A stretch of DNA of 64,000 nt from Planctomycetota bacterium (GTDB lineage: Bacteria > Planctomycetota > UBA8742 > UBA2392): the NCBI GenBank assembly GCA_019912315.1, contig JAIOJA010000054.1, positions 1 through 64,000 of the forward strand. The letters are read 5' to 3'. The notes beneath the pieces were generated by a model. It made no database searches. It saw nothing but the letters and a program-made list of their open reading frames with translations, and was not told the DNA's origin. Within the stretch, counting starts at the first letter, position 1. Each line of letters starts with the position of its first letter. Positions 1-64,000 of this stretch are shown here, in pieces. The translations under genes were made by a program, and so were the position numbers.

Positions 1-156
1 GGCGCCCTGAACGTATTGGCGCGGGGGCACCGCGTACTTGCCTGTGGAGGGGATGTCAGCCGCGCAAGGCCCGCAAGGGTCGGGCGTGCGACCTCGGTGA
101 AGCAGGAACCCGCCGAAGCGACCAGAGTGGGCGATCAGCTCGCCCTGGCGCCGTAG
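1..156 (+). CDS. tnpB: TnpB (IS200/IS605 family), C-terminal fragment cut by window edge
   Basis: Frame 1 is open from the first base to TAG at 154-156 and encodes 51 residues. They read like the end of IS605-type OrfB/TnpB proteins: NVLARGHRVLACGGDV, then a Gly/Arg/Ser linker and SVKQEPAEA. TnpB is an RNA-guided nuclease with a RuvC fold that helps retain IS200/IS605 elements. The catalytic part would lie left of the window. The stop is followed within 5 bases by the characteristic right-end hairpin, which supports the call. It belongs to the Burkholderiales-like part. Whether the full gene is intact cannot be seen. Confidence 0.75.
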   Translation, partial: GALNVLARGHRVLACGGDVSRARPARVGRATSVKQEPAEATRVGDQLALAP

Positions 157-190
157 GAATCCCCTTCCTTTAGGGAGGGGAAGATGTCAA
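157..190 (+). mobile_element. IS200/IS605 right end, with hairpin likely forming the 3' part of the omega RNA
   Basis: An 8-bp stem (161-168 with 173-180, loop TTTA, one G-T pair) is followed by AAGATGTCAA at 181-190, the usual layout of an IS605-type right end directly after tnpB. In this family the right end is also the 3' scaffold of the TnpB guide RNA, and the flanking host DNA (from about 191) serves as guide. The exact cleavage base is inferred. The left end is outside the window. Confidence 0.65.
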
Positions 191-254
191 TCAAGTCAAA
201 TACCATTAAAACACTGATCCACATTGCGCAATCTGCTCCCATTTTCATATCAAC

Positions 255-1160
255 GTGTTCAAGAATCTCATCGTTTATCGCATCGCCCCCTCATCGCAGC
301 TCGAACTTCAACGGCTGCAGGCGGCCCTGGCGGCCGCACCCTTCGCGCCCTGTGGCGCCACGCAGGAGCAATCGGGCGGCTGGTGCCCGCCCCGCGCGCA
401 AGAGCATGGGGCGCTCGTCGAATCCATTGCCGGGCACTGGATTGCCTGCTGGCAGACGGAAACCCGCATGCTGCCCGCCGCCGTGGTGGCGCAGCGCGTG
501 GACGAAAAAGTGCAGCGCATCACCCAGGAAAGCGGGCGCACCCCCGGGCGCAAGGAGCGGCGGGACCTCAAGGACGAAGCACGCCTCGATCTGCTGCCGC
601 TGGCCTTCACGCAGCGGCGCAGCATCATGGTCTGGATCGCCCCCCGCCAGCGCCTGCTGGCGCTTGACACCAGCAACCAGACCCGGGCCGACGCCGTGGT
701 GACCGCTTTGGTCAAATCCGTCGACGGCTTGGCGCTGGCGCTGCTCGATACCCGGCAAAGTCCGCAGGCCGCCATGAGCACCTGGCTGCTGGAGCAACAG
801 GCGCCAGCGGGCTTTTCCATCGACAACGAGTGCGAGCTCAAGTCCACCGCCGCGGACAAGGCCGTGGTGCGCTATGCCCGCCACCCGCTCGACATTGCCG
901 AGGTGCCCGAGCACATCCGCGCAGGCAAGCTGCCCACGCGCCTGGCGATGACCTGGCAGGGCCGCGTGAGCTTCGTGCTGACCGAGGGACTGCAACTGCG
1001 CCGCGTGGCACTGCTGGAAACCGGGCAGCAGGAAAGCCAGCGCAGCGACGACGATTTCGACGCCGACGCGATGCTGAGCACCGGCGAGCTCAGCCAGATG
1101 CTGCCGGATCTCCTCGCCGCTCTCGGTGGAGAACAAGTCGGCGGGCAGACCGGCGCGTAA
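255..1160 (+). CDS. rdgC: Recombination-associated protein RdgC
   Basis: This 301-residue protein starts MFKNLIVYRIA at a GTG codon, matching the N-terminus and length of RdgC (about 300 residues in E. coli). RdgC is a ring-shaped dsDNA-binding dimer that restrains RecA, and it is typical of beta- and gamma-proteobacteria. Family-typical stretches are visible: an ALVESI/GHWIACW segment near residues 50-65, a Lys/Arg/Glu-rich patch around 95-110, and an acidic tail segment (SDDDFDAD). No clear Shine-Dalgarno precedes the GTG, but homology to the family start fixes it. An IS605-type element ends only 65 bp upstream. The next gene follows after 4 bp. Confidence 0.9.
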   Translation: MFKNLIVYRIAPSSQLELQRLQAALAAAPFAPCGATQEQSGGWCPPRAQEHGALVESIAGHWIACWQTETRMLPAAVVAQRVDEKVQRITQESGRTPGRKERRDLKDEARLDLLPLAFTQRRSIMVWIAPRQRLLALDTSNQTRADAVVTALVKSVDGLALALLDTRQSPQAAMSTWLLEQQAPAGFSIDNECELKSTAADKAVVRYARHPLDIAEVPEHIRAGKLPTRLAMTWQGRVSFVLTEGLQLRRVALLETGQQESQRSDDDFDADAMLSTGELSQMLPDLLAALGGEQVGGQTGA

Positions 1161-1164
1161 CACC

Positions 1165-2418
1165 ATGGCATTGAACGCGGTCTGGATCGGCTTTTTCCTC
1201 ATCGCGTTCCTCACCGCCTGCGTGCGCTGGGCGCTGGGCGATACCGGCATCTTCCAGCAGCTGCTCACCGCCATGTTCGACGGCGCGCGCTCGGGCTTCG
1301 AAATCTCGCTGGGTCTGGCGGGCATCATGGCGCTGTGGCTGGGCCTGATGAACATCGGCGAAAAGGCGGGCATGGTGCGGCTGCTCGCCCGCCTGGCCCA
1401 GCCGCTGCTGCAACGGCTCTTTCCCGAAGTGCCCGCCGGCCACCCCGCGCGGGGCGCGATGACGCTCAACATCTCGGCCAATCTGCTGGGCCTGGACAAC
1501 GCCGCCACGCCGCTGGGCCTGACGGCGATGAAAGAGCTGCAGACGCTCAATCGCGAGCCCCCGGGCACGGCAAGCCACGCGCAGATCATGTTCGTGGTGA
1601 TGAACACGGCCGGGCTCACGCTCATCCCCACCTCGGTGATCGCCATCCGCCAGAGCGTGGCGCTGCAGCAGCACGTGGGCGCGGGCTTCAACGCCGCCGA
1701 CATCTTTCTGCCCACGCTCATCGTCACCTTCATCGGGCTGCTCACCGGCGTGCTCGCGGTGGCCGTGGCGCAGCGCCTGCCACTGTGGCGCCCCCGCCTG
1801 CTGCTGCCGGTGCTGGCCGTCGCGAGCGTGCTGCTGGGCAGCGTGGCCCTGCTCGCGCGCCTGCCGGCCGAGCAGGCGGCACGCATCGCAGGCACGACGG
1901 GCGCGGCCGTCATCCTGGCCATCGTCGCGCTGTTCCTGCTGGCTGGCGTGTGGCGGCGCATCAACGTCTACGACGCCTTCATCGACGGCGCGCGCCAGGG
2001 TTTTGACGTGGCAGTGCAGATCGTGCCCTACCTCATCGCCATCCTGGTCGCCATCGGCGTGTTCCGGGCCTCAGGCGGCATGGATGCCCTCCTTGCCGTA
2101 CTGGGCCATGGCATCGCCGCGCTGGGCCTGAACACCGATTTCCTGCCCGCGCTGCCCGTGGGTCTCATGAAAGTGCTCTCGGGCGCCGGTGCGCGCGGCC
2201 TGATGATTGATGTGCTGCAGACCTACGGTGTCGATTCCTTCGTCGGGCGGCTGGCCAGCATCATCCAGGGCTCGACCGAGACGACGTTCTACGTGCTGGC
2301 GGTGTACTTCGGCAGCGTGGGCGTCAGGCACACGCGCCACGCGCTGGTGTGCGCGCTGCTCGCCGACGCCGTCGGGCTGGTGGCCGCCATCGTCGTGGGG
2401 TACGCCATGCTGCGCTGA
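1165..2418 (+). CDS. Fused SpmA/SpmB-type nucleoside-recognition (Gate) membrane protein
   Basis: This 417-residue multi-pass membrane protein carries two nucleoside-recognition (Gate) repeats, roughly residues 40-150 and 280-390, so it looks like spore maturation proteins SpmA and SpmB fused in one chain. Proteobacterial versions have nothing to do with sporulation and their substrate is unknown. Conserved-looking pieces include ISANLLGLDNAATPLG in the first half and QGSTETTFYVLAVYFG in the second. The ATG at 1165, 4 bp after the rdgC stop, is preferred over an in-frame start inside rdgC. Transport of a nucleoside-like solute is suggested by domain name only. Confidence 0.85.
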   Translation: MALNAVWIGFFLIAFLTACVRWALGDTGIFQQLLTAMFDGARSGFEISLGLAGIMALWLGLMNIGEKAGMVRLLARLAQPLLQRLFPEVPAGHPARGAMTLNISANLLGLDNAATPLGLTAMKELQTLNREPPGTASHAQIMFVVMNTAGLTLIPTSVIAIRQSVALQQHVGAGFNAADIFLPTLIVTFIGLLTGVLAVAVAQRLPLWRPRLLLPVLAVASVLLGSVALLARLPAEQAARIAGTTGAAVILAIVALFLLAGVWRRINVYDAFIDGARQGFDVAVQIVPYLIAILVAIGVFRASGGMDALLAVLGHGIAALGLNTDFLPALPVGLMKVLSGAGARGLMIDVLQTYGVDSFVGRLASIIQGSTETTFYVLAVYFGSVGVRHTRHALVCALLADAVGLVAAIVVGYAMLR

Positions 2419-2626
2419 GGCATGCGGTTTGTCCCCGGACCTACCATCACCATTGGATTGCAGTAGAGGTATTTAAGAGATAGTCGTAGTAGTAGGTTCT
2501 TGCGACCCGATGGGACAAGTCCATTTTTCGTTTGAATTTCAACGAGCTGCGCGCTGTGATAACTGTGCTTCGAAGACGCGTGGGTACGGGACGCGCATGG
2601 GGACAAGTCGCCATGGTGCACCCAGC

Positions 2627-2676
2627 CTGTGGATAACGATCCGTTTGTCCCGCCTTGCTGCCCAGCTTATCCACAG
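2627..2676. promoter_or_regulatory. Two inverted perfect DnaA boxes in a 268-bp gene-free stretch
   Basis: CTGTGGATAA (2627-2636) and TTATCCACAG (2667-2676) form an inverted pair of perfect R1-type DnaA boxes 30 bp apart. The surrounding gap (2419-2686) also holds TTTGTCCC twice (2428, 2644), its partner GGGACAAGT twice (2512, 2600), and an A/T-richer stretch GGTATTTAAGAGATAG. Nothing codes convincingly here. It could be a DnaA-titration or reactivation site, or part of an origin; the sequence alone does not decide. Confidence 0.55.
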
Positions 2677-2686
2677 CGTGGCCGGT

Positions 2687-3106
2687 TCAGCGCAGCAGGA
2701 TCAGTTGGGGCGCCGCATCCGCGCCGCTCCAGACAATGGCGTTCTGATCCCAGCGCTCGCCCAGCCGCCGGGCGGTATCCAGATCAAGCCCGAGCACGAG
2801 CAGGCTCGCCTCTGCCGGCCAGCCGTTGCTCGGGTGCTGGCCCACGCCATCGATGCAAGGCAGGCCCAGCGCGTTCACATGCGCCCTCAGCCGCTGCAGA
2901 CGATCGGCATTGGTGGTTGCGTCGCTGGCCTGGCTGCGTGGGTTGACGGCGGTGATGAAGGCGCTGCAGGCCACGCCATGGCGCCGGTGCAGTGCCAGAA
3001 GGGCGGCGCTGGCCACCCCGATGCGCAAGGTGAAAGGTGTGGCGGCGTCCACGCGGTAGTGCGTCTGCGCGTAGGCCTGCAGCAGATGGCGGGGCAGCGT
3101 GCTCAT
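2687..3106 (-). CDS. DUF3293 family protein
   Basis: This 139-residue soluble protein shows the DUF3293 pattern: TPFTLRIG near the N-terminus, CSAFITAVNPRS in the middle, then GWPAEASLLVLGLD and QNAIVW near the end. The function of the family is unknown. The ATG at 3106 (MSTLPRHLL) is chosen because the longer upstream reading frame adds 43 low-complexity residues not expected for the family. It is separated by 80 bp from the upstream DUF2157 gene on the same strand. Its 3' end lies 11 bp from a perfect DnaA box. Confidence 0.75.
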   Translation of the reverse strand: MSTLPRHLLQAYAQTHYRVDAATPFTLRIGVASAALLALHRRHGVACSAFITAVNPRSQASDATTNADRLQRLRAHVNALGLPCIDGVGQHPSNGWPAEASLLVLGLDLDTARRLGERWDQNAIVWSGADAAPQLILLR

Positions 3107-3185
3107 GCCGATTTGTGGATGGACCCGTTGGACGATACGCATTTTCCGCCTGCCCTTCGATTCGGAGCGTTCGAGACGGACCGCG

Positions 3186-4220
3186 TCAATGTCTGCGCTC
3201 CGTGAGTTCGCGCAGCGGCGCGGGCAGCCGGGCACGCAGGCGCGACGAGAGGCTGCGTTCGTGCCGTTGCCAAAGGATGCCCAGGCCGACGACGCCCAGG
3301 CCGATGGCGGTCAGGGCGAAGGGAAACACCATGCTGTCCCTGAAGACCGCGTAGGCCAGATGCCCGACATAGCCGGCCGCGCCAAGCCCACCGAATACGG
3401 CAAATACCCGGCGCGCCAGCACCGCGCCGACCGCGATCATCAGCAGGTTGATGCACAGGTAGATGAACCTGCCCCACTCGCTGTCCGAGCGCATCAGCGA
3501 CAGCCCGCACCAGAACGCCAGCACCCCGAACAGATAGAGCCAGAAGGGGTAATCCTTTGCATGGCGGGTGCGCACATCGACCCAGAACGCCAGCAGCACC
3601 ATCAGCAGGCCGAACCACAGGGAAACGGCCTTTCGCAGTTCCCAGCCGGCATCGGCCTGGCCGAACAGGAAGGGCGTGAGATCCATGCTCATGTACCAGA
3701 GCGTGACGGCGACCGGCATGACCAGGAAGGGCAGGCGATAACGCCACAGCATGACGGCCCCTGTCGCGAGCGTGGCCAGTTCCATCAGTACCCATCGCCA
3801 ATCGACCTGGGTGTGATAGTCGCGGTAGACCCGGCCGTCGGCCCACCAGCCCAGGGCGACTTGCAGGCCGTAGACCGCTAGCGCAGTGAGCGCCACGACG
3901 AACGCGGCGGTGATCCCGGCGGGGATGGGCAGCCTGAGGCGCCCGAGGAGCCACTCGGTCAGCCACAGGCCCGCCGCCGCGTAAGCGATCGCTACGAAGA
4001 ACAGCCCCCAGCCGCCAAACCGCTCCCAGCCCAGCGTCATGAACAGCGTCATCGCGCCGATGGCGATCAGCCCTCCGAGGTAGTAGAGGATGTGCGTCGG
4101 GCGAAACGACGGCGTGTCTGCCGTGCCTTCGGACAGGAAGGCCCAGAGCGCCTGAACCTGGTCGGGTGCGATCACGCCGTGGCGGGCCGCATCTTCCAGG
4201 TGGGAGCGGGAGAGTTCCAT
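3186..4220 (-). CDS. DUF2157 domain membrane protein
   Basis: A 344-residue protein: a short soluble N-terminal helix region (MELSRSHLEDAARHGVIAPDQ, the DUF2157 signature region before the first membrane segment) is followed by about ten hydrophobic helices and a basic C-terminus rich in Arg. No catalytic motif is visible and the function of the family is unknown. ATG at 4220 is chosen because GAGG lies 5 nt upstream; a GTG 6 bp earlier is possible. The thiolase gene ends 64 bp upstream on the same strand. Confidence 0.7.
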   Translation of the reverse strand: MELSRSHLEDAARHGVIAPDQVQALWAFLSEGTADTPSFRPTHILYYLGGLIAIGAMTLFMTLGWERFGGWGLFFVAIAYAAAGLWLTEWLLGRLRLPIPAGITAAFVVALTALAVYGLQVALGWWADGRVYRDYHTQVDWRWVLMELATLATGAVMLWRYRLPFLVMPVAVTLWYMSMDLTPFLFGQADAGWELRKAVSLWFGLLMVLLAFWVDVRTRHAKDYPFWLYLFGVLAFWCGLSLMRSDSEWGRFIYLCINLLMIAVGAVLARRVFAVFGGLGAAGYVGHLAYAVFRDSMVFPFALTAIGLGVVGLGILWQRHERSLSSRLRARLPAPLRELTERRH

Positions 4221-4284
4221 GAACACCTCGGTGTCTGGCGTTCAGGCGCGCACGGGTCGTTGCGCCCGCATGTCCCGGTCTCCG

Positions 4285-5472
4285 CTACACCCGCTCGAAG
4301 ATGGCGGCGATGCCTTGCCCGCCGCCGATGCACATGGTCACGAGCGCGTAGCGCCCTTTCGCGCGGTGCAGCTCGGCAATCGCCTTGGTGGTGATGATGG
4401 CGCCGGTGGCACCCACGGGGTGTCCGAGCGAGATGCCCGAGCCGTTGGGGTTGACCTTGGCCAGGTCCATGCCCAGCTCCTGCGCGACGGCGCAGGCCTG
4501 CGCGGCGAAGGCTTCGTTGGCCTCGATCACGTTCATGTCGGCGAGCTTCAGGCCTGTGCGCTTCAACACCATCTGCGTGGCGGGCACCGGGCCGATGCCC
4601 ATGTAGTTGGGATCCACCCCGGCGTGGGCATAACCCACCAGGCGTGCGAGCGGCTTCACATTCAAGGCCTGCACGCGGTCGCCGCCCACCAGCACCACGG
4701 CGCCCGCACCGTCGTTGATGCCCGAGGCGTTGCCAGCCGTCACCGTGCCACCTTCCTTCTTGAACACCGGCTTCATGCCCGAGAGCGTCTGCACCGTGGT
4801 GTCGGCGCGCGGGTGTTCGTCGGTATCGAAGACCACCAGGCCCTTGCGCGTCTTGATCTCGATCGGCACGATCTGCTCCTTGAAGCGTCCGGCGGCGATC
4901 GCCGCCACGGCGCGGCGGTGGCTTTCGGCGGCCAGTTCGTCCTGCATTTCGCGGCTGATGTGGTAGCGCTCGGCCACGTTCTCGGCCGTCACGCCCATGT
5001 GCAGCTTCTGCCACGGGTCGTGCAGGATGCCGATCATGTAATCGACGAGCTTGGCGTCGCCCATGCGCGTGCCCCAGCGCGCGGCGGTGTCGAAGAACGG
5101 CCCGCGGCTCATGGATTCGGAGCCCGCGCCCACAGCCACGTCACAGTCGCCGAGCACGATGGCCTGCGCCGCCGAGACGATGGCCTGCAGGCCCGAGCCG
5201 CAGAGGCGGTTGACGTTGAAGGCGGGTGTCTCGATCGGGCAGCCGGCGTCGATCGCGGCCACGCGCGAGAGGTAGGCGTCGCGCACGTCGGTGGGAATCA
5301 CGTTGCCGACGACCACATGGCCCACGGCCTTGGGGTCCACGCCCGCGCGCTGCATCGCCGCCTTGACCACAGTGGTGGCGAGCTCGGTGTTGGGCACATC
5401 CTTGAGCGATCCGCCAAAACTGCCGACCGCGGTGCGGGCGGTGCCTACGACAAAAACTTCACGTTGCGACAT
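4285..5472 (-). CDS. Beta-ketothiolase (acetyl-CoA C-acyltransferase, BktB/PhaA-like)
   Basis: This 395-residue thiolase has all expected catalytic elements: the nucleophile in NRLCGSGLQ (Cys91), NEAFAAQ, GHPVGATGA with the active-site His, and the second Cys in CIGGGQG. It cleaves or condenses beta-ketoacyl-CoAs in fatty-acid/aromatic degradation or PHB precursor synthesis. It is the last gene of a minus-strand run (ABC transporter, acyl-CoA synthetase, enoyl-CoA hydratase, thiolase), 23 bp after the hydratase, which argues for a catabolic role. ATG 5472 is preceded by GGAG at suitable spacing. The exact acyl chain preference cannot be read. Confidence 0.9.
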   Translation of the reverse strand: MSQREVFVVGTARTAVGSFGGSLKDVPNTELATTVVKAAMQRAGVDPKAVGHVVVGNVIPTDVRDAYLSRVAAIDAGCPIETPAFNVNRLCGSGLQAIVSAAQAIVLGDCDVAVGAGSESMSRGPFFDTAARWGTRMGDAKLVDYMIGILHDPWQKLHMGVTAENVAERYHISREMQDELAAESHRRAVAAIAAGRFKEQIVPIEIKTRKGLVVFDTDEHPRADTTVQTLSGMKPVFKKEGGTVTAGNASGINDGAGAVVLVGGDRVQALNVKPLARLVGYAHAGVDPNYMGIGPVPATQMVLKRTGLKLADMNVIEANEAFAAQACAVAQELGMDLAKVNPNGSGISLGHPVGATGAIITTKAIAELHRAKGRYALVTMCIGGGQGIAAIFERV

Positions 5473-5495
5473 GGCAAAACTCCATTCATCCAGAA

Positions 5496-6272
5496 TCAAT
5501 GGCCCGTGAACACGGGCTTGCGCCGTTCAAAAAAGGCCTCCAGCCCCTCGCGCAGATCGGCCGTCTTCGCGCAGGCATCGAAGGATAGTGCCTCGGCTTC
5601 CAATTGGGTGGCCAGGTCGGTGTGCCCGCCCGTGCGCATCAGGCGGCGCATGCGGCCATAGGCCTGCGTGGGGCCGCTGGCCAGGCGCAGGGCCAGGGCC
5701 TGCGTGGCACCCGCCAGCTCGGCGGCGGGCAGCACGCGGTTGATCAGCCCCAGGCGCAGTGCGTCTTCGCTCGTGAGGTTCTCGCCCAGCAGGGCGATCT
5801 CCAGCGCGCGGCGCAGGCCCACGAGCCGCGGCAGCGCCCAGGAGCCGCCCACGTCGCAACTGGTGCCCAGGTTGATGTAGGCCAGGTTGAACTTGGTGCC
5901 TTCGGCCACCAGGATGAAGTCGCACATCAGCATCAGGGACATGCCGCCCCCGGCCGAGGCCCCGTGCACCTGCGCGATGATGGGGGCATTGATCTGCTGC
6001 ATCAGCACGATGGCTTCGTTGAGCGGGGTGAGCAGCGCGCGCGCGCCCTGTGAGGGGTTGGCGCGCAGCACGGCCAGATCGCCCCCGGCGATGAAGGCCC
6101 GCCCCGCGCCCTTGAGCACCACGGCGCGCACGCTGGGGTCGGCTGCGATGGCCTGCATGGCCGCGAGGTAGGCTTGCGCCATGGGCACGTCCAGGGCGTT
6201 GAGCGCGTCCGGGCGGTTGAAGGTGAGGGTGACGACCGCGCCGTCGCGCTCGGTCAGCAGGCAACTGTCCAT
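5496..6272 (-). CDS. Enoyl-CoA hydratase/isomerase family protein (PaaG-like)
   Basis: A 258-residue crotonase-fold protein. The oxyanion-hole segments are GAGRAFIAGGDLA and HGASAGGGMSL. At the catalytic loop it reads LGTSCDVGGSWALPRLVG, with Asp where classical hydratases have the second Glu and no obvious first Glu. This pattern is closer to PaaG-type isomerases than to true hydratases. It probably acts on an enoyl-CoA made by the upstream synthetase. Start at ATG 6272 with AAGGAG upstream. A 125-bp gap to the synthetase gene suggests either a second promoter or a processed operon. Confidence 0.85.
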   Translation of the reverse strand: MDSCLLTERDGAVVTLTFNRPDALNALDVPMAQAYLAAMQAIAADPSVRAVVLKGAGRAFIAGGDLAVLRANPSQGARALLTPLNEAIVLMQQINAPIIAQVHGASAGGGMSLMLMCDFILVAEGTKFNLAYINLGTSCDVGGSWALPRLVGLRRALEIALLGENLTSEDALRLGLINRVLPAAELAGATQALALRLASGPTQAYGRMRRLMRTGGHTDLATQLEAEALSFDACAKTADLREGLEAFFERRKPVFTGH

Positions 6273-6397
6273 TGCGTACTCCTTGAAAGATAGCCTGTGG
6301 CGCAGGCGGTGTGGTTGTTTATGCCCGTTTTTATGCGCTGAAAATTGAGCGTAGCGCGTTGAGCGTGAAGACACGCCAAACCCTCATCGCCCATCGC

Positions 6398-8205
6398 TCA
6401 ACCTCTTCCCCCACCATACAGCGCTTCGATCTCCCGCGCATAGGTCTTGTAGATGCTCGCGCGGCGCACCTTCATGGTGGCGGTCACCTCGCCGTCGTCG
6501 TGGTCCAGCTCTTTCGTGAGCAGGTGGAACTTGCGGATCTGCGCCACCTGCGCGAGTTGGGCGTTGCCCTTGGCGATTTCTTCGCCCACGAGCTGCTGCA
6601 CCTCGGGCGTTTCCACCAACGAGCGGAAATGCGTGAACGCCAGGCGCCGCGCTTCGGCCCATTTGCCCACGGTCTCGAAATCGATCATCACCAGCGCCGC
6701 GACGAACTTGCGCGCGTCGGCCACGATGATGCATTCCTTGATGAAGGGGCTGGCCTTCATGGTGTTCTCGATCTCGGACGGCGTGATGTTCTTGCCGCCC
6801 GCGGTGATCATGATGTCCTTGAGGCGGTCCACGATGCGGATCTGCCCGGCCTCCTCGCGCACCACGTCGCCGGTGTGCAGCCAGCCGTCCACGATGCTTT
6901 GCGCCGTCGCTTCCGGGCTCTTGTAGTAGCCGGTGAACACCATCTCGCCCCGGATCTGGAATTCGCCGTTCTCCGCGATGCGGTACTGCACGCCTTCGGT
7001 CACCGGGCCGACGGTGCCTATGGCCACATCATCGATGTGGTGGCCGGTGACCATGCCGCTCGATTCGGTCAGGCCGTAGACCTCGATCAGCGGCACCCCC
7101 AGGGTGCGAAAGAAGCGCACCACGTCGGGTGCGATCGGAGCGGCGCCGGTGAGCGCCACGCTCGCCTCGCGCAGGCCGATGAAGTTCTGCAGCGCGCGCA
7201 GGATCAGCCAGTAGTGCAGGCCAAAGTGCAGGCGCTCCAGCGCCGTCCAGTGCTTGCGCGGCTTGTCGGCCAGCGGGGCGCAGGCGGCCATGGCGCGCCG
7301 AAACAGCGCACGCTGCAGCGCGCCGGTTTCCTGCATCTTGATGTGTATCGCGGCGTGCAGCTTTTCCCAGATCCGCGGCACACCCAGGAACATGCTGGGC
7401 GCCACCTCGCGCAGGTCTTCCTGCACGGTGCGTATCGATTCGCCGAAGTTCACCGTCGAGCCCAGGTAGATCGGCGTGAAGGTGGTCAGCATCTGCTCGG
7501 CCACGTGGCACAGTGGCAGGTAGGACAGGTGCGAGGCGCGCGCATCGAGCCGCATGCGCTCCACGATGCCCGGCACCACGCCGCGGATGGCGCGCCAGGA
7601 GATCATCGCGCCCTTGGGCTTGCCCGTCGACCCCGAGGTGTAGATCATCAGGCCGATGTCGTCCATGCCCTGGCGCGCCAGGGCCTCATCGATCACCTGG
7701 GCATTGGCGCTGGCGCGGCCGAGCTGCTGCACCTCGTCGAAGGTGGCGATCAGCGCGCGCTGCTCGGGCGTGAAGCTGCGCAGGCCCTTGGTCTCGATGA
7801 CGATGATTTTCTTGAGGCGCGGCAGTTGCTCCAGCGCGTCGAGCACCTTGTCCGTCTGCTCCTGGTCTTCGCAGACCACCATGTCCACGTCGGCGTGGCC
7901 GATGACGTAGGCCACTTCCGAAGCGGGACTGGTGGGGTAGACGCCGACAGTGATCGCGCCCATCAGCCCCGCGCCCATCTGCGCCAGCACCCATTCGATG
8001 CGGTTTTCCGAAATCACGCCCAGGTGGCCGCCGCCCGTGAGGCCCAGCGCCGCCAGGCCCTGCGCGAAGTGGCAGGCGCGCTTGTGGTAGCTCGCCCAGG
8101 TGCAGGGCTTCCAGATGCCGAAGTCCTTCTGGCGTATGGCCACGCGCGCCGCATCGCTGCGCGCGCGTTCGCGCAGCATCTGCGGCAGGGTGAGTGGGGG
8201 CAGCG

Positions 8206-8209
<4 letters not shown>
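6398..8209 (-). CDS. AMP-forming long-chain acyl-CoA synthetase-like ligase
   Basis: This 603-residue ANL-superfamily ligase shows A3 (YTSGSTGKPKGAMISW), A5 (EVYGLTESSG) and the A7/A8 region (GWLHTGD and IVDRLKDIMITAGGKNITP). It activates a carboxylic acid as acyl-AMP and transfers it to CoA. Its start ATG overlaps the livF stop (ATGA, 8206-8209), so it is translationally coupled to the transporter; a GTG at 8218 is less likely. The linkage suggests that the imported substrate is an acid activated on entry, for example an aromatic or medium-chain carboxylate. The substrate itself is not readable. Confidence 0.9.
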
Positions 8210-9027
<818 letters not shown>

Positions 9028-9036
9028 GTCACGTCG

Positions 9037-10224
9037 TTACAACTTGATCCAGTCGGATGCGGGCACCATTTTTTGCGCCTTCATGTCGGCCTTGTACACG
9101 CGTCCCACAGGAATGGAATTGCCCGGAATGCTGATCGGCACGCCGATCAGGCCGCCGGTGTCGAAGTCCTTGAGGCTGTTGAGCGCGGCCTTCATGGCGT
9201 CGCCGGTCAGGGGCTTGCCCGCATCCAGGCAGCGCTTGACCGATTCCAGGAACAGCATCGCCGCGAGCATGCCCTGGGTGTAGGCGGTGCTCTGGTACTC
9301 GGGGCGCATGGCGCGAATCTTCTCCAGCATGGGCGCCGCTTCGGTGTCGTAGTAGTAGCGGTAGGGCATCACGCCCATGAAGCCGTCGCCGTCAGCGCCC
9401 ATCTTCATCACGGTGGAGCTGTCCATGGTCCAGAACGTGCCCATCCACTTCGATTTCATGCCCTGCTGCTTGCCCTGGGTGATGAACTCGGGGATGGGCG
9501 CGAGGATGTAGCCGTGAAAGATCGTGTAGTCGGGCGCGGCGCGGCGCAGCTTGATCACTTCGCCCGAGACGTCCACGCTGCCCGCCGCCGTCATGATCTT
9601 GATAGCCACCGTCAGGCCGAGTTGCTTGGCCGCGGCCTCGCTCTTTTCGATCGGGTCGCGCCCGAACTCGGAATCGGAATACACGAAGGCCACCTTGGCG
9701 CCCGGCTTTTCCTTGGCGATGTGCTTGAGCAGGATGCCGAACATCTCGGTGTAGTCCGGGCCGACGAGGAACTGGTGCGGGTACTTCTTCGGGTCGTTGA
9801 GTTCGCTGGCGAACGAGGCGCCGGCCATCAGGATGTTGCCGTTGCGCTCGAGCTCGGGGTTGATGGTCTTGGCAAATCCGGTGGAATCGCCGTAGTAGAC
9901 ATTGACCTTGTTCTGGCTCGTGATCTTCTTGAAGGCCGCGACCGACACGTCCACCTTGTAGGCCGTGTCCTCGGGCACGTACTTCACCTTGCGGCCCTTG
10001 ATGCCGCCCGCGTCGTTGATGATCTTGACGTAGTCCTGGATGCCGTCGTTGATGCCCACGCCGGCGAAGGCGAACACCCCGGTCATGGGGATGGAGCCGC
10101 CGATCACGATCTCGCTCGCGTCCTGCGCCAGCACCGCGAGTGGCTGCGTGAGCGCGGCGAGGCCAGTGGCGGCCGCGCCCAGCATCAGGCCGCGGCGGCG
10201 GGGGGACATTGCTTGCTGGTTCAT
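9037..10224 (-). CDS. Branched-chain-type ABC transporter periplasmic binding protein
   Basis: A 395-residue type I periplasmic binding protein of the LivK/peripla_BP_6 group. The N-terminus has a twin-arginine-like signal (SPRRRGLMLGAAATGLAAL) with cleavage likely near AVLAQDA. The mature start EIVIGGSIPMTGVFAFAG is the usual first strand of the family. AAGGAG precedes the ATG by a good distance. Homologues near acyl-CoA genes often bind aromatic or fatty acids rather than leucine, so the ligand is left open. Confidence 0.9.
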   Translation of the reverse strand: MNQQAMSPRRRGLMLGAAATGLAALTQPLAVLAQDASEIVIGGSIPMTGVFAFAGVGINDGIQDYVKIINDAGGIKGRKVKYVPEDTAYKVDVSVAAFKKITSQNKVNVYYGDSTGFAKTINPELERNGNILMAGASFASELNDPKKYPHQFLVGPDYTEMFGILLKHIAKEKPGAKVAFVYSDSEFGRDPIEKSEAAAKQLGLTVAIKIMTAAGSVDVSGEVIKLRRAAPDYTIFHGYILAPIPEFITQGKQQGMKSKWMGTFWTMDSSTVMKMGADGDGFMGVMPYRYYYDTEAAPMLEKIRAMRPEYQSTAYTQGMLAAMLFLESVKRCLDAGKPLTGDAMKAALNSLKDFDTGGLIGVPISIPGNSIPVGRVYKADMKAQKMVPASDWIKL

Positions 10225-10254
10225 GTTGATCTCCTTTTGATGGATGAAGCGTGG

Positions 10255-11292
10255 CTAGTTTTTGAAGGGCCACAGGTGAAAGAACCGGCGCGTGCGCCGC
10301 CACATTTCCGCGAGCCCCAGCGGCTCGAAGACCAGAAAGACGATGATCAGTGCGCCGAAGATCACCAGGCGCACCGGGGCAAGAAACACGGTGAGATCGG
10401 CGCCGCCGGGCAGCAGGTCGAACACCAGCTTGAGCAGCTCGGGCACCATGGTCATGAAGGCCGCGCCCAGGATGGAGCCCAGCGTCGAGCCCATGCCACC
10501 GACGATGATGGCCGCGAGGAAGAAGATGGACATCGAGAGCGGAAAACTCTCGGGCGTGATCACGCGAAAGAAATAGGCGAAGAGGCCGCCCGCCACGCCG
10601 GCGTAGAACGACGAAAGACCGAACGACAGCAGCTTGTACTTGAGCAGCGCGATGCCCAGCACCTCGGCCGAGATGTCGCGGTCGCGGATGGCGATGAAGG
10701 CGCGGCCGATGCGCGTGCGAAACAGATTGGCTGCGCCCAGCAACATCAGCACGGTGACGGGCACGATCAGCCAGTACAGGCGAAACGAGGTATCGAGATC
10801 GGTGCCGAACACCCGCGCCGGGCGCATCGACAGGCCGCTGGTGCCACCGGTGAAATCGAAGTTGGCGAACAGAAAGTGCGCGATGAAGGTCGCCGCGATC
10901 GTCACGATCGCCAGGTACAGGCCCTTGACCCTGAGCGAGGGCACGCCCACGATGAGGCCGCCCAGCATCGCCACCACGCCCGCGGCCAGCAGGTTCAGCG
11001 CCAGCGGCGTGCCCCAGCGCAGTTGCAGGATGGCCACGGTGTAGGCTCCCAGGCCCATGAAGGCCGCCTGCCCCAGGCTCACGAGGCCGGTGTAGCCGGT
11101 GAGGATGTTCAGCCCCGCGCTGCTGGCGATGTTGATCGCCACCAGGCAGGCCATGTAGAGCCAGTAGTCGTTGGCCATGAAGGGAAACAGCAGCAGCGCC
11201 GCCGCCGCGATCGCGAGCCAGACATGCTGCGTGCGCGAATCGAACAGCGCCGCATCGGCCACATAGCTTTCCTTGAGCGTTCCTATGCGCAT
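10255..11292 (-). CDS. livM: Branched-chain-type ABC transporter permease LivM
   Basis: A 345-residue permease with about ten hydrophobic segments. The LivM hallmarks are visible: NILTGYTGLVSLGQAAFMGLGAY near residue 65, the GVPSLRVKGLYLAIVT segment, and the EAA-like loop around RTRIGRAFIAIRDRDISAEVLGI that contacts the ATPases. It forms the membrane channel with LivH. It lies 9 bp after livH and 30 bp before livK in the same minus-strand operon. Confidence 0.92.
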   Translation of the reverse strand: MRIGTLKESYVADAALFDSRTQHVWLAIAAAALLLFPFMANDYWLYMACLVAINIASSAGLNILTGYTGLVSLGQAAFMGLGAYTVAILQLRWGTPLALNLLAAGVVAMLGGLIVGVPSLRVKGLYLAIVTIAATFIAHFLFANFDFTGGTSGLSMRPARVFGTDLDTSFRLYWLIVPVTVLMLLGAANLFRTRIGRAFIAIRDRDISAEVLGIALLKYKLLSFGLSSFYAGVAGGLFAYFFRVITPESFPLSMSIFFLAAIIVGGMGSTLGSILGAAFMTMVPELLKLVFDLLPGGADLTVFLAPVRLVIFGALIIVFLVFEPLGLAEMWRRTRRFFHLWPFKN

Positions 11293-11301
11293 GGCCCTGC
11301 C

Positions 11302-12186
11302 CTACAACCTTTCGATCTCGCGCGTGCCGAAGAGCCCGTAGGGCCGCACCATGAGAATGAACACCAGCACGATGAAGGTGGCGAGCAGCTTGTATTCGCC
11401 GCCCAGGTACGCGCCTGCCAGCCCTTCCACCAGACCCACGAGCAGGCCCGCCACCAGGGCGCCGAGCACGCTGTCCAGCCCGCCGACGATGACGACCACC
11501 AGCACCGTCAGGCCGAACACGCCCATGCTGCTGGAGATGCCGCCGATCGAGCCCACGATGATCCCCGAGACCGCGGCCAGCATCGCCGACACCACCCACG
11601 AGAGCGAGAACACACGCGGCACGTTGATGCCCACCGCGTAGGCGGCGGCCTGGTCGCTCGCGGTGGCGCGCAGCGCCACGCCGCCGCGCCAGTAGCGGAA
11701 CACCAGCAGCACCGCCGTGATGAACACCGAGGCAATCACCGCGCCCCAGAAGATCTTGGGCGCGAGAAAGGCGTCGCCCACCGTGATCGCCTGCGTGGGC
11801 AAAAAGTCGGGCAGGCGGCGCTGGTCGGCCGACCAGATCATCTCCACCAGGCCGACGAGCACCGACCCCAGGCCTATCGTGACCATGAAGGCCGAGATCG
11901 GCGGCTCGCCCAAGAGGGGCCGGATCATGGTGCGCTCGATGACGGCGCCCAGCACGCCGCTGGCCAGCACCGCGGCGGGAATCGCCAGCCACAGCGGCAG
12001 CGCCCACATCGCGGCGAAGGTGAAGAACAGGTAGCTGCCGGCCATCAGCATTTCGCCGATCGCCAGGTTGACCACGCGCGTGGCCTTGTAGACCATGACG
12101 AAGGCCAGGCCCGCCAGCGCATACAGGCCGCCGCCCATGACGCTGGTCAACGAGACTTCGAACAGATAGCCCCAGTCCATGTCCAT
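11302..12186 (-). CDS. livH: Branched-chain-type ABC transporter permease LivH
   Basis: A 294-residue permease with eight or so membrane helices, starting with the typical LGGLYALAGLAFVMVYKATRVVN-like segment near residues 19-42 and ending in the conserved PYGLFGTREIERL motif. Its ATG overlaps the stop of the upstream ATPase gene (TGATG at 12184-12188), so translation is coupled. It forms the heterodimeric channel with LivM. Confidence 0.92.
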   Translation of the reverse strand: MDMDWGYLFEVSLTSVMGGGLYALAGLAFVMVYKATRVVNLAIGEMLMAGSYLFFTFAAMWALPLWLAIPAAVLASGVLGAVIERTMIRPLLGEPPISAFMVTIGLGSVLVGLVEMIWSADQRRLPDFLPTQAITVGDAFLAPKIFWGAVIASVFITAVLLVFRYWRGGVALRATASDQAAAYAVGINVPRVFSLSWVVSAMLAAVSGIIVGSIGGISSSMGVFGLTVLVVVIVGGLDSVLGALVAGLLVGLVEGLAGAYLGGEYKLLATFIVLVFILMVRPYGLFGTREIERL

Positions 12187-13022
12187 CAGGCCGCCTCCGC
12201 CCGCGGGCGAGCGGCCGCGCGCAGCCGCTCGCGCAGTTCATCGACGTTGCCCGAGCCCAGGTAGGCGCGCGCCACCTCGGGGTCGGCCTGCACCTGGGCG
12301 GGCGTGCCGCGGGCGATCACCTGGCCGAAGTTGAGCACCACCACATGGTCGGACAAATCCATCACCATGCCCATGTCATGCTCCACCATCAGCACCGTCA
12401 CGCCCCATTCGGCGCGCACGTCGAGGATGAAGCGCGCCATGTCCTCGGTCTCCTCGCGGTTCATGCCCGCGACGGGCTCGTCGAGCATCAGGATTTCGGG
12501 CTGCATCGCCAGCGCGCGCGCCATCTCCACGCGCTTTTGCAGGCCGTAGGACAGGGCCGAGACCGGCGCGTGGCGGATATGGTCGATCTCCAGGAAATCG
12601 ATGATGCGTTCCTCCACGTCGCGCCTGAGTTCGGCCTCCTCGCGGCGCGCGCGGCCCAGGTACAGCAGCGCGTCGAAGACATTGGTCTTGAGGTGCGCGT
12701 GGCGGCCGAGCTTGATGTTGTCCAGCACCGTCATGCCGCGAAAGAGGGCAATGTTCTGAAAGCTGCGCCCCAGCCCCATCTTCGCGCGCCGGGGCGCGGG
12801 GATGCGGGTGATGTCCTGGCCCTTGAAGGTAATGTGGCCCTGCGATGGCCGGTAGAAGCCCGAGATGGTGTTGAACAGCGACGTCTTGCCCGCGCCGTTG
12901 GGGCCGATCAAGGCGACGAACTTGCCCGGCCCGAGCTCGAACGTCACATCCTCCACAAGCTTCTTGCCGCTCGCGGAGACGGTTACGTTTTCACACCTGA
13001 TCAGCGGGTTCTCAATCGCCAA
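12186..13022 (-). CDS. Chimeric ABC ATPase: ZnuC-like N-terminus joined to LivG body
   Basis: The 278-residue frame is an intact ABC ATPase on paper: Walker A GPNGAGKT (residues 40-47), a signature-like ALSYGLQKR, Walker B ILMLDEPVAG. From residue 48 on (SLFNTISGFYRPSQG, then GLGRSFQNIALFRGMTVLDN) it is a clear LivG, fitting livH downstream. Residues 1-39 (IRCENVTVSASGKKLVEDVTF) lack the FGG..AL hallmark of LivG and instead read like a zinc/manganese ATPase. The start, a TTG at 13022, overlaps the stop of znuA, as znuC would. I infer that two genomes were joined within the conserved Walker A codons. The LivG and ZnuC functions should each be assigned to their own genome. Confidence 0.75.
   Translation of the reverse strand: MAIENPLIRCENVTVSASGKKLVEDVTFELGPGKFVALIGPNGAGKTSLFNTISGFYRPSQGHITFKGQDITRIPAPRRAKMGLGRSFQNIALFRGMTVLDNIKLGRHAHLKTNVFDALLYLGRARREEAELRRDVEERIIDFLEIDHIRHAPVSALSYGLQKRVEMARALAMQPEILMLDEPVAGMNREETEDMARFILDVRAEWGVTVLMVEHDMGMVMDLSDHVVVLNFGQVIARGTPAQVQADPEVARAYLGSGNVDELRERLRAAARPRAEAA
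12882..12905. other. Probable chimeric assembly junction in Walker A codons
   Basis: These 24 bases encode GPNGAGKT, a run that unrelated ABC ATPases can share almost base for base. Left of it all genes fit one Burkholderiales-like operon; right of it all genes and repeats belong to another genome type. The breakpoint is placed here by inference from the protein switch and has an uncertainty of some tens of bases. Confidence 0.65.
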
Positions 13023-13947
13023 GGGTCTTCAGCACCGTTTCGAGATTCTTGCGCATCACACGCTCATAGGCATCCGCGCCGGGTTTGCCGACGCCGAAGG
13101 GATCCAGCGTCGCCAGTGGCAGCCCGGTGGATTCCGCAATCACGTGCGAGGCCGCATCGTCAAACCCGGGCTCCATGAAGATGGCGTTGGCGCCGCCCTT
13201 GGTAACGCTCGCTTCGATTTCGCGGCGCTCGTCCATGCTGGGGTTGTGCCCGGGCGTACGCTGGATGACACCTACCTGCTGCAGCCCGAACTCGCGCGCG
13301 AAGTAGGGGAAGGCGTCGTGGTTGCTGACGAATTTCGTCTTCTTCAACTTGGCCAGCCTCGGTTTGAACTCGTCGCGCAGCTTCTCCAGCTTCGCTGTCA
13401 GTACGTCGAAACGCGACCGGTAGCCTTCCGCGTGGCTGGCATCAAAGCTCGCCATGGCGTCGGCGATCGCGCGGGCCTGGTGAATCGCACCCTCAATACT
13501 CAGCCAGACGTGCGGGTTGTGCGCGCCATGGTCGTGGTCATGGTCGTCGTGGTCATGCTCCTCGTGTTCTTCGTCTTCAGATTCTTCGGGCGCGATCAAC
13601 CAGTCTTGCGGGATGTTCGCCGAGCAATCCACAAGCGTCACTTTCGCGCCTTCGGCAATCTTGCCCGTGTCGAAAGCCTCCAGCTTCAGCCCGTTCACCA
13701 GCAGCAGGTGTGCGCTTTGCAGGCGACGCCTGTCGGCCACAGTGGGCTCGTAGTCATGCGGGTTGGCTCCTTCGGGGGCAAGCATCTCGACAGTCGCGTC
13801 GTCGCCCGCGATTGCCATGGCCAGGCTGGCCAGGTGCGGCGTGGTCGCAATCACCGTCAGCGTCTCGCCCTCTTTCAGTGACTTCGCCCCGTTCCCGCCG
13901 CAGGCGCACAGGAGCGAAACGACAAGCAGCAGAATCGTCTTCTTCAT
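13012..13947 (-). CDS. znuA: Zinc/manganese ABC transporter binding lipoprotein, ZnuA-like
   Basis: A 311-residue cluster A-I binding protein. A lipoprotein signal (LLLVVSLLCAC) gives Cys at 15 as lipid anchor. Metal ligands of the family are visible: NPHDYEP, then NPHVWLS, SNHDAFPYFAREF, and a C-terminal MEPGFDD. Before the second His lies a charged loop with alternating His and Asp (about residues 125-142), typical of zinc-specific ZnuA. It is the first gene of a minus-strand operon whose second gene (znuC) is cut by the chimeric join. It is divergent from the feo operon across 165 bp. Confidence 0.88.
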   Translation of the reverse strand: MKKTILLLVVSLLCACGGNGAKSLKEGETLTVIATTPHLASLAMAIAGDDATVEMLAPEGANPHDYEPTVADRRRLQSAHLLLVNGLKLEAFDTGKIAEGAKVTLVDCSANIPQDWLIAPEESEDEEHEEHDHDDHDHDHGAHNPHVWLSIEGAIHQARAIADAMASFDASHAEGYRSRFDVLTAKLEKLRDEFKPRLAKLKKTKFVSNHDAFPYFAREFGLQQVGVIQRTPGHNPSMDERREIEASVTKGGANAIFMEPGFDDAASHVIAESTGLPLATLDPFGVGKPGADAYERVMRKNLETVLKTLGD

Positions 13948-14073
13948 AGCCTCACCATCGTGAATTCGGGCGACGAGGTTATGGCGAACGATTGGCTTTT
14001 GCAATCGGCTTGCAGAAGAATCCTGAATAAACGAACGTCCGCCAGTTGCGCCGCCATGGCACCGTCGTATACA

Positions 14074-14090
14074 TTGAGACTGAGTTTCAA
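14074..14090. promoter_or_regulatory. 17-bp dyad upstream of feoA, Fur/DtxR-like metal operator candidate
   Basis: TTGAGACTGAGTTTCAA is a palindrome with 7-1-7 layout (three mismatched positions counting the centre) 22 bp before the feoA start and inside the znuA/feoA divergent region. The spacing and TTGA...TCAA ends resemble Fur boxes of the TTGAGAATGATTCTCAA type. Iron-dependent control of feo is expected biologically; the regulator is inferred. Confidence 0.5.
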
Positions 14091-14112
14091 AACAAGCATC
14101 ACAGGACAATGT

Positions 14113-14352
14113 ATGAAGACTCTGCCGACAGCCCCGCTCTCCACCTTCTCACCCTACGACGGCGAGCTTGAAGTCGTCGAAGTCAACGATTTCGACGGCA
14201 ACGTCAAGCGCATGTGCGAGCTCGGCGTGTGCCCCGGCAAGCGTGTACGCATTATCCGTCAGGGCGACCCCGCCATCATCAGCGTAGGCGACTCGCGCTT
14301 CGCACTGGCCTTTGATCTCCTTTCACGCGTCTACGTGCGCCCCGCAGGCTAG
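14113..14352 (+). CDS. feoA: FeoA domain protein (first copy)
   Basis: This 79-residue SH3-like FeoA protein contains the family core RMCELGVCPGKRVRIIRQGDPAIISVGDSRFALA. FeoA is a small cytosolic partner needed for FeoB ferrous iron uptake. It opens a plus-strand operon feoA-feoA-feoB-Cys-rich protein; the second feoA starts 2 bp after its stop. The ATG at 14113 (MKTLPTAP) is preferred to a longer frame that would begin inside the promoter region. Confidence 0.9.
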   Translation: MKTLPTAPLSTFSPYDGELEVVEVNDFDGNVKRMCELGVCPGKRVRIIRQGDPAIISVGDSRFALAFDLLSRVYVRPAG

Positions 14353-14354
14353 CC

Positions 14355-14591
14355 ATGTCCAGCAACACACTCGACAAGCTGCCCATCGGCGCAACCGCAA
14401 CCGTCACAAACGTGCAGGGCGATCCCCAGCTTCAGCAGCGCATTCTGGAAATGGGCGTGCTGCCTGGCGTGCAGGTGCAGGTCGTACGCTATGCCCCACT
14501 TGGTGATCCCATCGAGATCAAGGTGATGGGCTACAGCCTGTCGCTGCGCAAGGCCGAGGCAAAACACATCAGCGTGGAGGTCTCATCATGA
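14355..14591 (+). CDS. feoA: FeoA domain protein (second copy)
   Basis: This 78-residue second FeoA has the LPIGATATVTNVQGD strand, ILEMGVLPGVQVQVV and the final LGDPIEIKVMGYSLSLRKAEAKHI typical of FeoA. It differs strongly from the first copy, so the pair is an old duplication rather than a recent one. The stop overlaps the feoB start (ATGA at 14588-14591), implying translational coupling. Confidence 0.9.
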   Translation: MSSNTLDKLPIGATATVTNVQGDPQLQQRILEMGVLPGVQVQVVRYAPLGDPIEIKVMGYSLSLRKAEAKHISVEVSS

Positions 14592-16768
14592 CTGAAGCGC
14601 ACCGCCAGGACCGGCACACGGTCGCCCTCATGGGCAATCCCAACACCGGCAAAAGCAGCCTGTTCAGCGCGCTGACCGGCACGCGCCAAAAGATCGCGAA
14701 TTTCCCCGGTGTCACCGTCGAGGCCAAAATCGGTACGACGCGTTTCGAGAACTCCGAAATCACCGTCATCGACCTGCCGGGCACATACAGCCTGGCCGCA
14801 CGCTCGCCCGACGAGCGTGTTGCCACCGACGCTCTGCTGGGGCGCATCGAAGGCACGCCAAAACCGGACGGCGTCATCATCGTACTTGACGCGTCAAGCC
14901 TCGACCGCAACACCTACATCGCGACGCAAGTGCTGGAGTTCGGCTTACCCGCCGTGATCGCCCTGACCATGATGGACGTGGCGGAATCCCGCGGCATCAG
15001 CGTCGATGCGAAGAAGCTGTCAGAGGCACTGGGTGTACCGGTTGTGCCCATCAACGCGCCGCGTGGCACGGGCATCGCCGATCTCAAGGAAACCCTGCAC
15101 CGCACCCTGCACCACCCGGGCAAAGTTCTTGAACTCGACTATCCCGAAGATTTCAAGCGCGGCGTCGACACTCTGCACCAGGAACTGTGCGACCTCGGCG
15201 TCAAGCTCGGCTTCAAGCCCGTGCGCCCGGAGGCACTACGCCTGCTGGTCGACGGGGCAGGCCCCTTCTTCGACGAATGCGAAGAAGTCGGCGGCGCGGA
15301 GTTCACCGGCAAGTTCTTCGAAATTCGTGAGCGCACCGCGGCCGGGCACAGCCTCAGCATGGTCGAGGCCCAGACACGCTACGGCGCCATCGGCAAGTGG
15401 ATGCAGGATGTAAAGCAGGCCGAGGCACGCGAAGGCCGCACCAAGACCGACGTCGTAGACGGCGTGCTGACCCACAAGTTCTGGGGCAGCCTGGTCTTCC
15501 TGTTCATGATGGGGCTGATTTTCCAGAGTATCTACTCCTGGTCTGGACCGCTGATGGACGTGATCGACGGGGCGTTCGGCGCACTCGGCGACTGGGTCGG
15601 CGGCATGATGGCCGAGGGCGCGCTGAAATCGCTGGTCGTGGATGGCGTGATCGCGGGCGTCGGCGGCGTGCTGATCTTCCTGCCGCAGATTCTGATCCTG
15701 TTCCTGTTTATCGCCATTCTCGAAGACCTGGGCTACATGGCCCGCGCGGCCTTCCTGATGGACAAGATCATGTCGCGCTTCGGGCTCAGCGGGCGCAGTT
15801 TCATTCCCCTGCTGAGCGGCTTCGCCTGTGCTATCCCGGCCATCATGGGCACGCGCGTCATTGAGGATCGCAACACGCGCCTGACTACGATCTTTCTCGC
15901 GCCGTTCATGTCGTGCAGCGCGCGCCTGCCGGTCTACGTGCTGTTTATTGCGGCCTTCGTGCCGAAGCAGGAGTATTTCGGTTTTCTCGAGCTGCAGGGA
16001 ATCGTCCTGTTCGCCATGTACTTCGTCGGCGTATTCGCGGCCATACCGACCGCGCTGGTGCTGAAGAAGGGCATTCTAAAGTCGAAAGTAACGCCCTTCC
16101 TGCTTGAGCTGCCCAGCTACAAGATGCCTCGCCCCAAGGCCGTAGGGCGCGTGCTGTATGAGCGCGGTGGCAGCTTCGTCAAGCGGGCCGGCACGATCAT
16201 TCTGGCTGTCACGATTCTCGTCTGGGCTGCCGGCTACTTTCCCCAGAGTGACGAGATCGACGCCAAGTACGACGCACAACTTGCGACCCTGGCTGAAGAC
16301 TCCGAAGAAGCCCGCAGTGAAATCGAAAACGCCCGTGCCGGCGCGCACCTCGAAAACAGCTACCTGGGGCGCGTCGGGCATGCCATTGAGCCGGCCGTGG
16401 AGCCCCTGGGCTGGGACTGGCGGATCGGCATGGCGGCTATTGCAAGCTTCCCGGCACGCGAAGTAATCGTGGCGACACTGGGGACCATTTTCAACCTTGG
16501 CGGCGATCAAGACGAAGAGTCGGCCACCCTGCGGGAAGTCGTCCAGAACGCCGAGCGCCCGAACGGCAGCAAACTGTTCAACCTGGCGACGGCCCTGTCG
16601 ATCATGGTCTTCTTCGCCCTGTGCGCCCAGTGCGCGGCCACGCTGGCCGTCATGCGGCGTGAAACGAACTCATGGAAATGGCCTATCGCCAGTTTCCTGT
16701 ACATGACCACACTGGCCTACATTGGCGCGCTGGTAACCTTCCAGGTCGCCAGCGCATTGGGCGGTTAG
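14588..16768 (+). CDS. feoB: Ferrous iron transporter FeoB
   Basis: A 726-residue FeoB. The N-terminal G domain has G1 GNPNTGKSS, G2 region NFPGVTVEAK and G3 DLPGTYSL, then a helical GDI region to about residue 270. The membrane part shows the two Gate repeats, with GFACAIPAIMGTR and PFMSCSARLPVYVLF carrying the conserved Cys. A second half has FPAREVIVATLGTIF. It moves Fe(II) across the inner membrane. The usual basic tail is short; the Cys function is probably supplied by the separate 49-residue protein downstream. Confidence 0.95.
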   Translation: MTEAHRQDRHTVALMGNPNTGKSSLFSALTGTRQKIANFPGVTVEAKIGTTRFENSEITVIDLPGTYSLAARSPDERVATDALLGRIEGTPKPDGVIIVLDASSLDRNTYIATQVLEFGLPAVIALTMMDVAESRGISVDAKKLSEALGVPVVPINAPRGTGIADLKETLHRTLHHPGKVLELDYPEDFKRGVDTLHQELCDLGVKLGFKPVRPEALRLLVDGAGPFFDECEEVGGAEFTGKFFEIRERTAAGHSLSMVEAQTRYGAIGKWMQDVKQAEAREGRTKTDVVDGVLTHKFWGSLVFLFMMGLIFQSIYSWSGPLMDVIDGAFGALGDWVGGMMAEGALKSLVVDGVIAGVGGVLIFLPQILILFLFIAILEDLGYMARAAFLMDKIMSRFGLSGRSFIPLLSGFACAIPAIMGTRVIEDRNTRLTTIFLAPFMSCSARLPVYVLFIAAFVPKQEYFGFLELQGIVLFAMYFVGVFAAIPTALVLKKGILKSKVTPFLLELPSYKMPRPKAVGRVLYERGGSFVKRAGTIILAVTILVWAAGYFPQSDEIDAKYDAQLATLAEDSEEARSEIENARAGAHLENSYLGRVGHAIEPAVEPLGWDWRIGMAAIASFPAREVIVATLGTIFNLGGDQDEESATLREVVQNAERPNGSKLFNLATALSIMVFFALCAQCAATLAVMRRETNSWKWPIASFLYMTTLAYIGALVTFQVASALGG
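14885..14898. repeat. HIP-like palindrome CTTGACGCGTCAAG in feoB
   Basis: A perfect 14-bp palindrome in frame as Leu-Asp-Ala-Ser within the FeoB G domain. Identical copies lie at 24432 and 29936. Confidence 0.6.
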
Positions 16769-16771
16769 AGC

Positions 16772-16811
16772 CCCAGCCGAAAGGCTTGGGACCGGCGGGC
16801 CTGCCCGCCGG
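16772..16811. repeat. Two adjacent hairpins between feoB and its Cys-rich partner
   Basis: A stem capped by GAAA (CCCAGCC-GAAA-GGCTTGGG, 16772-16790, one bulged T) is directly followed by a perfect 9-bp stem (16792-16800 with 16803-16811). There is no T-run, so this is not a standard terminator; it may protect or separate the feoB message from the small gene that starts 15 bp further on. A similar GAAA-bearing hairpin precedes recA. Confidence 0.5.
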
Positions 16812-16826
16812 AACGAGGTAACGAGG

Positions 16827-16976
16827 ATGCTGGAAACATTAGCAATCGCTGCAGTCGTCACGGCCGCCGCCGGGTTCGCTGGCTGGCGGGCCTATCAGAC
16901 ACTGCGCGTAGCACGGGGCGACAAGGCCTGCGGCGGCTGCGCCAAGTGTCCGTCGACGGAAAGTTTTTCCGACTGA
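16827..16976 (+). CDS. FeoB-associated Cys-rich membrane protein
   Basis: A 49-residue protein: one N-terminal membrane helix (LAIAAVVTAAAGFAGW), a short basic stretch, then CGGCAKCPS, the Cys-rich tail that marks FeoB-associated Cys-rich proteins. In other bacteria this part is fused to FeoB or lies next to it and is thought to handle iron at the pore. AGGA precedes the ATG closely. Position after feoB supports the call. It is too short for most gene callers and is easily missed. Confidence 0.85.
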   Translation: MLETLAIAAVVTAAAGFAGWRAYQTLRVARGDKACGGCAKCPSTESFSD

Positions 16977-17200
16977 TTCCTTGCGCCCGCGCGAAACCGC
17001 GATATTTCTATTCGACTAAGACATTAGAGGAAGTGCCGCGCGTTCTCAGGGAGAGCGAGCGAGCGCCGGAGAAAACGAAGTGACGAAGCTGCACACGATC
17101 CGACCGACCTATCGACGACCGCAATAGCGTTTCGTCGGGTCATTGGATTTGCCGCAACTCACTTTGAAGTTTCTCAGGACGTTCCACTGCGCTGGCGAAA

Positions 17201-17246
17201 GGGTCTGGCTCGTTTTCTTGGTGTATCAAGAAAAGGTGCCTGACCC
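17201..17246. repeat. REP-like hairpin with GGGTC(A/T)GGC core
   Basis: GGGTCTGGC (17201-17209) pairs with GCCTGACCC (17238-17246) with one mismatch, and inside it TTTTCTTG pairs perfectly with CAAGAAAA. The same GCCTGACCC core occurs three times within hemE. The rest of the 312-bp gap 16977-17288 shows no gene that I can support; the argE start follows 42 bp later. Confidence 0.6.
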
Positions 17247-17288
17247 TCTCCCGAGTAAAAGGGCGTCCAGGACAGAAGGCAGGACGCC

Positions 17289-18371
17289 ATGCCCACCACA
17301 ACCGAATTCACACAGGACACACTAGCTGACGCGCTCAGCCAGATCGTGCGTATTAAATCCGTCAGCGGCAACGAGCACGAAGTCATCGAGTGGTTCAAGG
17401 CGCAGTTCGAGAAGCACGGTCTGCAGTACAAGCACTCCGGCAGAAACCTGCTGGCGTGGAGAGGTCAGGGCCCCAAGCGCCTGCTGTTCAACACACACAC
17501 GGACACCGTGCCGCCCAACAACGGCTACACCCGCGACCCCTGGGACGGCGCGCGCGAAAACGGGCGCGTCTACGGGCTCGGCAGCTCCGACGCCGGCGGC
17601 TGTCTGGTAGGCATGTTCCACGCCCTGCTGTCCGCGGACATTGACGAGTCCAGGTGCACCCTCATGTTCGCGCCGACCTGTGATGAAGAAACCCAGGGGC
17701 AAGGCTTCGAGATCTTCCGCGACGAGATTCCCGAGTTCGAGGCCTGCATCACCGGCGAGCCGACCGACTGCAACGTCTGCACCGCTGAGCGCGGCATGTT
17801 CAAGCTTGACATGTCAACCGCCGGCAAAAGCAGCCACGCCGCCCGCCCCTGGCAGGGCGACAACGCGGCCTACCACGCGGCACGGGATATTCTGGCCATC
17901 GAGTCGTTGTACGAAAGTTTTGAGGAACGTGACGACCTGCTGGGTCGCACGACACTGGCCGTCACCATGGTCAACGGCGGCGTCGCCCGCAACGTGGTAC
18001 CCAGTGAGGTGAAGTGGGTGATCGACGGGCGCACGATTCAGCAGCTTGATAACACCGAAACCATCAAGCGCGTGAAGGCCGCAATCAGTTCGCACAGCAA
18101 GATCGTGCGCGAGAAGGCCCGCTTCGGCGTCTGGAAACGCGACAAGAACGACCCGCTGGTGAAATGCGCCTGCGACGCCAGCGGTGCGGAAAACGTAAGC
18201 GCATTCGGCGGCGTAAGCGACGCCTGGTGGAACCAGAACGCACAGGGGCTGATCATCGGCCCCGGCTTCCCCCACCTCAGCCACGCAGCCGACGAGTACA
18301 TCGAGGAGATCGAGCTATACCGCGGCTACCAGATCTACAAGCAGACGGCGGAGTTGTTCCTGAACTCATAG
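17289..18371 (+). CDS. M20 family deacylase, ArgE-like (N-acyl-ornithine/citrulline deacylase)
   Basis: A 360-residue M20 metallopeptidase-fold enzyme. Metal and catalytic residues are visible in NTHTDTVPP (His and Asp), YGLGSSDAGG (bridging Asp), CDEETQG (catalytic and metal Glu) and GEPTD. The sequence around TVPPNNGYTRDPWDG and LGSSDAGGCLVGM is like ArgE forms of the Bacteroidetes type, which act on N-acyl-ornithine or -citrulline. argH and argG follow on the same strand, so arginine synthesis is the likely pathway. A HIP-like palindrome lies at 17806-17817. Confidence 0.8.
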   Translation: MPTTTEFTQDTLADALSQIVRIKSVSGNEHEVIEWFKAQFEKHGLQYKHSGRNLLAWRGQGPKRLLFNTHTDTVPPNNGYTRDPWDGARENGRVYGLGSSDAGGCLVGMFHALLSADIDESRCTLMFAPTCDEETQGQGFEIFRDEIPEFEACITGEPTDCNVCTAERGMFKLDMSTAGKSSHAARPWQGDNAAYHAARDILAIESLYESFEERDDLLGRTTLAVTMVNGGVARNVVPSEVKWVIDGRTIQQLDNTETIKRVKAAISSHSKIVREKARFGVWKRDKNDPLVKCACDASGAENVSAFGGVSDAWWNQNAQGLIIGPGFPHLSHAADEYIEEIELYRGYQIYKQTAELFLNS

Positions 18372-18380
18372 GCGAAAGTC

Positions 18381-18785
18381 ATGAACCACAGAGACACAGA
18401 GACACAGAGAATCAACTCGTTGAGTGAGCGCATCATCGGTTTCTGTATTGAGATCCACCGCACACTGGGTCCCGGGCTGCTTGAATCCGCCTACGAAGAG
18501 TGTCTGTGCTTTGAACTCGCTTCGGCTGACATTGAGTTCAAGAGGCAGCAGCCCCTGCCCGTTGAATACAAGGGTGTGCGGCTGGATTGCGGCTACCGCC
18601 TGGACTTAGTGGTTGAAGATTTGATCGTGATCGAATTGAAAGCGGTCGAGAGAGTTCTGCCGATTCATCAAGCCCAACTGTTGACATACCTCAAACTGAC
18701 GGGCCTGCCTTTGGGTTTGCTCATCAACTTCAACGTGCCTTTGCTGAAAGACGGCATTACCAGGCGCAAAAATGGGAACTGGTAG
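18381..18785 (+). CDS. GxxExxY family protein (PD-(D/E)xK nuclease-like)
   Basis: A 134-residue protein with the naming motif GLLESAY (G-x-x-E-x-x-Y) followed by YRLDLVVEDLIVIELKAVE. The D...ELK arrangement is like a PD-(D/E)xK nuclease core; a terminal LGLLINFNVPLL is also family-typical. Biological role is unknown. The first residues (MNHRDTETQR) are encoded by a tandem CACAGAGA repeat that is the left arm of an inverted repeat; the right arm starts right after the stop. The true start could be a downstream TTG at 18420. It breaks the argE-argH run and is probably a mobile cassette. Confidence 0.8.
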   Translation: MNHRDTETQRINSLSERIIGFCIEIHRTLGPGLLESAYEECLCFELASADIEFKRQQPLPVEYKGVRLDCGYRLDLVVEDLIVIELKAVERVLPIHQAQLLTYLKLTGLPLGLLINFNVPLLKDGITRRKNGNW

Positions 18786-18812
18786 TTCTCTGTGACTCCG
18801 TGACTCTGTGGT
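18385..18812 (+). mobile_element. Inverted-repeat cassette carrying the GxxExxY gene
   Basis: A 27-bp left arm (18385-18411) made of tandem CACAGAGA octamers matches, inverted, a right arm at 18786-18812 with three mismatches. The right arm begins on the base after the GxxExxY stop codon. There is no transposase, and I see no clear target duplication. An empty element with the same arms lies at 20253-20331. Confidence 0.65.
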
Positions 18813-18845
18813 GAATGCCTTTGAGGCAAGTGAAGGAAGTCTGCG

Positions 18846-20243
18846 ATGTGGAGTGGAAGATTTAGTGGCAAGCCGGACAAGCTGATGCAGGAATTCAGCC
18901 AGTCCGTGTCATTTGACCAGCGCCTCTGGAAGGAAGACATCCAGGGCAGCCTGGCCTACGCGGCTGAATTGCAGCGCATCGGCATTCTTGACGAGAAAGA
19001 ACTCGCGGATATCAAGACCGGCTTCGCAACCATCACCAAGGAAATCGAAAGCGGCAAGTTCGAATGGAAGGTCGAGCTGGAAGACGTCCACATGAACATC
19101 GAAGCCCGCCTCACCGAGCTGATCGGCGACGCCGGCAAGAAACTCCACACAGGGCGCAGCCGCAACGACCAGGTCGCAACCGACTTTCGGATGTGGTGTG
19201 TCAATCGATCGGCGGAGATACAAAGTGCGACAGCCGAGCTTGGGCTAGCAATTACGGAACGTGCAGAAGAAACAATCGACGTGATCATCCCGGCTTACAC
19301 ACACCTGCAACGAGCGATGCCGGTTCGGATGGCACATCACCTCCTCGCGTACGTCAGCCTTATGTATCACTCCAGGTACTCCCTGCCCGGGTACAATTTC
19401 GGCGGCGAGATTCGCTATTCGCCGCTTGGCTCAGGAGCCTGTACCGGCAATAGCTTTGGCGTCGACATGAAGCGGCTTGCGAATGATGTACTTCCATACG
19501 GCGCCAGAGGCGCGCCGATGCTGAATTCAATGGACGCCGTTTCTAATCGAGATTTTGCACTCGACCTGATCTTTGCGTGCGCGAAGTGCATGACCCATTT
19601 GTCGCGTATCTCGGAAGACATGATCCTGTGGTCGTCGTCGGAGTTCGGCTTTGTGACACTTGGTGATGCCGTCACCACCGGCTCTTCGATCATGCCACAG
19701 AAGCGGAACCCGGATGCCTGCGAACTGGTTCGTGGCAAGACCGGGCGTGTAGTTGGGCATCTGATGGCGTTGTTTACGACGCTTAAGGGTCTTCCCATGA
19801 CCTACAACCGCGACCTTCAGGAAGACAAGGAAGCGGTGTTTGACGCCACAGACCAGACGCTTGCCTGTCTGCGCGTGATGGCGCTCGTGTTCAGCAAGGA
19901 AAACTTCAAGGTCAACCGCGAGCGCATCCAGCAGCAGCTCGATTCCGGCGCGGGCTACATGGAAGCCATGAACGTGGCCGACTGGCTCGTGCTGCAGGGC
20001 GTGCCCTTTCGCGACGGCCACGACATCACCGGGCGCCTGGTCAAGTATGTCGAAAGCAAAGGCATGCGCTTCGCCGACCTCACGGCCGAAGACTTGAAGG
20101 CCGTGGACGAGCGCCTGAAGCCGGAGTTGCTGAACGAGTTGTCACTAGAAGCACTGGTAGAACGCAAGCAGGTGTACGCGGGCACAGCACGCGCACAGGT
20201 AGAAGCAAGACTGAAGGAACTGAAAGACTGGCTGAAGGAATAA
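18846..20243 (+). CDS. argH: Argininosuccinate lyase
   Basis: A 465-residue fumarase/aspartase-superfamily enzyme. It begins MWSGRFSGKPDKLMQEF, has HTGRSRNDQVATDFRM, the THLQRAMPVRMAH segment, and the signature GSSIMPQKRNPD with the catalytic Ser. It splits argininosuccinate to arginine and fumarate. The start ATG at 18846 follows AAGGAA. The order argE-like, argH, argG is interrupted only by the two CACAGAG-type repeat elements. Confidence 0.95.
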   Translation: MWSGRFSGKPDKLMQEFSQSVSFDQRLWKEDIQGSLAYAAELQRIGILDEKELADIKTGFATITKEIESGKFEWKVELEDVHMNIEARLTELIGDAGKKLHTGRSRNDQVATDFRMWCVNRSAEIQSATAELGLAITERAEETIDVIIPAYTHLQRAMPVRMAHHLLAYVSLMYHSRYSLPGYNFGGEIRYSPLGSGACTGNSFGVDMKRLANDVLPYGARGAPMLNSMDAVSNRDFALDLIFACAKCMTHLSRISEDMILWSSSEFGFVTLGDAVTTGSSIMPQKRNPDACELVRGKTGRVVGHLMALFTTLKGLPMTYNRDLQEDKEAVFDATDQTLACLRVMALVFSKENFKVNRERIQQQLDSGAGYMEAMNVADWLVLQGVPFRDGHDITGRLVKYVESKGMRFADLTAEDLKAVDERLKPELLNELSLEALVERKQVYAGTARAQVEARLKELKDWLKE

Positions 20244-20252
20244 ACTGCGGGC

Positions 20253-20331
20253 TCACCACAGAGGCGCAGAGACACAGAGATGGCAGAACAGCAGCATGCA
20301 GTTCCTCTGTGTCTCCGTGACTCTGTGGTGA
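20253..20331. repeat. Empty CACAGAG-type palindromic element
   Basis: Arms at 20253-20280 and 20303-20331 are inverted copies (several mismatches) of the same CACAGAG octamer arms that bound the GxxExxY cassette, with only about 22 bp between them. It fills the argH-argG gap and ends 18 bp before argG, so it would be transcribed as a hairpin. Confidence 0.65.
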
Positions 20332-20349
20332 ATCCAGACGGAAACAACA

Positions 20350-21549
20350 ATGAGTGAGACTTGCGTACTGGCATACAGCGGCGGGCTCGACACGAGTTTC
20401 TGCATCCCGTTCATCCGGGAGCAATACGGCTATGACATCGTCACTGTCATGGTGGACACGGGCGGATTCAGCGCTGACGACATCAAACGCGCCGAAGAAC
20501 GCGCGACGAAACTGGGGGTCAAAGAGCATCTCGTCATCGACGGGCGCGCCGAGGTCTTTGATCGCTACGCCCGCTACCTGATCTTCGGCAACGTCCTGCG
20601 CGGCGGGGTCTACCCGCTGTGCGTCGCGGCCGAGCGCGTGGTGCAGGCCGCCATGGTGGCCGAGTATGCGCTCAAGATCAAAGCAGCGGCCGTCGCCCAC
20701 GGCAGCACCGGTGCGGGCAATGACCAGATTCGGTTTGACGTCGCCTTCGGCGTGCTGTGCCCCGCCCTGAAACAGCTCGCCCCAGTGCGCGAGCACTCCC
20801 TGTCACGTCAGCAGGAAACCGATTACCTGGCAAAGCACGGGCTCGAGATTGCCGCCAAGACCACCCAGTACAGCATCAACGCCGGCATGTGGGGCGTGAC
20901 CATCGGCGGCAAGGAAACCCACGACAGCGCAACGGAAGTCCCTGAAAGTGTGTTTGAGATGGCCGTCCCCAGCGACGCCGGGGCAAAACCACAGACGCTG
21001 AAGATCAGTTACGAGCAGGGCGTGCCGGTTGCCCTCAACGGCGAGAAACTGGATTCGGTTGCCCTGGTCGAGAAGTTGAACGAGCTGTCGGCCACTTACG
21101 CGTTGGGCCGTGGCATTCACCTGGGCGATACGATTGTCGGCATCAAAGGGCGCATCGCCTTCCAGGCAGGCGCGGCCTTGATGCTGATTCACGCCCACCG
21201 CGAGCTTGAAAAACTCACGCTGACCAAGTGGCAGCGCTTCTGGAAAGATCACGTCGCCGACTTCTACGGCAACATGATCCACGAAGGCCAGCCGTTTGAC
21301 CCCGCCCTGCGCGACATGGAGGCCATGCTGGCCAGCAGCCAGCAGCGCGTCAGCGGCGAAGTCACGCTGAGTGTGAAACACGGCGGCTATTTTGTGACCG
21401 GCGCAACCAGCCCGCATTCGCTGATGGCCGCGGCCGCCGGCAAGTACGGCGAAGAGTTCACCATGTGGGACGGACGCGACGCCGCCGGCTACAGCAAGAT
21501 TCTCAGCATCCCCAGCAAGCTCTACGGCAACGCACAGGAGCCAACCTGA
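20350..21549 (+). CDS. argG: Argininosuccinate synthase
   Basis: A 399-residue synthase with the N-type ATP pyrophosphatase P-loop AYSGGLDTSF at the start, the HGSTGAGNDQIRFD segment, and the REHSLSRQQETDYL region. It joins citrulline and aspartate using ATP. The sequence is of the shorter bacterial type near 400 residues. It follows argH and precedes a P-loop ATPase gene by 98 bp. Confidence 0.95.
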   Translation: MSETCVLAYSGGLDTSFCIPFIREQYGYDIVTVMVDTGGFSADDIKRAEERATKLGVKEHLVIDGRAEVFDRYARYLIFGNVLRGGVYPLCVAAERVVQAAMVAEYALKIKAAAVAHGSTGAGNDQIRFDVAFGVLCPALKQLAPVREHSLSRQQETDYLAKHGLEIAAKTTQYSINAGMWGVTIGGKETHDSATEVPESVFEMAVPSDAGAKPQTLKISYEQGVPVALNGEKLDSVALVEKLNELSATYALGRGIHLGDTIVGIKGRIAFQAGAALMLIHAHRELEKLTLTKWQRFWKDHVADFYGNMIHEGQPFDPALRDMEAMLASSQQRVSGEVTLSVKHGGYFVTGATSPHSLMAAAAGKYGEEFTMWDGRDAAGYSKILSIPSKLYGNAQEPT

Positions 21550-21647
21550 TGCGACGACGACCGACACGCGCGGCCCGGGTGTGAACTCTTTGAGTGCGCC
21601 CCGGCCCATGCCGCGAGCACTCAAACTCACTCAACCGGAGAACCGCC

Positions 21648-22781
21648 ATGACACAGGCGCTATTGATTGACAACGAAGTCAGACAAACGAGTCTCGGAGT
21701 ACTGCCCATGGAAATACGCGTTCACAAAATCGCCAGCGTGGTGCACCGCTTGAACCTGCACAAGGAAGAGCGCGTCATCACCGAAAACCTTGAATCCAGG
21801 GCCGGCAACGTCGTAATCGTCCGCGCGCTCGGCGAAAAGGCGACGTACGGTGAACTTGAACTCGAAGAAGGGCGCATGGCCAAGATTTTCGAGGGCGACA
21901 TCATCATCGGTGCACTCGGCGCCCGCAACGCGCTGAAAGGCTACGTTGGCGGGGTGCCTGCCAGCATCAAGTCCGGCGACACGTTAAACATGCTGAACCT
22001 TGGCGGCGTGATCGGGCTATGCACCAGCGCGAACAAGGATTTAGGCCCGCCCCTTAAAGTGGAAGTCGTCGGCATGGTCGTGCGAAAGGGACGCATCCTG
22101 AACCTGACTGACGCCAGCATCGCTGACCACGACCGCATTGAGCCCGGCATGGACATTCCCATCGTAGCCGTCAGCGGCACCTGCATGAGTGCCGGCAAGA
22201 CCAAGGCCGTCGCGGAGTTGTGCCAGTTGCTCAGCCAGCGCGGCTTGCGCGTGAACGCGGGCAAGCTTTCCGGCGTGGCGGCACGGCGCGATTTGTTCAG
22301 CTTCGAGGATCACGGCGCACGCAAGACGCTCAGCTTTGTAGATACGGGGCTCGCCAGCACGGCCGACCTGGAAAGCATCGCGACGGTCAGCAAGACGATC
22401 ATTAATGGGCTGGCCGAAGACAAGCCGGACGTGATCATTCTGGAACTCGGCGACGGTATCATCGGCGGCTATTCCGTAATGACCTACTTCGACGATGCCG
22501 ACCTGTATGAGCACACACGCGTGCACATCTGCTGCGCCAACGACCCGGTCGGCGCGTTCGGCGCGAAGCGGATTTTCGACGATCGCGGCCAGCGCATCGA
22601 CATCATCTGCGGGCCCACCACCGACAACGAAGTGGGACGCCATTACGTCTCCAAAATGCTGGGCGTGAAGGCCATCAACGCGCGCACGGACCCGGAAGAG
22701 TTGGCCGACGAAGTCTGCCGCCTGCTCGGGTTCAAAGATCTGGTAGGCTTGCGTGATGAAGGCCCGCTGGAGTCAGCATGA
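21648..22781 (+). CDS. P-loop ATPase of DUF1611/BioD-like type in the arginine cluster, function unknown
   Basis: A 377-residue two-part protein. Residues about 20-160 form a beta-rich domain (GNVVIVRALGEKATYGELELE, then a GALGARNALKGY segment). From about 165, IPIVAVSGTCMSAGKTKA is a Walker A of the BioD/DUF1611/CobQ-like group, with VIILELGDGIIGG as a likely Walker B region. The start at ATG 21648 has GGAG 8 nt upstream; a later Met (residue 21) is possible. It sits directly after argG and overlaps a small membrane gene (ATGA). I do not recognise a named family member; an ATP-dependent ligase or mobilising ATPase is possible. Confidence 0.6.
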   Translation: MTQALLIDNEVRQTSLGVLPMEIRVHKIASVVHRLNLHKEERVITENLESRAGNVVIVRALGEKATYGELELEEGRMAKIFEGDIIIGALGARNALKGYVGGVPASIKSGDTLNMLNLGGVIGLCTSANKDLGPPLKVEVVGMVVRKGRILNLTDASIADHDRIEPGMDIPIVAVSGTCMSAGKTKAVAELCQLLSQRGLRVNAGKLSGVAARRDLFSFEDHGARKTLSFVDTGLASTADLESIATVSKTIINGLAEDKPDVIILELGDGIIGGYSVMTYFDDADLYEHTRVHICCANDPVGAFGAKRIFDDRGQRIDIICGPTTDNEVGRHYVSKMLGVKAINARTDPEELADEVCRLLGFKDLVGLRDEGPLESA

Positions 22782-22963
22782 GCGAAGATAAGCCGCCGCT
22801 GAAACTTTGGAAGCTCTGGCCCGTGCTCGGGTTCGCGATCTTCATTGGCTGGGAAGCCTTCGAAGCCTGGCAACAGCAGCGCCCCATCGACATGACCTGG
22901 ATGGGCATCTGCATCGCGGGGATCGTTGCGGTGCTGATCATCCGCGTCGGCATGCGAGTTTGA
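22778..22963 (+). CDS. Small two-helix membrane protein
   Basis: A 61-residue protein with two hydrophobic segments (LWPVLGFAIFIGWEAF and MGICIAGIVAVLIIRVG) and short charged ends. It overlaps the stop of the P-loop ATPase gene by 4 bp (ATGA), so it is translationally coupled to it and may be its membrane partner. No family recognised. Confidence 0.55.
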   Translation: MSEDKPPLKLWKLWPVLGFAIFIGWEAFEAWQQQRPIDMTWMGICIAGIVAVLIIRVGMRV

Positions 22964-22974
22964 ACTGCGGTCAA

Positions 22975-23398
22975 GGGTCGAAGGTCAAAGGTAACTACGG
23001 CTTGCCTTCTTCCTTCTTCCTTAGGTTGTGCAGCTTGCGCGCAAGCAGGCCGCATCGCTCGAGCAGAGGCGCAATTTCGTCCGCAGATGAGTACTTGAGG
23101 TCTCGTGCGAGCATCAGTTCGTATTCGGTCTCTGCTAACGAGCCTTCACTGATGTTCAGAAACCGAGCGTAGTCTTTGTTGCTTGTACGCTTTGATCCTT
23201 CCGCAATGTTGATCGGTACGGAAGAAGACGCTCTACGCAACTGCGACGTCAGGCCGAAAAGCTCTTCCCGCGGAAACGCCCCGGTTATGCGGTACTCCTC
23301 CTGCGTAAGTTGATGACCGAGTCGCCAAACCTCAAGATCGGTGAAACGCTGCATGTTTCCTCCTTCGTTAGCCGAATTCGACCTTTGACCTTAAACCC
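22975..23398 (-). mobile_element. Inverted-repeat cassette carrying four-helix-bundle gene, copy 1
   Basis: Left arm 22975-22992 and right arm 23381-23398 are inverted repeats of 18 bp with two mismatches, sharing AAGGTCAAAGGT exactly. The arms consist of tandem heptamers (GGGTCGA, AGGTCAA). The left arm ends 2 bp from the stop codon of the enclosed gene; the right arm lies 26 bp upstream of its start. No transposase is present. Confidence 0.6.
22995..23354 (-). CDS. Four helix bundle protein (S23 / 23S rRNA intervening-sequence family), copy 1
   Basis: A 119-residue all-helical protein with the S23 family pattern: FTDLEVWRLGHQL, LTSQLRRASSSVPINIAEGSKR, DYARFLNISEGSLAETEYEL, and a final helix ending LHNLRKKEE. 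The family was first found inside 23S rRNA intervening sequences and is related to the Avd protein of diversity-generating retroelements. It is likely to bind nucleic acid, but its job when free-standing is unknown. GGAGG precedes the ATG at 23354. It lies antisense within the plus-strand run before pyrC and is 60-odd percent like the copy at 30108 by eye. Confidence 0.88.
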   Translation of the reverse strand: MQRFTDLEVWRLGHQLTQEEYRITGAFPREELFGLTSQLRRASSSVPINIAEGSKRTSNKDYARFLNISEGSLAETEYELMLARDLKYSSADEIAPLLERCGLLARKLHNLRKKEEGKP

Positions 23399-23438
23399 AT
23401 AGACAGGCAAAGTTCACCAAGACTCGAACGGATACACC

Positions 23439-24746
23439 ATGGCATCGATTGTAATCAGAGGCGCTAAGACCTTTCACAACGGGCGGTTCCAGGACCTGGA
23501 GGTCCGCACGGACGGCCCGTTCATCTCCGCGATCGCACCAACTGTCGACACTTCCGGCGCGCGCGTGATTGATGCGGGCGGGCTGTACCTTTTCCCGGGC
23601 ATCGTCGACCCGCAGGTTCACTTCCGTGATCCGGGGCTGACTCACAAAGAAGACCTTGAAACCGCCACACGCGCCTGCGCCAAGGGCGGCGTCACCAGCT
23701 TCTGCGAGATGCCGAACACGATTCCGCTGGCGATCAACCAGCGCGAAATCGACAACAAGCACGCCATCGCGGCGCGCAAATGCCGCGTAAACTGGGGCTT
23801 CTTCGGCGGCGCGACGAACACCAATCTGGCCGATCTCAAGGCCATGAAGCGCATCTGCGGCATCAAAGTATTCCTCGGCGCCAGCACCGGCGACCTGCTG
23901 GTGGATGACATGAACGCGCTGGAGAACATTTTCGCTGAGACCGACAAGCGCCGGGTAATCGCATTCCACTGCGAAGACGAAGGCGTCATGAAGGCCACCA
24001 GGGCGCAGTACGAGAATCGCGACGACCTGCGCGCCTACACCGCATGGCGCAACGTGGATGTCGCGTACAAATCCACCCAGCACGTTGTCGGGCTTGCGCG
24101 CAAGTACCAGCACCGCGCGCACATCCTGCACGTAAGCTCCGCGCGCGAGTGTGAACTGTTCATACCCCGCGACACGCTGGTCACCACCGAGACGTCGCCG
24201 CACCATCTGCTCATGAACGTCGAAGACGACCACGCGATGGGCACACTGGCCAAGATGAACCCGCCCCTGAAATTCCGCGCCGATAACCGGGGACTGTGGG
24301 CAGGCCTGATCAGCGGGCGCATCGGGATGATCGCCACCGACCACGCACCGCACCTGCTGACGGAGAAACGCCGGAGTATCTGGAAGGCACCGGCGGGCAT
24401 CCCTGCCGTTGAGAACTCTCTGGCACTGATTCTTGACGCGTCAAGCCGCGGTTTGTGCACGCTTGAGCAGGTCGCCCTGTGGATGTGCGAAAACCCCGCC
24501 AGGGCCTACGCCATGAAGCGCAAGGGCTTGATTGAGCTCGGCTACGACGCCGACCTCACACTGGTTGACCCGAACGAAGTGCACGAAGTCCGCAACGCCG
24601 ACCAGCTGACGAAATGCAAGTGGTCGCCGTGGCATGGCCAAAAGCTGAAAGGCCGCGCAAAGACAACCATCGTTCGCGGCCAGGTTGTGTACGAGAACGG
24701 CCGCGTCAACGACAACGTCCGGGGCGCCGAAATCGAGTACGCGTGA
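23439..24746 (+). CDS. pyrC: Dihydroorotase (class I)
   Basis: A 435-residue amidohydrolase: IVDPQVHFRDPG has the expected metal-binding H-x-H-like start (here QVHFRDPG), then the KVFLGAS segment with the metal-bridging Lys region, HCEDE, ILHVSSARE, TTETSPHHL and the catalytic Asp in IATDHAPH. It closes carbamoyl-aspartate to dihydroorotate in pyrimidine synthesis. In QVHFRDPG the first metal His of the usual HxH is Gln, which is odd and may mean altered metal binding. It lies near the arginine genes, consistent with shared carbamoyl-phosphate use, and ends at a cluster of hairpins. Confidence 0.85.
   Translation: MASIVIRGAKTFHNGRFQDLEVRTDGPFISAIAPTVDTSGARVIDAGGLYLFPGIVDPQVHFRDPGLTHKEDLETATRACAKGGVTSFCEMPNTIPLAINQREIDNKHAIAARKCRVNWGFFGGATNTNLADLKAMKRICGIKVFLGASTGDLLVDDMNALENIFAETDKRRVIAFHCEDEGVMKATRAQYENRDDLRAYTAWRNVDVAYKSTQHVVGLARKYQHRAHILHVSSARECELFIPRDTLVTTETSPHHLLMNVEDDHAMGTLAKMNPPLKFRADNRGLWAGLISGRIGMIATDHAPHLLTEKRRSIWKAPAGIPAVENSLALILDASSRGLCTLEQVALWMCENPARAYAMKRKGLIELGYDADLTLVDPNEVHEVRNADQLTKCKWSPWHGQKLKGRAKTTIVRGQVVYENGRVNDNVRGAEIEYA
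24432..24445. repeat. HIP-like palindrome CTTGACGCGTCAAG in pyrC
   Basis: The same 14-bp palindrome, again in frame as Leu-Asp-Ala-Ser, in a loop of dihydroorotase. Confidence 0.6.
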
Positions 24747-24855
24747 TGCGGGCTTCCAGCCCGCATGATCGGCAAGCATCCTGCTTGCCGATCGGTTCTG
24801 TGGCTGGCGTTTGCGGGCTTGAAGCCCGCAATTCTGTGCAGGCTGGAAGCCTGCA
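24747..24855. repeat. Four consecutive perfect hairpins between convergent pyrC and the aminotransferase gene
   Basis: Hairpins at 24747-24765, 24767-24793, 24812-24830 and 24837-24855 have perfect 8-, 12-, 8- and 8-bp stems. Three share the form TGC(G/A)GGCT...AGCC(C/T)GCA. They fill the whole intergenic gap and could end transcription from both sides, but look like a small repetitive palindrome family. Confidence 0.7.
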
Positions 24856-24858
24856 CCA

Positions 24859-26154
24859 CTACGCCTCCGCCGGTTGCCCCACAAACACTTCTTCGAGTAT
24901 GCCGAGCACCAGCTCCAGGTCTTTCTTGCTCGCCACGATCGGCGGCGTGAAGCGCAGGACCCAGTGGTGTGTGTCCTTGATGATCGCGCCTTTTTCCAGC
25001 AGCAACTCCGTGAAGTGATGCCCGTCCGGGCCGTCCGGGGTCAGCTCAATGCCGAACATCATGCCCTTGCCGCGGACTTCCTTGATGCGCGGGGCGCGCT
25101 CGGCCAGCTCTTGAAGCTTCTCAAACAGCCACTCGCCCTTCTCCTGCGCCTGTTTGACCAGCTTCTCTTCTTCGATTGCGGTCAATGCAGCGTATCCAAT
25201 GCAGCTCGATATCGGGCAGCCGCCGAAGGTGCTGCCGTGGCTGCCGGGCCCGAACAGTTCCATCAGTTTCTTGCTGGCAAGAATCCCGGCCACGGGCGCG
25301 AACCCACCGCTGACGCTTTTGCCGACACACAGAATGTCCGGGCGCGCTTCCGGGCCTTCGTGTTGCCAGCAGAACATCTCTCCCGTGCGGGCCCAGCCAG
25401 TTTGCACTTCGTCGAAGATCACCAGGAAGTTATGCCGCTTGCCCAGCTCGATCAGCGCCCGCAGGTAGCCTTCGTCGGGAATGTTGATCCCGCCCTCACC
25501 CTGGATCGGCTCAACCATGATTGCCGCCGTGTTGTCGTCGACCGCCGCTTCAACCGCCGCGAGGTCGTTGTACGGGATGCGCTTGAACCCCGCGGGCCAC
25601 GGGCCGAAACCGTCGCGCGCGGCCTTTTCCTCCTCGACGAACATTTGCGTCACGGTCAGCGTTCGCCCATGAAAGCACTGATCGGCGAACAGGATCGTCG
25701 GTGTCCCCTTCACGCCCTTGACCTGATGCGCCCAGCGGCGCGCGAGTTTGATCGCCGCCTCCGGGCCTTCAACGCCGCCGTTGGCAGGCAGGAAACTCTC
25801 GAAGCCTGTCATCTGCGTGATCTTGCGCGCGAACAGCCCCAGGTACGGGTCGGCCAGGAATCGCCCCAGCACCGTCGGCGCGTGCGAGCCCAGGAAGGCC
25901 TTCAGGGTCTCGCGAATCAGCGGGTGCCCGTGCCCCAGGTTTGCGGCCGAATACGCCGCCACGCCGTCGAAGATCTTTTTGCCGCTGGCGCAGGTCAGCC
26001 AGGCGCCTTCCGCTTTGACTACCGGATCGCGGCTCAGCAGCCCGTAGTTGTGGGCGACATGGCTTTCGATCAGGGCTACGGTTTCGTCGCCGGTCAGATT
26101 TGCGGCTTCTTCTATAATGCGCCGGGCGTGCGCGTGCGCGGTTTCGGTGTCCAT
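24859..26154 (-). CDS. Class III PLP aminotransferase (ornithine/acetylornithine type)
   Basis: A 431-residue fold-type I aminotransferase. Motifs: ANGGVEGPEAAIKLARRW, MVEPIQGEGGINIP, LVIFDEVQTGWARTGEMFCWQ (PLP Asp in DEVQ), CVGKSVSGGFAPVAG with the Schiff-base Lys, and HGSTFGGCPISS. This pattern fits ornithine-delta or acetylornithine aminotransferases. Placement by the arg genes favours an arginine/ornithine role, but it could serve another omega-amino substrate. ATG 26154 has GGAGG 6 nt upstream, so the longer frame to 26223 is not used. Confidence 0.85.
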   Translation of the reverse strand: MDTETAHAHARRIIEEAANLTGDETVALIESHVAHNYGLLSRDPVVKAEGAWLTCASGKKIFDGVAAYSAANLGHGHPLIRETLKAFLGSHAPTVLGRFLADPYLGLFARKITQMTGFESFLPANGGVEGPEAAIKLARRWAHQVKGVKGTPTILFADQCFHGRTLTVTQMFVEEEKAARDGFGPWPAGFKRIPYNDLAAVEAAVDDNTAAIMVEPIQGEGGINIPDEGYLRALIELGKRHNFLVIFDEVQTGWARTGEMFCWQHEGPEARPDILCVGKSVSGGFAPVAGILASKKLMELFGPGSHGSTFGGCPISSCIGYAALTAIEEEKLVKQAQEKGEWLFEKLQELAERAPRIKEVRGKGMMFGIELTPDGPDGHHFTELLLEKGAIIKDTHHWVLRFTPPIVASKKDLELVLGILEEVFVGQPAEA

Positions 26155-26328
26155 TGCGGCCTCCAAAGGCAGTCTAGCCCGGCACTTACGCGCGCGGTAC
26201 CCCTCGCCTGCGCGCCGAAGCACGCGAAGCCGCGAAGGAGCGTGACGCGGATGTGAATGAATCCGAACTTCCGCCCGGCGGGCTCGTTCATAAGATGTTG
26301 ATCAATCAGCAGTTACCCGAGGCGTGAA

Positions 26329-27825
26329 ATGAGCACGATCACCTGCAACTCCTGCGGCATGCAGTATGACGGCTCCGGGCTTCAGCCCGGCGTCCAGTTT
26401 CAATGTACCCAATGCGGCGCCATGGTCGCCGTCGGCGGCGGCGCTCCGGCACCCGCGGCGGCACGCGGCCCGGCACGCCCTCGTGGCGGCCCTCCGGGGC
26501 GAGCACCTGCTCGCGGTCCGGCACGTGGTCCAGCACGCGGCCCGGCGCGAGGCCCCAAGCCCATGGCGGGCGGTCCCCAGCAGCAGATGCAGGACCAGCA
26601 GCAGGGTTACGGCCCACCGCCGCGAAAGGGCAGCAACGCCGGTCTGTTCGTTGGGATCGGGGTGGGCGCTGTTGTGCTGATCCTGATTGTCGTGGCCGTC
26701 ATCGCCAGCGGCGGGCCGACGCCACAGGACCAGGAGCGCCTGAAGGCCGAACAACAGGCACAGGAACAGAAAGAGCGCATTGAAAAGGAAATGGCGGAAA
26801 AACGCGTCGAAAACGAGGCCATCAAAAAACCCATGGACGCGTCGCTCGCGCAGGCGTCATCCGTGTTTGCCGCTTTGCAGAACGAAGACGCCGGGACGCT
26901 CGATGCGCTGTTCGACTGGGACGTTTATGCGGCCTACAACGCCACGTTGATCGACAGCAACAAGGACTTCCTCAACACGCCGCTGTTCGGAGTCGGACAG
27001 TGGGAGAAAGGCGCCGATGGCAGATACACGGGCAAGTTCCTGGGTGAGGTGGGGCATGGGGCGAGTGGTCTGCGCCAGCGCGTGATGGATTACATCAAGG
27101 AATTCATCTTCGGTGCGGAAGGCCTGGAGTGGGAGCGCGCGAAGACCGAATCCGACAACGGCGGCTTCACCCTTGAGCTCAACGGCACCAAGTACCTCGG
27201 CAAGAAAGTCTTCGTCACCTACCAGGGTGCCGGCAAGACCAAGGAGTTATGGCTTGGCGCACCCAAAGGCACGGACAACGTTCGTCTGCTGAACTTCGTG
27301 GACATGAGCTCGCTGAAGAACCTGCAGGCCCTCGAGGCCAAGAATGATCGCTCGGGCGACCAACGCGATCCGTACAACCCGGACCGCAACCCGAGCGACC
27401 CGGACCGCAACCCGCCCGACAACCCTGACGACCCGCCTGCGGACCCGGATGCTAACCTGCCGCAGGTCGCCAAGACCGGCGCCATGCCGACCGAGCCTGC
27501 ACTGGTGAACGCCGTCAACGACCTGAAGCGCGGGCAGGACCTCAACACCGCACGCATGAGAGCCGTGGAAAGCGAACCAAGCAAAGTACAGAAAAAGGCC
27601 ACCATGGGCGCGTTTATCGACCTGCTGATCGATGCCCAGGCCAACAAGGACCGCAAGCAGAAACTCAGCATCAGCAGCGCCCTGTGGGAGATCTGGCGCC
27701 CGTTTGTGCCGCAGGACTGGCAAAAGAAGGAAATGGTCTACACCCAGGATTTCGACGGACAAAGCGACAGTGACCTGATCGTCCGCCGCTGGCTTGAAGT
27801 GTACAACAGCTACAAGACCGACTGA
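26329..27825 (+). CDS. Zinc-ribbon, single-pass membrane protein with low-complexity linkers
   Basis: A 498-residue protein. Residues 1-30 form a CxxC...CxxC zinc ribbon (Cys 6, 9, 26, 29). Then comes a Gly/Pro/Arg/Ala linker with repeated ARGPARGP units (about 45-80), one membrane helix (AGLFVGIGVGAVVLILIVVAVIA), a charged coiled-coil-like stretch (RLKAEQQAQEQKERIEKEMAEKR), a globular domain (about 170-340), an Asn/Pro/Asp repeat linker (NPDRNPSDPDRNPPDNPDD) and a C-terminal helical domain. This layout is common in planctomycete-type genomes. Function unknown; the soluble part probably faces outward. A strong hairpin terminator follows. Confidence 0.6.
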   Translation: MSTITCNSCGMQYDGSGLQPGVQFQCTQCGAMVAVGGGAPAPAAARGPARPRGGPPGRAPARGPARGPARGPARGPKPMAGGPQQQMQDQQQGYGPPPRKGSNAGLFVGIGVGAVVLILIVVAVIASGGPTPQDQERLKAEQQAQEQKERIEKEMAEKRVENEAIKKPMDASLAQASSVFAALQNEDAGTLDALFDWDVYAAYNATLIDSNKDFLNTPLFGVGQWEKGADGRYTGKFLGEVGHGASGLRQRVMDYIKEFIFGAEGLEWERAKTESDNGGFTLELNGTKYLGKKVFVTYQGAGKTKELWLGAPKGTDNVRLLNFVDMSSLKNLQALEAKNDRSGDQRDPYNPDRNPSDPDRNPPDNPDDPPADPDANLPQVAKTGAMPTEPALVNAVNDLKRGQDLNTARMRAVESEPSKVQKKATMGAFIDLLIDAQANKDRKQKLSISSALWEIWRPFVPQDWQKKEMVYTQDFDGQSDSDLIVRRWLEVYNSYKTD

Positions 27826-27840
27826 TTCCCGTCATTCCTC

Positions 27841-27867
27841 AAAGCGCCCGCCACCGGCGGGCGCTTT
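27841..27867. terminator. Strong 12-bp hairpin terminator after the zinc-ribbon gene
   Basis: AAAGCGCCCGCC (27841-27852) pairs perfectly with GGCGGGCGCTTT (27856-27867), loop ACC. It ends in TTT and begins with AAA, so it could act in both directions. It lies 15 bp after the upstream stop. Confidence 0.75.
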
Positions 27868-27925
27868 GCGTTGCCCGGAATAGCCCGCGGCCTTTACATG
27901 TTGCTACAATGAATGCGGAGGATTC

Positions 27926-28459
27926 ATGGGTGACGTAGGCTTCTTTCTGCTGCTGGCCGTTGCAGCGATGCTTTCGTTCGGCGCGACCGAGACGCTGGCG
28001 ATCCGCCGGCGCCGACTGCGACGCGAACTGGTTGATTCACGCACTCCGCAGTCGGACGAAGTCTTCACCGTCGGTATCAGCACGTTGACCCCGGTGCCGC
28101 AGGGGTTCGTGCGCGCTTTCCGCCTGGCGGTAGCCCGCGCGATCGGCGTCGATCACACCCGACTGCTGCCCACGGACCGCATCTCGAAGGACCTTCGCGC
28201 CGTCAACTTCGACGCCTGGGAACTCGCGGCCGTGCTTGAGCGAACCTTCGACATGCGCGTGCGCGTTGTTGACGTCATGCGGGCCGGCACGCTGCGCGAG
28301 CTGTGCAAACAGCTGTACCTCGGCAGTGAAAACATCTCGGAGTCCGACCCGCCCCTGCACCGCGACCCGGTGCCGAAGCTGCGCGCCCCCGAGCCGGAAG
28401 TCATCATGCCCATCGAAGTCACGGTGCCGGACCAGCCGGCGGACGAAGGCAAACACTAG
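27926..28459 (+). CDS. Membrane-anchored protein with acyl-carrier-like domain lacking the Ser
   Basis: A 177-residue protein: an N-terminal membrane helix (VGFFLLLAVAAMLSFGATE), an Arg-rich linker, then a helical domain whose centre, DRISKDLRAVNFDAWELAAVLER, followed by FDMRV and TLRELCKQLYLG, has the spacing of acyl carrier proteins. The D-S-L attachment site is replaced by FDAWEL, so no phosphopantetheine could be attached. The tail is Pro/Glu-rich. It is expressed with GGAGG 4 nt before ATG. No family name is known to me; a scaffold or binding domain derived from ACP is possible. Confidence 0.5.
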   Translation: MGDVGFFLLLAVAAMLSFGATETLAIRRRRLRRELVDSRTPQSDEVFTVGISTLTPVPQGFVRAFRLAVARAIGVDHTRLLPTDRISKDLRAVNFDAWELAAVLERTFDMRVRVVDVMRAGTLRELCKQLYLGSENISESDPPLHRDPVPKLRAPEPEVIMPIEVTVPDQPADEGKH

Positions 28460-28483
28460 ACAGATCAACCGCGCTCAAATTCG

Positions 28484-28520
28484 AAGGTCGAACACGGCGG
28501 GTTCTTCACCTTTCGACCCT
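28484..28520. repeat. Short empty palindrome resembling the S23 copy-1 arms
   Basis: AAGGTCGAA (28484-28492) and TTCGACCCT (28512-28520) are near-inverted copies. The right side, read on the minus strand, is very like the GGTCAAGGGTCGAAGG stretch at the left end of the cassette at 22975. It sits 28 bp before the esterase start. Confidence 0.45.
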
Positions 28521-28547
28521 GACCGGCTTTCAATCTATAGTCGTGGC

Positions 28548-29249
28548 ATGAAAGACCGCATCAAAGAGTCCACTTCCACCTTTCACCTCGAGTGCCCCTA
28601 TACGCTTGTGCTGCCCGAGGGCTTTCGGCGCAACCGCGCATGGCCGCTGGTGATCGCGCTGCACGGTATGGGGCAATACGAGGCCCTGATACAGCGCGCC
28701 ATGACCCCGCTGTTCGACCGCCCGTGGATCTGGCTGTTTCCGCGCGGCGTCTATCCTTTCGAGATGCGCCAGCCCGACAAAATCCGTATCGGCTACGCCT
28801 GGTACCTCTACACCGGCGACCAGGATGCCCTGCGCGAGAGTTTCCGCGTCTCGGACAATCATCTGATGAACCTGCAGGACGTAATCCGCAAGGAATACCC
28901 GATCAGCGACACGGCCGTGATCGGTTTTTCCCAGGGCGGCTATCTCGCGGGCTACGTGGCGCCGCAGCACCCGGAGCGCTTCCGCGCGGGGGGCAGCATC
29001 GGCGGGCGCATCAAGCACGAGTTTCTGAATGACGTGCCGGCCTTGGCGCACAAGTCCGTCGCGCTGGCGCAGTTTCACGGCGGGCGGGACGAAAACGTGA
29101 AACCGGCACTCGCGCGCGAGGCGCTTGAAAAGTGCAAGGCCCTCGGCTTTGAAGATGCGGACTACTTCCAGGATGACGAGTGCGCACACCAGATCAGCGA
29201 CAAGCTGGTGCTTGAAGTCGGGCTGTGGCTGGAAAGGTTGCTGACTTGA
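28548..29249 (+). CDS. Alpha/beta hydrolase, carboxylesterase/phospholipase type
   Basis: A 233-residue alpha/beta hydrolase with LVIALHGMGQYE (oxyanion region), the nucleophile elbow GFSQGGYLAGY, a putative acid in FHGGRDENV and the catalytic His in CAHQIS. No signal peptide is visible, so it is probably cytosolic. It resembles serine esterases that split small esters. Its stop overlaps a lipoprotein start (TTGA at 29246-29249), so the two genes are coupled. Confidence 0.75.
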   Translation: MKDRIKESTSTFHLECPYTLVLPEGFRRNRAWPLVIALHGMGQYEALIQRAMTPLFDRPWIWLFPRGVYPFEMRQPDKIRIGYAWYLYTGDQDALRESFRVSDNHLMNLQDVIRKEYPISDTAVIGFSQGGYLAGYVAPQHPERFRAGGSIGGRIKHEFLNDVPALAHKSVALAQFHGGRDENVKPALAREALEKCKALGFEDADYFQDDECAHQISDKLVLEVGLWLERLLT

Positions 29250-29674
29250 GATACCTGGCGCTATTGCTGCTGCTGGCGGGCTGCGCGATCGGCCCCTACG
29301 CCGACCGCCCCGAATACAAGCTGCCAAGTACACGTGCGGTCGCGGCGCGCCACCTGACCGAGGCACTGGCATTCGGCGGTCGCGGCGTAAGTGAGGTGGC
29401 GGGCGACGAGCTGAAGCTTACATGGCACGAGTATCGCACACTCACGGACAAACGGAACGTGCTGATGGAGCGCGAGCTTCAGTTTCTGGAAATCACCTTT
29501 GTCGCCCGACCCGTTCAGCCGGGCGAGTGGTGGCAGCTGGAAATCACGGCGACGGGCGGCGCGATCACCTTCGAGTTCGAAAGCGCCGACGCCGCTTCCA
29601 AGGCCGAAGCAGCCTTTCGCCGCCTGCGCCAGCCCCTCAACGAGGGCGAACACAAGAAGCTTGCCCCCGGCTAA
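29246..29674 (+). CDS. Small lipoprotein, unknown function
   Basis: A 142-residue protein with a clean lipoprotein signal (YLALLLLLAGC, Cys at about 13) and a soluble domain of mixed strands and a final helix. I start it at TTG 29246, which overlaps the esterase stop; a GTG at 29225 would add seven residues. Its end overlaps the convergent ridA gene by 4 bp. No family is recognised. Confidence 0.55.
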   Translation: MRYLALLLLLAGCAIGPYADRPEYKLPSTRAVAARHLTEALAFGGRGVSEVAGDELKLTWHEYRTLTDKRNVLMERELQFLEITFVARPVQPGEWWQLEITATGGAITFEFESADAASKAEAAFRRLRQPLNEGEHKKLAPG

Positions 29675-30060
29675 CCCAGCGCGGCGATGCAGTCGATTTC
29701 GACTTTCACATCTTTCGGCAGACGCGCGACTTCGACCGTCGCCCGGGCCGGTCGGTGATCGCCCATGGAAGCCGCGTAGACGTCGTTGACGCCGGCGAAG
29801 TCGTTCATGTCTTTCAGGAAAATCGTGGTCTTCACCACGTTGCTGAAGTCGCAGCCCGACGCCTTCAGCACTTCCAGCAGGTTTGCCATCACCTTGACGG
29901 TCTGTTCGCCGGCGGTTTCACCCACGACCTCGCCGCTTGACGCGTCAAGTGGTATCTGCCCGCTGCAGAACAGAAAGCCGTTGCTGCTGACGGCCTGGCT
30001 GTAGGGCCCGATGGCCTTCGGCGCGTTGTCACTGCTTACGATCTGGATGTCTTTGGACAT
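29671..30060 (-). CDS. ridA: RidA family enamine/imine deaminase
   Basis: A 129-residue RidA/YjgF protein with the family landmarks AIGPYSQAV, FCSGQIPLD, and RPARATVEVARLPKDVKVEIDCIA, including the Arg needed for 2-aminoacrylate deamination. It hydrolyses reactive enamine intermediates made by PLP enzymes. An exact copy of the palindrome CTTGACGCGTCAAG lies within it at 29936-29949 and encodes LDAS. ATG at 30060 follows GGAGACACCC. Confidence 0.92.
   Translation of the reverse strand: MSKDIQIVSSDNAPKAIGPYSQAVSSNGFLFCSGQIPLDASSGEVVGETAGEQTVKVMANLLEVLKASGCDFSNVVKTTIFLKDMNDFAGVNDVYAASMGDHRPARATVEVARLPKDVKVEIDCIAALG
29936..29949. repeat. HIP-like palindrome CTTGACGCGTCAAG in ridA
   Basis: Third exact copy, on the minus-strand gene ridA and again read as Leu-Asp-Ala-Ser. 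Confidence 0.6.
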
Positions 30061-30087
30061 GGGTGTCTCCTTCGTCGCGTCTATGGC

Positions 30088-30525
30088 TGATGGTCTATGG
30101 TCGATGGTTAACTGCCTTCGACCCTCCGGCGCAGGCTGTATAGTTTCTTTGCCAAGAGGGTCACGTCCGCAAGCAGTGGCCCGGTTTCTTCCTCGGTCGC
30201 AAAGCCCAAGTCGGTGGCGAGCATCCGTTGGTACTCGGTTTCGGCCAACGACGACTCAGCGATGTTCAGAAACCTTGCGTAGTCGTTGGGCTTTGCGCGC
30301 TTTGAACCCTCGGCAATGTTCGTCGGCACGGACGATACAGACCGTCGAATCTGAGACGTCAAGCCAAAGCGTTCGTCCGCCGGAAAGCCCCTGCTCAGCC
30401 GATAGACTTCCAAAGTCAACTTGTGGCCACGCTGCCAGACTTCAAGGTTCTGAAACCGCTGCATAAGAACCTCCGCCACCACTACGAAGCAACACAAACC
30501 ATTAACTATCAACCGTAAACCATCA
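30088..30525 (-). mobile_element. Inverted-repeat cassette carrying four-helix-bundle gene, copy 2
   Basis: Arms at 30088-30111 and 30502-30525 are 24-bp inverted repeats with four mismatches, all transitions. Each arm is a run of heptamers of form KATGGTY. The left arm overlaps the stop codon of the enclosed gene; the right arm is 37 bp upstream of its start. Sequence of these arms is unrelated to those of copy 1, though the layout is the same. Confidence 0.65.
30108..30464 (-). CDS. Four helix bundle protein (S23 / intervening-sequence family), copy 2
   Basis: A 118-residue protein with the same pattern as the copy at 22995: FQNLEVWQRGHKL, LTSQIRRSVSSVPTNIAEGSKR, NDYARFLNIAESSLAETEYQ, and a last helix KKLYSLRRRVEG. 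GGAGG precedes the ATG at 30464. It probably forms an oligomeric helical bundle that binds nucleic acid. Flanking inverted repeats suggest that gene and arms move as one unit. It lies between dgt and ridA on the minus strand. Confidence 0.88.
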   Translation of the reverse strand: MQRFQNLEVWQRGHKLTLEVYRLSRGFPADERFGLTSQIRRSVSSVPTNIAEGSKRAKPNDYARFLNIAESSLAETEYQRMLATDLGFATEEETGPLLADVTLLAKKLYSLRRRVEGS

Positions 30526-30527
30526 AC

Positions 30528-30548
30528 GCGAAGGTCAAAGACCTTCGC
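30528..30548 (-). terminator. Perfect 9-bp hairpin directly after dgt
   Basis: GCGAAGGTC (30528-30536) pairs with GACCTTCGC (30540-30548), loop AAA. It abuts the dgt stop. There is no clear T-run on the minus strand, so termination is possible but unproven; it may also be the edge of the repeat cassette. Confidence 0.4.
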
Positions 30549-31709
30549 CTACCACGTATCCGGGTCAAATAGTTTCTTGTACTGCTCCAGCGCGTAGCGG
30601 TCGGTCATGCCGGAGATGTAGTCGCAGACTACGCGGTGCAGCTCAATGCCGTCGCTCAGGCGCTTGTGGAAGCCGCCGGGCATCAGGTACGGCTCACTGA
30701 CGTAGCGCTCGAACATCTCGCGCATGAAGCGGGTGCTCTTTTCCATGCCGCGCCGCACATGCCGGTGCATGTACAGCTTGTGGTAAAGCATCAGCTTCAG
30801 CCCCTTCACCTTCTTCTTGAACTCCGGGCTGAAGTCCACGACCGCGTCCTTGCTCTGGTGACTCAGCACGTCCTGCGCGTTTTTAAAATCCAGCTTCATC
30901 AACCGGGCGGTCGTGTGCTGCAGCAGGTCGGTCACCTGCAGATCTTTCAGTCGGCGCACAAGCTGATAGCGCAGCAGGTCTTCTTCGCCCTCGGGCACGT
31001 TGGCTTTGGCGTACTCCTCGGCCTGCGCGAACAGTTCGCTTTCGCGGGCCGCATCCCACTTCAGCAGACCGGAGTACAGCCCGTCGTCGGTGTCGTGCGC
31101 GTTATAGCTGATCTCATCGGCGGCGTTGGCAACCTGCGCTTCCAGGCTTGGTGATTCCCGATCAACCAGCCCGCGAAACAGCGGCTTGTCGTAATCCGTG
31201 CGGTGTTTCATCAGCCCGTAGCGCAACTCGTGCGTCGGGTTCAGCCCGCCGAATCGGGGCAGGTAGTGACGCTCGATCTCGTCAACGATGCGCAGGCTTT
31301 GCCCGTTGTGCTCATAGCCGCCGTGGTCCCGCATGAGATCGCGCATGGCGTGCTCACCGGCGTGGCCGAAGGGCGTATGCCCCAGGTCGTGCGCCAGCGA
31401 GATCGCTTCGGTGAGGTCCTCGTTCAGACCCAGCGAGCGCGCGATGGTGCGGGCGGCCTGGGCGACTTCAATCGTGTGTGTGAGGCGCGTGCGGAAGTGG
31501 TCGCCGCTCCAGTTCAGAAACACCTGCGTCTTGTACTCGAGGCGCCGGAAGGCCGCGCAGTGAATGATACGGTCGCGGTCACGCTGAAAGCACGTGCGGT
31601 AAGGGTGTTCGTCTTCGGCGTGGCGGCGCCCCTGCGACTCGCAGGCTTTCAGGGCATAGGGCGCGAGAGTTTTGATCTCCCACTGCTCAATGGCGTCGCG
31701 GTCGTTCAT
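30549..31709 (-). CDS. dgt: dNTP triphosphohydrolase (Dgt-like, HD domain)
   Basis: A 386-residue HD-domain enzyme. The motif parts are RTRLTHTIEVAQ (first His), AISLAHDLGHTPFGHAGE (His-Asp) and a later HDTDDGL (Asp). The N-terminal FQRDRDRIIHCAAFRRLEYKTQVF is typical of Dgt proteins, which remove triphosphate from dNTPs. Start ATG 31709 (MNDRDAIEQW) is chosen by homology of the N-terminus; the upstream extension has no likeness to the family and no strong Shine-Dalgarno is seen. Confidence 0.88.
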   Translation of the reverse strand: MNDRDAIEQWEIKTLAPYALKACESQGRRHAEDEHPYRTCFQRDRDRIIHCAAFRRLEYKTQVFLNWSGDHFRTRLTHTIEVAQAARTIARSLGLNEDLTEAISLAHDLGHTPFGHAGEHAMRDLMRDHGGYEHNGQSLRIVDEIERHYLPRFGGLNPTHELRYGLMKHRTDYDKPLFRGLVDRESPSLEAQVANAADEISYNAHDTDDGLYSGLLKWDAARESELFAQAEEYAKANVPEGEEDLLRYQLVRRLKDLQVTDLLQHTTARLMKLDFKNAQDVLSHQSKDAVVDFSPEFKKKVKGLKLMLYHKLYMHRHVRRGMEKSTRFMREMFERYVSEPYLMPGGFHKRLSDGIELHRVVCDYISGMTDRYALEQYKKLFDPDTW

Positions 31710-31772
31710 GTCGGCATTCAAGCACGGGGCGACGCCTATACCAACAGTTGTGATCGGGGATAGTCTGGGGAA

Positions 31773-31940
31773 ATGTCGGACCTGCCTGAACTCGGGCGGC
31801 CGGTGTTGTGGGGCCTTGCCGTGGGCGGCGAGGCGGGCGTGCGGCGCGTGCTTGAGCTCTATCGTGAAGACTTCGCACGCGCCATGCAACTCGCCGGTTG
31901 CCCGGCTATCGCTGACATCACGCCCGACCTCGTCGCCTAG
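31773..31940 (+). pseudogene. Remnant: C-terminal end of an FMN-dependent alpha-hydroxyacid dehydrogenase/oxidase
   Basis: A 55-codon frame encodes GRPVLWGLAVGGEAGVRRVL and then AMQLAGCPAIADITPDLV, the last helices of the LldD/lactate-oxidase family (normally about 350-400 residues). An in-frame stop lies 12 bp upstream, and no FMN-barrel sequence precedes it. It is a decayed 3' end, placed between dgt and a small membrane gene. Confidence 0.65.
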
Positions 31941-32263
31941 CCGACGATCCTCGACGCCACGGCGAAAGAAATCATCGTGAACGCCGAGCCCGCCAGCGAC
32001 AGCGCGAGTGCGAATCCGTCCTTTCGCACGCGCGGCCTGGGAACCATCCAGAACGCCGCAATGGAAAACACGAAGAGCATCAGCCCCAGGTACAGCGAAG
32101 GGCGCGCAAGCAGCAGAAACCCGACACGCCCGAATTCGGTTACGCCCGCACAACACACCGCAAACCACAACCCCGCCAGCAACCCCGGCGTCCATACCAG
32201 GGTGGTCTTCATGAATCCGCGCGCCGAAGCATTCGTTGACCAGTCCGTCGTGAGTCCGCTCAT
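31937..32263 (-). CDS. Small membrane protein, three helices
   Basis: A 108-residue protein with about three hydrophobic segments (TPGLLAGLWFAVCCAG, LYLGLMLFVFSIAAFW, FALALSLAGSAFTMISFAVA). ATG 32263 has GGAG 6 nt upstream. No family is recognised. It converges with the oxidase remnant and overlaps its stop by 4 bp. Confidence 0.55.
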   Translation of the reverse strand: MSGLTTDWSTNASARGFMKTTLVWTPGLLAGLWFAVCCAGVTEFGRVGFLLLARPSLYLGLMLFVFSIAAFWMVPRPRVRKDGFALALSLAGSAFTMISFAVASRIVG

Positions 32264-32477
32264 GGCAATCTCCGTTCTTGTCCGGCAAATCGATTCGGCA
32301 GGTACGTCGTTCGACTTGACGGCAAAGCCCGGAAACACGCCTTTGCAAGCGCCCGCAACGCACAGCGCAAGACGGAAGCGCCGTCGCCGCCAAAACTTCG
32401 GCGCACGAATCGCCGCCGAAAAAGTTTTGCGCGCGTGCTATCCTGCTCGCGCCCGGCGTGTGCAAGCTGGAGAATCC

Positions 32478-33206
32478 ATGAAGGCGTTGTCGCTTTTCTC
32501 ACTGATGGTTGTCGCTCTTGCCGCCTGTGGCGGAAGTCGCCTCGCGCCGCGCGTGGAAGCGCCCCAAGATCCTGAGCCGGTTGTCGTGCCCGAGCCCGCA
32601 CCGGCGCCCGCCCAGCCAACCACGGACATCGTCATCACCACCGGCGTTCACGGCAACGAGCCTTCGGGCTGGCTCGTGCAGGACCAGCTCTTTGCGCTTG
32701 GCTTCAACGTGTTCGGCCCCTGCAACCCCTGGGGCATACAGAACAACAAGCGCGAGCTCGAAGACGGCACGGACCTCAACCGCGCCTTCGCCTGGGAAGG
32801 CTACGCCGAAGTTGACGCGGTCAAAAAGTTCCTTGAGGAAAACCCGCCCGGACTTCTGCTGGATCTGCACGAAGACCCGAACGGAACCGGCGCATACCTG
32901 ATTCAGAATGGGCCGGACGATGACATCGCCCGCGCGATCATTGACGCCCTGAAAGACGAGTTCGAATTCGACCCGGAGCCGCGCTCGGTCATCACCGGCG
33001 AGAACGGGCTGGTGAAGCCGACGCTGCAACAGCTTCGCGGGCTGCTGTTCCTGAAGGTATACGGGCTCGCGGTTTACGCCTGGGCCAACTACGCCTGCAC
33101 GGCCATCGTGGTCGAATGCCCCGGCGCCTGGCCCGAGGACAAGCGTAAGCGCTACCAGTTACGCGTGTGCGAAGTCGCGCGCGAGATTTACGCCGCCCGG
33201 CGTTAG
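32478..33206 (+). CDS. M14/AstE-like zinc carboxypeptidase-fold lipoprotein
   Basis: A 242-residue lipoprotein: signal with lipobox LAAC, then a Pro/Glu linker, then a domain starting VITTGVHGNEPSG, whose H-x-x-E is the zinc motif of M14 peptidases and succinylglutamate desuccinylase/aspartoacylase enzymes. DLNRAF (conserved Asn-Arg) and LLLDLHEDPNG (third ligand region) follow. A VVECPG near the end may hold the catalytic Glu. It probably trims peptides or N-acyl amino acids outside the inner membrane. GGAG precedes the ATG. Confidence 0.7.
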   Translation: MKALSLFSLMVVALAACGGSRLAPRVEAPQDPEPVVVPEPAPAPAQPTTDIVITTGVHGNEPSGWLVQDQLFALGFNVFGPCNPWGIQNNKRELEDGTDLNRAFAWEGYAEVDAVKKFLEENPPGLLLDLHEDPNGTGAYLIQNGPDDDIARAIIDALKDEFEFDPEPRSVITGENGLVKPTLQQLRGLLFLKVYGLAVYAWANYACTAIVVECPGAWPEDKRKRYQLRVCEVAREIYAARR

Positions 33207-33610
33207 AGCGTTTTCATGGTTGGTTTGCAGAGTCGCTGACGAGTGGGGAGTCCGGAGTAAGGGCCTGTCGTTACTCCCGCCCCACCTGGTTCTACAGAAG
33301 AACCCTGAAACTGCTCTCAGCGGTCCTGCATGAGTTTCTTTATGTGTACGAAGGACAACCACCGCACGCCACGGACTGTGGGGTTTTCGCTCCTTCGCGC
33401 GGGTCGTGTTGGCTTGGGCAGGGTGTACACCCAATCTCGTGCTGTATCCGTGGCTGATTTAAACCCGTGGCGTCGTCGTACGGGGCGGTTGTCGCGGAAC
33501 ACGATGGCCGCTCCCTTGCCTTCGCCAAGGCTTTGCCGGACAAGTGCGATCGTGGTTCTGTCACGGGCGGCGGCTCGTGCCTTGGGCGTCCAGGACGTAC
33601 GCAGCACCGC
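33207..33610. other. 404-bp stretch without a supported gene
   Basis: Several frames are open here (for example 33317-33607 on the minus strand, 96 codons, from a GTG), but none shows a family pattern or a ribosome-binding site, and they overlap one another. I see no tRNA or strong hairpin. It separates a plus-strand and a minus-strand gene that converge. Confidence 0.5.
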
Positions 33611-35590
33611 TCAGTCAATCACGATGATTGTCAGAAGGCTGCGATGGTTTGGGTCAGGCGTCGGCACCGGGTCCGTCAGCCCCGGCAGCAGCACCTTCGG
33701 CGGCGGCGGCGGTGTGTAGCCGCCTCCTCCACCACCACCCCAACCTCCGCCGCCTCCACCGCCGGAAGATGCGCGGAGCGGGCACAGGAATCGCCCGGCG
33801 CGGCGATAGTATTCGTAGCTGTCCACGGTCAGTTCGTGCACCGCAATCGCTACTTCGTCTCCCTTCAGCACTGCGTCGTAGCCGAACCAACCAACCATGC
33901 GCAGCCAATACCCGGGCGGCAGGGACGAATAAGGCGCTGGCGCGCCCGGCGTATAGCTCGCCGTCGTAATTGCATACGTCGTCGGCGCAGCTGCGGGCGT
34001 GAAGTCGTCCCAGTGAGCGTTATGCAACTCAAGTCCCCATTGGGTCGGCAGCAGATACAACATGTCCACCCGCTTATTGGCGCCAACCATGCGCGCATGC
34101 ACCGTCGGCATGAATGCGCCGCGCACCGGGATGGAATGCACCGTTGCAAACGTCTGCCCGGCGTCCGTGCTGTAGGCCAGGTGCGCGCCATCTGCCCGGT
34201 CCCAGGCAAAGAAAATCTCCATGCTGGCGCCCGTGCCGAGCAGAGAAACGTGCGGGTCGGCCGATGTCGGGGCCGTGCGTGTCGCGGAGTCGACGATCGT
34301 CGTCGCAAATGTCGATTGGCCCCAGAGACGCACAGCGCAACGGTAGTTTGCTTCCCACCAGGTGGGGCGGGCGCGGGTGTAGCCGTAGCCGACGACGAGG
34401 TCACCGCCCGTGCTGTACTCGGCGTGCATGAGCACTGGCGTGGCGTCGCCGTTCGCGTCGTACAGGATCTCCGGCGCGCTCCACGTGTAGTCGATCGGCG
34501 TGTTGTTTATGTCGAACGCCGTCGGCGTTGCTTCAACCAGCATTAACCGGGCCGTCTGCTGCGTCGAGTCGTTGCCCCAGTATATGCAGGCCAGCTGGTA
34601 GTCGGCGCTGATTGCCATCTGCACCAGGCGCAAACCCGCCTTCAGCCCGGTTTGCAGAACGTGCTGGATCGGGAAGGTCGCGCCGCGGTCCAGGCTGATG
34701 TCGGCGCGCACTTCGTTGTTGCCCGTGTAGACCACACCCAGCACGTTGCCCAATGCAGCGACTTCCTGGTCGCGCCAGTTGCCGGTGTCCTTGGATACGC
34801 TGGCGGCCTCGCCGCCTGTCACCATGCTGGTGGTAGCGTCCATCTGCAGCCAGCGCCGCATGCGCTGTCCGTACACCCCGGCGGTGTCGCCGTCGTAGGC
34901 GACGACGCTGTAGCGATCACCGGAAACGGCGATCGCCGGCAGCCCGAAGTACCAGGATTCACTGGAGTAAATCGTTGTGGAGGTCATGCCCGGGCGTTGC
35001 CCCGGAATTGTCAAGTTCGGCAGATTGATGTCGCTGACGTTGCCGATCCGGATGCGCAGGCCGATGTTCAGTGTGCCGCCACTCATGGGCGAGCTGATGA
35101 GCAGGACTTGCTCGGCGCTGACGCTTCCGCTGATGGTGATGCGGGAAAAGCCGTCCCCGGTAACGTCAAGCCTGGAGCCTTCATTCGACAGCCCGGACCC
35201 GTCAAGGCGTAAGCCGGAGGCGGCCATCGATTCCACACCCGCTGCCGGTTGCACGCCGTTGTCTGCCACGTGGCTGATGGAGAGGCGGGTCGTGCCCTGG
35301 TTATCCGCGCCGCGCGCAACGAGTGTGAAACTGAACTCAGTGGCTGCCGGGGTTTCGAGCTCATAGACGCGATCAAAGGCGCTGAGCCCGAACGCGGCGA
35401 CATTCACGGAGGCCGAGAGATTATCCACCGTCTCGGGATCGATCTCGGCCGAGCCGGCTGCAAGGACGACGTCCGTCGTCGTGAACTGAATCGTTCAGCG
35501 CTGAGGGGTCGGCGTATCAAATGTGCAGCCTGACATCAGGAGCGCTGAGGCCGCTAGGCAGATTGCAGCAGCGCGATTCAGGTTTCGCAT
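33611..35590 (-). CDS. Large surface lipoprotein with in-frame TGA at codon 32
   Basis: The reading frame starts at ATG 35590 with a lipoprotein signal (CLAASALLMSGC) and runs to 33611, broken once by TGA at 35495-35497. Both sides stay in the same frame, so the interruption is a single codon. The 600-residue body has repeats of beta-rich, BNR/sialidase-like character (for example DRGATFPIQHV and STDAGQTFATVHS), then a Gly-rich and Pro-rich tail (GGGGGGGW, YTPPPPPK). It is probably an exported surface protein. The TGA may be a nonsense change, a sequencing error, or readthrough; alternatively translation starts at GTG 35428 without a signal. Confidence 0.6.
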
Positions 35591-35739
35591 GGCTTCTCCC
35601 GTGCCGAGCCCGAGGTGGTTGAAGCCGTCATCCTACGCAAGGGAGAGGATACCCCACGGAATACGATCCGCCAATTCGCACAAGCGGAATAGTTGTGGGG
35701 GGCTTTGTATTACGCCCCGGGGTGGCCTGCCGTTGAAGA

Positions 35740-38700
35740 CTATTTGGCCGTGGCTGTCTTGCGGTTGGCCTTTGGCTTGGCCGGATTCTTTTGGGCTGAT
35801 GATTTCTTGGTGGCCGACTTCTTCTTGGCCGGCGTTTTCTTGGAACTCGACTTTTTCGCTGATGAACGGGACTTGCCGTTCCCCCCTGTCTTCCGGCCGG
35901 GGCTGGTTGCGCGTTTGTCAGGCATGCCAGTGAAGTAACGTTGCAGGAAGTGGCCGGTGTAGCTGCCTTTGGTCTTGGCTACTTCGGCTGGTGGGCCTTC
36001 GGCTACGATCTGGCCTCCGGCGTCTCCGCCCTCGGGGCCTAGATCGATCAGCCAGTCGGCGCATTTGATTACGTCCAGGTTGTGCTCGATGACGATGGCG
36101 GTGTTGCCCTTGCCGACCAGTCTTTGCAGCACGGTGATCAATCTTGCCACGTCGTGAAAGTGCAGCCCGGTGGTGGGCTCGTCGAGAATATAGAGCGTGT
36201 GCCCGGTATCGGGGCGTGCGAGCTCGGTAGCGAGTTTCACGCGCTGGGCCTCGCCGCCGCTGAGCGTGGTGCTGGGTTGCCCGAGGCGCACGTATCCGAG
36301 CCCGACATCCGCCAGCGTTTTGACGATCTTGTGGATCTTCTTGTGGTTCTCGAAGAACGCGCAGGCGTCCTCGATGGTCATGGCCAGCACGTCAGCGATG
36401 CTCTTGCCGCGATACTTCACATCCAGTGTCTCGCGGTTGTAGCGGCGTCCGTCGCAGGCCTCACAGGTGACGTGAATGTCGGGCAGGAAGTGCATCTCGA
36501 TCAGCTTGACGCCCTGGCCTTCACAGACTTCGCAGCGCCCGCCCGGCACGTTGAACGAAAAGCGCCCCGGCTTGTAGCCGCGCATCTTTGCTTCCGGGGC
36601 TTTCGTGAACAGATCACGCACGAGCCCGAAGACGTTTGTGTACGTCGCCGGGTTGCTGCGCGGTGTGCGCCCGATTGGCGACTGGTCAATCTCGATCACC
36701 TTGTCGATCTGTTTCAGCCCGGCGATCGACGCGTGCCTGCCCGGCTCCGCCAGCGCGTTGTGCAACTCTTTGGCCAGCGCGCGCGCCAGTATGTCCGTGA
36801 CCAGCGTGCTCTTGCCGCTGCCGCTGACGCCGGTGACGCACACCAGCCCGCCCAGCGGGATCGTCACGTCGATCTGCTTCAGATTATTCTCGGCGGCACC
36901 CTTGACGACGATCGCCTTGCTTTTGCTCAAGGCGCGCGTTTCTTCCGGTATCGGGATGTCCTTGCGCTTGGCCAGATAATCCGCCGTCAGGGTCTTCGAC
37001 TTTTTCAGCCCTTTGACATCGCCGGCATACTCCAGCTTGCCGCCGTGTGCGCCGGCGCCGGGGCCGAGGTCGACCACATAGTCGGCCGCAAGAATCGTGT
37101 CCTCGTCATGCTCAACGACGATCACCGTGTTGCCGATATCGCGGAGCTGCTTCAGCGTGCCGAGCAGCAGGTCGTTGTCGCGCTGGTGCAGCCCGATGGA
37201 TGGCTCGTCAAGCACGTAGGCCACGCCGACCAGTCCGCTGCCAACCTGCGTCGCCAGGCGAATGCGCTGGGCCTCGCCGCCGCTGAGAGTGCCCGACTTG
37301 CGGTCCAGGGTCAGGTAGCCGATGCCGACGTCGACCATGAAGCCAAGGCGCGCGGAAATTTCGCGCACAACCTCGCGCGCGATGATCGCCCTTTCGCGCG
37401 ACAGCTTCATGTCCGTGATCCAGCCCCTGGCGTCTTTCACGTTCATGATGCTGATTTCGTGAATACGCTTGCCGCCCACCACCACGGCGCTCGCGAACGG
37501 GTTCAGGCGCGAGCCGCCGCAGGTCGGGCATTCCTTCTCGTGCATGAACTTCATGACCCACTGCTTCACGCTGTCGCTGTCGCTGCTCTCGAAGCGTTTC
37601 AGCATGTCCGGTATCACGCCCGGGAAGCCACCGCGCCCCCGCCAGCCCCACTTGCCGGCCGCCTTGGGCTCGCCGTTCAACACGAGTTGCTGGGCTGATT
37701 CAGGCAGGTCTTTCCAGGGCTTGTGAACGTTCACGCCCATGCGCTTGCAGTGTTTGCGCAGTGCGCGTTTGTACCAGCCGGCCTCGCCGGGGCGGTTCCA
37801 GCCGGCGACGGCGCCATCGTCGATGGATTTGCTCTTGTCCGGCACCAGCGAGTCTTCACTGAGCTCGGTGTGAATGCCGAGCCCGTGGCAAACTTTGCAC
37901 GCCCCCTGGGGCGCGTTGAAGCTGAACAGGCGCGGCTCTAGCTCGCCCATTTCGGCTTCCGGGTGATCCGGGCAGAACATTCTGGCGCTGAACGACTGGT
38001 CGGACCAGGCGACTTCGCCGACGACTTCGCCGTCCCCCTCTGCCTTTGTGACGACACACAGCCCGTCGGCGAGCTGCAGGGCGACTTCGACTGCTTCGTT
38101 CAGTCGCGAGCGCGCGTCGTGGTCAATCACGATCCGGTCGATCACCACGTCAATGTCGTACTTCTTGTGCTTGTCGTCGGTCTGGGTCTTGGGCCCGACT
38201 TCGATGACTTCGCCGTTCAGTCGGGCGCGCACGAAACCGTCGCGCATGACCTTGGCGAAGACGTCGCGATGCTCGCCTTTGCGGCCGCGCACAACCGGCG
38301 CCAGCACCATCAGCTTCGTGCCCGCGGGCCATTCCATCACCGTGTCGACGATCTGCTCGGCGCTCTGGCTGGTTACCTCACGGGCGCAGACCGGGCAGTG
38401 GGGGGTGCCGGCGCGGGCAAACAGCAGGCGCAGGTAGTCGTAGATCTCGGTGGTGGTCGCGACGGTGCTGCGCGGATTGCTGCCGGCCTGTCGCTGCTCG
38501 ATGGCGATGGTCGGCGGCAGACCTTCTATGGACTCGACCGACGGTTTCTGCATACGCCCCAGGAACTGGCGGGCGTAGGCCGACAGAGACTCGACGTAGC
38601 GGCGCTGCCCTTCGGCGTAAATCGTGTCAAAGGCAAGCGACGACTTGCCGCTGCCGCTGAGGCCGGTGACGACCACCAGCGCATCGCGTGGCATATCCAC

Positions 38701-38760
38701 GTCGATGTTTTTCAGGTTGTGTTCGCAAGCGCCGCGAACCGTGATGTGTGTAAGTGCCAT
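35740..38760 (-). CDS. uvrA: Excinuclease ABC subunit A with histone H1-like tail
   Basis: A 1006-residue UvrA. Walker A motifs are GLSGSGKSS (about residue 34) and [12 protein letters not shown] signatures are TLSGGEAQR (twice); zinc motifs include CPTCGGSR and CEVCEGQG...CEACDGRR. It scans DNA for bulky damage with UvrB. After the usual end (about residue 950, [13 protein letters not shown]) a tail of roughly 55 residues of Lys, Ala, Ser and Pro ([14 protein letters not shown]) follows, like eukaryotic H1 or AlgP tails, and should bind DNA loosely. ATG 38760 gives [17 protein letters not shown], the family start. Confidence 0.95.
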
Positions 38761-38852
38761 GGGCCTGCCCTGTGTTGACCAGGGGTTTTACCAGACCCCG
38801 CGACACACAACGAAGGGGCGGCGAAGTTTCATTCCGCCGCGTTCTCTGCGCC

Positions 38853-40220
38853 TCACGCTTCAGTCCCGGTATCGGCGCAGGCGACGCGCCAGGACTCTTC
38901 CAGCTCGGTCACTTCCTCGGGCGTCCCCATCTCCATCAGCGCCGCGCGGGCGGCGCGGTAGTCTTCCCTGGCTTCATCGACACGACCGGCGCGCAGCTTC
39001 TGGCCGGCTTGGAGGCCCCGGACCCAGCCCTCCATGTAGCGGTTGCGCTGCTGAGCGTACATCCGCCGGGCCTGTTCCAGTACCTGCAGTGACTCGGCAT
39101 ATCGCCCGAGCCTCGTGTACAGCACGCCCAGGTTGGCAAGCTGAAGCGCCTCCGACGTGCGGTTGCCGGTCTCACGGCAGCGCTCGAGCGCAAGCCGGAA
39201 CGTCGCCTCGGCCTCCTCCAGCCGGCCCGCGTCGCTTCTGACCTGTGCCAGGTTCCCCAGCATCAGCGCCTCGTACCTGCGGTTGCCGGTTTCTCGTGCC
39301 AGCGTGACGCACTGGGCCATTTGCTGCTCGGCCTCGGCAAACCGCCCTTCCCGTGCCGCCCTGGTGGCCCACTGCCCGCGCAGAGTGAGCTCGTATTCCC
39401 GGCGGCCGACGCGCACAGCCAGCTCCAGGGCTTCGCTTCGCGTCTGATCTGCTTCGGCGTGGCGTCCGGTCTGGCCGTACACGTCGGCCAGGTTGGTGAG
39501 CACCGCCGCTATCGGTTCGAGCTCGCCGAGCTGCCGGGCCAGTTCCAACGATTTGCGCAGGGCGTTCTCGGCCTGCACCAGGTCGCCCAGAGTCTCGGCG
39601 GCGTTGCCCAGAGCATTCCAGGCTGCAACCTGCTTCCGGCAGTCGTCGCCCCTGGCGCAGTACTCGATCGCCTTGCGGGCCAGGTCGAGGGCCTTCTGCG
39701 TTTCGCCTAGCTTGCGTGCCAGGATGGACAGCTCCAGCAGCACGTTACCCATGTGGGAGGGGTCGTTGGACTTTTCCGCCTCGTGCTGCGCGGCCTTCAG
39801 CAGCCGGGCGGCTTCTTCCATCCTGCCCTCCTGCTGCCGCTGCCTCGCTGCGTTGATGTATGCGCTGGCGCTTACGCCGGGCGGCGTGCCCTCCAGTTCA
39901 GCCAGCCGCTCGAACAGTTCCGCCACATGCGCCGCGTGGTAGTGGTCGCGCGCATAGGTGGCGGCGCGGGCCAGGTAGAAACGCTCTTTGTCGCGCAGGG
40001 CGGGGGCGTGCCGGCTGCCGCGCTGGGCGTGCTCGGCCATTTCCTCCGCGTAGGCGTCGTGGGCGCTGGGGCTGTCGTCCTGCGGGAAGTCCAGCACGGC
40101 CTCCAGGATGGAAAGCACCAGCCCGTGCAGCCGCGCGCGCTCGCCCGGGGGCTGCAACTCGTAGGCCGCGTCGCGCAATAGCGCGTGTCGAAACAGGTAA
40201 GCTACTTCGGCGTCAGGCAT
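38853..40220 (-). CDS. TPR-repeat protein with STAND/cyclase-type [12 protein letters not shown] start (copy A)
   Basis: A 455-residue all-helical protein made of about ten TPR-like repeats (for example [20 protein letters not shown] and [20 protein letters not shown]). It starts [23 protein letters not shown], a motif that in larger proteins follows an AAA/NB-ARC domain of adenylate cyclases and STAND regulators. No ATPase or cyclase domain is upstream, so it looks like a detached sensor part. It follows the paralogue at 40270 after 49 bp. Confidence 0.7.
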
Positions 40221-40269
40221 TCACGGAGTCTAGACTGCCGCTGAACCAAAGTCGCCGTTTCGCCGCAAC

Positions 40270-41352
40270 TCACTCCGGCATGGGCACGTAGAGTTCCTCG
40301 CACAGTTGTTGCAGCGATTGGCGCTGGTCTTTGAGTTCTTCCAGGTAGCCCCACTCTGTGAAGAGTGTCCGTGCCGTGCGCCACAACTCAACGGCTTCTT
40401 CGTGAAGACCTCGCTTGAGGCAGACGCATGCGCGCTCGTAGGAAAGCGCACCGATGTCACGGGCGATACCGGTTTCGCGGCCCATCTCAATTCCGTGGCG
40501 AAGTACCCGGTCAGCCTCATCAAGGCGCCCCTGCTTGTCGAGCACTCTCGCCTGCGTCGCATACACTGTCGGCAGGTACTGTTTGGCCCCGATTTGCTCA
40601 AGGATGGCGACCGCCTCTCCCACTAAACGCTCCGCCTCCTCCAGGCGATTACTCCTGAGCATCCTCGCGGCCAGGGTGCCCCTAAAATAGCCCTCTCCTG
40701 CCCGGTTGCCGGCTTTCGCATTCAGCGCGATCGCGCGCCGGAGGATGCGCTCCCCCTTGCGTGGGTCGTATTCGATCAGGTTCACGCCCATGTTCCCAAG
40801 CGCCAGCCCGGCCGGGAACCTGGCCCCAGCCCGCGCGGCGATTCGATAGGCCCTGCGGTTCAGTCGCACGGAACGCGCGCCGGACCGTGTGGCGGCCAGC
40901 AACGACAGCGCGCGGGATACCGCCCCTTGCTTGCCGGAGGATCGACCTGTGCGAAAGAGTCCGAGCGCGTGCTCGCGCGCCCTGACCTTGTCGTCGCGAA
41001 ACCGGATGTACGCGCCGAACAGGATCTGGCGTGCCGCCATCTCGTCGGCGTCGGTGCCAATTTCAACGAGTCTTTCAAGCATCTCGATCGTTGAGTGCTG
41101 GTCAAAGTTGTCATTGGCATACTGGGCGCCTTTGATTACGAACTCTCGCTCTAGCTCCTGGTCGCTGCCACCCAGCCTCAAGTGGCGTGCGATTTCCGCG
41201 GCGGCTGATTCCAGTGAGTCGGCGTGCAGATCGATCATTACTCGGGCCGCGATGCCGTGCAGCGACTCGCGGTCTGTAGGCAACTGCAACTCGTACGCGG
41301 CATCGCGCACCACCGCGTGGCGGAACACGTAGGTTTCCTCGGCGCTTGGCAT
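40270..41352 (-). CDS. TPR-repeat protein with STAND/cyclase-type FRHAVVRDAAYE start (copy B)
   Basis: A 360-residue helical-repeat protein, paralogous to the gene at 38853: both begin [24 protein letters not shown]. Repeats are shorter and more divergent (EEAERLVGEAVAIL, LDEADRVLRHGIEMG). Tandem copies of this detached regulator tail are unusual. It starts 12 bp after the stop of the GT-C membrane protein gene and is probably cotranscribed with it. Confidence 0.68.
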   Translation of the reverse strand: MPSAEETYVFRHAVVRDAAYELQLPTDRESLHGIAARVMIDLHADSLESAAAEIARHLRLGGSDQELEREFVIKGAQYANDNFDQHSTIEMLERLVEIGTDADEMAARQILFGAYIRFRDDKVRAREHALGLFRTGRSSGKQGAVSRALSLLAATRSGARSVRLNRRAYRIAARAGARFPAGLALGNMGVNLIEYDPRKGERILRRAIALNAKAGNRAGEGYFRGTLAARMLRSNRLEEAERLVGEAVAILEQIGAKQYLPTVYATQARVLDKQGRLDEADRVLRHGIEMGRETGIARDIGALSYERACVCLKRGLHEEAVELWRTARTLFTEWGYLEELKDQRQSLQQLCEELYVPMPE

Positions 41353-41364
41353 GTGCCCATCCTA

Positions 41365-43098
41365 TCAGGGCTTGGGCACGATTTCGTACAGCGCCCAGGA
41401 GTCATCCGCGGCGCGCGTGCACAGCTTCAGGCGCCCGCCGTGGGCTTCTTCGGAAAGTCGGTTGTAGAAAAACTCGCTGCTGCCGCGGTGCGCCAGTATG
41501 TAGTCCGCCCCGAAGTCGTCGCGAATCGTCGGCAGAAAGTCGCGCCGCTTGCCGCGCCGGATGTCGTACCAGGCTTCGTACTTTTCGGCGTCGTGCACCA
41601 GAAAGAACGTCGGGTCCAGCCCGACCAGATAGTCGCATTCGCTGGCAAAAAACATCAGTTCGGTGAAGTCGTCCCAGCGGTCGTGCCAGACCAGCTTGCC
41701 GTGCGCCTCTTCGTGCTTATGCAGCCAGATCGCCGCCTGCTCGATGTCGCCACGGTCCTGTACTCGATAGCTCAGCGCCGCCCCGATCCAGATACTGATG
41801 CCCGCGATTACCGCCACCACGGCGCCACTGATCGGCAGGGCGCGCGACACCACCGGGCGCTTGGCCATCCAGGCCTTCCAGGCCTCGGTTTGCAGCATGT
41901 GCGTCAACCACAGCCCGATCGCCAGCACCATGAACGGCGCCGCGTACTCCAGAAAGCGCCCGTTCAGCATATAGGCGCACAGCCACACCACGCCGATGGT
42001 CGCCGTCAGTATCGCCTCGCGGGTCGGACGCCAGCCAAGAACAGCCGCCATCAGCGGCAGGAACATCGGCGCGAAAAAGATCACCGGCGTGCCGAAGATC
42101 GCCGCAGGCCCGGCCGTCGGGTTCAACTCACGCCCCAGGTTGACCTCGACCGCGTTGCCGTAATCAGTTGGGTTGCCAAACAGGGCCGAGATGTTGTCGA
42201 TCACCGGCGCGACGCTGCCCTGGTGTGACAGGGCCAGCACCACCACGTTCTGTGTCCACCACAGTTGCACCAGCTCCAGGCTGTTCGGATGCAGCAAGCA
42301 GCCCAGGACGATGCCCCCGCCAATGCAGCCCGCCAGCGCCAGGTTGCGTTTCATGTCCGCGCGCCGGGTGCCGCCTTCGCGGGGACCGATGAACAACTCC
42401 ATGACCGCGCGCACCAGCAGCATCGCCAGCAGCAGATGGCTGGCCGTGTACGCCAGGGTGTAGACCGTCGCCAGCAGAAACAACCCCAGGCGCCGCCCCT
42501 GCGCCATCAGCAGCCAGCCGATCAAAGCGAGCGTCACGCTGACCAGGTAGCTGCGGCACAAGGATAGCCGAAACACCCAGTACGTGCCCCCGACGGCCAC
42601 CAGGCACAACGTGAACAGCCAGGCGTGTTTTACGCCGAATCTGCGCAGCACGGTAAAGAGCGCCAGAATCAGCAGGGTGCCCAGCACGGACGTGGCGAAC
42701 TTCGCCCCGGTGATCAGCCCCTGCGTGTCGTTCGCGTCGTCCGCAAAGTATGTGAACGGCACCAGGTACATATGAAACAGAAAGTCCTTGTCGCTGAAGC
42801 TATCGCTCCAGGTGCTGTAGCGCGTCCAGTGAAAGTTCTCGCCGGCGCCCGGAACCTCGCCCGTACGATACAGATAGCCCATCTTTATGTGGTAATAGCC
42901 GTCGGCGCCCGGTAGCCCGATGGAGGTGCTTCTGAGTTCCTTGCCGTCGGCGCCGTGCACCCAGCCGGGCACGAACTGATAGTGAAGGGTCGCCACCATG
43001 AACAGCAACGCCAGTGCGATCCCCTGAAACCAGGGATTCGCCCACCAGTTGGATGATGGCCTCGGTTCATCTTCGTTAACAGTGTCGGTGTCAGGCAT
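41365..43098 (-). CDS. GT-C fold membrane glycosyltransferase-like protein
   Basis: A 577-residue protein with about eleven membrane helices, then a soluble C-terminal domain (about residues 440-577). The first periplasmic loop contains LPGADGYYHIKMGYL, like the acidic metal motif of GT-C enzymes (STT3 DPWFNYR, PMT type). It probably transfers a sugar from a lipid carrier in the outer leaflet; the acceptor is unknown. Start ATG 43098 follows a short cytosolic, acidic N-terminus. It heads a minus-strand run with two TPR proteins. Confidence 0.65.
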   Translation of the reverse strand: MPDTDTVNEDEPRPSSNWWANPWFQGIALALLFMVATLHYQFVPGWVHGADGKELRSTSIGLPGADGYYHIKMGYLYRTGEVPGAGENFHWTRYSTWSDSFSDKDFLFHMYLVPFTYFADDANDTQGLITGAKFATSVLGTLLILALFTVLRRFGVKHAWLFTLCLVAVGGTYWVFRLSLCRSYLVSVTLALIGWLLMAQGRRLGLFLLATVYTLAYTASHLLLAMLLVRAVMELFIGPREGGTRRADMKRNLALAGCIGGGIVLGCLLHPNSLELVQLWWTQNVVVLALSHQGSVAPVIDNISALFGNPTDYGNAVEVNLGRELNPTAGPAAIFGTPVIFFAPMFLPLMAAVLGWRPTREAILTATIGVVWLCAYMLNGRFLEYAAPFMVLAIGLWLTHMLQTEAWKAWMAKRPVVSRALPISGAVVAVIAGISIWIGAALSYRVQDRGDIEQAAIWLHKHEEAHGKLVWHDRWDDFTELMFFASECDYLVGLDPTFFLVHDAEKYEAWYDIRRGKRRDFLPTIRDDFGADYILAHRGSSEFFYNRLSEEAHGGRLKLCTRAADDSWALYEIVPKP

Positions 43099-43105
43099 TT
43101 CAGGT

Positions 43106-43154
43106 TTCAGGTTACAGGACTCAGCATTCCGGCACCCGACCCCTGTACCCTGAA
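43106..43154. repeat. Empty palindromic element with CAGGTT heptamer arms
   Basis: TTCAGGTTACAGG (43106-43118) and CCTGTACCCTGAA (43142-43154) are 13-bp inverted repeats with one mismatch. The left arm continues a heptamer series (TTTCAGG repeated) into the start of the GT-C gene. Its build matches the arms of the S23 cassettes. Confidence 0.5.
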
Positions 43155-43308
43155 TCCGGTCGCGGCGGCGTTTGTGTCGGCGGACACAAGTACAAACATT
43201 ATCGGGCGTTATGTCCTTTGTAATGGGCTGTTTCGGTTGCTGAGGGGGTTTTGGCAAGCTAGTTTGATGTACAGGCAGCATTTTGGCTGCTTTTTGAAGG
43301 ATTAGGCA

Positions 43309-43653
43309 ATGAGCGATACCAGCCCTGATGTAGAAATCTCGATCGACGATTTCGCCAAGGTGGTATTGAAGACTGCCCGGGTTAAAGCGGCGGAGCCGCA
43401 CCCGGACGCCGACAAGCTGCTGGTGCTGACCGTTGAGGTCGGCCCCGAGGAGCGCACCATCTGCGCCGGCATACGGCAGTGGTGGCAGCCCGAGGAGCTT
43501 GTAGGCAAAAATATCATCATCGTGGCGAACCTCGCCCCGCGAAAGCTGCGCGGCGTTTTGAGCCAGGGGATGCTTCTGGCCGTCCAGGATGGCGACAATG
43601 TCGTCCCCCTGACGTCCATGAACCAGGTGCAGTCGGGGCTCAGGGTCAGTTAA
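43309..43653 (+). CDS. tRNA-binding OB-fold domain protein (MetRS-beta/EMAP-like)
   Basis: A 114-residue OB-fold of the MetG C-terminal/CsaA/Trbp111 group. It shows VVLKTARVKAAEPHPDADKLLVLTVEVG, ICAGIRQWWQPEELVGK, and VANLAPRKLRGVLSQGMLLA, the strand pattern that grips tRNA. It may work as a free tRNA-binding cofactor of methionyl-tRNA synthetase or as a chaperone-like protein. ATG 43309 follows AAGGA. Confidence 0.85.
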   Translation: MSDTSPDVEISIDDFAKVVLKTARVKAAEPHPDADKLLVLTVEVGPEERTICAGIRQWWQPEELVGKNIIIVANLAPRKLRGVLSQGMLLAVQDGDNVVPLTSMNQVQSGLRVS

Positions 43654-43692
43654 GCCCGTTGCACCTACAGGCCGCTTCGGCGGTCAAGACGT

Positions 43693-44211
43693 ATGGCTGG
43701 TCACATCGAAGCGGCGCGCACCAAGGAAGCGGTCTACGTCCGCGTGGCAGGTCTCGGCAACTTCAACAATGCCGGCCCCATGCGAGAGTACTGCGAGAAG
43801 GCATTTAACGACGGCATCCGCAACGTGATTGTTGACCTGGCGCAGTGTACCGGGCTGGACAGCACGTTCATGGGCACGCTGATGGGCTTTCTGGGCTATG
43901 GCGACGGGCGGCATTATTCGGTCACGGTGGTGAACGCGACGCCCTCAACCATGCGCGCCATGAGCAGCCTTGGTCTGCCCAAGATTCTGCATGTGAAGGA
44001 AGACCGTATCGACTTCCCGGACTGCAAGCTGACACGCCTGCGCGAGGGCTGGCAGGACAAGCGCCGGCGGACTCTGCTGATACGCGACGCGCACGTCGCC
44101 CTGATGCGTGCCGACCACGAAAACGAGGCGCGCTTCGGCCCGTTCGTCGAGGCGCTGGTGAAGGAAGCCCGCGAAGTCCTCGACTGTGACGAGCCCCCGC
44201 GCGATAAGTAG
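43693..44211 (+). CDS. STAS domain protein (anti-sigma factor antagonist type)
   Basis: A 172-residue protein. The first 110 residues form a STAS domain: VYVRVAGLGNFNNAG, IRNVIVDLAQCTGLDSTFMGTLMGF, where the Ser in LDST is the likely phosphorylation site. A C-terminal helical extension of about 60 residues is Arg-rich. It would regulate a partner kinase or anti-sigma factor; none is in the window. It starts 39 bp after the tRNA-binding gene and 3 bp before the next gene. Confidence 0.75.
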   Translation: MAGHIEAARTKEAVYVRVAGLGNFNNAGPMREYCEKAFNDGIRNVIVDLAQCTGLDSTFMGTLMGFLGYGDGRHYSVTVVNATPSTMRAMSSLGLPKILHVKEDRIDFPDCKLTRLREGWQDKRRRTLLIRDAHVALMRADHENEARFGPFVEALVKEAREVLDCDEPPRDK

Positions 44212-44214
44212 CGC

Positions 44215-44652
44215 ATGTCCGACGACGCCGAAACGACACCCGAGATCAAGTGCAAGGTTGACTGCCCCTGCGGCTGGACCGAGATATTTTCCAGGGCCTA
44301 CAGCGGCTTGCAGATCGAATGCCCCCGCTGCGGCAAAACCCACCGCATCCCCACCTTCGACAAACCGAACGCCGATGACGCCATTGACATGTCAACCATG
44401 CGCCAGCTTCTTGGCAACGACAGCGCCCCGACACCCGGCACAGGCCCGCGCGTGACCGTGCCCTTCAAACGCCTGTTCGTACTGGCGCTCGCGATCGCTG
44501 TCATCATCAGCGCGATCGCGCTGCCGCTGTTGTGGGGGCGCTGGCCGGTCAACGCGGCCGTGGTCGGCGGGGCGTTCGCCTGGCCGCTTGCAATCAGTGT
44601 GGCGTGGCTGGGCCAGACCCGACAGATCAAGAAGATGAACGCAGCATCCTGA
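44215..44652 (+). CDS. Zinc-ribbon protein with two membrane helices
   Basis: A 145-residue protein: the pairs CPCGW and CPRCG form a zinc ribbon in the first 45 residues, then two hydrophobic helices (FVLALAIAVIISAIALPLL and AAVVGGAFAWPLAISVAWL). It starts 3 bp after the STAS gene, so they are likely coupled. The palindrome TTGACATGTCAA lies inside (44384-44395). Function unknown. Confidence 0.6.
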   Translation: MSDDAETTPEIKCKVDCPCGWTEIFSRAYSGLQIECPRCGKTHRIPTFDKPNADDAIDMSTMRQLLGNDSAPTPGTGPRVTVPFKRLFVLALAIAVIISAIALPLLWGRWPVNAAVVGGAFAWPLAISVAWLGQTRQIKKMNAAS

Positions 44653-44987
44653 CAAGTTTTGGTTCAGGTCGGGTTAAGTGCCTGTCAGTGAGTTTTTCTT
44701 GCATGAAGTTAAGTGCCCAAGCGCGGTGGACTTTCGTCGAAACTGACAGCTTATCCCGCCTGTCGGCAGCGCCGCCCCCGTTGACCGCACCTCGCCAAAA
44801 GCTAACTAGGTTCTCACGTAGTTGACGGCAGTGAGTTGGGGGTGGGCAGCCGGGGTTTCGCTCCGGACGTTCCAGAAGCTAACCGAACCTTTACTTTTCG
44901 CGCGGGCATTCGTGCGCGCGAGTGGGTGGTGTTGTCTTCACTTCACACTGCTTTTCCGAGGTGGCTTGTAAAAGATACGAGGTGGTG
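44653..44987 (+). other. 335-bp leader region of dnaA
   Basis: No gene seen. TTAAGTGCC occurs twice (44685 and 44708 area), and the A/T content rises in places (AAAAGCTAACTAGGTTCTCACG). The dnaA promoter should lie here. I see no convincing DnaA box; a GCGCGCGGGC-type hairpin around 44900 is possible. Confidence 0.4.
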
Positions 44988-46367
44988 ATGTCTGCTCCCG
45001 ATGGCGACGTCCTTAGTCAGTGGCCGGCGATTGAAGAACTCGCGCTTACCCGCTCCAAGGGGCTTCCTGTCCACGATTTGCTGCGCAACTCGAAGCCTTC
45101 CGCTTACGACAGCGAACTCGACACTTTGAAGCTGATCGTACGGGCGGACAAGCTGAACAAGGCCGACGCGGAAAGCCTGCGCTCGTGCGTCGGCAAGGCG
45201 TGCTACCAGGTACTGGGCTTCCAGCCGCGCCTCGAGGTCAGCACCTCCAGCAACGGCGCGCCCCGCGTCAACGTCAGCGTTTCCGGTGATGTGCGCAATC
45301 TTTCCAGCACCAGCGGCACGGATTCCGACTTCCTTACAGCCCGCAAAATCCCCGCCGGCTCCGACTTCGGGCACTTCGTCGTCGGACCCAGCAACCAGCT
45401 CGCGGCCGCTTCCGCCACGGCCGTCGCCGAGAACCCGGGCAAGTCCTACAACCCGCTGTTTCTTCACGGCGGCGTAGGACTTGGCAAAACGCACCTGCTG
45501 AACGCCATCGCGCAGAAGCTGCTGCCGAACATGCCCAAGATCCGCATGATCTCTTGCGAAGAGTTCGTGAACCGCTTCGTTGGCGCACTCAAGAACGGCA
45601 ACATCGAGGCCTTCCGCCACGAGTTGCGTGACTCCGACGCGCTGCTGATCGACGACATTCACTTCCTGGCCGGCAAAGAGCAGACCCAGGAAGAGTTCTT
45701 CCATACCTTCAATCACCTGTACCAGCTCGGCAAGCAGATCGTGCTGACCAGCGACTCCCTGCCGCGCGACATTCCGAACCTGGAAGACCGACTGATCAGC
45801 CGCTTCCATTGGGGCTTGGCCGTCAAGATCGAGCCGCCCTGCACGGAAACCCGCATGGCTATCGTGCGCAAGAAGGCCGACCTGCGCGGCATCGACGTGC
45901 CGAACGAGGTTGTGCAGTTCCTGGCTGACAACATTGTGACGAACGTGCGCGAGCTCGAGGGCGCGGTTGTCCAGATCGCCGCGCTCAGCAGCATGAGCGG
46001 ACAGCCGATCACACTACAACTCGCCCACGACGCCTTGCGTCACCTGGTGAAAAGCAAGCCCACCCCGGCCCGCATCGCCACGGATGACATCATCGACGTC
46101 GTGTGCGAGCACTACAACGTACGCATGAACGACCTGTTGAGCCAGCGCCGCACCAAGAACCTCGCATTCCCGAGGCACGTGGCGATGTTCCTCACCAAGG
46201 AGCTCACGCAACTGACCCTGACCGAGATCGGCAGCTTCTTTGGCGGGCGCGACCACAGCACCGTCCTGCACGCCATCAACAAGATCAAGGGACTGCGCCT
46301 GAAGGACACCGAGTTGCGCAACGAGCTGGAACGCTTTGAGCTGCAGCTTCGCCGCCCGGTAAGCTAG
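44988..46367 (+). CDS. dnaA: Chromosomal replication initiator protein DnaA
   Basis: A 459-residue AAA+ initiator. Domain I is about residues 1-85; the linker is Ser-rich. AAA+ domain III has Walker A GGVGLGKTHL, Walker B LLIDDIHF and sensor-2 region NVRELEGAV. Domain IV ends with GGRDHSTVLHA, the DNA-binding signature. Start ATG 44988 has GAGG 5 nt upstream; the longer frame lacks likeness. A terminator follows, then a small antisense gene and the probable oriC. Confidence 0.96.
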   Translation: MSAPDGDVLSQWPAIEELALTRSKGLPVHDLLRNSKPSAYDSELDTLKLIVRADKLNKADAESLRSCVGKACYQVLGFQPRLEVSTSSNGAPRVNVSVSGDVRNLSSTSGTDSDFLTARKIPAGSDFGHFVVGPSNQLAAASATAVAENPGKSYNPLFLHGGVGLGKTHLLNAIAQKLLPNMPKIRMISCEEFVNRFVGALKNGNIEAFRHELRDSDALLIDDIHFLAGKEQTQEEFFHTFNHLYQLGKQIVLTSDSLPRDIPNLEDRLISRFHWGLAVKIEPPCTETRMAIVRKKADLRGIDVPNEVVQFLADNIVTNVRELEGAVVQIAALSSMSGQPITLQLAHDALRHLVKSKPTPARIATDDIIDVVCEHYNVRMNDLLSQRRTKNLAFPRHVAMFLTKELTQLTLTEIGSFFGGRDHSTVLHAINKIKGLRLKDTELRNELERFELQLRRPVS

Positions 46368-46395
46368 GTCGACCCTACTTGCGTCACCCATCTGA

Positions 46396-46420
46396 GCCCC
46401 CGCGGAAACGCGGGGGCTTT
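46396..46420 (+). terminator. dnaA terminator
   Basis: GCCCCCGCG (46396-46404) pairs with CGCGGGGGC (46409-46417) around a GAAA loop, followed by TTT. It lies 28 bp after the dnaA stop and also faces the convergent small gene. Confidence 0.8.
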
Positions 46421-46425
46421 CACGT

Positions 46426-46767
46426 TCATGCATCCTCTGCTTCCAACAAGGTGATCAACTGCCCGGAAAGGCTTCTCACTTCACTCATTGGCCAAGAAGC
46501 GACCAATTGTTCAACAGACAATTCTTTATTCACGCCCTTCAGTGCCTCTTCCAGCTTTCCGATCAACAAGCTAATCGCACGCCCAAGTTCCTTCTCCGCC
46601 TCGCCTGCCTCCAGAGCGTCCGAGAGCCCCGTGTCGTCAAAAGCCCCGCAGACCACTTCGGTAAACGACGACACGCTTCCTGGGTCCCTACCAAGCCATA
46701 CTGCCTCCTGAAACTCGCGATCTGCTAGTTCGCGTAGACTCGTCAGAAGATTTGCCCTGTTGATCAT
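46426..46767 (-). CDS. Small acidic protein, unknown function, convergent with dnaA
   Basis: A 113-residue acidic helical protein (LREFLADREFQEAVWLGRD-like start region, SFTEVVCGAFDDTGLSDALEAG, a long helix ELGRAISLLIGKLEEALKG, then SWPMSEVRSLSGQL). The WL-G-D...F-E-VC-FDD pattern recalls small immunity-like or hypothetical proteins, but I cannot name the family. It lies between dnaA and the oriC-like region and may have been inserted there. Confidence 0.5.
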   Translation of the reverse strand: MINRANLLTSLRELADREFQEAVWLGRDPGSVSSFTEVVCGAFDDTGLSDALEAGEAEKELGRAISLLIGKLEEALKGVNKELSVEQLVASWPMSEVRSLSGQLITLLEAEDA

Positions 46768-47179
46768 GACTACCTGTTCCCACGCTCTGCCCCGACTTCG
46801 CGAGCAATCACTCCACGTGTCAGCACGTCACGTATTACCTGCGCAAAGTCTGCGGATTCGGCCGTATTATCCTGACACTCGCCAACGTCAGCCGCGCCAA
46901 CAAGTTATCCGGCTGTCAGTCGAAGCCACTGAGCACAGAAGTTATCCGTGTCGCCCTCCACGCTGTCATCCGCTGCATGAAGCCGATCGCGGCCATGCGC
47001 CAACGCGTCACTGACTTTCGGACAGGGCTTACTAAGAACACTGTATTTAAAACTTAACTGTTAACAGCCCGGGACCTGGCCCATACGCGAACTTGCTTTG
47101 CCGCTTCTGTCAGCGAATTCACAGTTGCAAGCGAGGCCCTGCTGGCTACAAGGGCCCTTCGAACAAAGCGAGGCAAAAC
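46768..47179. other. Probable chromosomal origin (oriC) between dnaA and dnaN
   Basis: This 412-bp stretch has no gene. It carries three TTATCC boxes on the same strand (46867-46875, 46905-46913, 46942-46950; the last, TTATCCGTG, is nearest the DnaA consensus) followed by an A/T-rich run around 47040-47065 (TATTTAAAACTTAACTGTTAA) that could be the unwinding element. Location between dnaA and dnaN is the classical place for oriC. Confidence 0.6.
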
Positions 47180-48277
47180 ATGCACGTAATCTGCGCACGC
47201 GACCAGTTGGCCGAGGCCATGAACCTGGTCAGCAGCATCGTCAACCAGCGTTCCACCAATCCGATCACCCAGAACGTTCTGCTGATCGCCGACAAGAACG
47301 GTCTTGAGGTCCGCGCCACGGACCTTGACCTCAGCCTGAAACGCACGCTGACCGAAGTGGACACCAAGAAGCCGGGCAAGTGCCTGGTGCAGGCGTCGCT
47401 CGTCGGCGGGTTGCTGAAGGATATCCGCAGCGACACGGTCGAGTTCAAAGCCGACGGCAACACCGTGGAGTTGAAGGCCGGGCGCGACAGGTTCGAGTTG
47501 ACCAGCGCTGACCCGGACGAATTCCCCAAGCTGCCGGAAGTGGACGGCAAGGGCGAGTTGAAGCTCAAGGGCAGCGACTTCGTGATGGCCATCCGCCGCG
47601 TCGGTCGCAGCATCGCCCAGGAAAAAGGGCGTTACGCGCTGAACGGTGTGCTGCTGGAGCCGCACAAGAACGCGATTGAATTCTGCGGCACGGATGGCCG
47701 GCGTCTCGGCTTTACGAAGGTCAGCGCCAAGGGCGCGAAGATCGATTACCAGGTGATCGTGCCGGCCAAAGGCTATAACCTGATCAGCAAAGTGATCGGC
47801 GCCGGTGAGGACGACGTAAGCCTGAAGGTTTCCGAAAACCGGATCGTCGCGCTGGTTGACGGCACGGAAGTAGGCGCGCTGCTGGTCGAAGGCCAGTTCC
47901 CGGATTACCGCGCGGTGATCCCCGGTGACCTGGACAAAACCCTGACCGTCAACCTGGAAGACTTCCGGCTTGCGCTAAGCAAGACCCGCCACCTGACCAG
48001 CGTGGAAAGCCAGGCCGTGCGCCTGGAGATCAGCAAGGGGGAATTGACCCTGCGCTCGCGCAGCCCGGCCCAGGGGCAGGCCGAGGTCAAGCTCGAGATC
48101 GACTACGATGGCGAAGATGTGGCGCTGGGTTTTGACCCGCAGTACATCCTGCAAGGGCTCGAAGGCTTCGACACAGACAAGGTGACGTTCGAGTTCAAAG
48201 ACAAAGACACCGGCGCAGTCATGCACGCCGGCGACAAGGACAAGTTTTACTACCTGGTCATGCCGATCGATATTTAG
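47180..48277 (+). CDS. dnaN: DNA polymerase III beta sliding clamp
   Basis: A 365-residue clamp with three repeated domains. It begins MHVICARDQLAEAMNLVSSIV; domain landmarks are GRDRFELTSADPDEFPKLP (domain 1 end), GRYALNGVLLE and TDGRRLGFTK (domain 2), EGQFPDYRAVIPGD, and the C-terminal FYYLVMPI. It tethers polymerase III to DNA. ATG 47180 follows GAGG. It lies directly after the oriC-like region. Confidence 0.95.
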   Translation: MHVICARDQLAEAMNLVSSIVNQRSTNPITQNVLLIADKNGLEVRATDLDLSLKRTLTEVDTKKPGKCLVQASLVGGLLKDIRSDTVEFKADGNTVELKAGRDRFELTSADPDEFPKLPEVDGKGELKLKGSDFVMAIRRVGRSIAQEKGRYALNGVLLEPHKNAIEFCGTDGRRLGFTKVSAKGAKIDYQVIVPAKGYNLISKVIGAGEDDVSLKVSENRIVALVDGTEVGALLVEGQFPDYRAVIPGDLDKTLTVNLEDFRLALSKTRHLTSVESQAVRLEISKGELTLRSRSPAQGQAEVKLEIDYDGEDVALGFDPQYILQGLEGFDTDKVTFEFKDKDTGAVMHAGDKDKFYYLVMPIDI

Positions 48278-48399
48278 CCCGAGCCACAAAACATGAGCCC
48301 CGACCGGAAGGTCGGCGCATACACACAGGTTGCATTGCGGGCACGCAAGTTGCCAGCCGCGTTCTGGCACGGGCACGGACACACGCTAAGCTAGGGGGC

Positions 48400-49329
48400 A
48401 TGAGCACGGGACCCAATGACCCCTGCCACTGCGGCAGCGGCAAAAAATACAAGAAGTGCCACATGCGCGCCGACATGGACGGCACGCCGCGCGTACAGGC
48501 GCCGCAGGCAACGGTGCGCCGCGACCCGCTGATTCTCAATGAGACCGAGCGCGAACAGATGCGCGCCGCCTGCCGCTTTAATGCGCAACTGATGGACCAG
48601 GTCCGCGAGATCATCAAGCCCGGCATCACCACCCAGGACATCGACGATTTCGTCAGCCAGTACACACTCAGCCACGGGCACACCTGCGCAACGCTGGGCT
48701 ATCGCGGCTACACGCGTAACTGCTGCACGAGCATTAACGACATCGTCTGCCACGGTATCCCGAGCGACAAAGTCGTGCTGAAGGAAGGCGACATTGTCAA
48801 CGTGGACCTGACGACCATCGTGGACGGCTTCTTCGGCGACCAGAGCGAGACGTTCTTCGTCGGCGAAGTCAGCGAAGCCGCCGTGCGCCTGACCCAGTGC
48901 AGTTTCGACGGCATGTGGGACGCCATCGATGCCCTGACACCGAGTTGCCGCGTGATCGAAATCGGGCGCGCCATAAAAAAACGCGCCAGCCGGGATGGTT
49001 TCAGCGTCGTCGAGGTCTTCCAGGGGCACGGCATCGGGCGCAAGTTCCACCAGAGCCCGGCCATCCCGCACTTCCCCGACCGCTACCACGGCACGGCCGT
49101 GCTGCGCCCCGGCATGTGCTTCACCATCGAGCCCATGATCAACGAGGGCACCAAGAACTGCTGGGTCAGCAAGGAAGATGGCTGGACGTCATTCACCAGC
49201 GACGGGAAGCTGTCCGCCCAGTTCGAGCACACGATCCTGATGACCGAGGCCGGCCCCGAGGTCATGACCCTCACCAAACACGGCCCGCAAAAGGGGCACA
49301 AGTTCAAAAGCCCCGCGAACGTGGCGTAG
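48400..49329 (+). CDS. map: Methionine aminopeptidase with N-terminal SEC-C motif
   Basis: A 309-residue type I MetAP. The first 25 residues hold a SEC-C zinc motif (NDPCHCGSGKKYKKCH), seen in a subset of bacterial MetAPs. The pita-bread domain shows metal ligands in VNVDLTTIVDGFFGDQSE (two Asp), QGHGIGRKFH (His), FTIEPM (Glu) and AQFEHTILM (Glu), and the substrate His in CHGIP. It removes initiator Met. The extension may bind ribosomes as in SecA. Confidence 0.93.
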   Translation: MSTGPNDPCHCGSGKKYKKCHMRADMDGTPRVQAPQATVRRDPLILNETEREQMRAACRFNAQLMDQVREIIKPGITTQDIDDFVSQYTLSHGHTCATLGYRGYTRNCCTSINDIVCHGIPSDKVVLKEGDIVNVDLTTIVDGFFGDQSETFFVGEVSEAAVRLTQCSFDGMWDAIDALTPSCRVIEIGRAIKKRASRDGFSVVEVFQGHGIGRKFHQSPAIPHFPDRYHGTAVLRPGMCFTIEPMINEGTKNCWVSKEDGWTSFTSDGKLSAQFEHTILMTEAGPEVMTLTKHGPQKGHKFKSPANVA

Positions 49330-49332
49330 CTG

Positions 49333-50166
49333 CTACAGGCACTCAAGCTCCGCGGAACTGTCGGGCAGCGGGTAGCCCTTGTTCAGGTCGCCCAAATCCT
49401 GCTCGGTAAGCTGGATGTCGACCGCGGCGGCGTTCTGTTTGATGCGCTGATGGTTGCCCGACTTCGGAATCGTGATGAAACCCTTGCGCCGGATGCACCA
49501 GGCCAGCGCGATCTGCTCGGGCGTGACCTTATGGCGCGCGGCGACTTCCTTCAGTTGCTGCTTGTGTGTCAGGCGCAGCTGGTCCAGCGGCGAGTAAGCC
49601 ATCACCATTACGCCGTTCTGCCGGCACCAGTCGCGCATCTCGTGCTCGATGCCGCGCCGCTGCAGGTTGTAGAGCACCTGGTTGGTGACGTTCTCGCCGA
49701 CGGCAATGCGCTCGCACTCGTGCAGGTCTGCCATGCGGAAGTTGCTGACGCCCCAGTAACGGATCTTGCCGGCCTCGCGCAATTCCTGAAACGCGGCGAT
49801 GGTGTCCGCCAGCGGATGCTCGCCGGGCCAGTGCAGCAGGTACAGGTCGATCGTGTCCGTGCCCATGCGCTTAAGGCTGCGCTCGCAGGCTTCCACCGTG
49901 CCCGCCCGCGACGCGTTGTCGGGCAAGACTTTGCTGACCAGAAACACCTCGTCGCGCCGACCGGCAATGGCCTCACCGACCACTTCCTCGGCGCCGCCGT
50001 CGGCGTACATCTCGGCCGTGTCGATCAGGTTCATGCCGTAGTCAAGCCCGCGCTGCAGCGCCGCGGCCTCGTCCGCCCTGGAAGCCTTCGACTCTCCCAT
50101 CTTCCAGGTGCCCTGCCCGATCAGGGGCAGCGGCTCCGCGATTCTTCCGAACGATGTCAGTCGCAT
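49333..50166 (-). CDS. Aldo/keto reductase
   Basis: A 277-residue AKR with the family pattern: GMNLIDTAEMYADG (catalytic Asp and Tyr), VFLVSKVLP with the catalytic Lys, YLLHWPGEHP with the active His, GVSNF, and a C-terminal ITIPKSGN for NADPH. It reduces aldehydes or ketones; substrate unknown. ATG 50166 follows GGAGG. The upstream small membrane gene ends 4 bp before this start, so the two are coupled. Confidence 0.88.
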   Translation of the reverse strand: MRLTSFGRIAEPLPLIGQGTWKMGESKASRADEAAALQRGLDYGMNLIDTAEMYADGGAEEVVGEAIAGRRDEVFLVSKVLPDNASRAGTVEACERSLKRMGTDTIDLYLLHWPGEHPLADTIAAFQELREAGKIRYWGVSNFRMADLHECERIAVGENVTNQVLYNLQRRGIEHEMRDWCRQNGVMVMAYSPLDQLRLTHKQQLKEVAARHKVTPEQIALAWCIRRKGFITIPKSGNHQRIKQNAAAVDIQLTEQDLGDLNKGYPLPDSSAELECL

Positions 50167-50170
50167 GGCT

Positions 50171-50473
50171 TCAGTCCTCCACCCACCCGGCCAGCAGGTA
50201 AGCCGCGAACAGCACGGCAACCAGCAGCAGCATGCCCCGCATGACAACACCAAAAATGAACTCCGTCGTCCCGAGTTCGGCCATAAGGGTATCAAATCCG
50301 TAGACGACCCCCAGCCCGACCAGCAGGCCGCCGAAAAGCAGGCACAGGGAAGCGACACACAAGATGATGCCTCGCATGGCGCGGGCGTACTTGTTGGGCT
50401 CTGGGCGGGCATTGGCGTACGCCTCGCGCCACAGGCGACTCAAGCGTTCTTGTTGTGCATCCCACCAGCGCAT
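50171..50473 (-). CDS. Small two-helix membrane protein
   Basis: A 100-residue protein: a charged N-terminal part of about 33 residues, two hydrophobic helices (ILCVASLCLLFGGLLVGLGVVYGF and MRGMLLLVAVLFAAYLLAGW) and a short acidic end. No family recognised. Its stop lies within the Shine-Dalgarno region of the aldo/keto reductase gene. Confidence 0.55.
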   Translation of the reverse strand: MRWWDAQQERLSRLWREAYANARPEPNKYARAMRGIILCVASLCLLFGGLLVGLGVVYGFDTLMAELGTTEFIFGVVMRGMLLLVAVLFAAYLLAGWVED

Positions 50474-50533
50474 GTGTTCAGTATAGCGCAGCGCCGCAAT
50501 GCCTGCTGCTACAACCGTTTTGCCCGGTTGGAA

Positions 50534-52495
50534 TCACTTGAGTATGCGGAACAGGTTCGAGAAGTCGTCCGTCCAGGCGGGTTGGTCGTATTCCGTCGCA
50601 TCGGGTTCAAAGCCGTGCCGCGCCAGGTTGCTCGACAGCACCGCCCAGCGGCTGTGCAGCGTGCCTTCTGCGGGGTCGCCGTCGTCGTCCACGAACGCCC
50701 ACTGCCAGTTGTTCGCGCGGGCCGCGCCGGCCACAACCGGGCGCAGGTCAAGGTTGTGATTGGTGATGTTGACGCAGACCACCGCGTTGCCCGCCAGGTG
50801 GCGCGCGTAGATTTCAAATGCCTCCAGGGTCAGCAGGTGTACCGGCACCGCGCCGCTGCTGAAGGCGTCGAGAATCAGCACATCGAACTGCTGCTCCGCC
50901 TCGTCGCGCAGCAGCAGGCGCCCGTCGCCGGTGATGATTTCGATTTCCGCGGCGGAGTCTTCCAGGTAGCTGAAATGTCCGCGCGCGAGCTGCACGACGT
51001 CGGCATCGAGCTCATAGAACCGGTACACGTCACCCTCGCGCCCGTAGACGGCCATGGTTCCCGCGCCCAGCCCCACAATGCCGACCCGGCGCGGCGGCGC
51101 GGCGCGACCCAGCACACGGCCGACACCCGAGCCCGCCCCGAAGTAGGTGGTCGCCCGGCCCGCGCGTTCGTCCGTGAACTGCATGCCGTGGTTGGTGGTG
51201 CCGTGGACAAGCGTCCGCACGCCGTTGTCCTCGGCCACGCGGGTCACGCCGAAAAACGAGCGGCGCGACTCCAGCGTGAAGCGCAGTTCGCCGCGCATCC
51301 CCGTCGCGTACACGTCAATCCAGAGCAACAGCAGAAGCGCGATGCCCGCCCAGGCCCAGCGCGGCTTCAGCCCGCGCAGGCGGCTTGACGGGTCAAGGGC
51401 TAGCGCGCCCAGCACCGCCGTCACGCACAGCACCTGCCCGATCTCGTACTCCCAGTATATCGGAAAGACGCGCGGGGCGATCACGCCGACGCACAGGCCG
51501 CCCAGCGCCCCGCCTCCGGCTATCGCCAGGTAGAAGCCCGTCAGGCGCGTCGTGTCGGGGCGCAGGCGGTACAGCTCGCCGTGCAGGACCAGGCAGACGG
51601 TCAGCAGCGCCGCCGCAAACATCACGACACGCGCGACCGGGCCGATCTCAACGCCGCCGGAAGCGGCAACGCTGAACAGCACCACCGCCAGCGCCATGCC
51701 CGGCAGCAGCAGCCCGCGCCGGTACCAGCGCCGCCCGGAAAACCCGATCACGAAACTCAGCAGGTACAGCCCAAGCGGCAGCACCCACAGAAACGGCGTC
51801 GGCGCGATGTTCAGCGTCATGCGGTTGGTCACCGCCATCAGCATCCACACGCCGCAGCCCGCGAGCGCAACCCACAGGACGCGCGTCAAACCCCCCGGCG
51901 GATCGCCCCGGGGCGCGCCCGCGACGGAGCCGCCAGGGCGCCACGCGACAAACAGGGTGGCAAGGGCGAACAGCGCGTAGCCCGCGGACCAGCCCCAGGC
52001 CTGCGCGCCAAGCCCGATCCACGGTTCCAGCAGAAACGGATTTCCCAGCAGCGCGAACAGCGAGCCCAGGTTCGAAACCGCATACAGGCGATACACCCGC
52101 GGGGTACGTGACGCGTCACCGAGCCAGAACTGCAACAGCGGGGAAGTGGCGGCGAGCATCACGAACGGCAGCCCGATTGTGCCCAGCAGCAGCCACAGAA
52201 TTTCCAGCGTCGGCGCGTCGCCGGGCACGGATGCGCGCGGGATGATCGGCAGGAACGCCAGCCCGGCCAGCACCAGCAGCCCGTGTACCATGCCCTGCAC
52301 GCGCGGGCGCGCCAGCCTTGTCAGCACGTGGGCGTAGGCATATCCGGCCAGCAGGGCGACCTGGAAAAACAGCAGCGCGACCGTCCAGACGCCCGGCGCG
52401 CCGCCGTAGCGCGGCAGAATGTAGCGCCCAAGCAGGGGCTGCACGGCGAACAGCAGAAACGCCGCCAGCAGGATATTGACCGCGTGCGCGTACAT
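50534..52495 (-). CDS. Membrane protein fused to spermidine-synthase-like domain
   Basis: A 653-residue protein. The first 400 residues contain about ten to twelve hydrophobic helices (MFS-like, for example LLAAFLLFAVQPLLGRYILPRYGG, the usual start of these fusions). The C-terminal part is a Rossmann-like aminopropyltransferase domain: VGIVGLGAGTMAVYG (SAM/dcSAM loop), FYELDADVVQLAR, ITGDGRLLL and DVLILDAFSSGAVP. Real spermidine synthesis is uncertain in these fused proteins. It contains TTGACGGGTCAA (51385-51396) and GTGACGCGTCAC (52108-52119). Confidence 0.78.
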   Translation of the reverse strand: MYAHAVNILLAAFLLFAVQPLLGRYILPRYGGAPGVWTVALLFFQVALLAGYAYAHVLTRLARPRVQGMVHGLLVLAGLAFLPIIPRASVPGDAPTLEILWLLLGTIGLPFVMLAATSPLLQFWLGDASRTPRVYRLYAVSNLGSLFALLGNPFLLEPWIGLGAQAWGWSAGYALFALATLFVAWRPGGSVAGAPRGDPPGGLTRVLWVALAGCGVWMLMAVTNRMTLNIAPTPFLWVLPLGLYLLSFVIGFSGRRWYRRGLLLPGMALAVVLFSVAASGGVEIGPVARVVMFAAALLTVCLVLHGELYRLRPDTTRLTGFYLAIAGGGALGGLCVGVIAPRVFPIYWEYEIGQVLCVTAVLGALALDPSSRLRGLKPRWAWAGIALLLLLWIDVYATGMRGELRFTLESRRSFFGVTRVAEDNGVRTLVHGTTNHGMQFTDERAGRATTYFGAGSGVGRVLGRAAPPRRVGIVGLGAGTMAVYGREGDVYRFYELDADVVQLARGHFSYLEDSAAEIEIITGDGRLLLRDEAEQQFDVLILDAFSSGAVPVHLLTLEAFEIYARHLAGNAVVCVNITNHNLDLRPVVAGAARANNWQWAFVDDDGDPAEGTLHSRWAVLSSNLARHGFEPDATEYDQPAWTDDFSNLFRILK

Positions 52496-52530
52496 GGAGA
52501 AAGGTTAGCGGCGGTGTGGTCGGGCGCTAC

Positions 52531-52926
52531 TCACAGTCGGCGGTTGAACGTGAAGACGCGGTGCCCGATTTCGATTTTGTCGCCGAACTTCAGTGTTACG
52601 GGCCCGCTGATTTTGGCGTCATTGACTTTGGTGCCGTTGGCGCTGCCGTCGTCGCGGATCACGAAGGCCGTGGGCTCGCGCGTGATGGTCGCGTGGCGGC
52701 GCGAGGTTTTGCTGTCGCCGCGGATGACCAGGTTGCATTCGCGCCCGCGCCCGATGTGAAATTCGTCGGCAACGATGGCGTGGAAGGCGGTCTCGCCCCT
52801 TTCGTCAAGCTCTTCCAGCCCGACCTGCACGCTGCCCGTGCGCGTCGGGTCAAGATGGGGCCCCGATTCCGGAGCCGCTTCGTCGGAAGAAAAGTCGTCC
52901 GTCGGGCCGCCGCGCCGCGCTGTCAT
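52531..52926 (-). CDS. FHA domain protein (first of pair)
   Basis: A 131-residue protein with one FHA domain: FHIGRGRECNLVIRGDSKTSRRHATI (phosphothreonine-binding Arg, Ser-Arg-Arg-His) and DDGSANGTKVND. An N-terminal acidic segment has Thr residues (PTRTGS) that may be phosphorylated. It binds phosphothreonine peptides. Its start overlaps the stop of the other FHA gene by 4 bp (52923-52926), so the pair is translated together. Confidence 0.85.
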   Translation of the reverse strand: MTARRGGPTDDFSSDEAAPESGPHLDPTRTGSVQVGLEELDERGETAFHAIVADEFHIGRGRECNLVIRGDSKTSRRHATITREPTAFVIRDDGSANGTKVNDAKISGPVTLKFGDKIEIGHRVFTFNRRL

Positions 52927-53318
52927 AGCTGCTCCACCCGGCGTCGGAACACGTAGAGTGTCTTGCCGATCTCGACTTTGTCGCCGACGCGCAATTCGTG
53001 CCCGCCGGAGATTCTGGTCCCGTTCACCAGCACGCCGTTGCTGCTGCCGAGATCCTCAACCACGAAGCGCACGCCCTGGCGGGTAATGGACGCGTGCTTG
53101 CGCGACACGCTGGTGTCGTCGGTAATCTGGATGTGGCAGGACTTGTCACGACCGATAAGAAACAGGTCACCCAGCAACGGGTGAACGGACGCATCCCGCC
53201 CGTCAACGACTCGCACCAGTGTCGCGAGTGCCGGTGACTGCTGTGTCGAATCACCGGTTTCCTGCGTTGGCTTGGCGACTCGATCGGTGCCGAAGTCCTG
53301 GTTGCCTCTGCGTGCCAT
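52923..53318 (-). CDS. FHA domain protein (second of pair)
   Basis: A 131-residue FHA protein: LFLIGRDKSCHIQITDDTSVSRKHASI and DLGSSNGVLVNGT give the canonical binding loops. The N-terminus is Thr/Gln-rich (PTQETGDSTQQS). Equal length and domain position suggest duplication of the neighbouring gene. It lies 91 bp after senB on the same strand, so it may begin its own unit. Confidence 0.85.
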   Translation of the reverse strand: MARRGNQDFGTDRVAKPTQETGDSTQQSPALATLVRVVDGRDASVHPLLGDLFLIGRDKSCHIQITDDTSVSRKHASITRQGVRFVVEDLGSSNGVLVNGTRISGGHELRVGDKVEIGKTLYVFRRRVEQL

Positions 53319-53408
53319 GGTGGGTTCCTATCAGCAATCAATTCTACACACTGATACCGCTCCGCGCCAAGGCGTACGATTTATGCAATTGCGCCGATCC
53401 TGTGCGAA

Positions 53409-54365
53409 TCACGTTGAGCCCGGTTTCATCAGGTTGCGAAGCAGACGCGCCAGAGCGTCCCTTTCTGCCTGCGGCCTGAAGGCGGGTTTCAGCGCCTTGC
53501 AACGGCGTTGCAGTTCGCGGCGGAAGCCGGCGTCGCGCTCGAACCGCTCCATCAGACCGGCCAGCGCGGCGGTGTCCCCGAACTCAAAATAGCCCGGATA
53601 GTCGTCGCCCAGCAGGCCCCTTGACCCGTCAATATTACTGGACAGCACCGGCGTGTCGCACACGCAGGCCTCGCCAATCACGTTGGCGCCGCCTTCCATG
53701 CGACTGGTCAGAACCAGCGCGTGGCTGCGCGCGATCAGGCGCATCACCTTCGCGTGCGGCAACTCACCGATGTAGCGGTAGCGCGGGTTGGCCGCTTCCT
53801 CTTTGCCGACCTCGTCCCGGTAGCGGTTGTCCAGTATCCCGCCGGCCTGCGCAATACGGATGCGCGAGTCCGCCGGCAGCAGGCGGGCCGCGGCAGCCGC
53901 GCGCAAAGGGTCTTTCTCGGGGCGCAGGTGCCCGACAACGCACATGTCCAGCGCGCGCTTTGATTTCCCCGGCAGCGGCTTCGGTGCACGCGTGCTTTGC
54001 GGGATGGCGCGGGCCTTGCCGCGATGCCGCGCGGGAAGTTGATGGATCGCCAGTGCCTGTAGCGTGACGATGGCGTCCGCCGCGTCCAGCGATTGCCGCG
54101 CGACCGCGTCTTCGTGAATATCCCGGTAGACATCCGTGCCGGTCAGCACCAGCACCAGCGGCGCGCTGCCGTTTACGGCCCGGATTGCCTTCGCCATTCG
54201 GCGCGCGTGCAGCGCGAAAATCACGTCGCGCTTTGCGCCGCTGTACCCGGTCGTGACCGTGACAGTGTGCTTGAGCGCGCGCAGAAGCCCGGCGTATCGG
54301 TCGGCCGTGATGCGGTTGCCGAGCCGGCTGTGCCGTGGTGCGGGCGTGATGATCTCAATGTTCAT
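53409..54365 (-). CDS. senB: Selenosugar synthase SenB (selenoneine pathway)
   Basis: A 318-residue GT-B glycosyltransferase with the SenB pattern (formerly a TIGR04348-type putative glycosyltransferase): IITPAPRHSRLGNRITADRYA, ALHARRMAKAI, LVLTGTDVYRDI, VVGHLRPEKDPLRAA, SRMEGGANVIGEA and LLGDDYPGYFEFGDTAALA. Known SenB joins selenophosphate to UDP-GlcNAc to give a selenosugar. It overlaps senA by 4 bp (ATGA, 54362-54365), the usual sen arrangement. The third gene, senC (SelD-like), is not in the window. Confidence 0.82.
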   Translation of the reverse strand: MNIEIITPAPRHSRLGNRITADRYAGLLRALKHTVTVTTGYSGAKRDVIFALHARRMAKAIRAVNGSAPLVLVLTGTDVYRDIHEDAVARQSLDAADAIVTLQALAIHQLPARHRGKARAIPQSTRAPKPLPGKSKRALDMCVVGHLRPEKDPLRAAAAARLLPADSRIRIAQAGGILDNRYRDEVGKEEAANPRYRYIGELPHAKVMRLIARSHALVLTSRMEGGANVIGEACVCDTPVLSSNIDGSRGLLGDDYPGYFEFGDTAALAGLMERFERDAGFRRELQRRCKALKPAFRPQAERDALARLLRNLMKPGST

Positions 54366-55651
54366 GTGCGCGCGCAGGTCCGGAAACCGGCGAACACATC
54401 GCGCCGCCAGGGTTGAAAAAAGTTGCGCCAGGTGTTCCAGATCATGTTCGCGGGGCAGGCCATTGCTCCGCCCTTCAGCACCTTGCGCTCATGGAACCAG
54501 GGCTCGGAATATTCCTTGTAAAAGCCGCGCTTGAAGCCGGGGAAGCCGGCAAACGTGTCGCTGGTCCACTCCCAGACGTTGCCGAGCATCTGACGGCAGC
54601 CGAACACGCTGTCGCCCTCAGGCAGGGCGGCGACGTCGCAGGTGTCCATGGCGTACCAGTTCAGGTTGGCGCGCCGCGGCGTGCTCGCGTCATCACCCCA
54701 GGGGTAGCGACGTTTGTATGCGCTCAGGTCTTTGGCGTCACTCGCGCTGGCGGCCGCTTCCCACTCGGCCTCGCTGGGCAGTCTTCGCCTGGCCCAGTTG
54801 CAGTACGCCTCGGCCTCGAACCAGCTCACGTGGATCACCGGCCTGTGCGCTTCCAGGTCGCGCCAATTGTCGAACACGCGCCGCTGCCAGGTGTCGCCTT
54901 CGCGCCGCCAGTAGATCGGGTGTTCGGCGCTTTCACTTTCACGCCACTTCCAGCCTTCGTCGCTCCAGAGTTCGCGATTGCCGTAGCCGCCGTCGTCAAC
55001 GAATGCCGCAAACTCGGATTGCGTGACCGGAGCTTTGGCGATTCTGTAAGGCTCCAGCTTTACGGTCTGCGGCGGGACTTCGTTGTCGAAGGCGAATTCG
55101 CCGTCGCGCGTCGCGCCCAGCACGAAATCGCCGCCCGGCACCTCGGCGTCACCGGGCAGCGCGCCCGCGGACTCGTACTCGCCGTGCTGTACGTTCAGCT
55201 TTGGCGCGGGGTAGCCGACGTTCTGGCGCATCCAGGTGAAGGCCTCGGCGTGCATCCCGGCGTGGTGCACGCTCAGCCAGGCGCGATACCAGGGCTCGGG
55301 CGCGAGCTCGTTTTCGTCCAGCCAGCGCAGGGTGTTGTCCGTGACCCGGTTGACGTATTCCAGAATCGCCGCGCGATCCGGCAGCGGCAGCTCCCAGCGC
55401 GTGTCGTGAAACACGGCAATCGAATCCCATAGCGCGTCGGCGTCGTCGCGCAGCATGGGCTGATTGCCGAAGTCGCGCAGGATGAACTTTTCGAAAAACC
55501 ACGCGACGTGCCCGATTTCCCAGTTGAATGGGTTCAGGATCTGCCGCTCAGGCACGATCAGTTCGTCGTCGGACAGGTCGGCGATGACTTCGAGGACGCG
55601 GCTGGTCGCGTCCCGGATTGCAGGCTTCAACTCATCGAGCCGACTGCTCAT
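54362..55651 (-). CDS. senA: Selenoneine synthase SenA (EgtB/FGE-like)
   Basis: A 429-residue EgtB-like nonheme iron enzyme. The N-terminal DinB-like domain has NPFNWEIGHVAWFFE and the H-x3-H-x-E iron motif in HAGMHAE (about residues 135-141). The C-terminal FGE-sulfatase domain has LPSEAEWE, GNVWEWTSDTF, and ends FFQPWRRDVFAGFRTCA, as in SenA. Known SenA joins selenosugar to hercynine. Close coupling to senB supports selenoneine over ergothioneine. An EgtD (hercynine) gene is not in the window. It overlaps the hemE end by 20 bp. Confidence 0.8.
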   Translation of the reverse strand: MSSRLDELKPAIRDATSRVLEVIADLSDDELIVPERQILNPFNWEIGHVAWFFEKFILRDFGNQPMLRDDADALWDSIAVFHDTRWELPLPDRAAILEYVNRVTDNTLRWLDENELAPEPWYRAWLSVHHAGMHAEAFTWMRQNVGYPAPKLNVQHGEYESAGALPGDAEVPGGDFVLGATRDGEFAFDNEVPPQTVKLEPYRIAKAPVTQSEFAAFVDDGGYGNRELWSDEGWKWRESESAEHPIYWRREGDTWQRRVFDNWRDLEAHRPVIHVSWFEAEAYCNWARRRLPSEAEWEAAASASDAKDLSAYKRRYPWGDDASTPRRANLNWYAMDTCDVAALPEGDSVFGCRQMLGNVWEWTSDTFAGFPGFKRGFYKEYSEPWFHERKVLKGGAMACPANMIWNTWRNFFQPWRRDVFAGFRTCART

Positions 55652-56750
55652 GGACGTAGTCTACAAGCGCCTTCACGTTGTCCACGGGGGTTTTGGGCAG
55701 GATGCCGTGCCCCAGGTTGAAGATGTGCCCGTCGCGCCCGCCCGCAGCGTCCAGCACTTCCTGGGCCTTCGACAGCACAACTTCGCGCGGCGCGAACAGG
55801 GACACCGGGTCCATGTTGCCCTGCACGGCCTTTGCGCCGATCTCCCAGCCGCGTTGCAACGGCGTGTGCCAGTCGATGCCAATCACGTCGGGTGCGGCTT
55901 GCATCATCTGCTCAAGCAGCGTCGCCGTGCCGGTGCCGAAGTAGATTACCGGCACGGAAGAGGCATCTGGCTCCCGCAGGGTGCCTGACACCTTTTCGCT
56001 ATCCCCGCCAGTAAAGGGGTCAGGCTCCGGAACGGTGCCTGACCCCTTTACTTCCCTGATAATCCGCTGCACGTGCGGGAAGACGTACTCGTGGTAGTCG
56101 AGCGGGCTCAGGCAGCCGACCCAGGAGTCGAAAATCTGGATCGCTTGCACGCCCCACTCGATCTGCGCGCGCAGGTACTCGATGATCTGCCCGGACAGCT
56201 TTTCCATCAGCACGCCCCAGGCGCCGGGGTCGCCGAGCATGATCTTCTTGGCCTCAATGTAATTGCGTGAGCCGCCGCCTTCGATCGCATAGGCGGCCAG
56301 TGTGAACGGCGCGCCCGCGAAGCCGATCAGCGGAATGTCAGGCGGAAGTTCGCGTCGGATGATCTTGATGGCGTCGCCGACGAAGGGCATCGACTCGCGC
56401 GGGTCGGGAGTATTCAGCGCGTCAATGTCCGCGCCGCTGCGCACCGGGTTGCCGATCTGCGGCCCGATGCCCTCCGGGTAATCGAGCTGCAAACCCATCG
56501 GCTCCAGGATCGGCAGCAGGTCGGCGAACAAAATGGCCGCGTCCACGCCCAGAATGCGCTGCGCGTCCAGGGTTACCTTGGCCGCAAGCTCGGGAGTCTT
56601 GCATAGCCCAAGGAAAGTCGTCTGCGCCCGAACGTCGCGGTACTCCTGCATATACCGCCCAGCCTGCCGCATGAGCCAGACCGGCGTGCAATCAACCGCC
56701 TCACCCCGGCAGGCTTTCAGAAAACGAGAGTTGTGTAGTCGTTCGTCCAT
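55632..56750 (-). CDS. hemE: Uroporphyrinogen decarboxylase with in-frame REP insertion
   Basis: A 372-residue HemE: the N-terminal PVWLMRQAGRYMQEYR (substrate Arg pair), ILFADLLPILEPMG (catalytic Asp region), GFAGAPFTLAAYAIEGGGS, and FNLGHGILPKTPVDNVKALV are intact. It decarboxylates uroporphyrinogen III. Between the FPHVQRIIREVKG helix and VPVIYFGTGT an extra stretch of about 28 residues (GTVPEPDPFTGGDSEKVSG and on) is encoded by a triple palindrome at 55983-56052. The insertion keeps frame and is surface-loop-like in composition. It overlaps senA by 20 bp. Confidence 0.92.
   Translation of the reverse strand: MDERLHNSRFLKACRGEAVDCTPVWLMRQAGRYMQEYRDVRAQTTFLGLCKTPELAAKVTLDAQRILGVDAAILFADLLPILEPMGLQLDYPEGIGPQIGNPVRSGADIDALNTPDPRESMPFVGDAIKIIRRELPPDIPLIGFAGAPFTLAAYAIEGGGSRNYIEAKKIMLGDPGAWGVLMEKLSGQIIEYLRAQIEWGVQAIQIFDSWVGCLSPLDYHEYVFPHVQRIIREVKGSGTVPEPDPFTGGDSEKVSGTLREPDASSVPVIYFGTGTATLLEQMMQAAPDVIGIDWHTPLQRGWEIGAKAVQGNMDPVSLFAPREVVLSKAQEVLDAAGGRDGHIFNLGHGILPKTPVDNVKALVDYVHEQSAR
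55983..56052. repeat. Triple REP-like palindrome inside hemE
   Basis: Three copies of the core GCCTGAC(C/A)CCTTT occur at 55983-55995 (+), 56013-56025 (-) and 56037-56049 (+). The last two form a perfect 16-bp inverted repeat (56010-56025 with 56037-56052). The intergenic hairpin at 17201 carries the same GCCTGACCC core. Confidence 0.75.
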
Positions 56751-56775
56751 AGCTGCACATTACACAAATCAAAGC

Positions 56776-56793
56776 CCATCGCGTAAGCGATGG
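56776..56793. repeat. Hairpin with GTAA tetraloop before hemE
   Basis: CCATCGC (56776-56782) pairs with GCGATGG (56787-56793), loop GTAA. It lies in the 105-bp gap between the AhpD-like gene and hemE; there is no T-run. It may be another short repetitive palindrome. Confidence 0.45.
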
Positions 56794-56855
56794 AGCCCCA
56801 ACGAATAGGGCGCGAATAGCGGCATCCGCTCCACCGCTAACGCGGCGGGCTGTGA

Positions 56856-57404
56856 TCACCTGTCCCGCATCTCAGGCTCAAGATCGATGCCTAAACCATC
56901 GGCAAGTCGGTTCAGGTGATTAAAATAGCCGATGATCTGGGCGGCGCTTACTACTTGTTCTTCGGTCCAGCCTGCTTGCTTCAGCCCTTCAATGTCTTCG
57001 CGCCGACATTCAGCGGGCGTCAGTGTGAGCTTCTCGGCCCACTCGCACAGGGCCTTGTGCTGGGCTTCCAGCTTGCTTGTGCGGAAGTCTTCTTTCACTT
57101 GCTCGGCCAGTTCGGCGTCACGCGCCATGGTTGCCAGGTCTTCGGCGTGGGCGAGCGTTCAGTAGACGCAGCCGTTGATCTTGCTGACGACCGTGGCCAG
57201 CAGCTCGCGCTCCCAGCGGCGCAGGGGGCCCTTGCCGTGCATCACGTTGGCGTAAAACACCATCGTTGCGTCCAGCGCCTCGGGCGTGAGGGACTGAATC
57301 CGCAGGATGTTGAACACCTTGCCCGCCCGCGCCAGCCCACGGTCGTAATGCTCTTTCACGAGCCCGTCCGCGTCTTCCGGTTCAACCTGCCGCACGTAAG
57401 TCAT
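56856..57404 (-). CDS. AhpD-like peroxidase-related protein, putative selenoprotein (CxxU)
   Basis: Read through one TGA (57159-57161), this frame gives 182 residues of a complete carboxymuconolactone-decarboxylase/AhpD-like protein. Before the TGA: PEALDATMVFYANVMHGKG, RRWERELLATVVSKINGCVY; after it: TLAHAEDLATMARDAELAEQ. In relatives the active site is CxxC...H; here it reads C79-V-Y-TGA82-T-L-A-H86, so the TGA sits exactly at the catalytic second Cys. Selenocysteine is the best reading. I cannot make out a clear SECIS by eye. ATG 57404 overlaps the upstream transporter stop (TGATG). Usual gene callers would report two broken genes. Confidence 0.75.
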
Positions 57405-59071
57405 CACACCATTACCCTTACGACCACCTGCCCGGCTACCGTTACCAGAATGCTGGCGACGGCGAAAGCGGCCGCATAGCTGACGGCGGGCTCGTTGCTG
57501 TCCGCCGCGCGCTTTACCGCATTCAGTGCCGCGCTGCTGGTCATGCCGCCGCACAGGCTGCCCCAGACATCGACGGCGCGCATCTTGAACAGCAGCTTGC
57601 CCAGGCCCAGTGCCGCGACGGCCGGCAGCACCGTCACGATGATGCCGGCAACGGCCACGCGCCACACGGGGAAGTCCAGCCCGGCGATCAGCGCCTGTCC
57701 CGCCACGATGCCCGTTTCGCCGACAAACAGCAGCACTCCGAGCTCGCGCACGAGCTGGCGGGCGGCGCGCGGTACGTTCACGCTGATGCCGGTGAACTGG
57801 CGCCCCCAGCTAAGCAGCACCCCCATGATCAGCAGCCCGCCGGCGGCGCCCAGGCTGAAATCCCAGCCGAAGGGGCGCAGGTGAAACTGGCCGATCAGCA
57901 GCCCGAGTACAATGCCGCCGGCGTAAATCGCGATGTCGGTGGTGTGCGTGCCGGGCTCAAAGCGCCCGAGCTCTTTGGCGACGGCGCGCACGGCGTCGCG
58001 CTGCCCGATGATTTCGACGACGTCGTGGCGCATCAGCACGACGTCGCCGCCGGGCTCAAGCACTTCGCGCCCGCGCTCGATTTTGCCGATCAGGCAGCGG
58101 TAGCGCCCCAGCAGGTCAAGGTCCTTGAGTGATTTGCCGTGCGCGCCCTTCGCGATCACCTGCACGCGGCGTGGCGCGGGCATACGGTGGCGCAGTTCGG
58201 CGTCATAGACTTCGCTGCCCACGAGCGCCGCGAAGTCCTGCAGCTCGTCAAGCCGACCCACGACCAGCAAATGATCGCCGAGTTGCAGCTCCGAATTCGC
58301 GTCGGCCACCATCACCTCGTCGCCGCGGTGAATGCGCGAAATAAAGCAGCCGGTGCGGTTTGTCAGGTTCAGGGTCTTCAGCGCCTGCGCACAGATGCTT
58401 TCTTTCTCGACGGTAAAGGCGCGGGTGAGCTCCGGTGCGCCCTTGCGGTGGATGCGCGTTTTGCCGCTGTCGTCGGTCTGCTCGTCCTCGCTGAGCATTC
58501 CTTTGCTGAGGTCCGTCTTCGTGATGTAGGGCAGGGACTGAATCATCAGCACCAGCCCCACCAGCCCGATCGGGTAGGTCAGCGCGAACGCCACAGACAG
58601 ATGCGCGGCGTCCATGGCTTCTTCAGAGGCCGCGGCGAAAGTCGCCGCGCTGGTCAAGCCGCCGGCCAGCACGCCCGCCGTTGTTGACGCGTCAAGGCCC
58701 AGCAGGCTGCCCGCCACGATCGCCAGCACGACCGCGACGACAACCACGGTTGAGCCCACGGCCACGTACTTCCAGCCAAGCGACGTGCGCAGCGATGTAA
58801 TGAACTGCGGCCCGGCGTCAAAGCCCACCGAGTAAATAAACAGCGCGAACCCGAAGTAGCCAACAGTCAAAGCCGGCACCTGCCCGCCGTACAGCGTCTC
58901 CAGGGACAACCCCGCGTAGCCCGTCAGCAGCGCGACCGCCAGTGTCCCGCCCGCCGGGCCCAGCGAAAACCCCCGCCAGTTCAGGCGACCCAGCAGGTAG
59001 CCGAACGTCACGACAAGCATCAGCCCGGCCAGGGGCGCCTGCGACAACATTTCCAGCACGGCATTCATCAC
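57404..59071 (-). CDS. AspT/YidE/YbjL-type transporter with TrkA-C domains (copy 1)
   Basis: A 555-residue transporter of the aspartate:alanine exchanger family. Two membrane blocks of about five helices (residues 15-180 and 380-555) flank two cytosolic RCK_C/TrkA-C domains (about 210-290 and 295-370; for example LQLGDHLLVVGRLDELQDFAALVG). Each membrane half carries the family repeat (VGFDAGPQFITSLR in the first half, GGMTSSAALNAVKRAADSN in the second). Substrate unknown. It overlaps both neighbours and is probably translated in one run with copy 2 and the AhpD-like gene. TTGACGCGTCAA is at 58684-58695. Confidence 0.85.
   Translation of the reverse strand: MMNAVLEMLSQAPLAGLMLVVTFGYLLGRLNWRGFSLGPAGGTLAVALLTGYAGLSLETLYGGQVPALTVGYFGFALFIYSVGFDAGPQFITSLRTSLGWKYVAVGSTVVVVAVVLAIVAGSLLGLDASTTAGVLAGGLTSAATFAAASEEAMDAAHLSVAFALTYPIGLVGLVLMIQSLPYITKTDLSKGMLSEDEQTDDSGKTRIHRKGAPELTRAFTVEKESICAQALKTLNLTNRTGCFISRIHRGDEVMVADANSELQLGDHLLVVGRLDELQDFAALVGSEVYDAELRHRMPAPRRVQVIAKGAHGKSLKDLDLLGRYRCLIGKIERGREVLEPGGDVVLMRHDVVEIIGQRDAVRAVAKELGRFEPGTHTTDIAIYAGGIVLGLLIGQFHLRPFGWDFSLGAAGGLLIMGVLLSWGRQFTGISVNVPRAARQLVRELGVLLFVGETGIVAGQALIAGLDFPVWRVAVAGIIVTVLPAVAALGLGKLLFKMRAVDVWGSLCGGMTSSAALNAVKRAADSNEPAVSYAAAFAVASILVTVAGQVVVRVMV
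58684..58695. repeat. HIP-like palindrome TTGACGCGTCAA in transporter gene
   Basis: The 12-bp core, read as Leu-Asp-Ala-Ser in an AspT-type transporter on the minus strand. Confidence 0.55.
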
Positions 59072-60729
59072 GTCAGCGCCACGGCAAGTTGGCCGGCCAG
59101 AGTAATCAGCACGCTCGCCACCGCATAGGTCGCCGCGTAGCCCACCACGGCGTCACTGTTGCCCGCCTGCCGGTTCACGGCTTCCAGGCTGGTGGTGCTG
59201 GTCATGCCGCCGCACAGCCCGCCCCAGGCGTCGATCGGCTTCAGGCGCAGCACCTTGCCCGCGAACAGCAGCGTGCCCAGCACGGTCAGCGTCGTACACG
59301 CGAAGCCGGTCACGAGAACGGCCCACGGCGATATGTCGAGACCGGCCTGCAGCGCCGCGCCGCCGCGCACCCCGGCCTCGGAGACGAACAGCAATATGCC
59401 AAGGTCACGCACAAGCTGGCGGGCGGGCTTCGGCACGTTCGCGGAAAAACGCCCCACGCGACGGAAGCGCCCCAGCAGCAGCCCGACCAGCAGCAGCCCG
59501 CCCGCGGCGCCCATGGACAGCCCGACGCCCCCGAGCTCAATGCGCAGGTGCCCAAGCAGCAGCCCGGCAAGAATGCCCAGCGCGTAGATCGCGATGTTGG
59601 TTTCGTATTCGGGCTGCTCCAGAAACCCGATGCGCGTGGCGGCGTCGCGTATGCGCGCCTGTCGCCCCACCACTTCCAGCACGTCGAAGCGCTGCAACTC
59701 GAGCGACCCCACGGGCTCCAGGTACTGGTGCTCGCGCTCCACCCGCACCACCAGGCACTTGTCGCGACCCAGCAGGTCGAGCTCAGACAGCGTTCGGCCA
59801 ATCGCGGCCTTGTTCGCCACCAGGATCCGCCGCGGCGACGGCACGCTGTTGCGCAGCACCGTGTCGTACTTTTCGGGCCCGATCAACGCCTCCAGTTTCT
59901 CAAGCGCAACCAGCTTGCCGCTTGCCATCACGATGTCGCCCAGCTTCAGCACCATCTCGGGGCCGGGCAGCAGCACCTCGTCGCCGCGCCGGACGCGCGT
60001 CACCACGCACCCCGTAGTCGCCGGCAGGCGCAAGTCACGCAGGCTTTTGCCGTCCGATTCCGGGTTCTCAACCAGGTACGATCGCGCGCGTGCCAGCGTG
60101 CTTTCGCGCAGGCTTACTTCGCCGCCGTCACCCTCGGTCGTGTCTTCCGTGCCGGCCGCGAGCGGGCGACGCACCAGCCGCGGCAGAACGGCAACCATCA
60201 GCAGCAGCCCAAGCTGCCCCCAGGGATAGGCCAGCGCGTACGCGACAGACAGGCGCCCGATTTCCGGTGCGGCCTCGGACGCCGCGACCAGCGCTGGCGT
60301 GGATGTCATCGCGCCCGCAAGCGCGCCCGCCGCGGAAGACGACTCCAGCCCGAACAGGTACGCGCCGCCGACGGCCGTCCCCAGCGCCAGCACGTTGGTG
60401 ACGGCAGCCAGCGAGACGAACTTCAGCCCGCTGCCCGCGAGCGCCGAAAAAAACCGCGGGCCGGCCTCAAAGCCGATGGCGTATATGAACAACGCGAAGC
60501 CGAAGCTGCCGATGGTCATGCGCGGCAGGTTGCCGTTGTCGGCGCCGTACAGCGCGTCGAAATTCATGCCCAGATAGCCCAGCACCAGCGCCATCAGCAG
60601 CACGCCCCCGGAAGGGCTTAGCCCGATGCCGCGCCACTCCAGGCGCCCGACCAGCCAGCCGAGCGCGACCACCAGCATGATGCCGCCCAGCGGGATGTCG
60701 TTCAGGTACTCAATGAGTGTGCGCAACAC
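59068..60729 (-). CDS. AspT/YidE/YbjL-type transporter with TrkA-C domains (copy 2)
   Basis: A 553-residue paralogue of the preceding gene with the same layout: membrane half (IGFEAGPRFFSALAGS, ALAGAMTSTPALVAASEAAPE), two TrkA-C domains (LKLGDIVMASGKLVALEKLEALIG; then a second ending near residue 370), and a second membrane half (WGGLCGGMTSTTSLEAVNRQ). A tandem pair could form a heteromer. GTG start at 60729 with GAGG upstream. Its stop overlaps copy 1 start by 4 bp. Confidence 0.85.
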   Translation of the reverse strand: MLRTLIEYLNDIPLGGIMLVVALGWLVGRLEWRGIGLSPSGGVLLMALVLGYLGMNFDALYGADNGNLPRMTIGSFGFALFIYAIGFEAGPRFFSALAGSGLKFVSLAAVTNVLALGTAVGGAYLFGLESSSAAGALAGAMTSTPALVAASEAAPEIGRLSVAYALAYPWGQLGLLLMVAVLPRLVRRPLAAGTEDTTEGDGGEVSLRESTLARARSYLVENPESDGKSLRDLRLPATTGCVVTRVRRGDEVLLPGPEMVLKLGDIVMASGKLVALEKLEALIGPEKYDTVLRNSVPSPRRILVANKAAIGRTLSELDLLGRDKCLVVRVEREHQYLEPVGSLELQRFDVLEVVGRQARIRDAATRIGFLEQPEYETNIAIYALGILAGLLLGHLRIELGGVGLSMGAAGGLLLVGLLLGRFRRVGRFSANVPKPARQLVRDLGILLFVSEAGVRGGAALQAGLDISPWAVLVTGFACTTLTVLGTLLFAGKVLRLKPIDAWGGLCGGMTSTTSLEAVNRQAGNSDAVVGYAATYAVASVLITLAGQLAVALT

Positions 60730-60777
60730 CAGGTCACCTCGCGTGGGGTGCGAGGATAGTGTGCAGGCGCCAAAGTC

Positions 60778-60966
60778 CTAGTAGTCCGATGCGCGGCTCG
60801 ATTTCCAGCTGTCGCCGTATCCCAGCGCGGCGTCGCGCGCGGTGGCCGCCGTCGTGCGGCGCTTGCGCAGGCGGTAATGAATCGCGAACAGGAACGTCCA
60901 GCCGATGAACGCGTAGGCGAACATGGTCAGGATCAAACCCCAGGGCGTTGTGCCGTCGAAATCCAT
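60778..60966 (-). CDS. Small single-helix membrane protein
   Basis: A 62-residue protein: short acidic N-terminus, one helix ([22 protein letters not shown]), then a basic stretch (RLRKRR) and a polar tail. The positive-inside rule puts the tail in the cytosol. It lies 48 bp upstream of the transporter pair on the same strand. No family recognised. Confidence 0.5.
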
Positions 60967-61167
60967 GCACTCAGGGTAGCACGCGAGGCGGCAGCGGCAA
61001 ATCGGCCGCGTTTTCTGAAATCCACAAGCCGTGGCACTGGCGCGCCCCACACCACCACAACGGGCTGCACGCGACAAAATATGACGCGGTACGAAAACGC
61101 GCCTTTCGCCGCTGGCTGTCGCACGTGCCCGTACATTTCTCCTGTTGCCATGGTTGTTCTCCTCAAA

Positions 61168-61237
61168 GGGGGCGGGGCGGTCCCGCCCCCCGGAGAAACC
61201 AGGCAAGTGGCCCAGAGCCCCGGCTGAAAGGCCGGGG
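61168..61237. repeat. Two hairpins in the recA leader
   Basis: GGGGGCGGG (61168-61176) pairs with CCCGCCCCC (61182-61190), and CCCCGGC (61218-61224) pairs with GCCGGGG (61231-61237) around TGAAAG. The second lies 22 bp before recA and is like the GAAA hairpin after feoB (AGAGCCCC, then GAAAGGC). In the gap 60967-61259 I see no LexA-type box. Confidence 0.5.
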
Positions 61238-61259
61238 GCGCACTGAAGGGAGCAGAACC

Positions 61260-62321
61260 ATGTCGAAGAAGAAGAACGAGTCCAGGATCCTGTCCATCGA
61301 TTCTGAAAAGGAGAAGGCCCTGCAGAATGCCCTCACCGGCATCGCCCGCCAGTTCGGCGAAGGCTCCATCATGCGCATGAGCGAGCAGAGCCGAAAAAAC
61401 ATCGACGTCATCCCGACCGGCAGCCTGGCCGTCGACGTCGCCCTTGGCGTCGGGGGTTTGCCGCGCGGGCGCATCGTTGAAATCTACGGCCCCGAATCCA
61501 GCGGCAAGACCACACTGGCGCTACAGGCGATTGCCAACGCGCAAAAACTCGGCGGCACGGCCGTGCTGATCGACGCCGAGCACGCCTTTGACCCGCAGTA
61601 CGGTCGCAAACTCGGCATCGACATGGAGCGCCTGTACGTCAGCCAGCCGGACTACGGCGAGCAGGCCCTGGACATCGCCGAATCGCTGATTCATTCCAAC
61701 GCCGTGGACATCATCGTGGTGGACAGCGTCGCGGCGCTGGTGCCCAAGGCCGAGCTCGAGGGCGAAATGGGCGACCAGCAGATGGGGCTGCTGGCGCGGA
61801 TGATGAGCAAGGCGCTGCGCAAGTTGACGGCCGCGAGCAACCGCTCGCGCACGTGTCTGGTGATGATCAACCAGGTGCGTGAGAAAATCGGCGTGATGTT
61901 CGGCAACCCGGAAACCACGACGGGCGGGCGCGCGCTGAAGTTTTTTGCCAGCCAGCGGATTGAGGTTCGGCGCACCGCGCAGATTAAGGAAGGCGAAGAA
62001 AGCGTCGGCGTGGGGGCGCGGGTGACGGTGGTGAAGAACAAGCTGGCGCCGCCGTTCAAGCGCTGCGAGGTCGAGATCTATTTTGGCAAGGGCATCAGTT
62101 ACCTGAACGACCTGCTGAACTTTGCCGTGCATCTCGGGATCATGCAGCGCAGCGGCAACTGGCACAGCTACGGCGAGGTGAAGTTAGGCAACGGCAAGGC
62201 CAACGCGCTTGAGTTCCTGCGCGACAAGGCGAACATTGAGGTCTACCGGAAGCTCGAAGCGGAAGTGAAAGCGGCGCTGTTCCCCCCGCCCGAGGAAGCA
62301 ATCGAGGTTGAAGCAGCGTAA
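61260..62321 (+). CDS. recA: Recombinase RecA
   Basis: A 353-residue RecA: Walker [37 protein letters not shown] (Walker B and loop L1), [20 protein letters not shown] (loop L2) and [13 protein letters not shown] in the C-terminal domain. It builds filaments on ssDNA for recombination and repair. ATG 61260 follows GGGAG. A GC-rich terminator follows. Confidence 0.97.
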
Positions 62322-62326
62322 CCAAG

Positions 62327-62358
62327 GGCCCCGGGAACCCCCACCCGGGGCCGATTTT
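62327..62358 (+). terminator. recA terminator
   Basis: GGCCCCGGG (62327-62335) pairs perfectly with CCCGGGGCC (62344-62352) and is followed by GATTTT. It begins 5 bp after the recA stop. Confidence 0.85.
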
Positions 62359-62422
62359 ACAGGACGCAGTCATAGCACAAGTTTCGCACCGCACGCACCG
62401 ATTCATCCACGGAGGATGAATC

Positions 62423-64000
62423 ATGAAGAAGTTGATCGCCTGCCTCGCCAGCGGGGTCTGCCTGGCAACGGCCGCCGCGTGGCACGGGCTACAGAGCGAA
62501 AAGTCGGTAACATCGCCACCCGTCGTCGTCGCGGCGGAAGCCACGATGGAAGCGCCAGGCACGACGCAATGGGCAGAGTTCCTGCCGCTGCCCTTTCCAA
62601 CAGGCTACGGCGGCACTGCTGATGTTCGAGGTCAGTCGACGGAGGGCGAGGGCACTGCGCAAGCATCGAGTCCGAAACCGGTTCAGTGGGGTCGGGTTGC
62701 GGACGAGTCGGAATTTCCGGCCGTGGTTTCGAGATTGTCCCGCGCGGTCGCCTACGGCAGCAGTCTGCGCCACATTCACGAACTTGCCGGTGAGCCTGAC
62801 CAGGACTGGGCTGCGCGCGAAGATGGGAGTGTGTGGCTGGCGTGGCAGACTCGATTCCAGACGAATCCTGACCGGATGACCCCCTTGTTCATGCAGGCGC
62901 TGGATACAGCGACCGGTATCCCGAAGCAGAACCTGATCTTTCAACTCGCGCTGACCCTGCCCGACGAGGTCGCGTTCCCGAAACTGCGCGAGATACAGGA
63001 CGGCACGAACCCCGCCGATACCGAGGATGCCCTTTGTGCCCTCGCCTTTCGTGGCGACCCTGGCGCTGTACGCACCTTCGAGCTGCTCGCGGCAAACAAA
63101 GACGAAGCAGACTGCAACATTCTCTGCGACGGGCCGAAAGCGCACGACGAACTGGCCCGTCAAGGCAAACGCGAGATCCTGCGGAGCTATCGTTGCATTG
63201 AGCTGCTCGATTTCCGGCCGTACTTTCATCTCCATGCATGGAGCTACATGCGCGGCGACAAGGCCGTCTTCAGTTGGGCGGACGAGAAGGCCCAGCGGAC
63301 AACCAGTCAGCGCCGAGCGTTGGCGAAGACTCTGTTGCCACACTGGCTGAATCGCTACTCAGGGCACCCCGGCAGCGACGACATGGCCTGGCGCCTGTCC
63401 CGCACGTGTGAAGACGACGGCGAGTACGTTGAAGCCGCGCGCTGGGCTTCGCGTTGTGCGACGTTTCCTGACCAGGACATGACAGCCCATGGAGTCGCCC
63501 AGCTGATCGAGCTAGCCGAGTGCAGGCTGGAGCGCTGGCAGCTGGCAGCGCTTCTCGATGGCCCGGACTGGCAGCGCAATCGTCAACTGGTTGAGTACAT
63601 CGAGCTGCGCCGCCTGGCGGTCGAGGATGGTTTTCAGGCCGCACTCGACGCCGCGGAGTTCATCGCGGCGACGGAGCCGGATAGCCTGCTGGCTGGGTGT
63701 TTCCGGTCACGCTGGGCGTGCGACCCGCCGCGCGGTCTCACCAGCGGCGTTGATGCACTTGCCAAGGCCGACGCCCTGTTCAGCGTGTACGGTGAGATGC
63801 CCAGGTCGCAGTACTACCTGAACCCGGTGAACTATTGGGCCGGAAGCTGGGAGCACATGACCAGCTACGTCGGCGCCACACCCAAAGACCGACGTCTGAA
63901 TCCGCCGGCCGACGCGGTGCAGTTGCCGACAAGTCGCCTGACCGCGCAGTTCCGAACATGGGCAACGCTGGCTGATTTGCAGGAGAGACGTGATGCTCTT
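62423..64000 (+). CDS. Large exported protein, partial (runs off the window)
   Basis: The frame is open from ATG 62423 (GGAGG 7 nt upstream) to the last base, 526 codons, with no stop. The N-terminus MKKLIACLASGVCLATAAAW looks like a signal peptide. The rest is helical and charged without a clear domain; pieces such as WRLSRTCEDDGEYVEAARWASRC look TPR/Sel1-like. The gene is absent from stop-based ORF lists because it is cut. Function unknown. Confidence 0.6.
   Translation, partial: MKKLIACLASGVCLATAAAWHGLQSEKSVTSPPVVVAAEATMEAPGTTQWAEFLPLPFPTGYGGTADVRGQSTEGEGTAQASSPKPVQWGRVADESEFPAVVSRLSRAVAYGSSLRHIHELAGEPDQDWAAREDGSVWLAWQTRFQTNPDRMTPLFMQALDTATGIPKQNLIFQLALTLPDEVAFPKLREIQDGTNPADTEDALCALAFRGDPGAVRTFELLAANKDEADCNILCDGPKAHDELARQGKREILRSYRCIELLDFRPYFHLHAWSYMRGDKAVFSWADEKAQRTTSQRRALAKTLLPHWLNRYSGHPGSDDMAWRLSRTCEDDGEYVEAARWASRCATFPDQDMTAHGVAQLIELAECRLERWQLAALLDGPDWQRNRQLVEYIELRRLAVEDGFQAALDAAEFIAATEPDSLLAGCFRSRWACDPPRGLTSGVDALAKADALFSVYGEMPRSQYYLNPVNYWAGSWEHMTSYVGATPKDRRLNPPADAVQLPTSRLTAQFRTWATLADLQERRDAL

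Follow-up and report, generated by a model that had tools for sequence, protein, structure and literature searches.

The gene described here lies on the minus strand of the window, i.e. the whole analysed stretch of 64,000 nucleotides (positions 1 to 64,000 of contig JAIOJA010000054.1 from Planctomycetota bacterium, assembly GCA_019912315.1), and is predicted with high confidence to encode a genuine selenocysteine (Sec)-containing AhpD-like peroxidase/thiol oxidoreductase. The basis of this prediction is computational and comprises the reading frame, codon conservation, selection, the Sec machinery and gene co-occurrence, from which we infer Sec insertion and peroxidase chemistry. A preliminary description had already proposed a CxxU selenoprotein, without mentioning the minus-strand location; this reading is now strongly supported by the conserved TGA, the full sel machinery, co-occurrence with selA and covariation in a SECIS-like hairpin of the family. 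Coordinates are collected in Table 1.

The frame starts with ATG at 57404, is coding down to 56856 and ends with a terminal TGA (56853-56855). Its sole internal stop is the TGA of codon 82 (57161-57159), within the motif N-G-C79-V-Y-U82-T-L-A-H86, and the read-through product has 182 residues (MTYVRQ...NGCVYUTLAHAEDL...EMRDR). As had been claimed, the frame remains open past this TGA with AhpD/CMD sequence on either side; translation and family matches agreed on this, and coding periodicity was present both 5' and 3' of the codon. Under the standard code the gene is split, its upstream part stopping at the TGA in a 168-aa ORF with a false start (57159-57665) and its downstream part forming a 90-aa ORF (56856-57128). 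Ordinary annotation would therefore break the gene into two fragments, as anticipated, and the selenoprotein gene was confirmed here from the raw sequence. Elsewhere in the window, further candidates for TGA read-through had the appearance of antisense shadows or of a real gene end.

Table 1. Location of the selenoprotein gene, its key elements and its adjacent genes in the window
Feature	Position	Strand	Basis or remark
AhpD-like/CMD-family selenoprotein gene (TIGR01926)	56853..57404	(-)	translation, family matches, orthologues
In-frame TGA, predicted Sec U82, second position of CxxU	57159..57161	(-)	TGA in 51 aligned sequences, Cys in 5
Cys79 codon, first residue of CxxU	57168..57170	(-)	residue numbering of translation
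Candidate SECIS, imperfect two-tier hairpin just after UGA	57119..57161	(-)	-13.1 kcal/mol; outside published bacterial model
AspT/YidE-type antiporter gene, upstream	57404..59071	(-)	stop overlaps selenoprotein start by one base (TGATG)
hemE, conserved downstream neighbour	55632..56750	(-)	family match, neighbour comparison

Conservation of the in-frame TGA and the Sec machinery

The aligned codon, read base by base, was TGA in 51 of 56 homologues (window copy included) and TGT or TGC in the other five; this ratio is not a frequency, because the five Cys forms were fetched deliberately. All 51 TGA sequences share one aligned codon, which corresponds to the second Cys position of CxxC (C79-V-Y-U82), exactly where the preliminary description had placed it. 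The in-frame TGA is thus conserved and occupies the position of a redox Cys, and homologues with Cys there exist. The TGA homologues belonged to Planctomycetota and to one deltaproteobacterial bin, with identities down to 31%.

When 84,980 species genomes were scanned, seven relatives emerged: three planctomycete bins (72-83% identity) and the deltaproteobacterial bin (31%) displayed TGA at the same codon, while three proteobacterial relatives carried Cys at the Sec site. Within the phylum, homologue matches were found in 228 of 392 genomes, and nearly every strong match contained one TGA. At least 120 of these 392 sampled Planctomycetota genomes harbored a TGA copy, the Sec form of the AhpD-like protein being widespread across the phylum. 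In one genome (G071, contig C155, 92878-94033), two adjacent paralogues of the family were encountered, one with and one without the in-frame TGA; this pair should be useful for the study of Sec/Cys exchange.

Comparison with close relatives gave dN values of 0.13-0.30 and dS values of 1.1-1.6 for the part 3' of the TGA (dN/dS about 0.1-0.2); since dN is far below dS, this part is translated and selected. The position of the TGA at one aligned codon in 51 homologues, the coding periodicity on both sides and this purifying selection downstream exclude chance. The preliminary description had argued that a random nonsense mutation would rarely hit this codon; the same TGA occurs in the 50 other homologues.

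All four components of the Sec system (selA, selB, selC and selD), whose presence had been left to be checked, were found in the host genome, as expected for a selenoprotein gene. The selA match scored 552 bits and adjoins a tRNA-Sec gene with anticodon TCA; family searches returned selB at 332 bits and selD at 403 bits. This selD is a selenoprotein gene too, its usual Sec site being encoded by an in-frame TGA (HGAGUGCK; contig C52, 40679-41602 region). A strong selA match was present in 115 of the 120 genomes with a TGA copy versus 126 of the 272 others (392 genomes; Fisher p 3e-24, a value that overstates independence because the genomes are related to each other). The five TGA-bearing genomes lacking a strong selA match were all draft bins. 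Cys forms occurred both in genomes with selA and in genomes without it.

Hairpin following the UGA and alternative readings of codon 82

The published bacterial SECIS model, as quoted in PMC13188914, requires a loop of 3-9 nt containing a G, located 16-37 nt after the UGA, and a stability of -7.5 kcal/mol; a subset of elements is known to escape it (PMC13188914). In our own implementation of this model, the bacterial SECIS search suggested in the preliminary description recovered no textbook element after the TGA of the window copy, where the best candidate reached -4.5 kcal/mol. The hairpin of this copy did not exceed synonymous recodings in stability (z 0.16), and Rfam gave nothing over threshold in the SECIS region. 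The consensus fold of nine close sequences contained no supported structure; covariation among these nine was not significant, and the two-tier model did not rise above shuffles. This weak, non-textbook hairpin is the main weak point of the selenoprotein case.

At the family level, a SECIS-like hairpin is conserved, as is expected of a selenoprotein gene. The mRNA of orthologues outside the close clade of the window copy can fold into GACCUCC-GGUC-GGAGGUC or a close variant of it, with a loop (GGUC among others) 24-25 nt past the UGA, within the published range. Among 41 distant orthologues, seven of the eight pairs displayed two-sided changes, and the covariation score was higher than in any of 500 shuffles or in any slid register. 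Synonymous recoding served as control because the hairpin region is coding: observed pairing was 75%, versus 59.9 +/- 1.9% (maximum 65.5%) in 1000 protein-preserving recodings. On average across the 51 genes, the segment immediately following the UGA was the most structured of those tested (mean z -1.02), several upstream segments coming near. A strong hairpin in a different register, at 17-18 nt, was found in four members of the window's own family (L028, L030, L031 and L034). It is conceivable, albeit rather doubtful, that the SECIS of this planctomycete family moved or relaxed, from the hairpin at 24-25 nt to one at 15-18 nt or to a long imperfect two-tier structure; SelB in this family may therefore recognise a different signal.

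The lack of a textbook SECIS in the window copy would suit a nonsense mutation that left a decaying AhpD pseudogene stopping at codon 82. The plain stop and decay in homologues, named in the preliminary description as grounds against a selenoprotein, were nevertheless absent: the TGA is conserved in the 50 other homologues and the part downstream is under purifying selection, so that a pseudogene is very improbable and can be considered refuted. The genome that contains the window is a draft of 87 contigs, in which a TGC might have been misread as TGA through sequencing or assembly error, but the TGA occupies this codon in independent assemblies from many genera; this explanation is likewise refuted and its probability negligible. 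The Cys found at the site in some homologues would be compatible with decoding of UGA as another residue, either Cys or, by a change of code, Trp. A global reassignment of UGA is contradicted by its use as terminal stop of both the selenoprotein gene and the upstream antiporter gene, and the Sec system of the genome is complete and includes a Sec-type SelD; decoding as a residue other than Sec is accordingly highly unlikely.

Genomic neighbourhood and the senA-senB genes

The overlap between the antiporter stop and the selenoprotein start suggests co-translation. The antiporter belongs to a tandem pair of AspT/YidE-type antiporters (57404-60729, minus strand) that have diverged, carry TrkA_C domains and both scored under the equivalog cut-off. 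Close relatives shared hemE, recA and AspT as neighbours, and hemE lay downstream of the selenoprotein gene in six loci of the family, including that of the window. Beyond the close family, the search for shared neighbours found none, the commonest clusters being shadow ORFs antisense to the gene. In one close relative (L056, 3501-6835), the antiporter gene is separated from the selenoprotein gene by a cassette whose genes, judged by eye, resemble those for a TetR regulator, a membrane-fusion protein and an MFS exporter.

A senB-senA pair is located between hemE and FHA genes (53409-55651, minus strand). SenA (456 bits, cut-off 420) and SenB (370 bits, cut-off 300) are authentic according to curated cut-offs. 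The preliminary description had placed the selenoprotein gene in a run with these genes; both are indeed real and nearby, but the arrangement is not conserved, since relatives keep hemE without senAB at this place. In two of them (L056 and L057), the corresponding interval is occupied by another small gene, which is encoded on the opposite strand. By comparison of the loci, senAB seems to have been gained by or moved to the window locus.

Membership of the gene in a selenoneine (senA-senB) operon, and a function together with selenoneine, would concern its role only and would be compatible with the selenoprotein reading. The senA and senB genes, lying downstream at a distance of about 1.2-3.4 kb and on the same strand, speak for it, whereas relatives bearing the orthologue lack senAB at the locus, SenA is encoded on a different contig in five genomes with both genes (G204, G136, G047, G086 and G256), and a terminator-like hairpin (56794-56775) separates the gene from hemE-senA. 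Such an operon is improbable and was rejected, no conserved linkage to the selenoprotein gene being apparent in the genomic context of relatives; the senA-senB association provides no foundation for further claims.

Active site and known relatives

The predicted selenoprotein possesses E67, C79, Y81, U82 and H86, i.e. the CxxU motif plus the relay Glu and His of AhpD, as is characteristic of the family. SelB and tRNA-Sec would insert Sec at UGA 82, presumably directed by an mRNA hairpin just 3' of it. The U82 selenolate would most likely attack the hydroperoxide; oxidised U82 would then be resolved by C79 as a selenenyl-sulfide, to be recycled by a putative thioredoxin-type or thiol reductant. 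An oxidative-defence role may be envisaged.

The spacing of these residues equals that of the relay Glu36-Cys48-Tyr50-Cys51-His55 in PA0269 of P. aeruginosa (PMC3141380). M. tuberculosis AhpD (Glu118, Cys130, His132, Cys133 and His137; PMC3141380) also matches, except that Tyr81 here corresponds to His132. Both proteins are distant in sequence from the window protein.

Alignment to AhpD-like proteins, also recommended earlier, assigned residues 3-177 of the read-through protein to TIGR01926 (NCBIfam; 139.7 bits, cut-off 81.8), while Pfam CMD PF02627 scored 34.8 bits (cut-off 23). The closest solved structures, PDB 6k40 (E 7e-30) and 2oyo, are Cys forms that align over nearly full length and display CVYC/CLYC in place of CVYU. 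The alkylhydroperoxidase-related (seleno)protein family NF041238 shares a related domain, and its CFYUT resembles the C-x-Y-U-T motif found here; the window protein stands outside it because its score of 69.3 bits is under the cut-off of 175.

AhpD-like CxxU selenoproteins were first reported in Sargasso Sea data (PMC1088965) and also occur in ocean survey data (PMC2398784), which agrees with their stated marine provenance. Selenoproteins of Planctomycetes were reported previously in a study whose main text is without AhpD (PMC4807772), and the literature search found no paper describing an AhpD-like Sec family in Planctomycetota. The TIGR01926 AhpD-like CxxU protein is a listed predicted selenoprotein family (PMC13188914 Table 1, citing an earlier survey). 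The window protein differs from it in host lineage and neighbourhood, and in the weak or shifted SECIS-like hairpin of its close clade; family model, CxxU motif and Sec at the second position are all shared. As this family is already listed, the gene is a well-supported further member of a known selenoprotein family.
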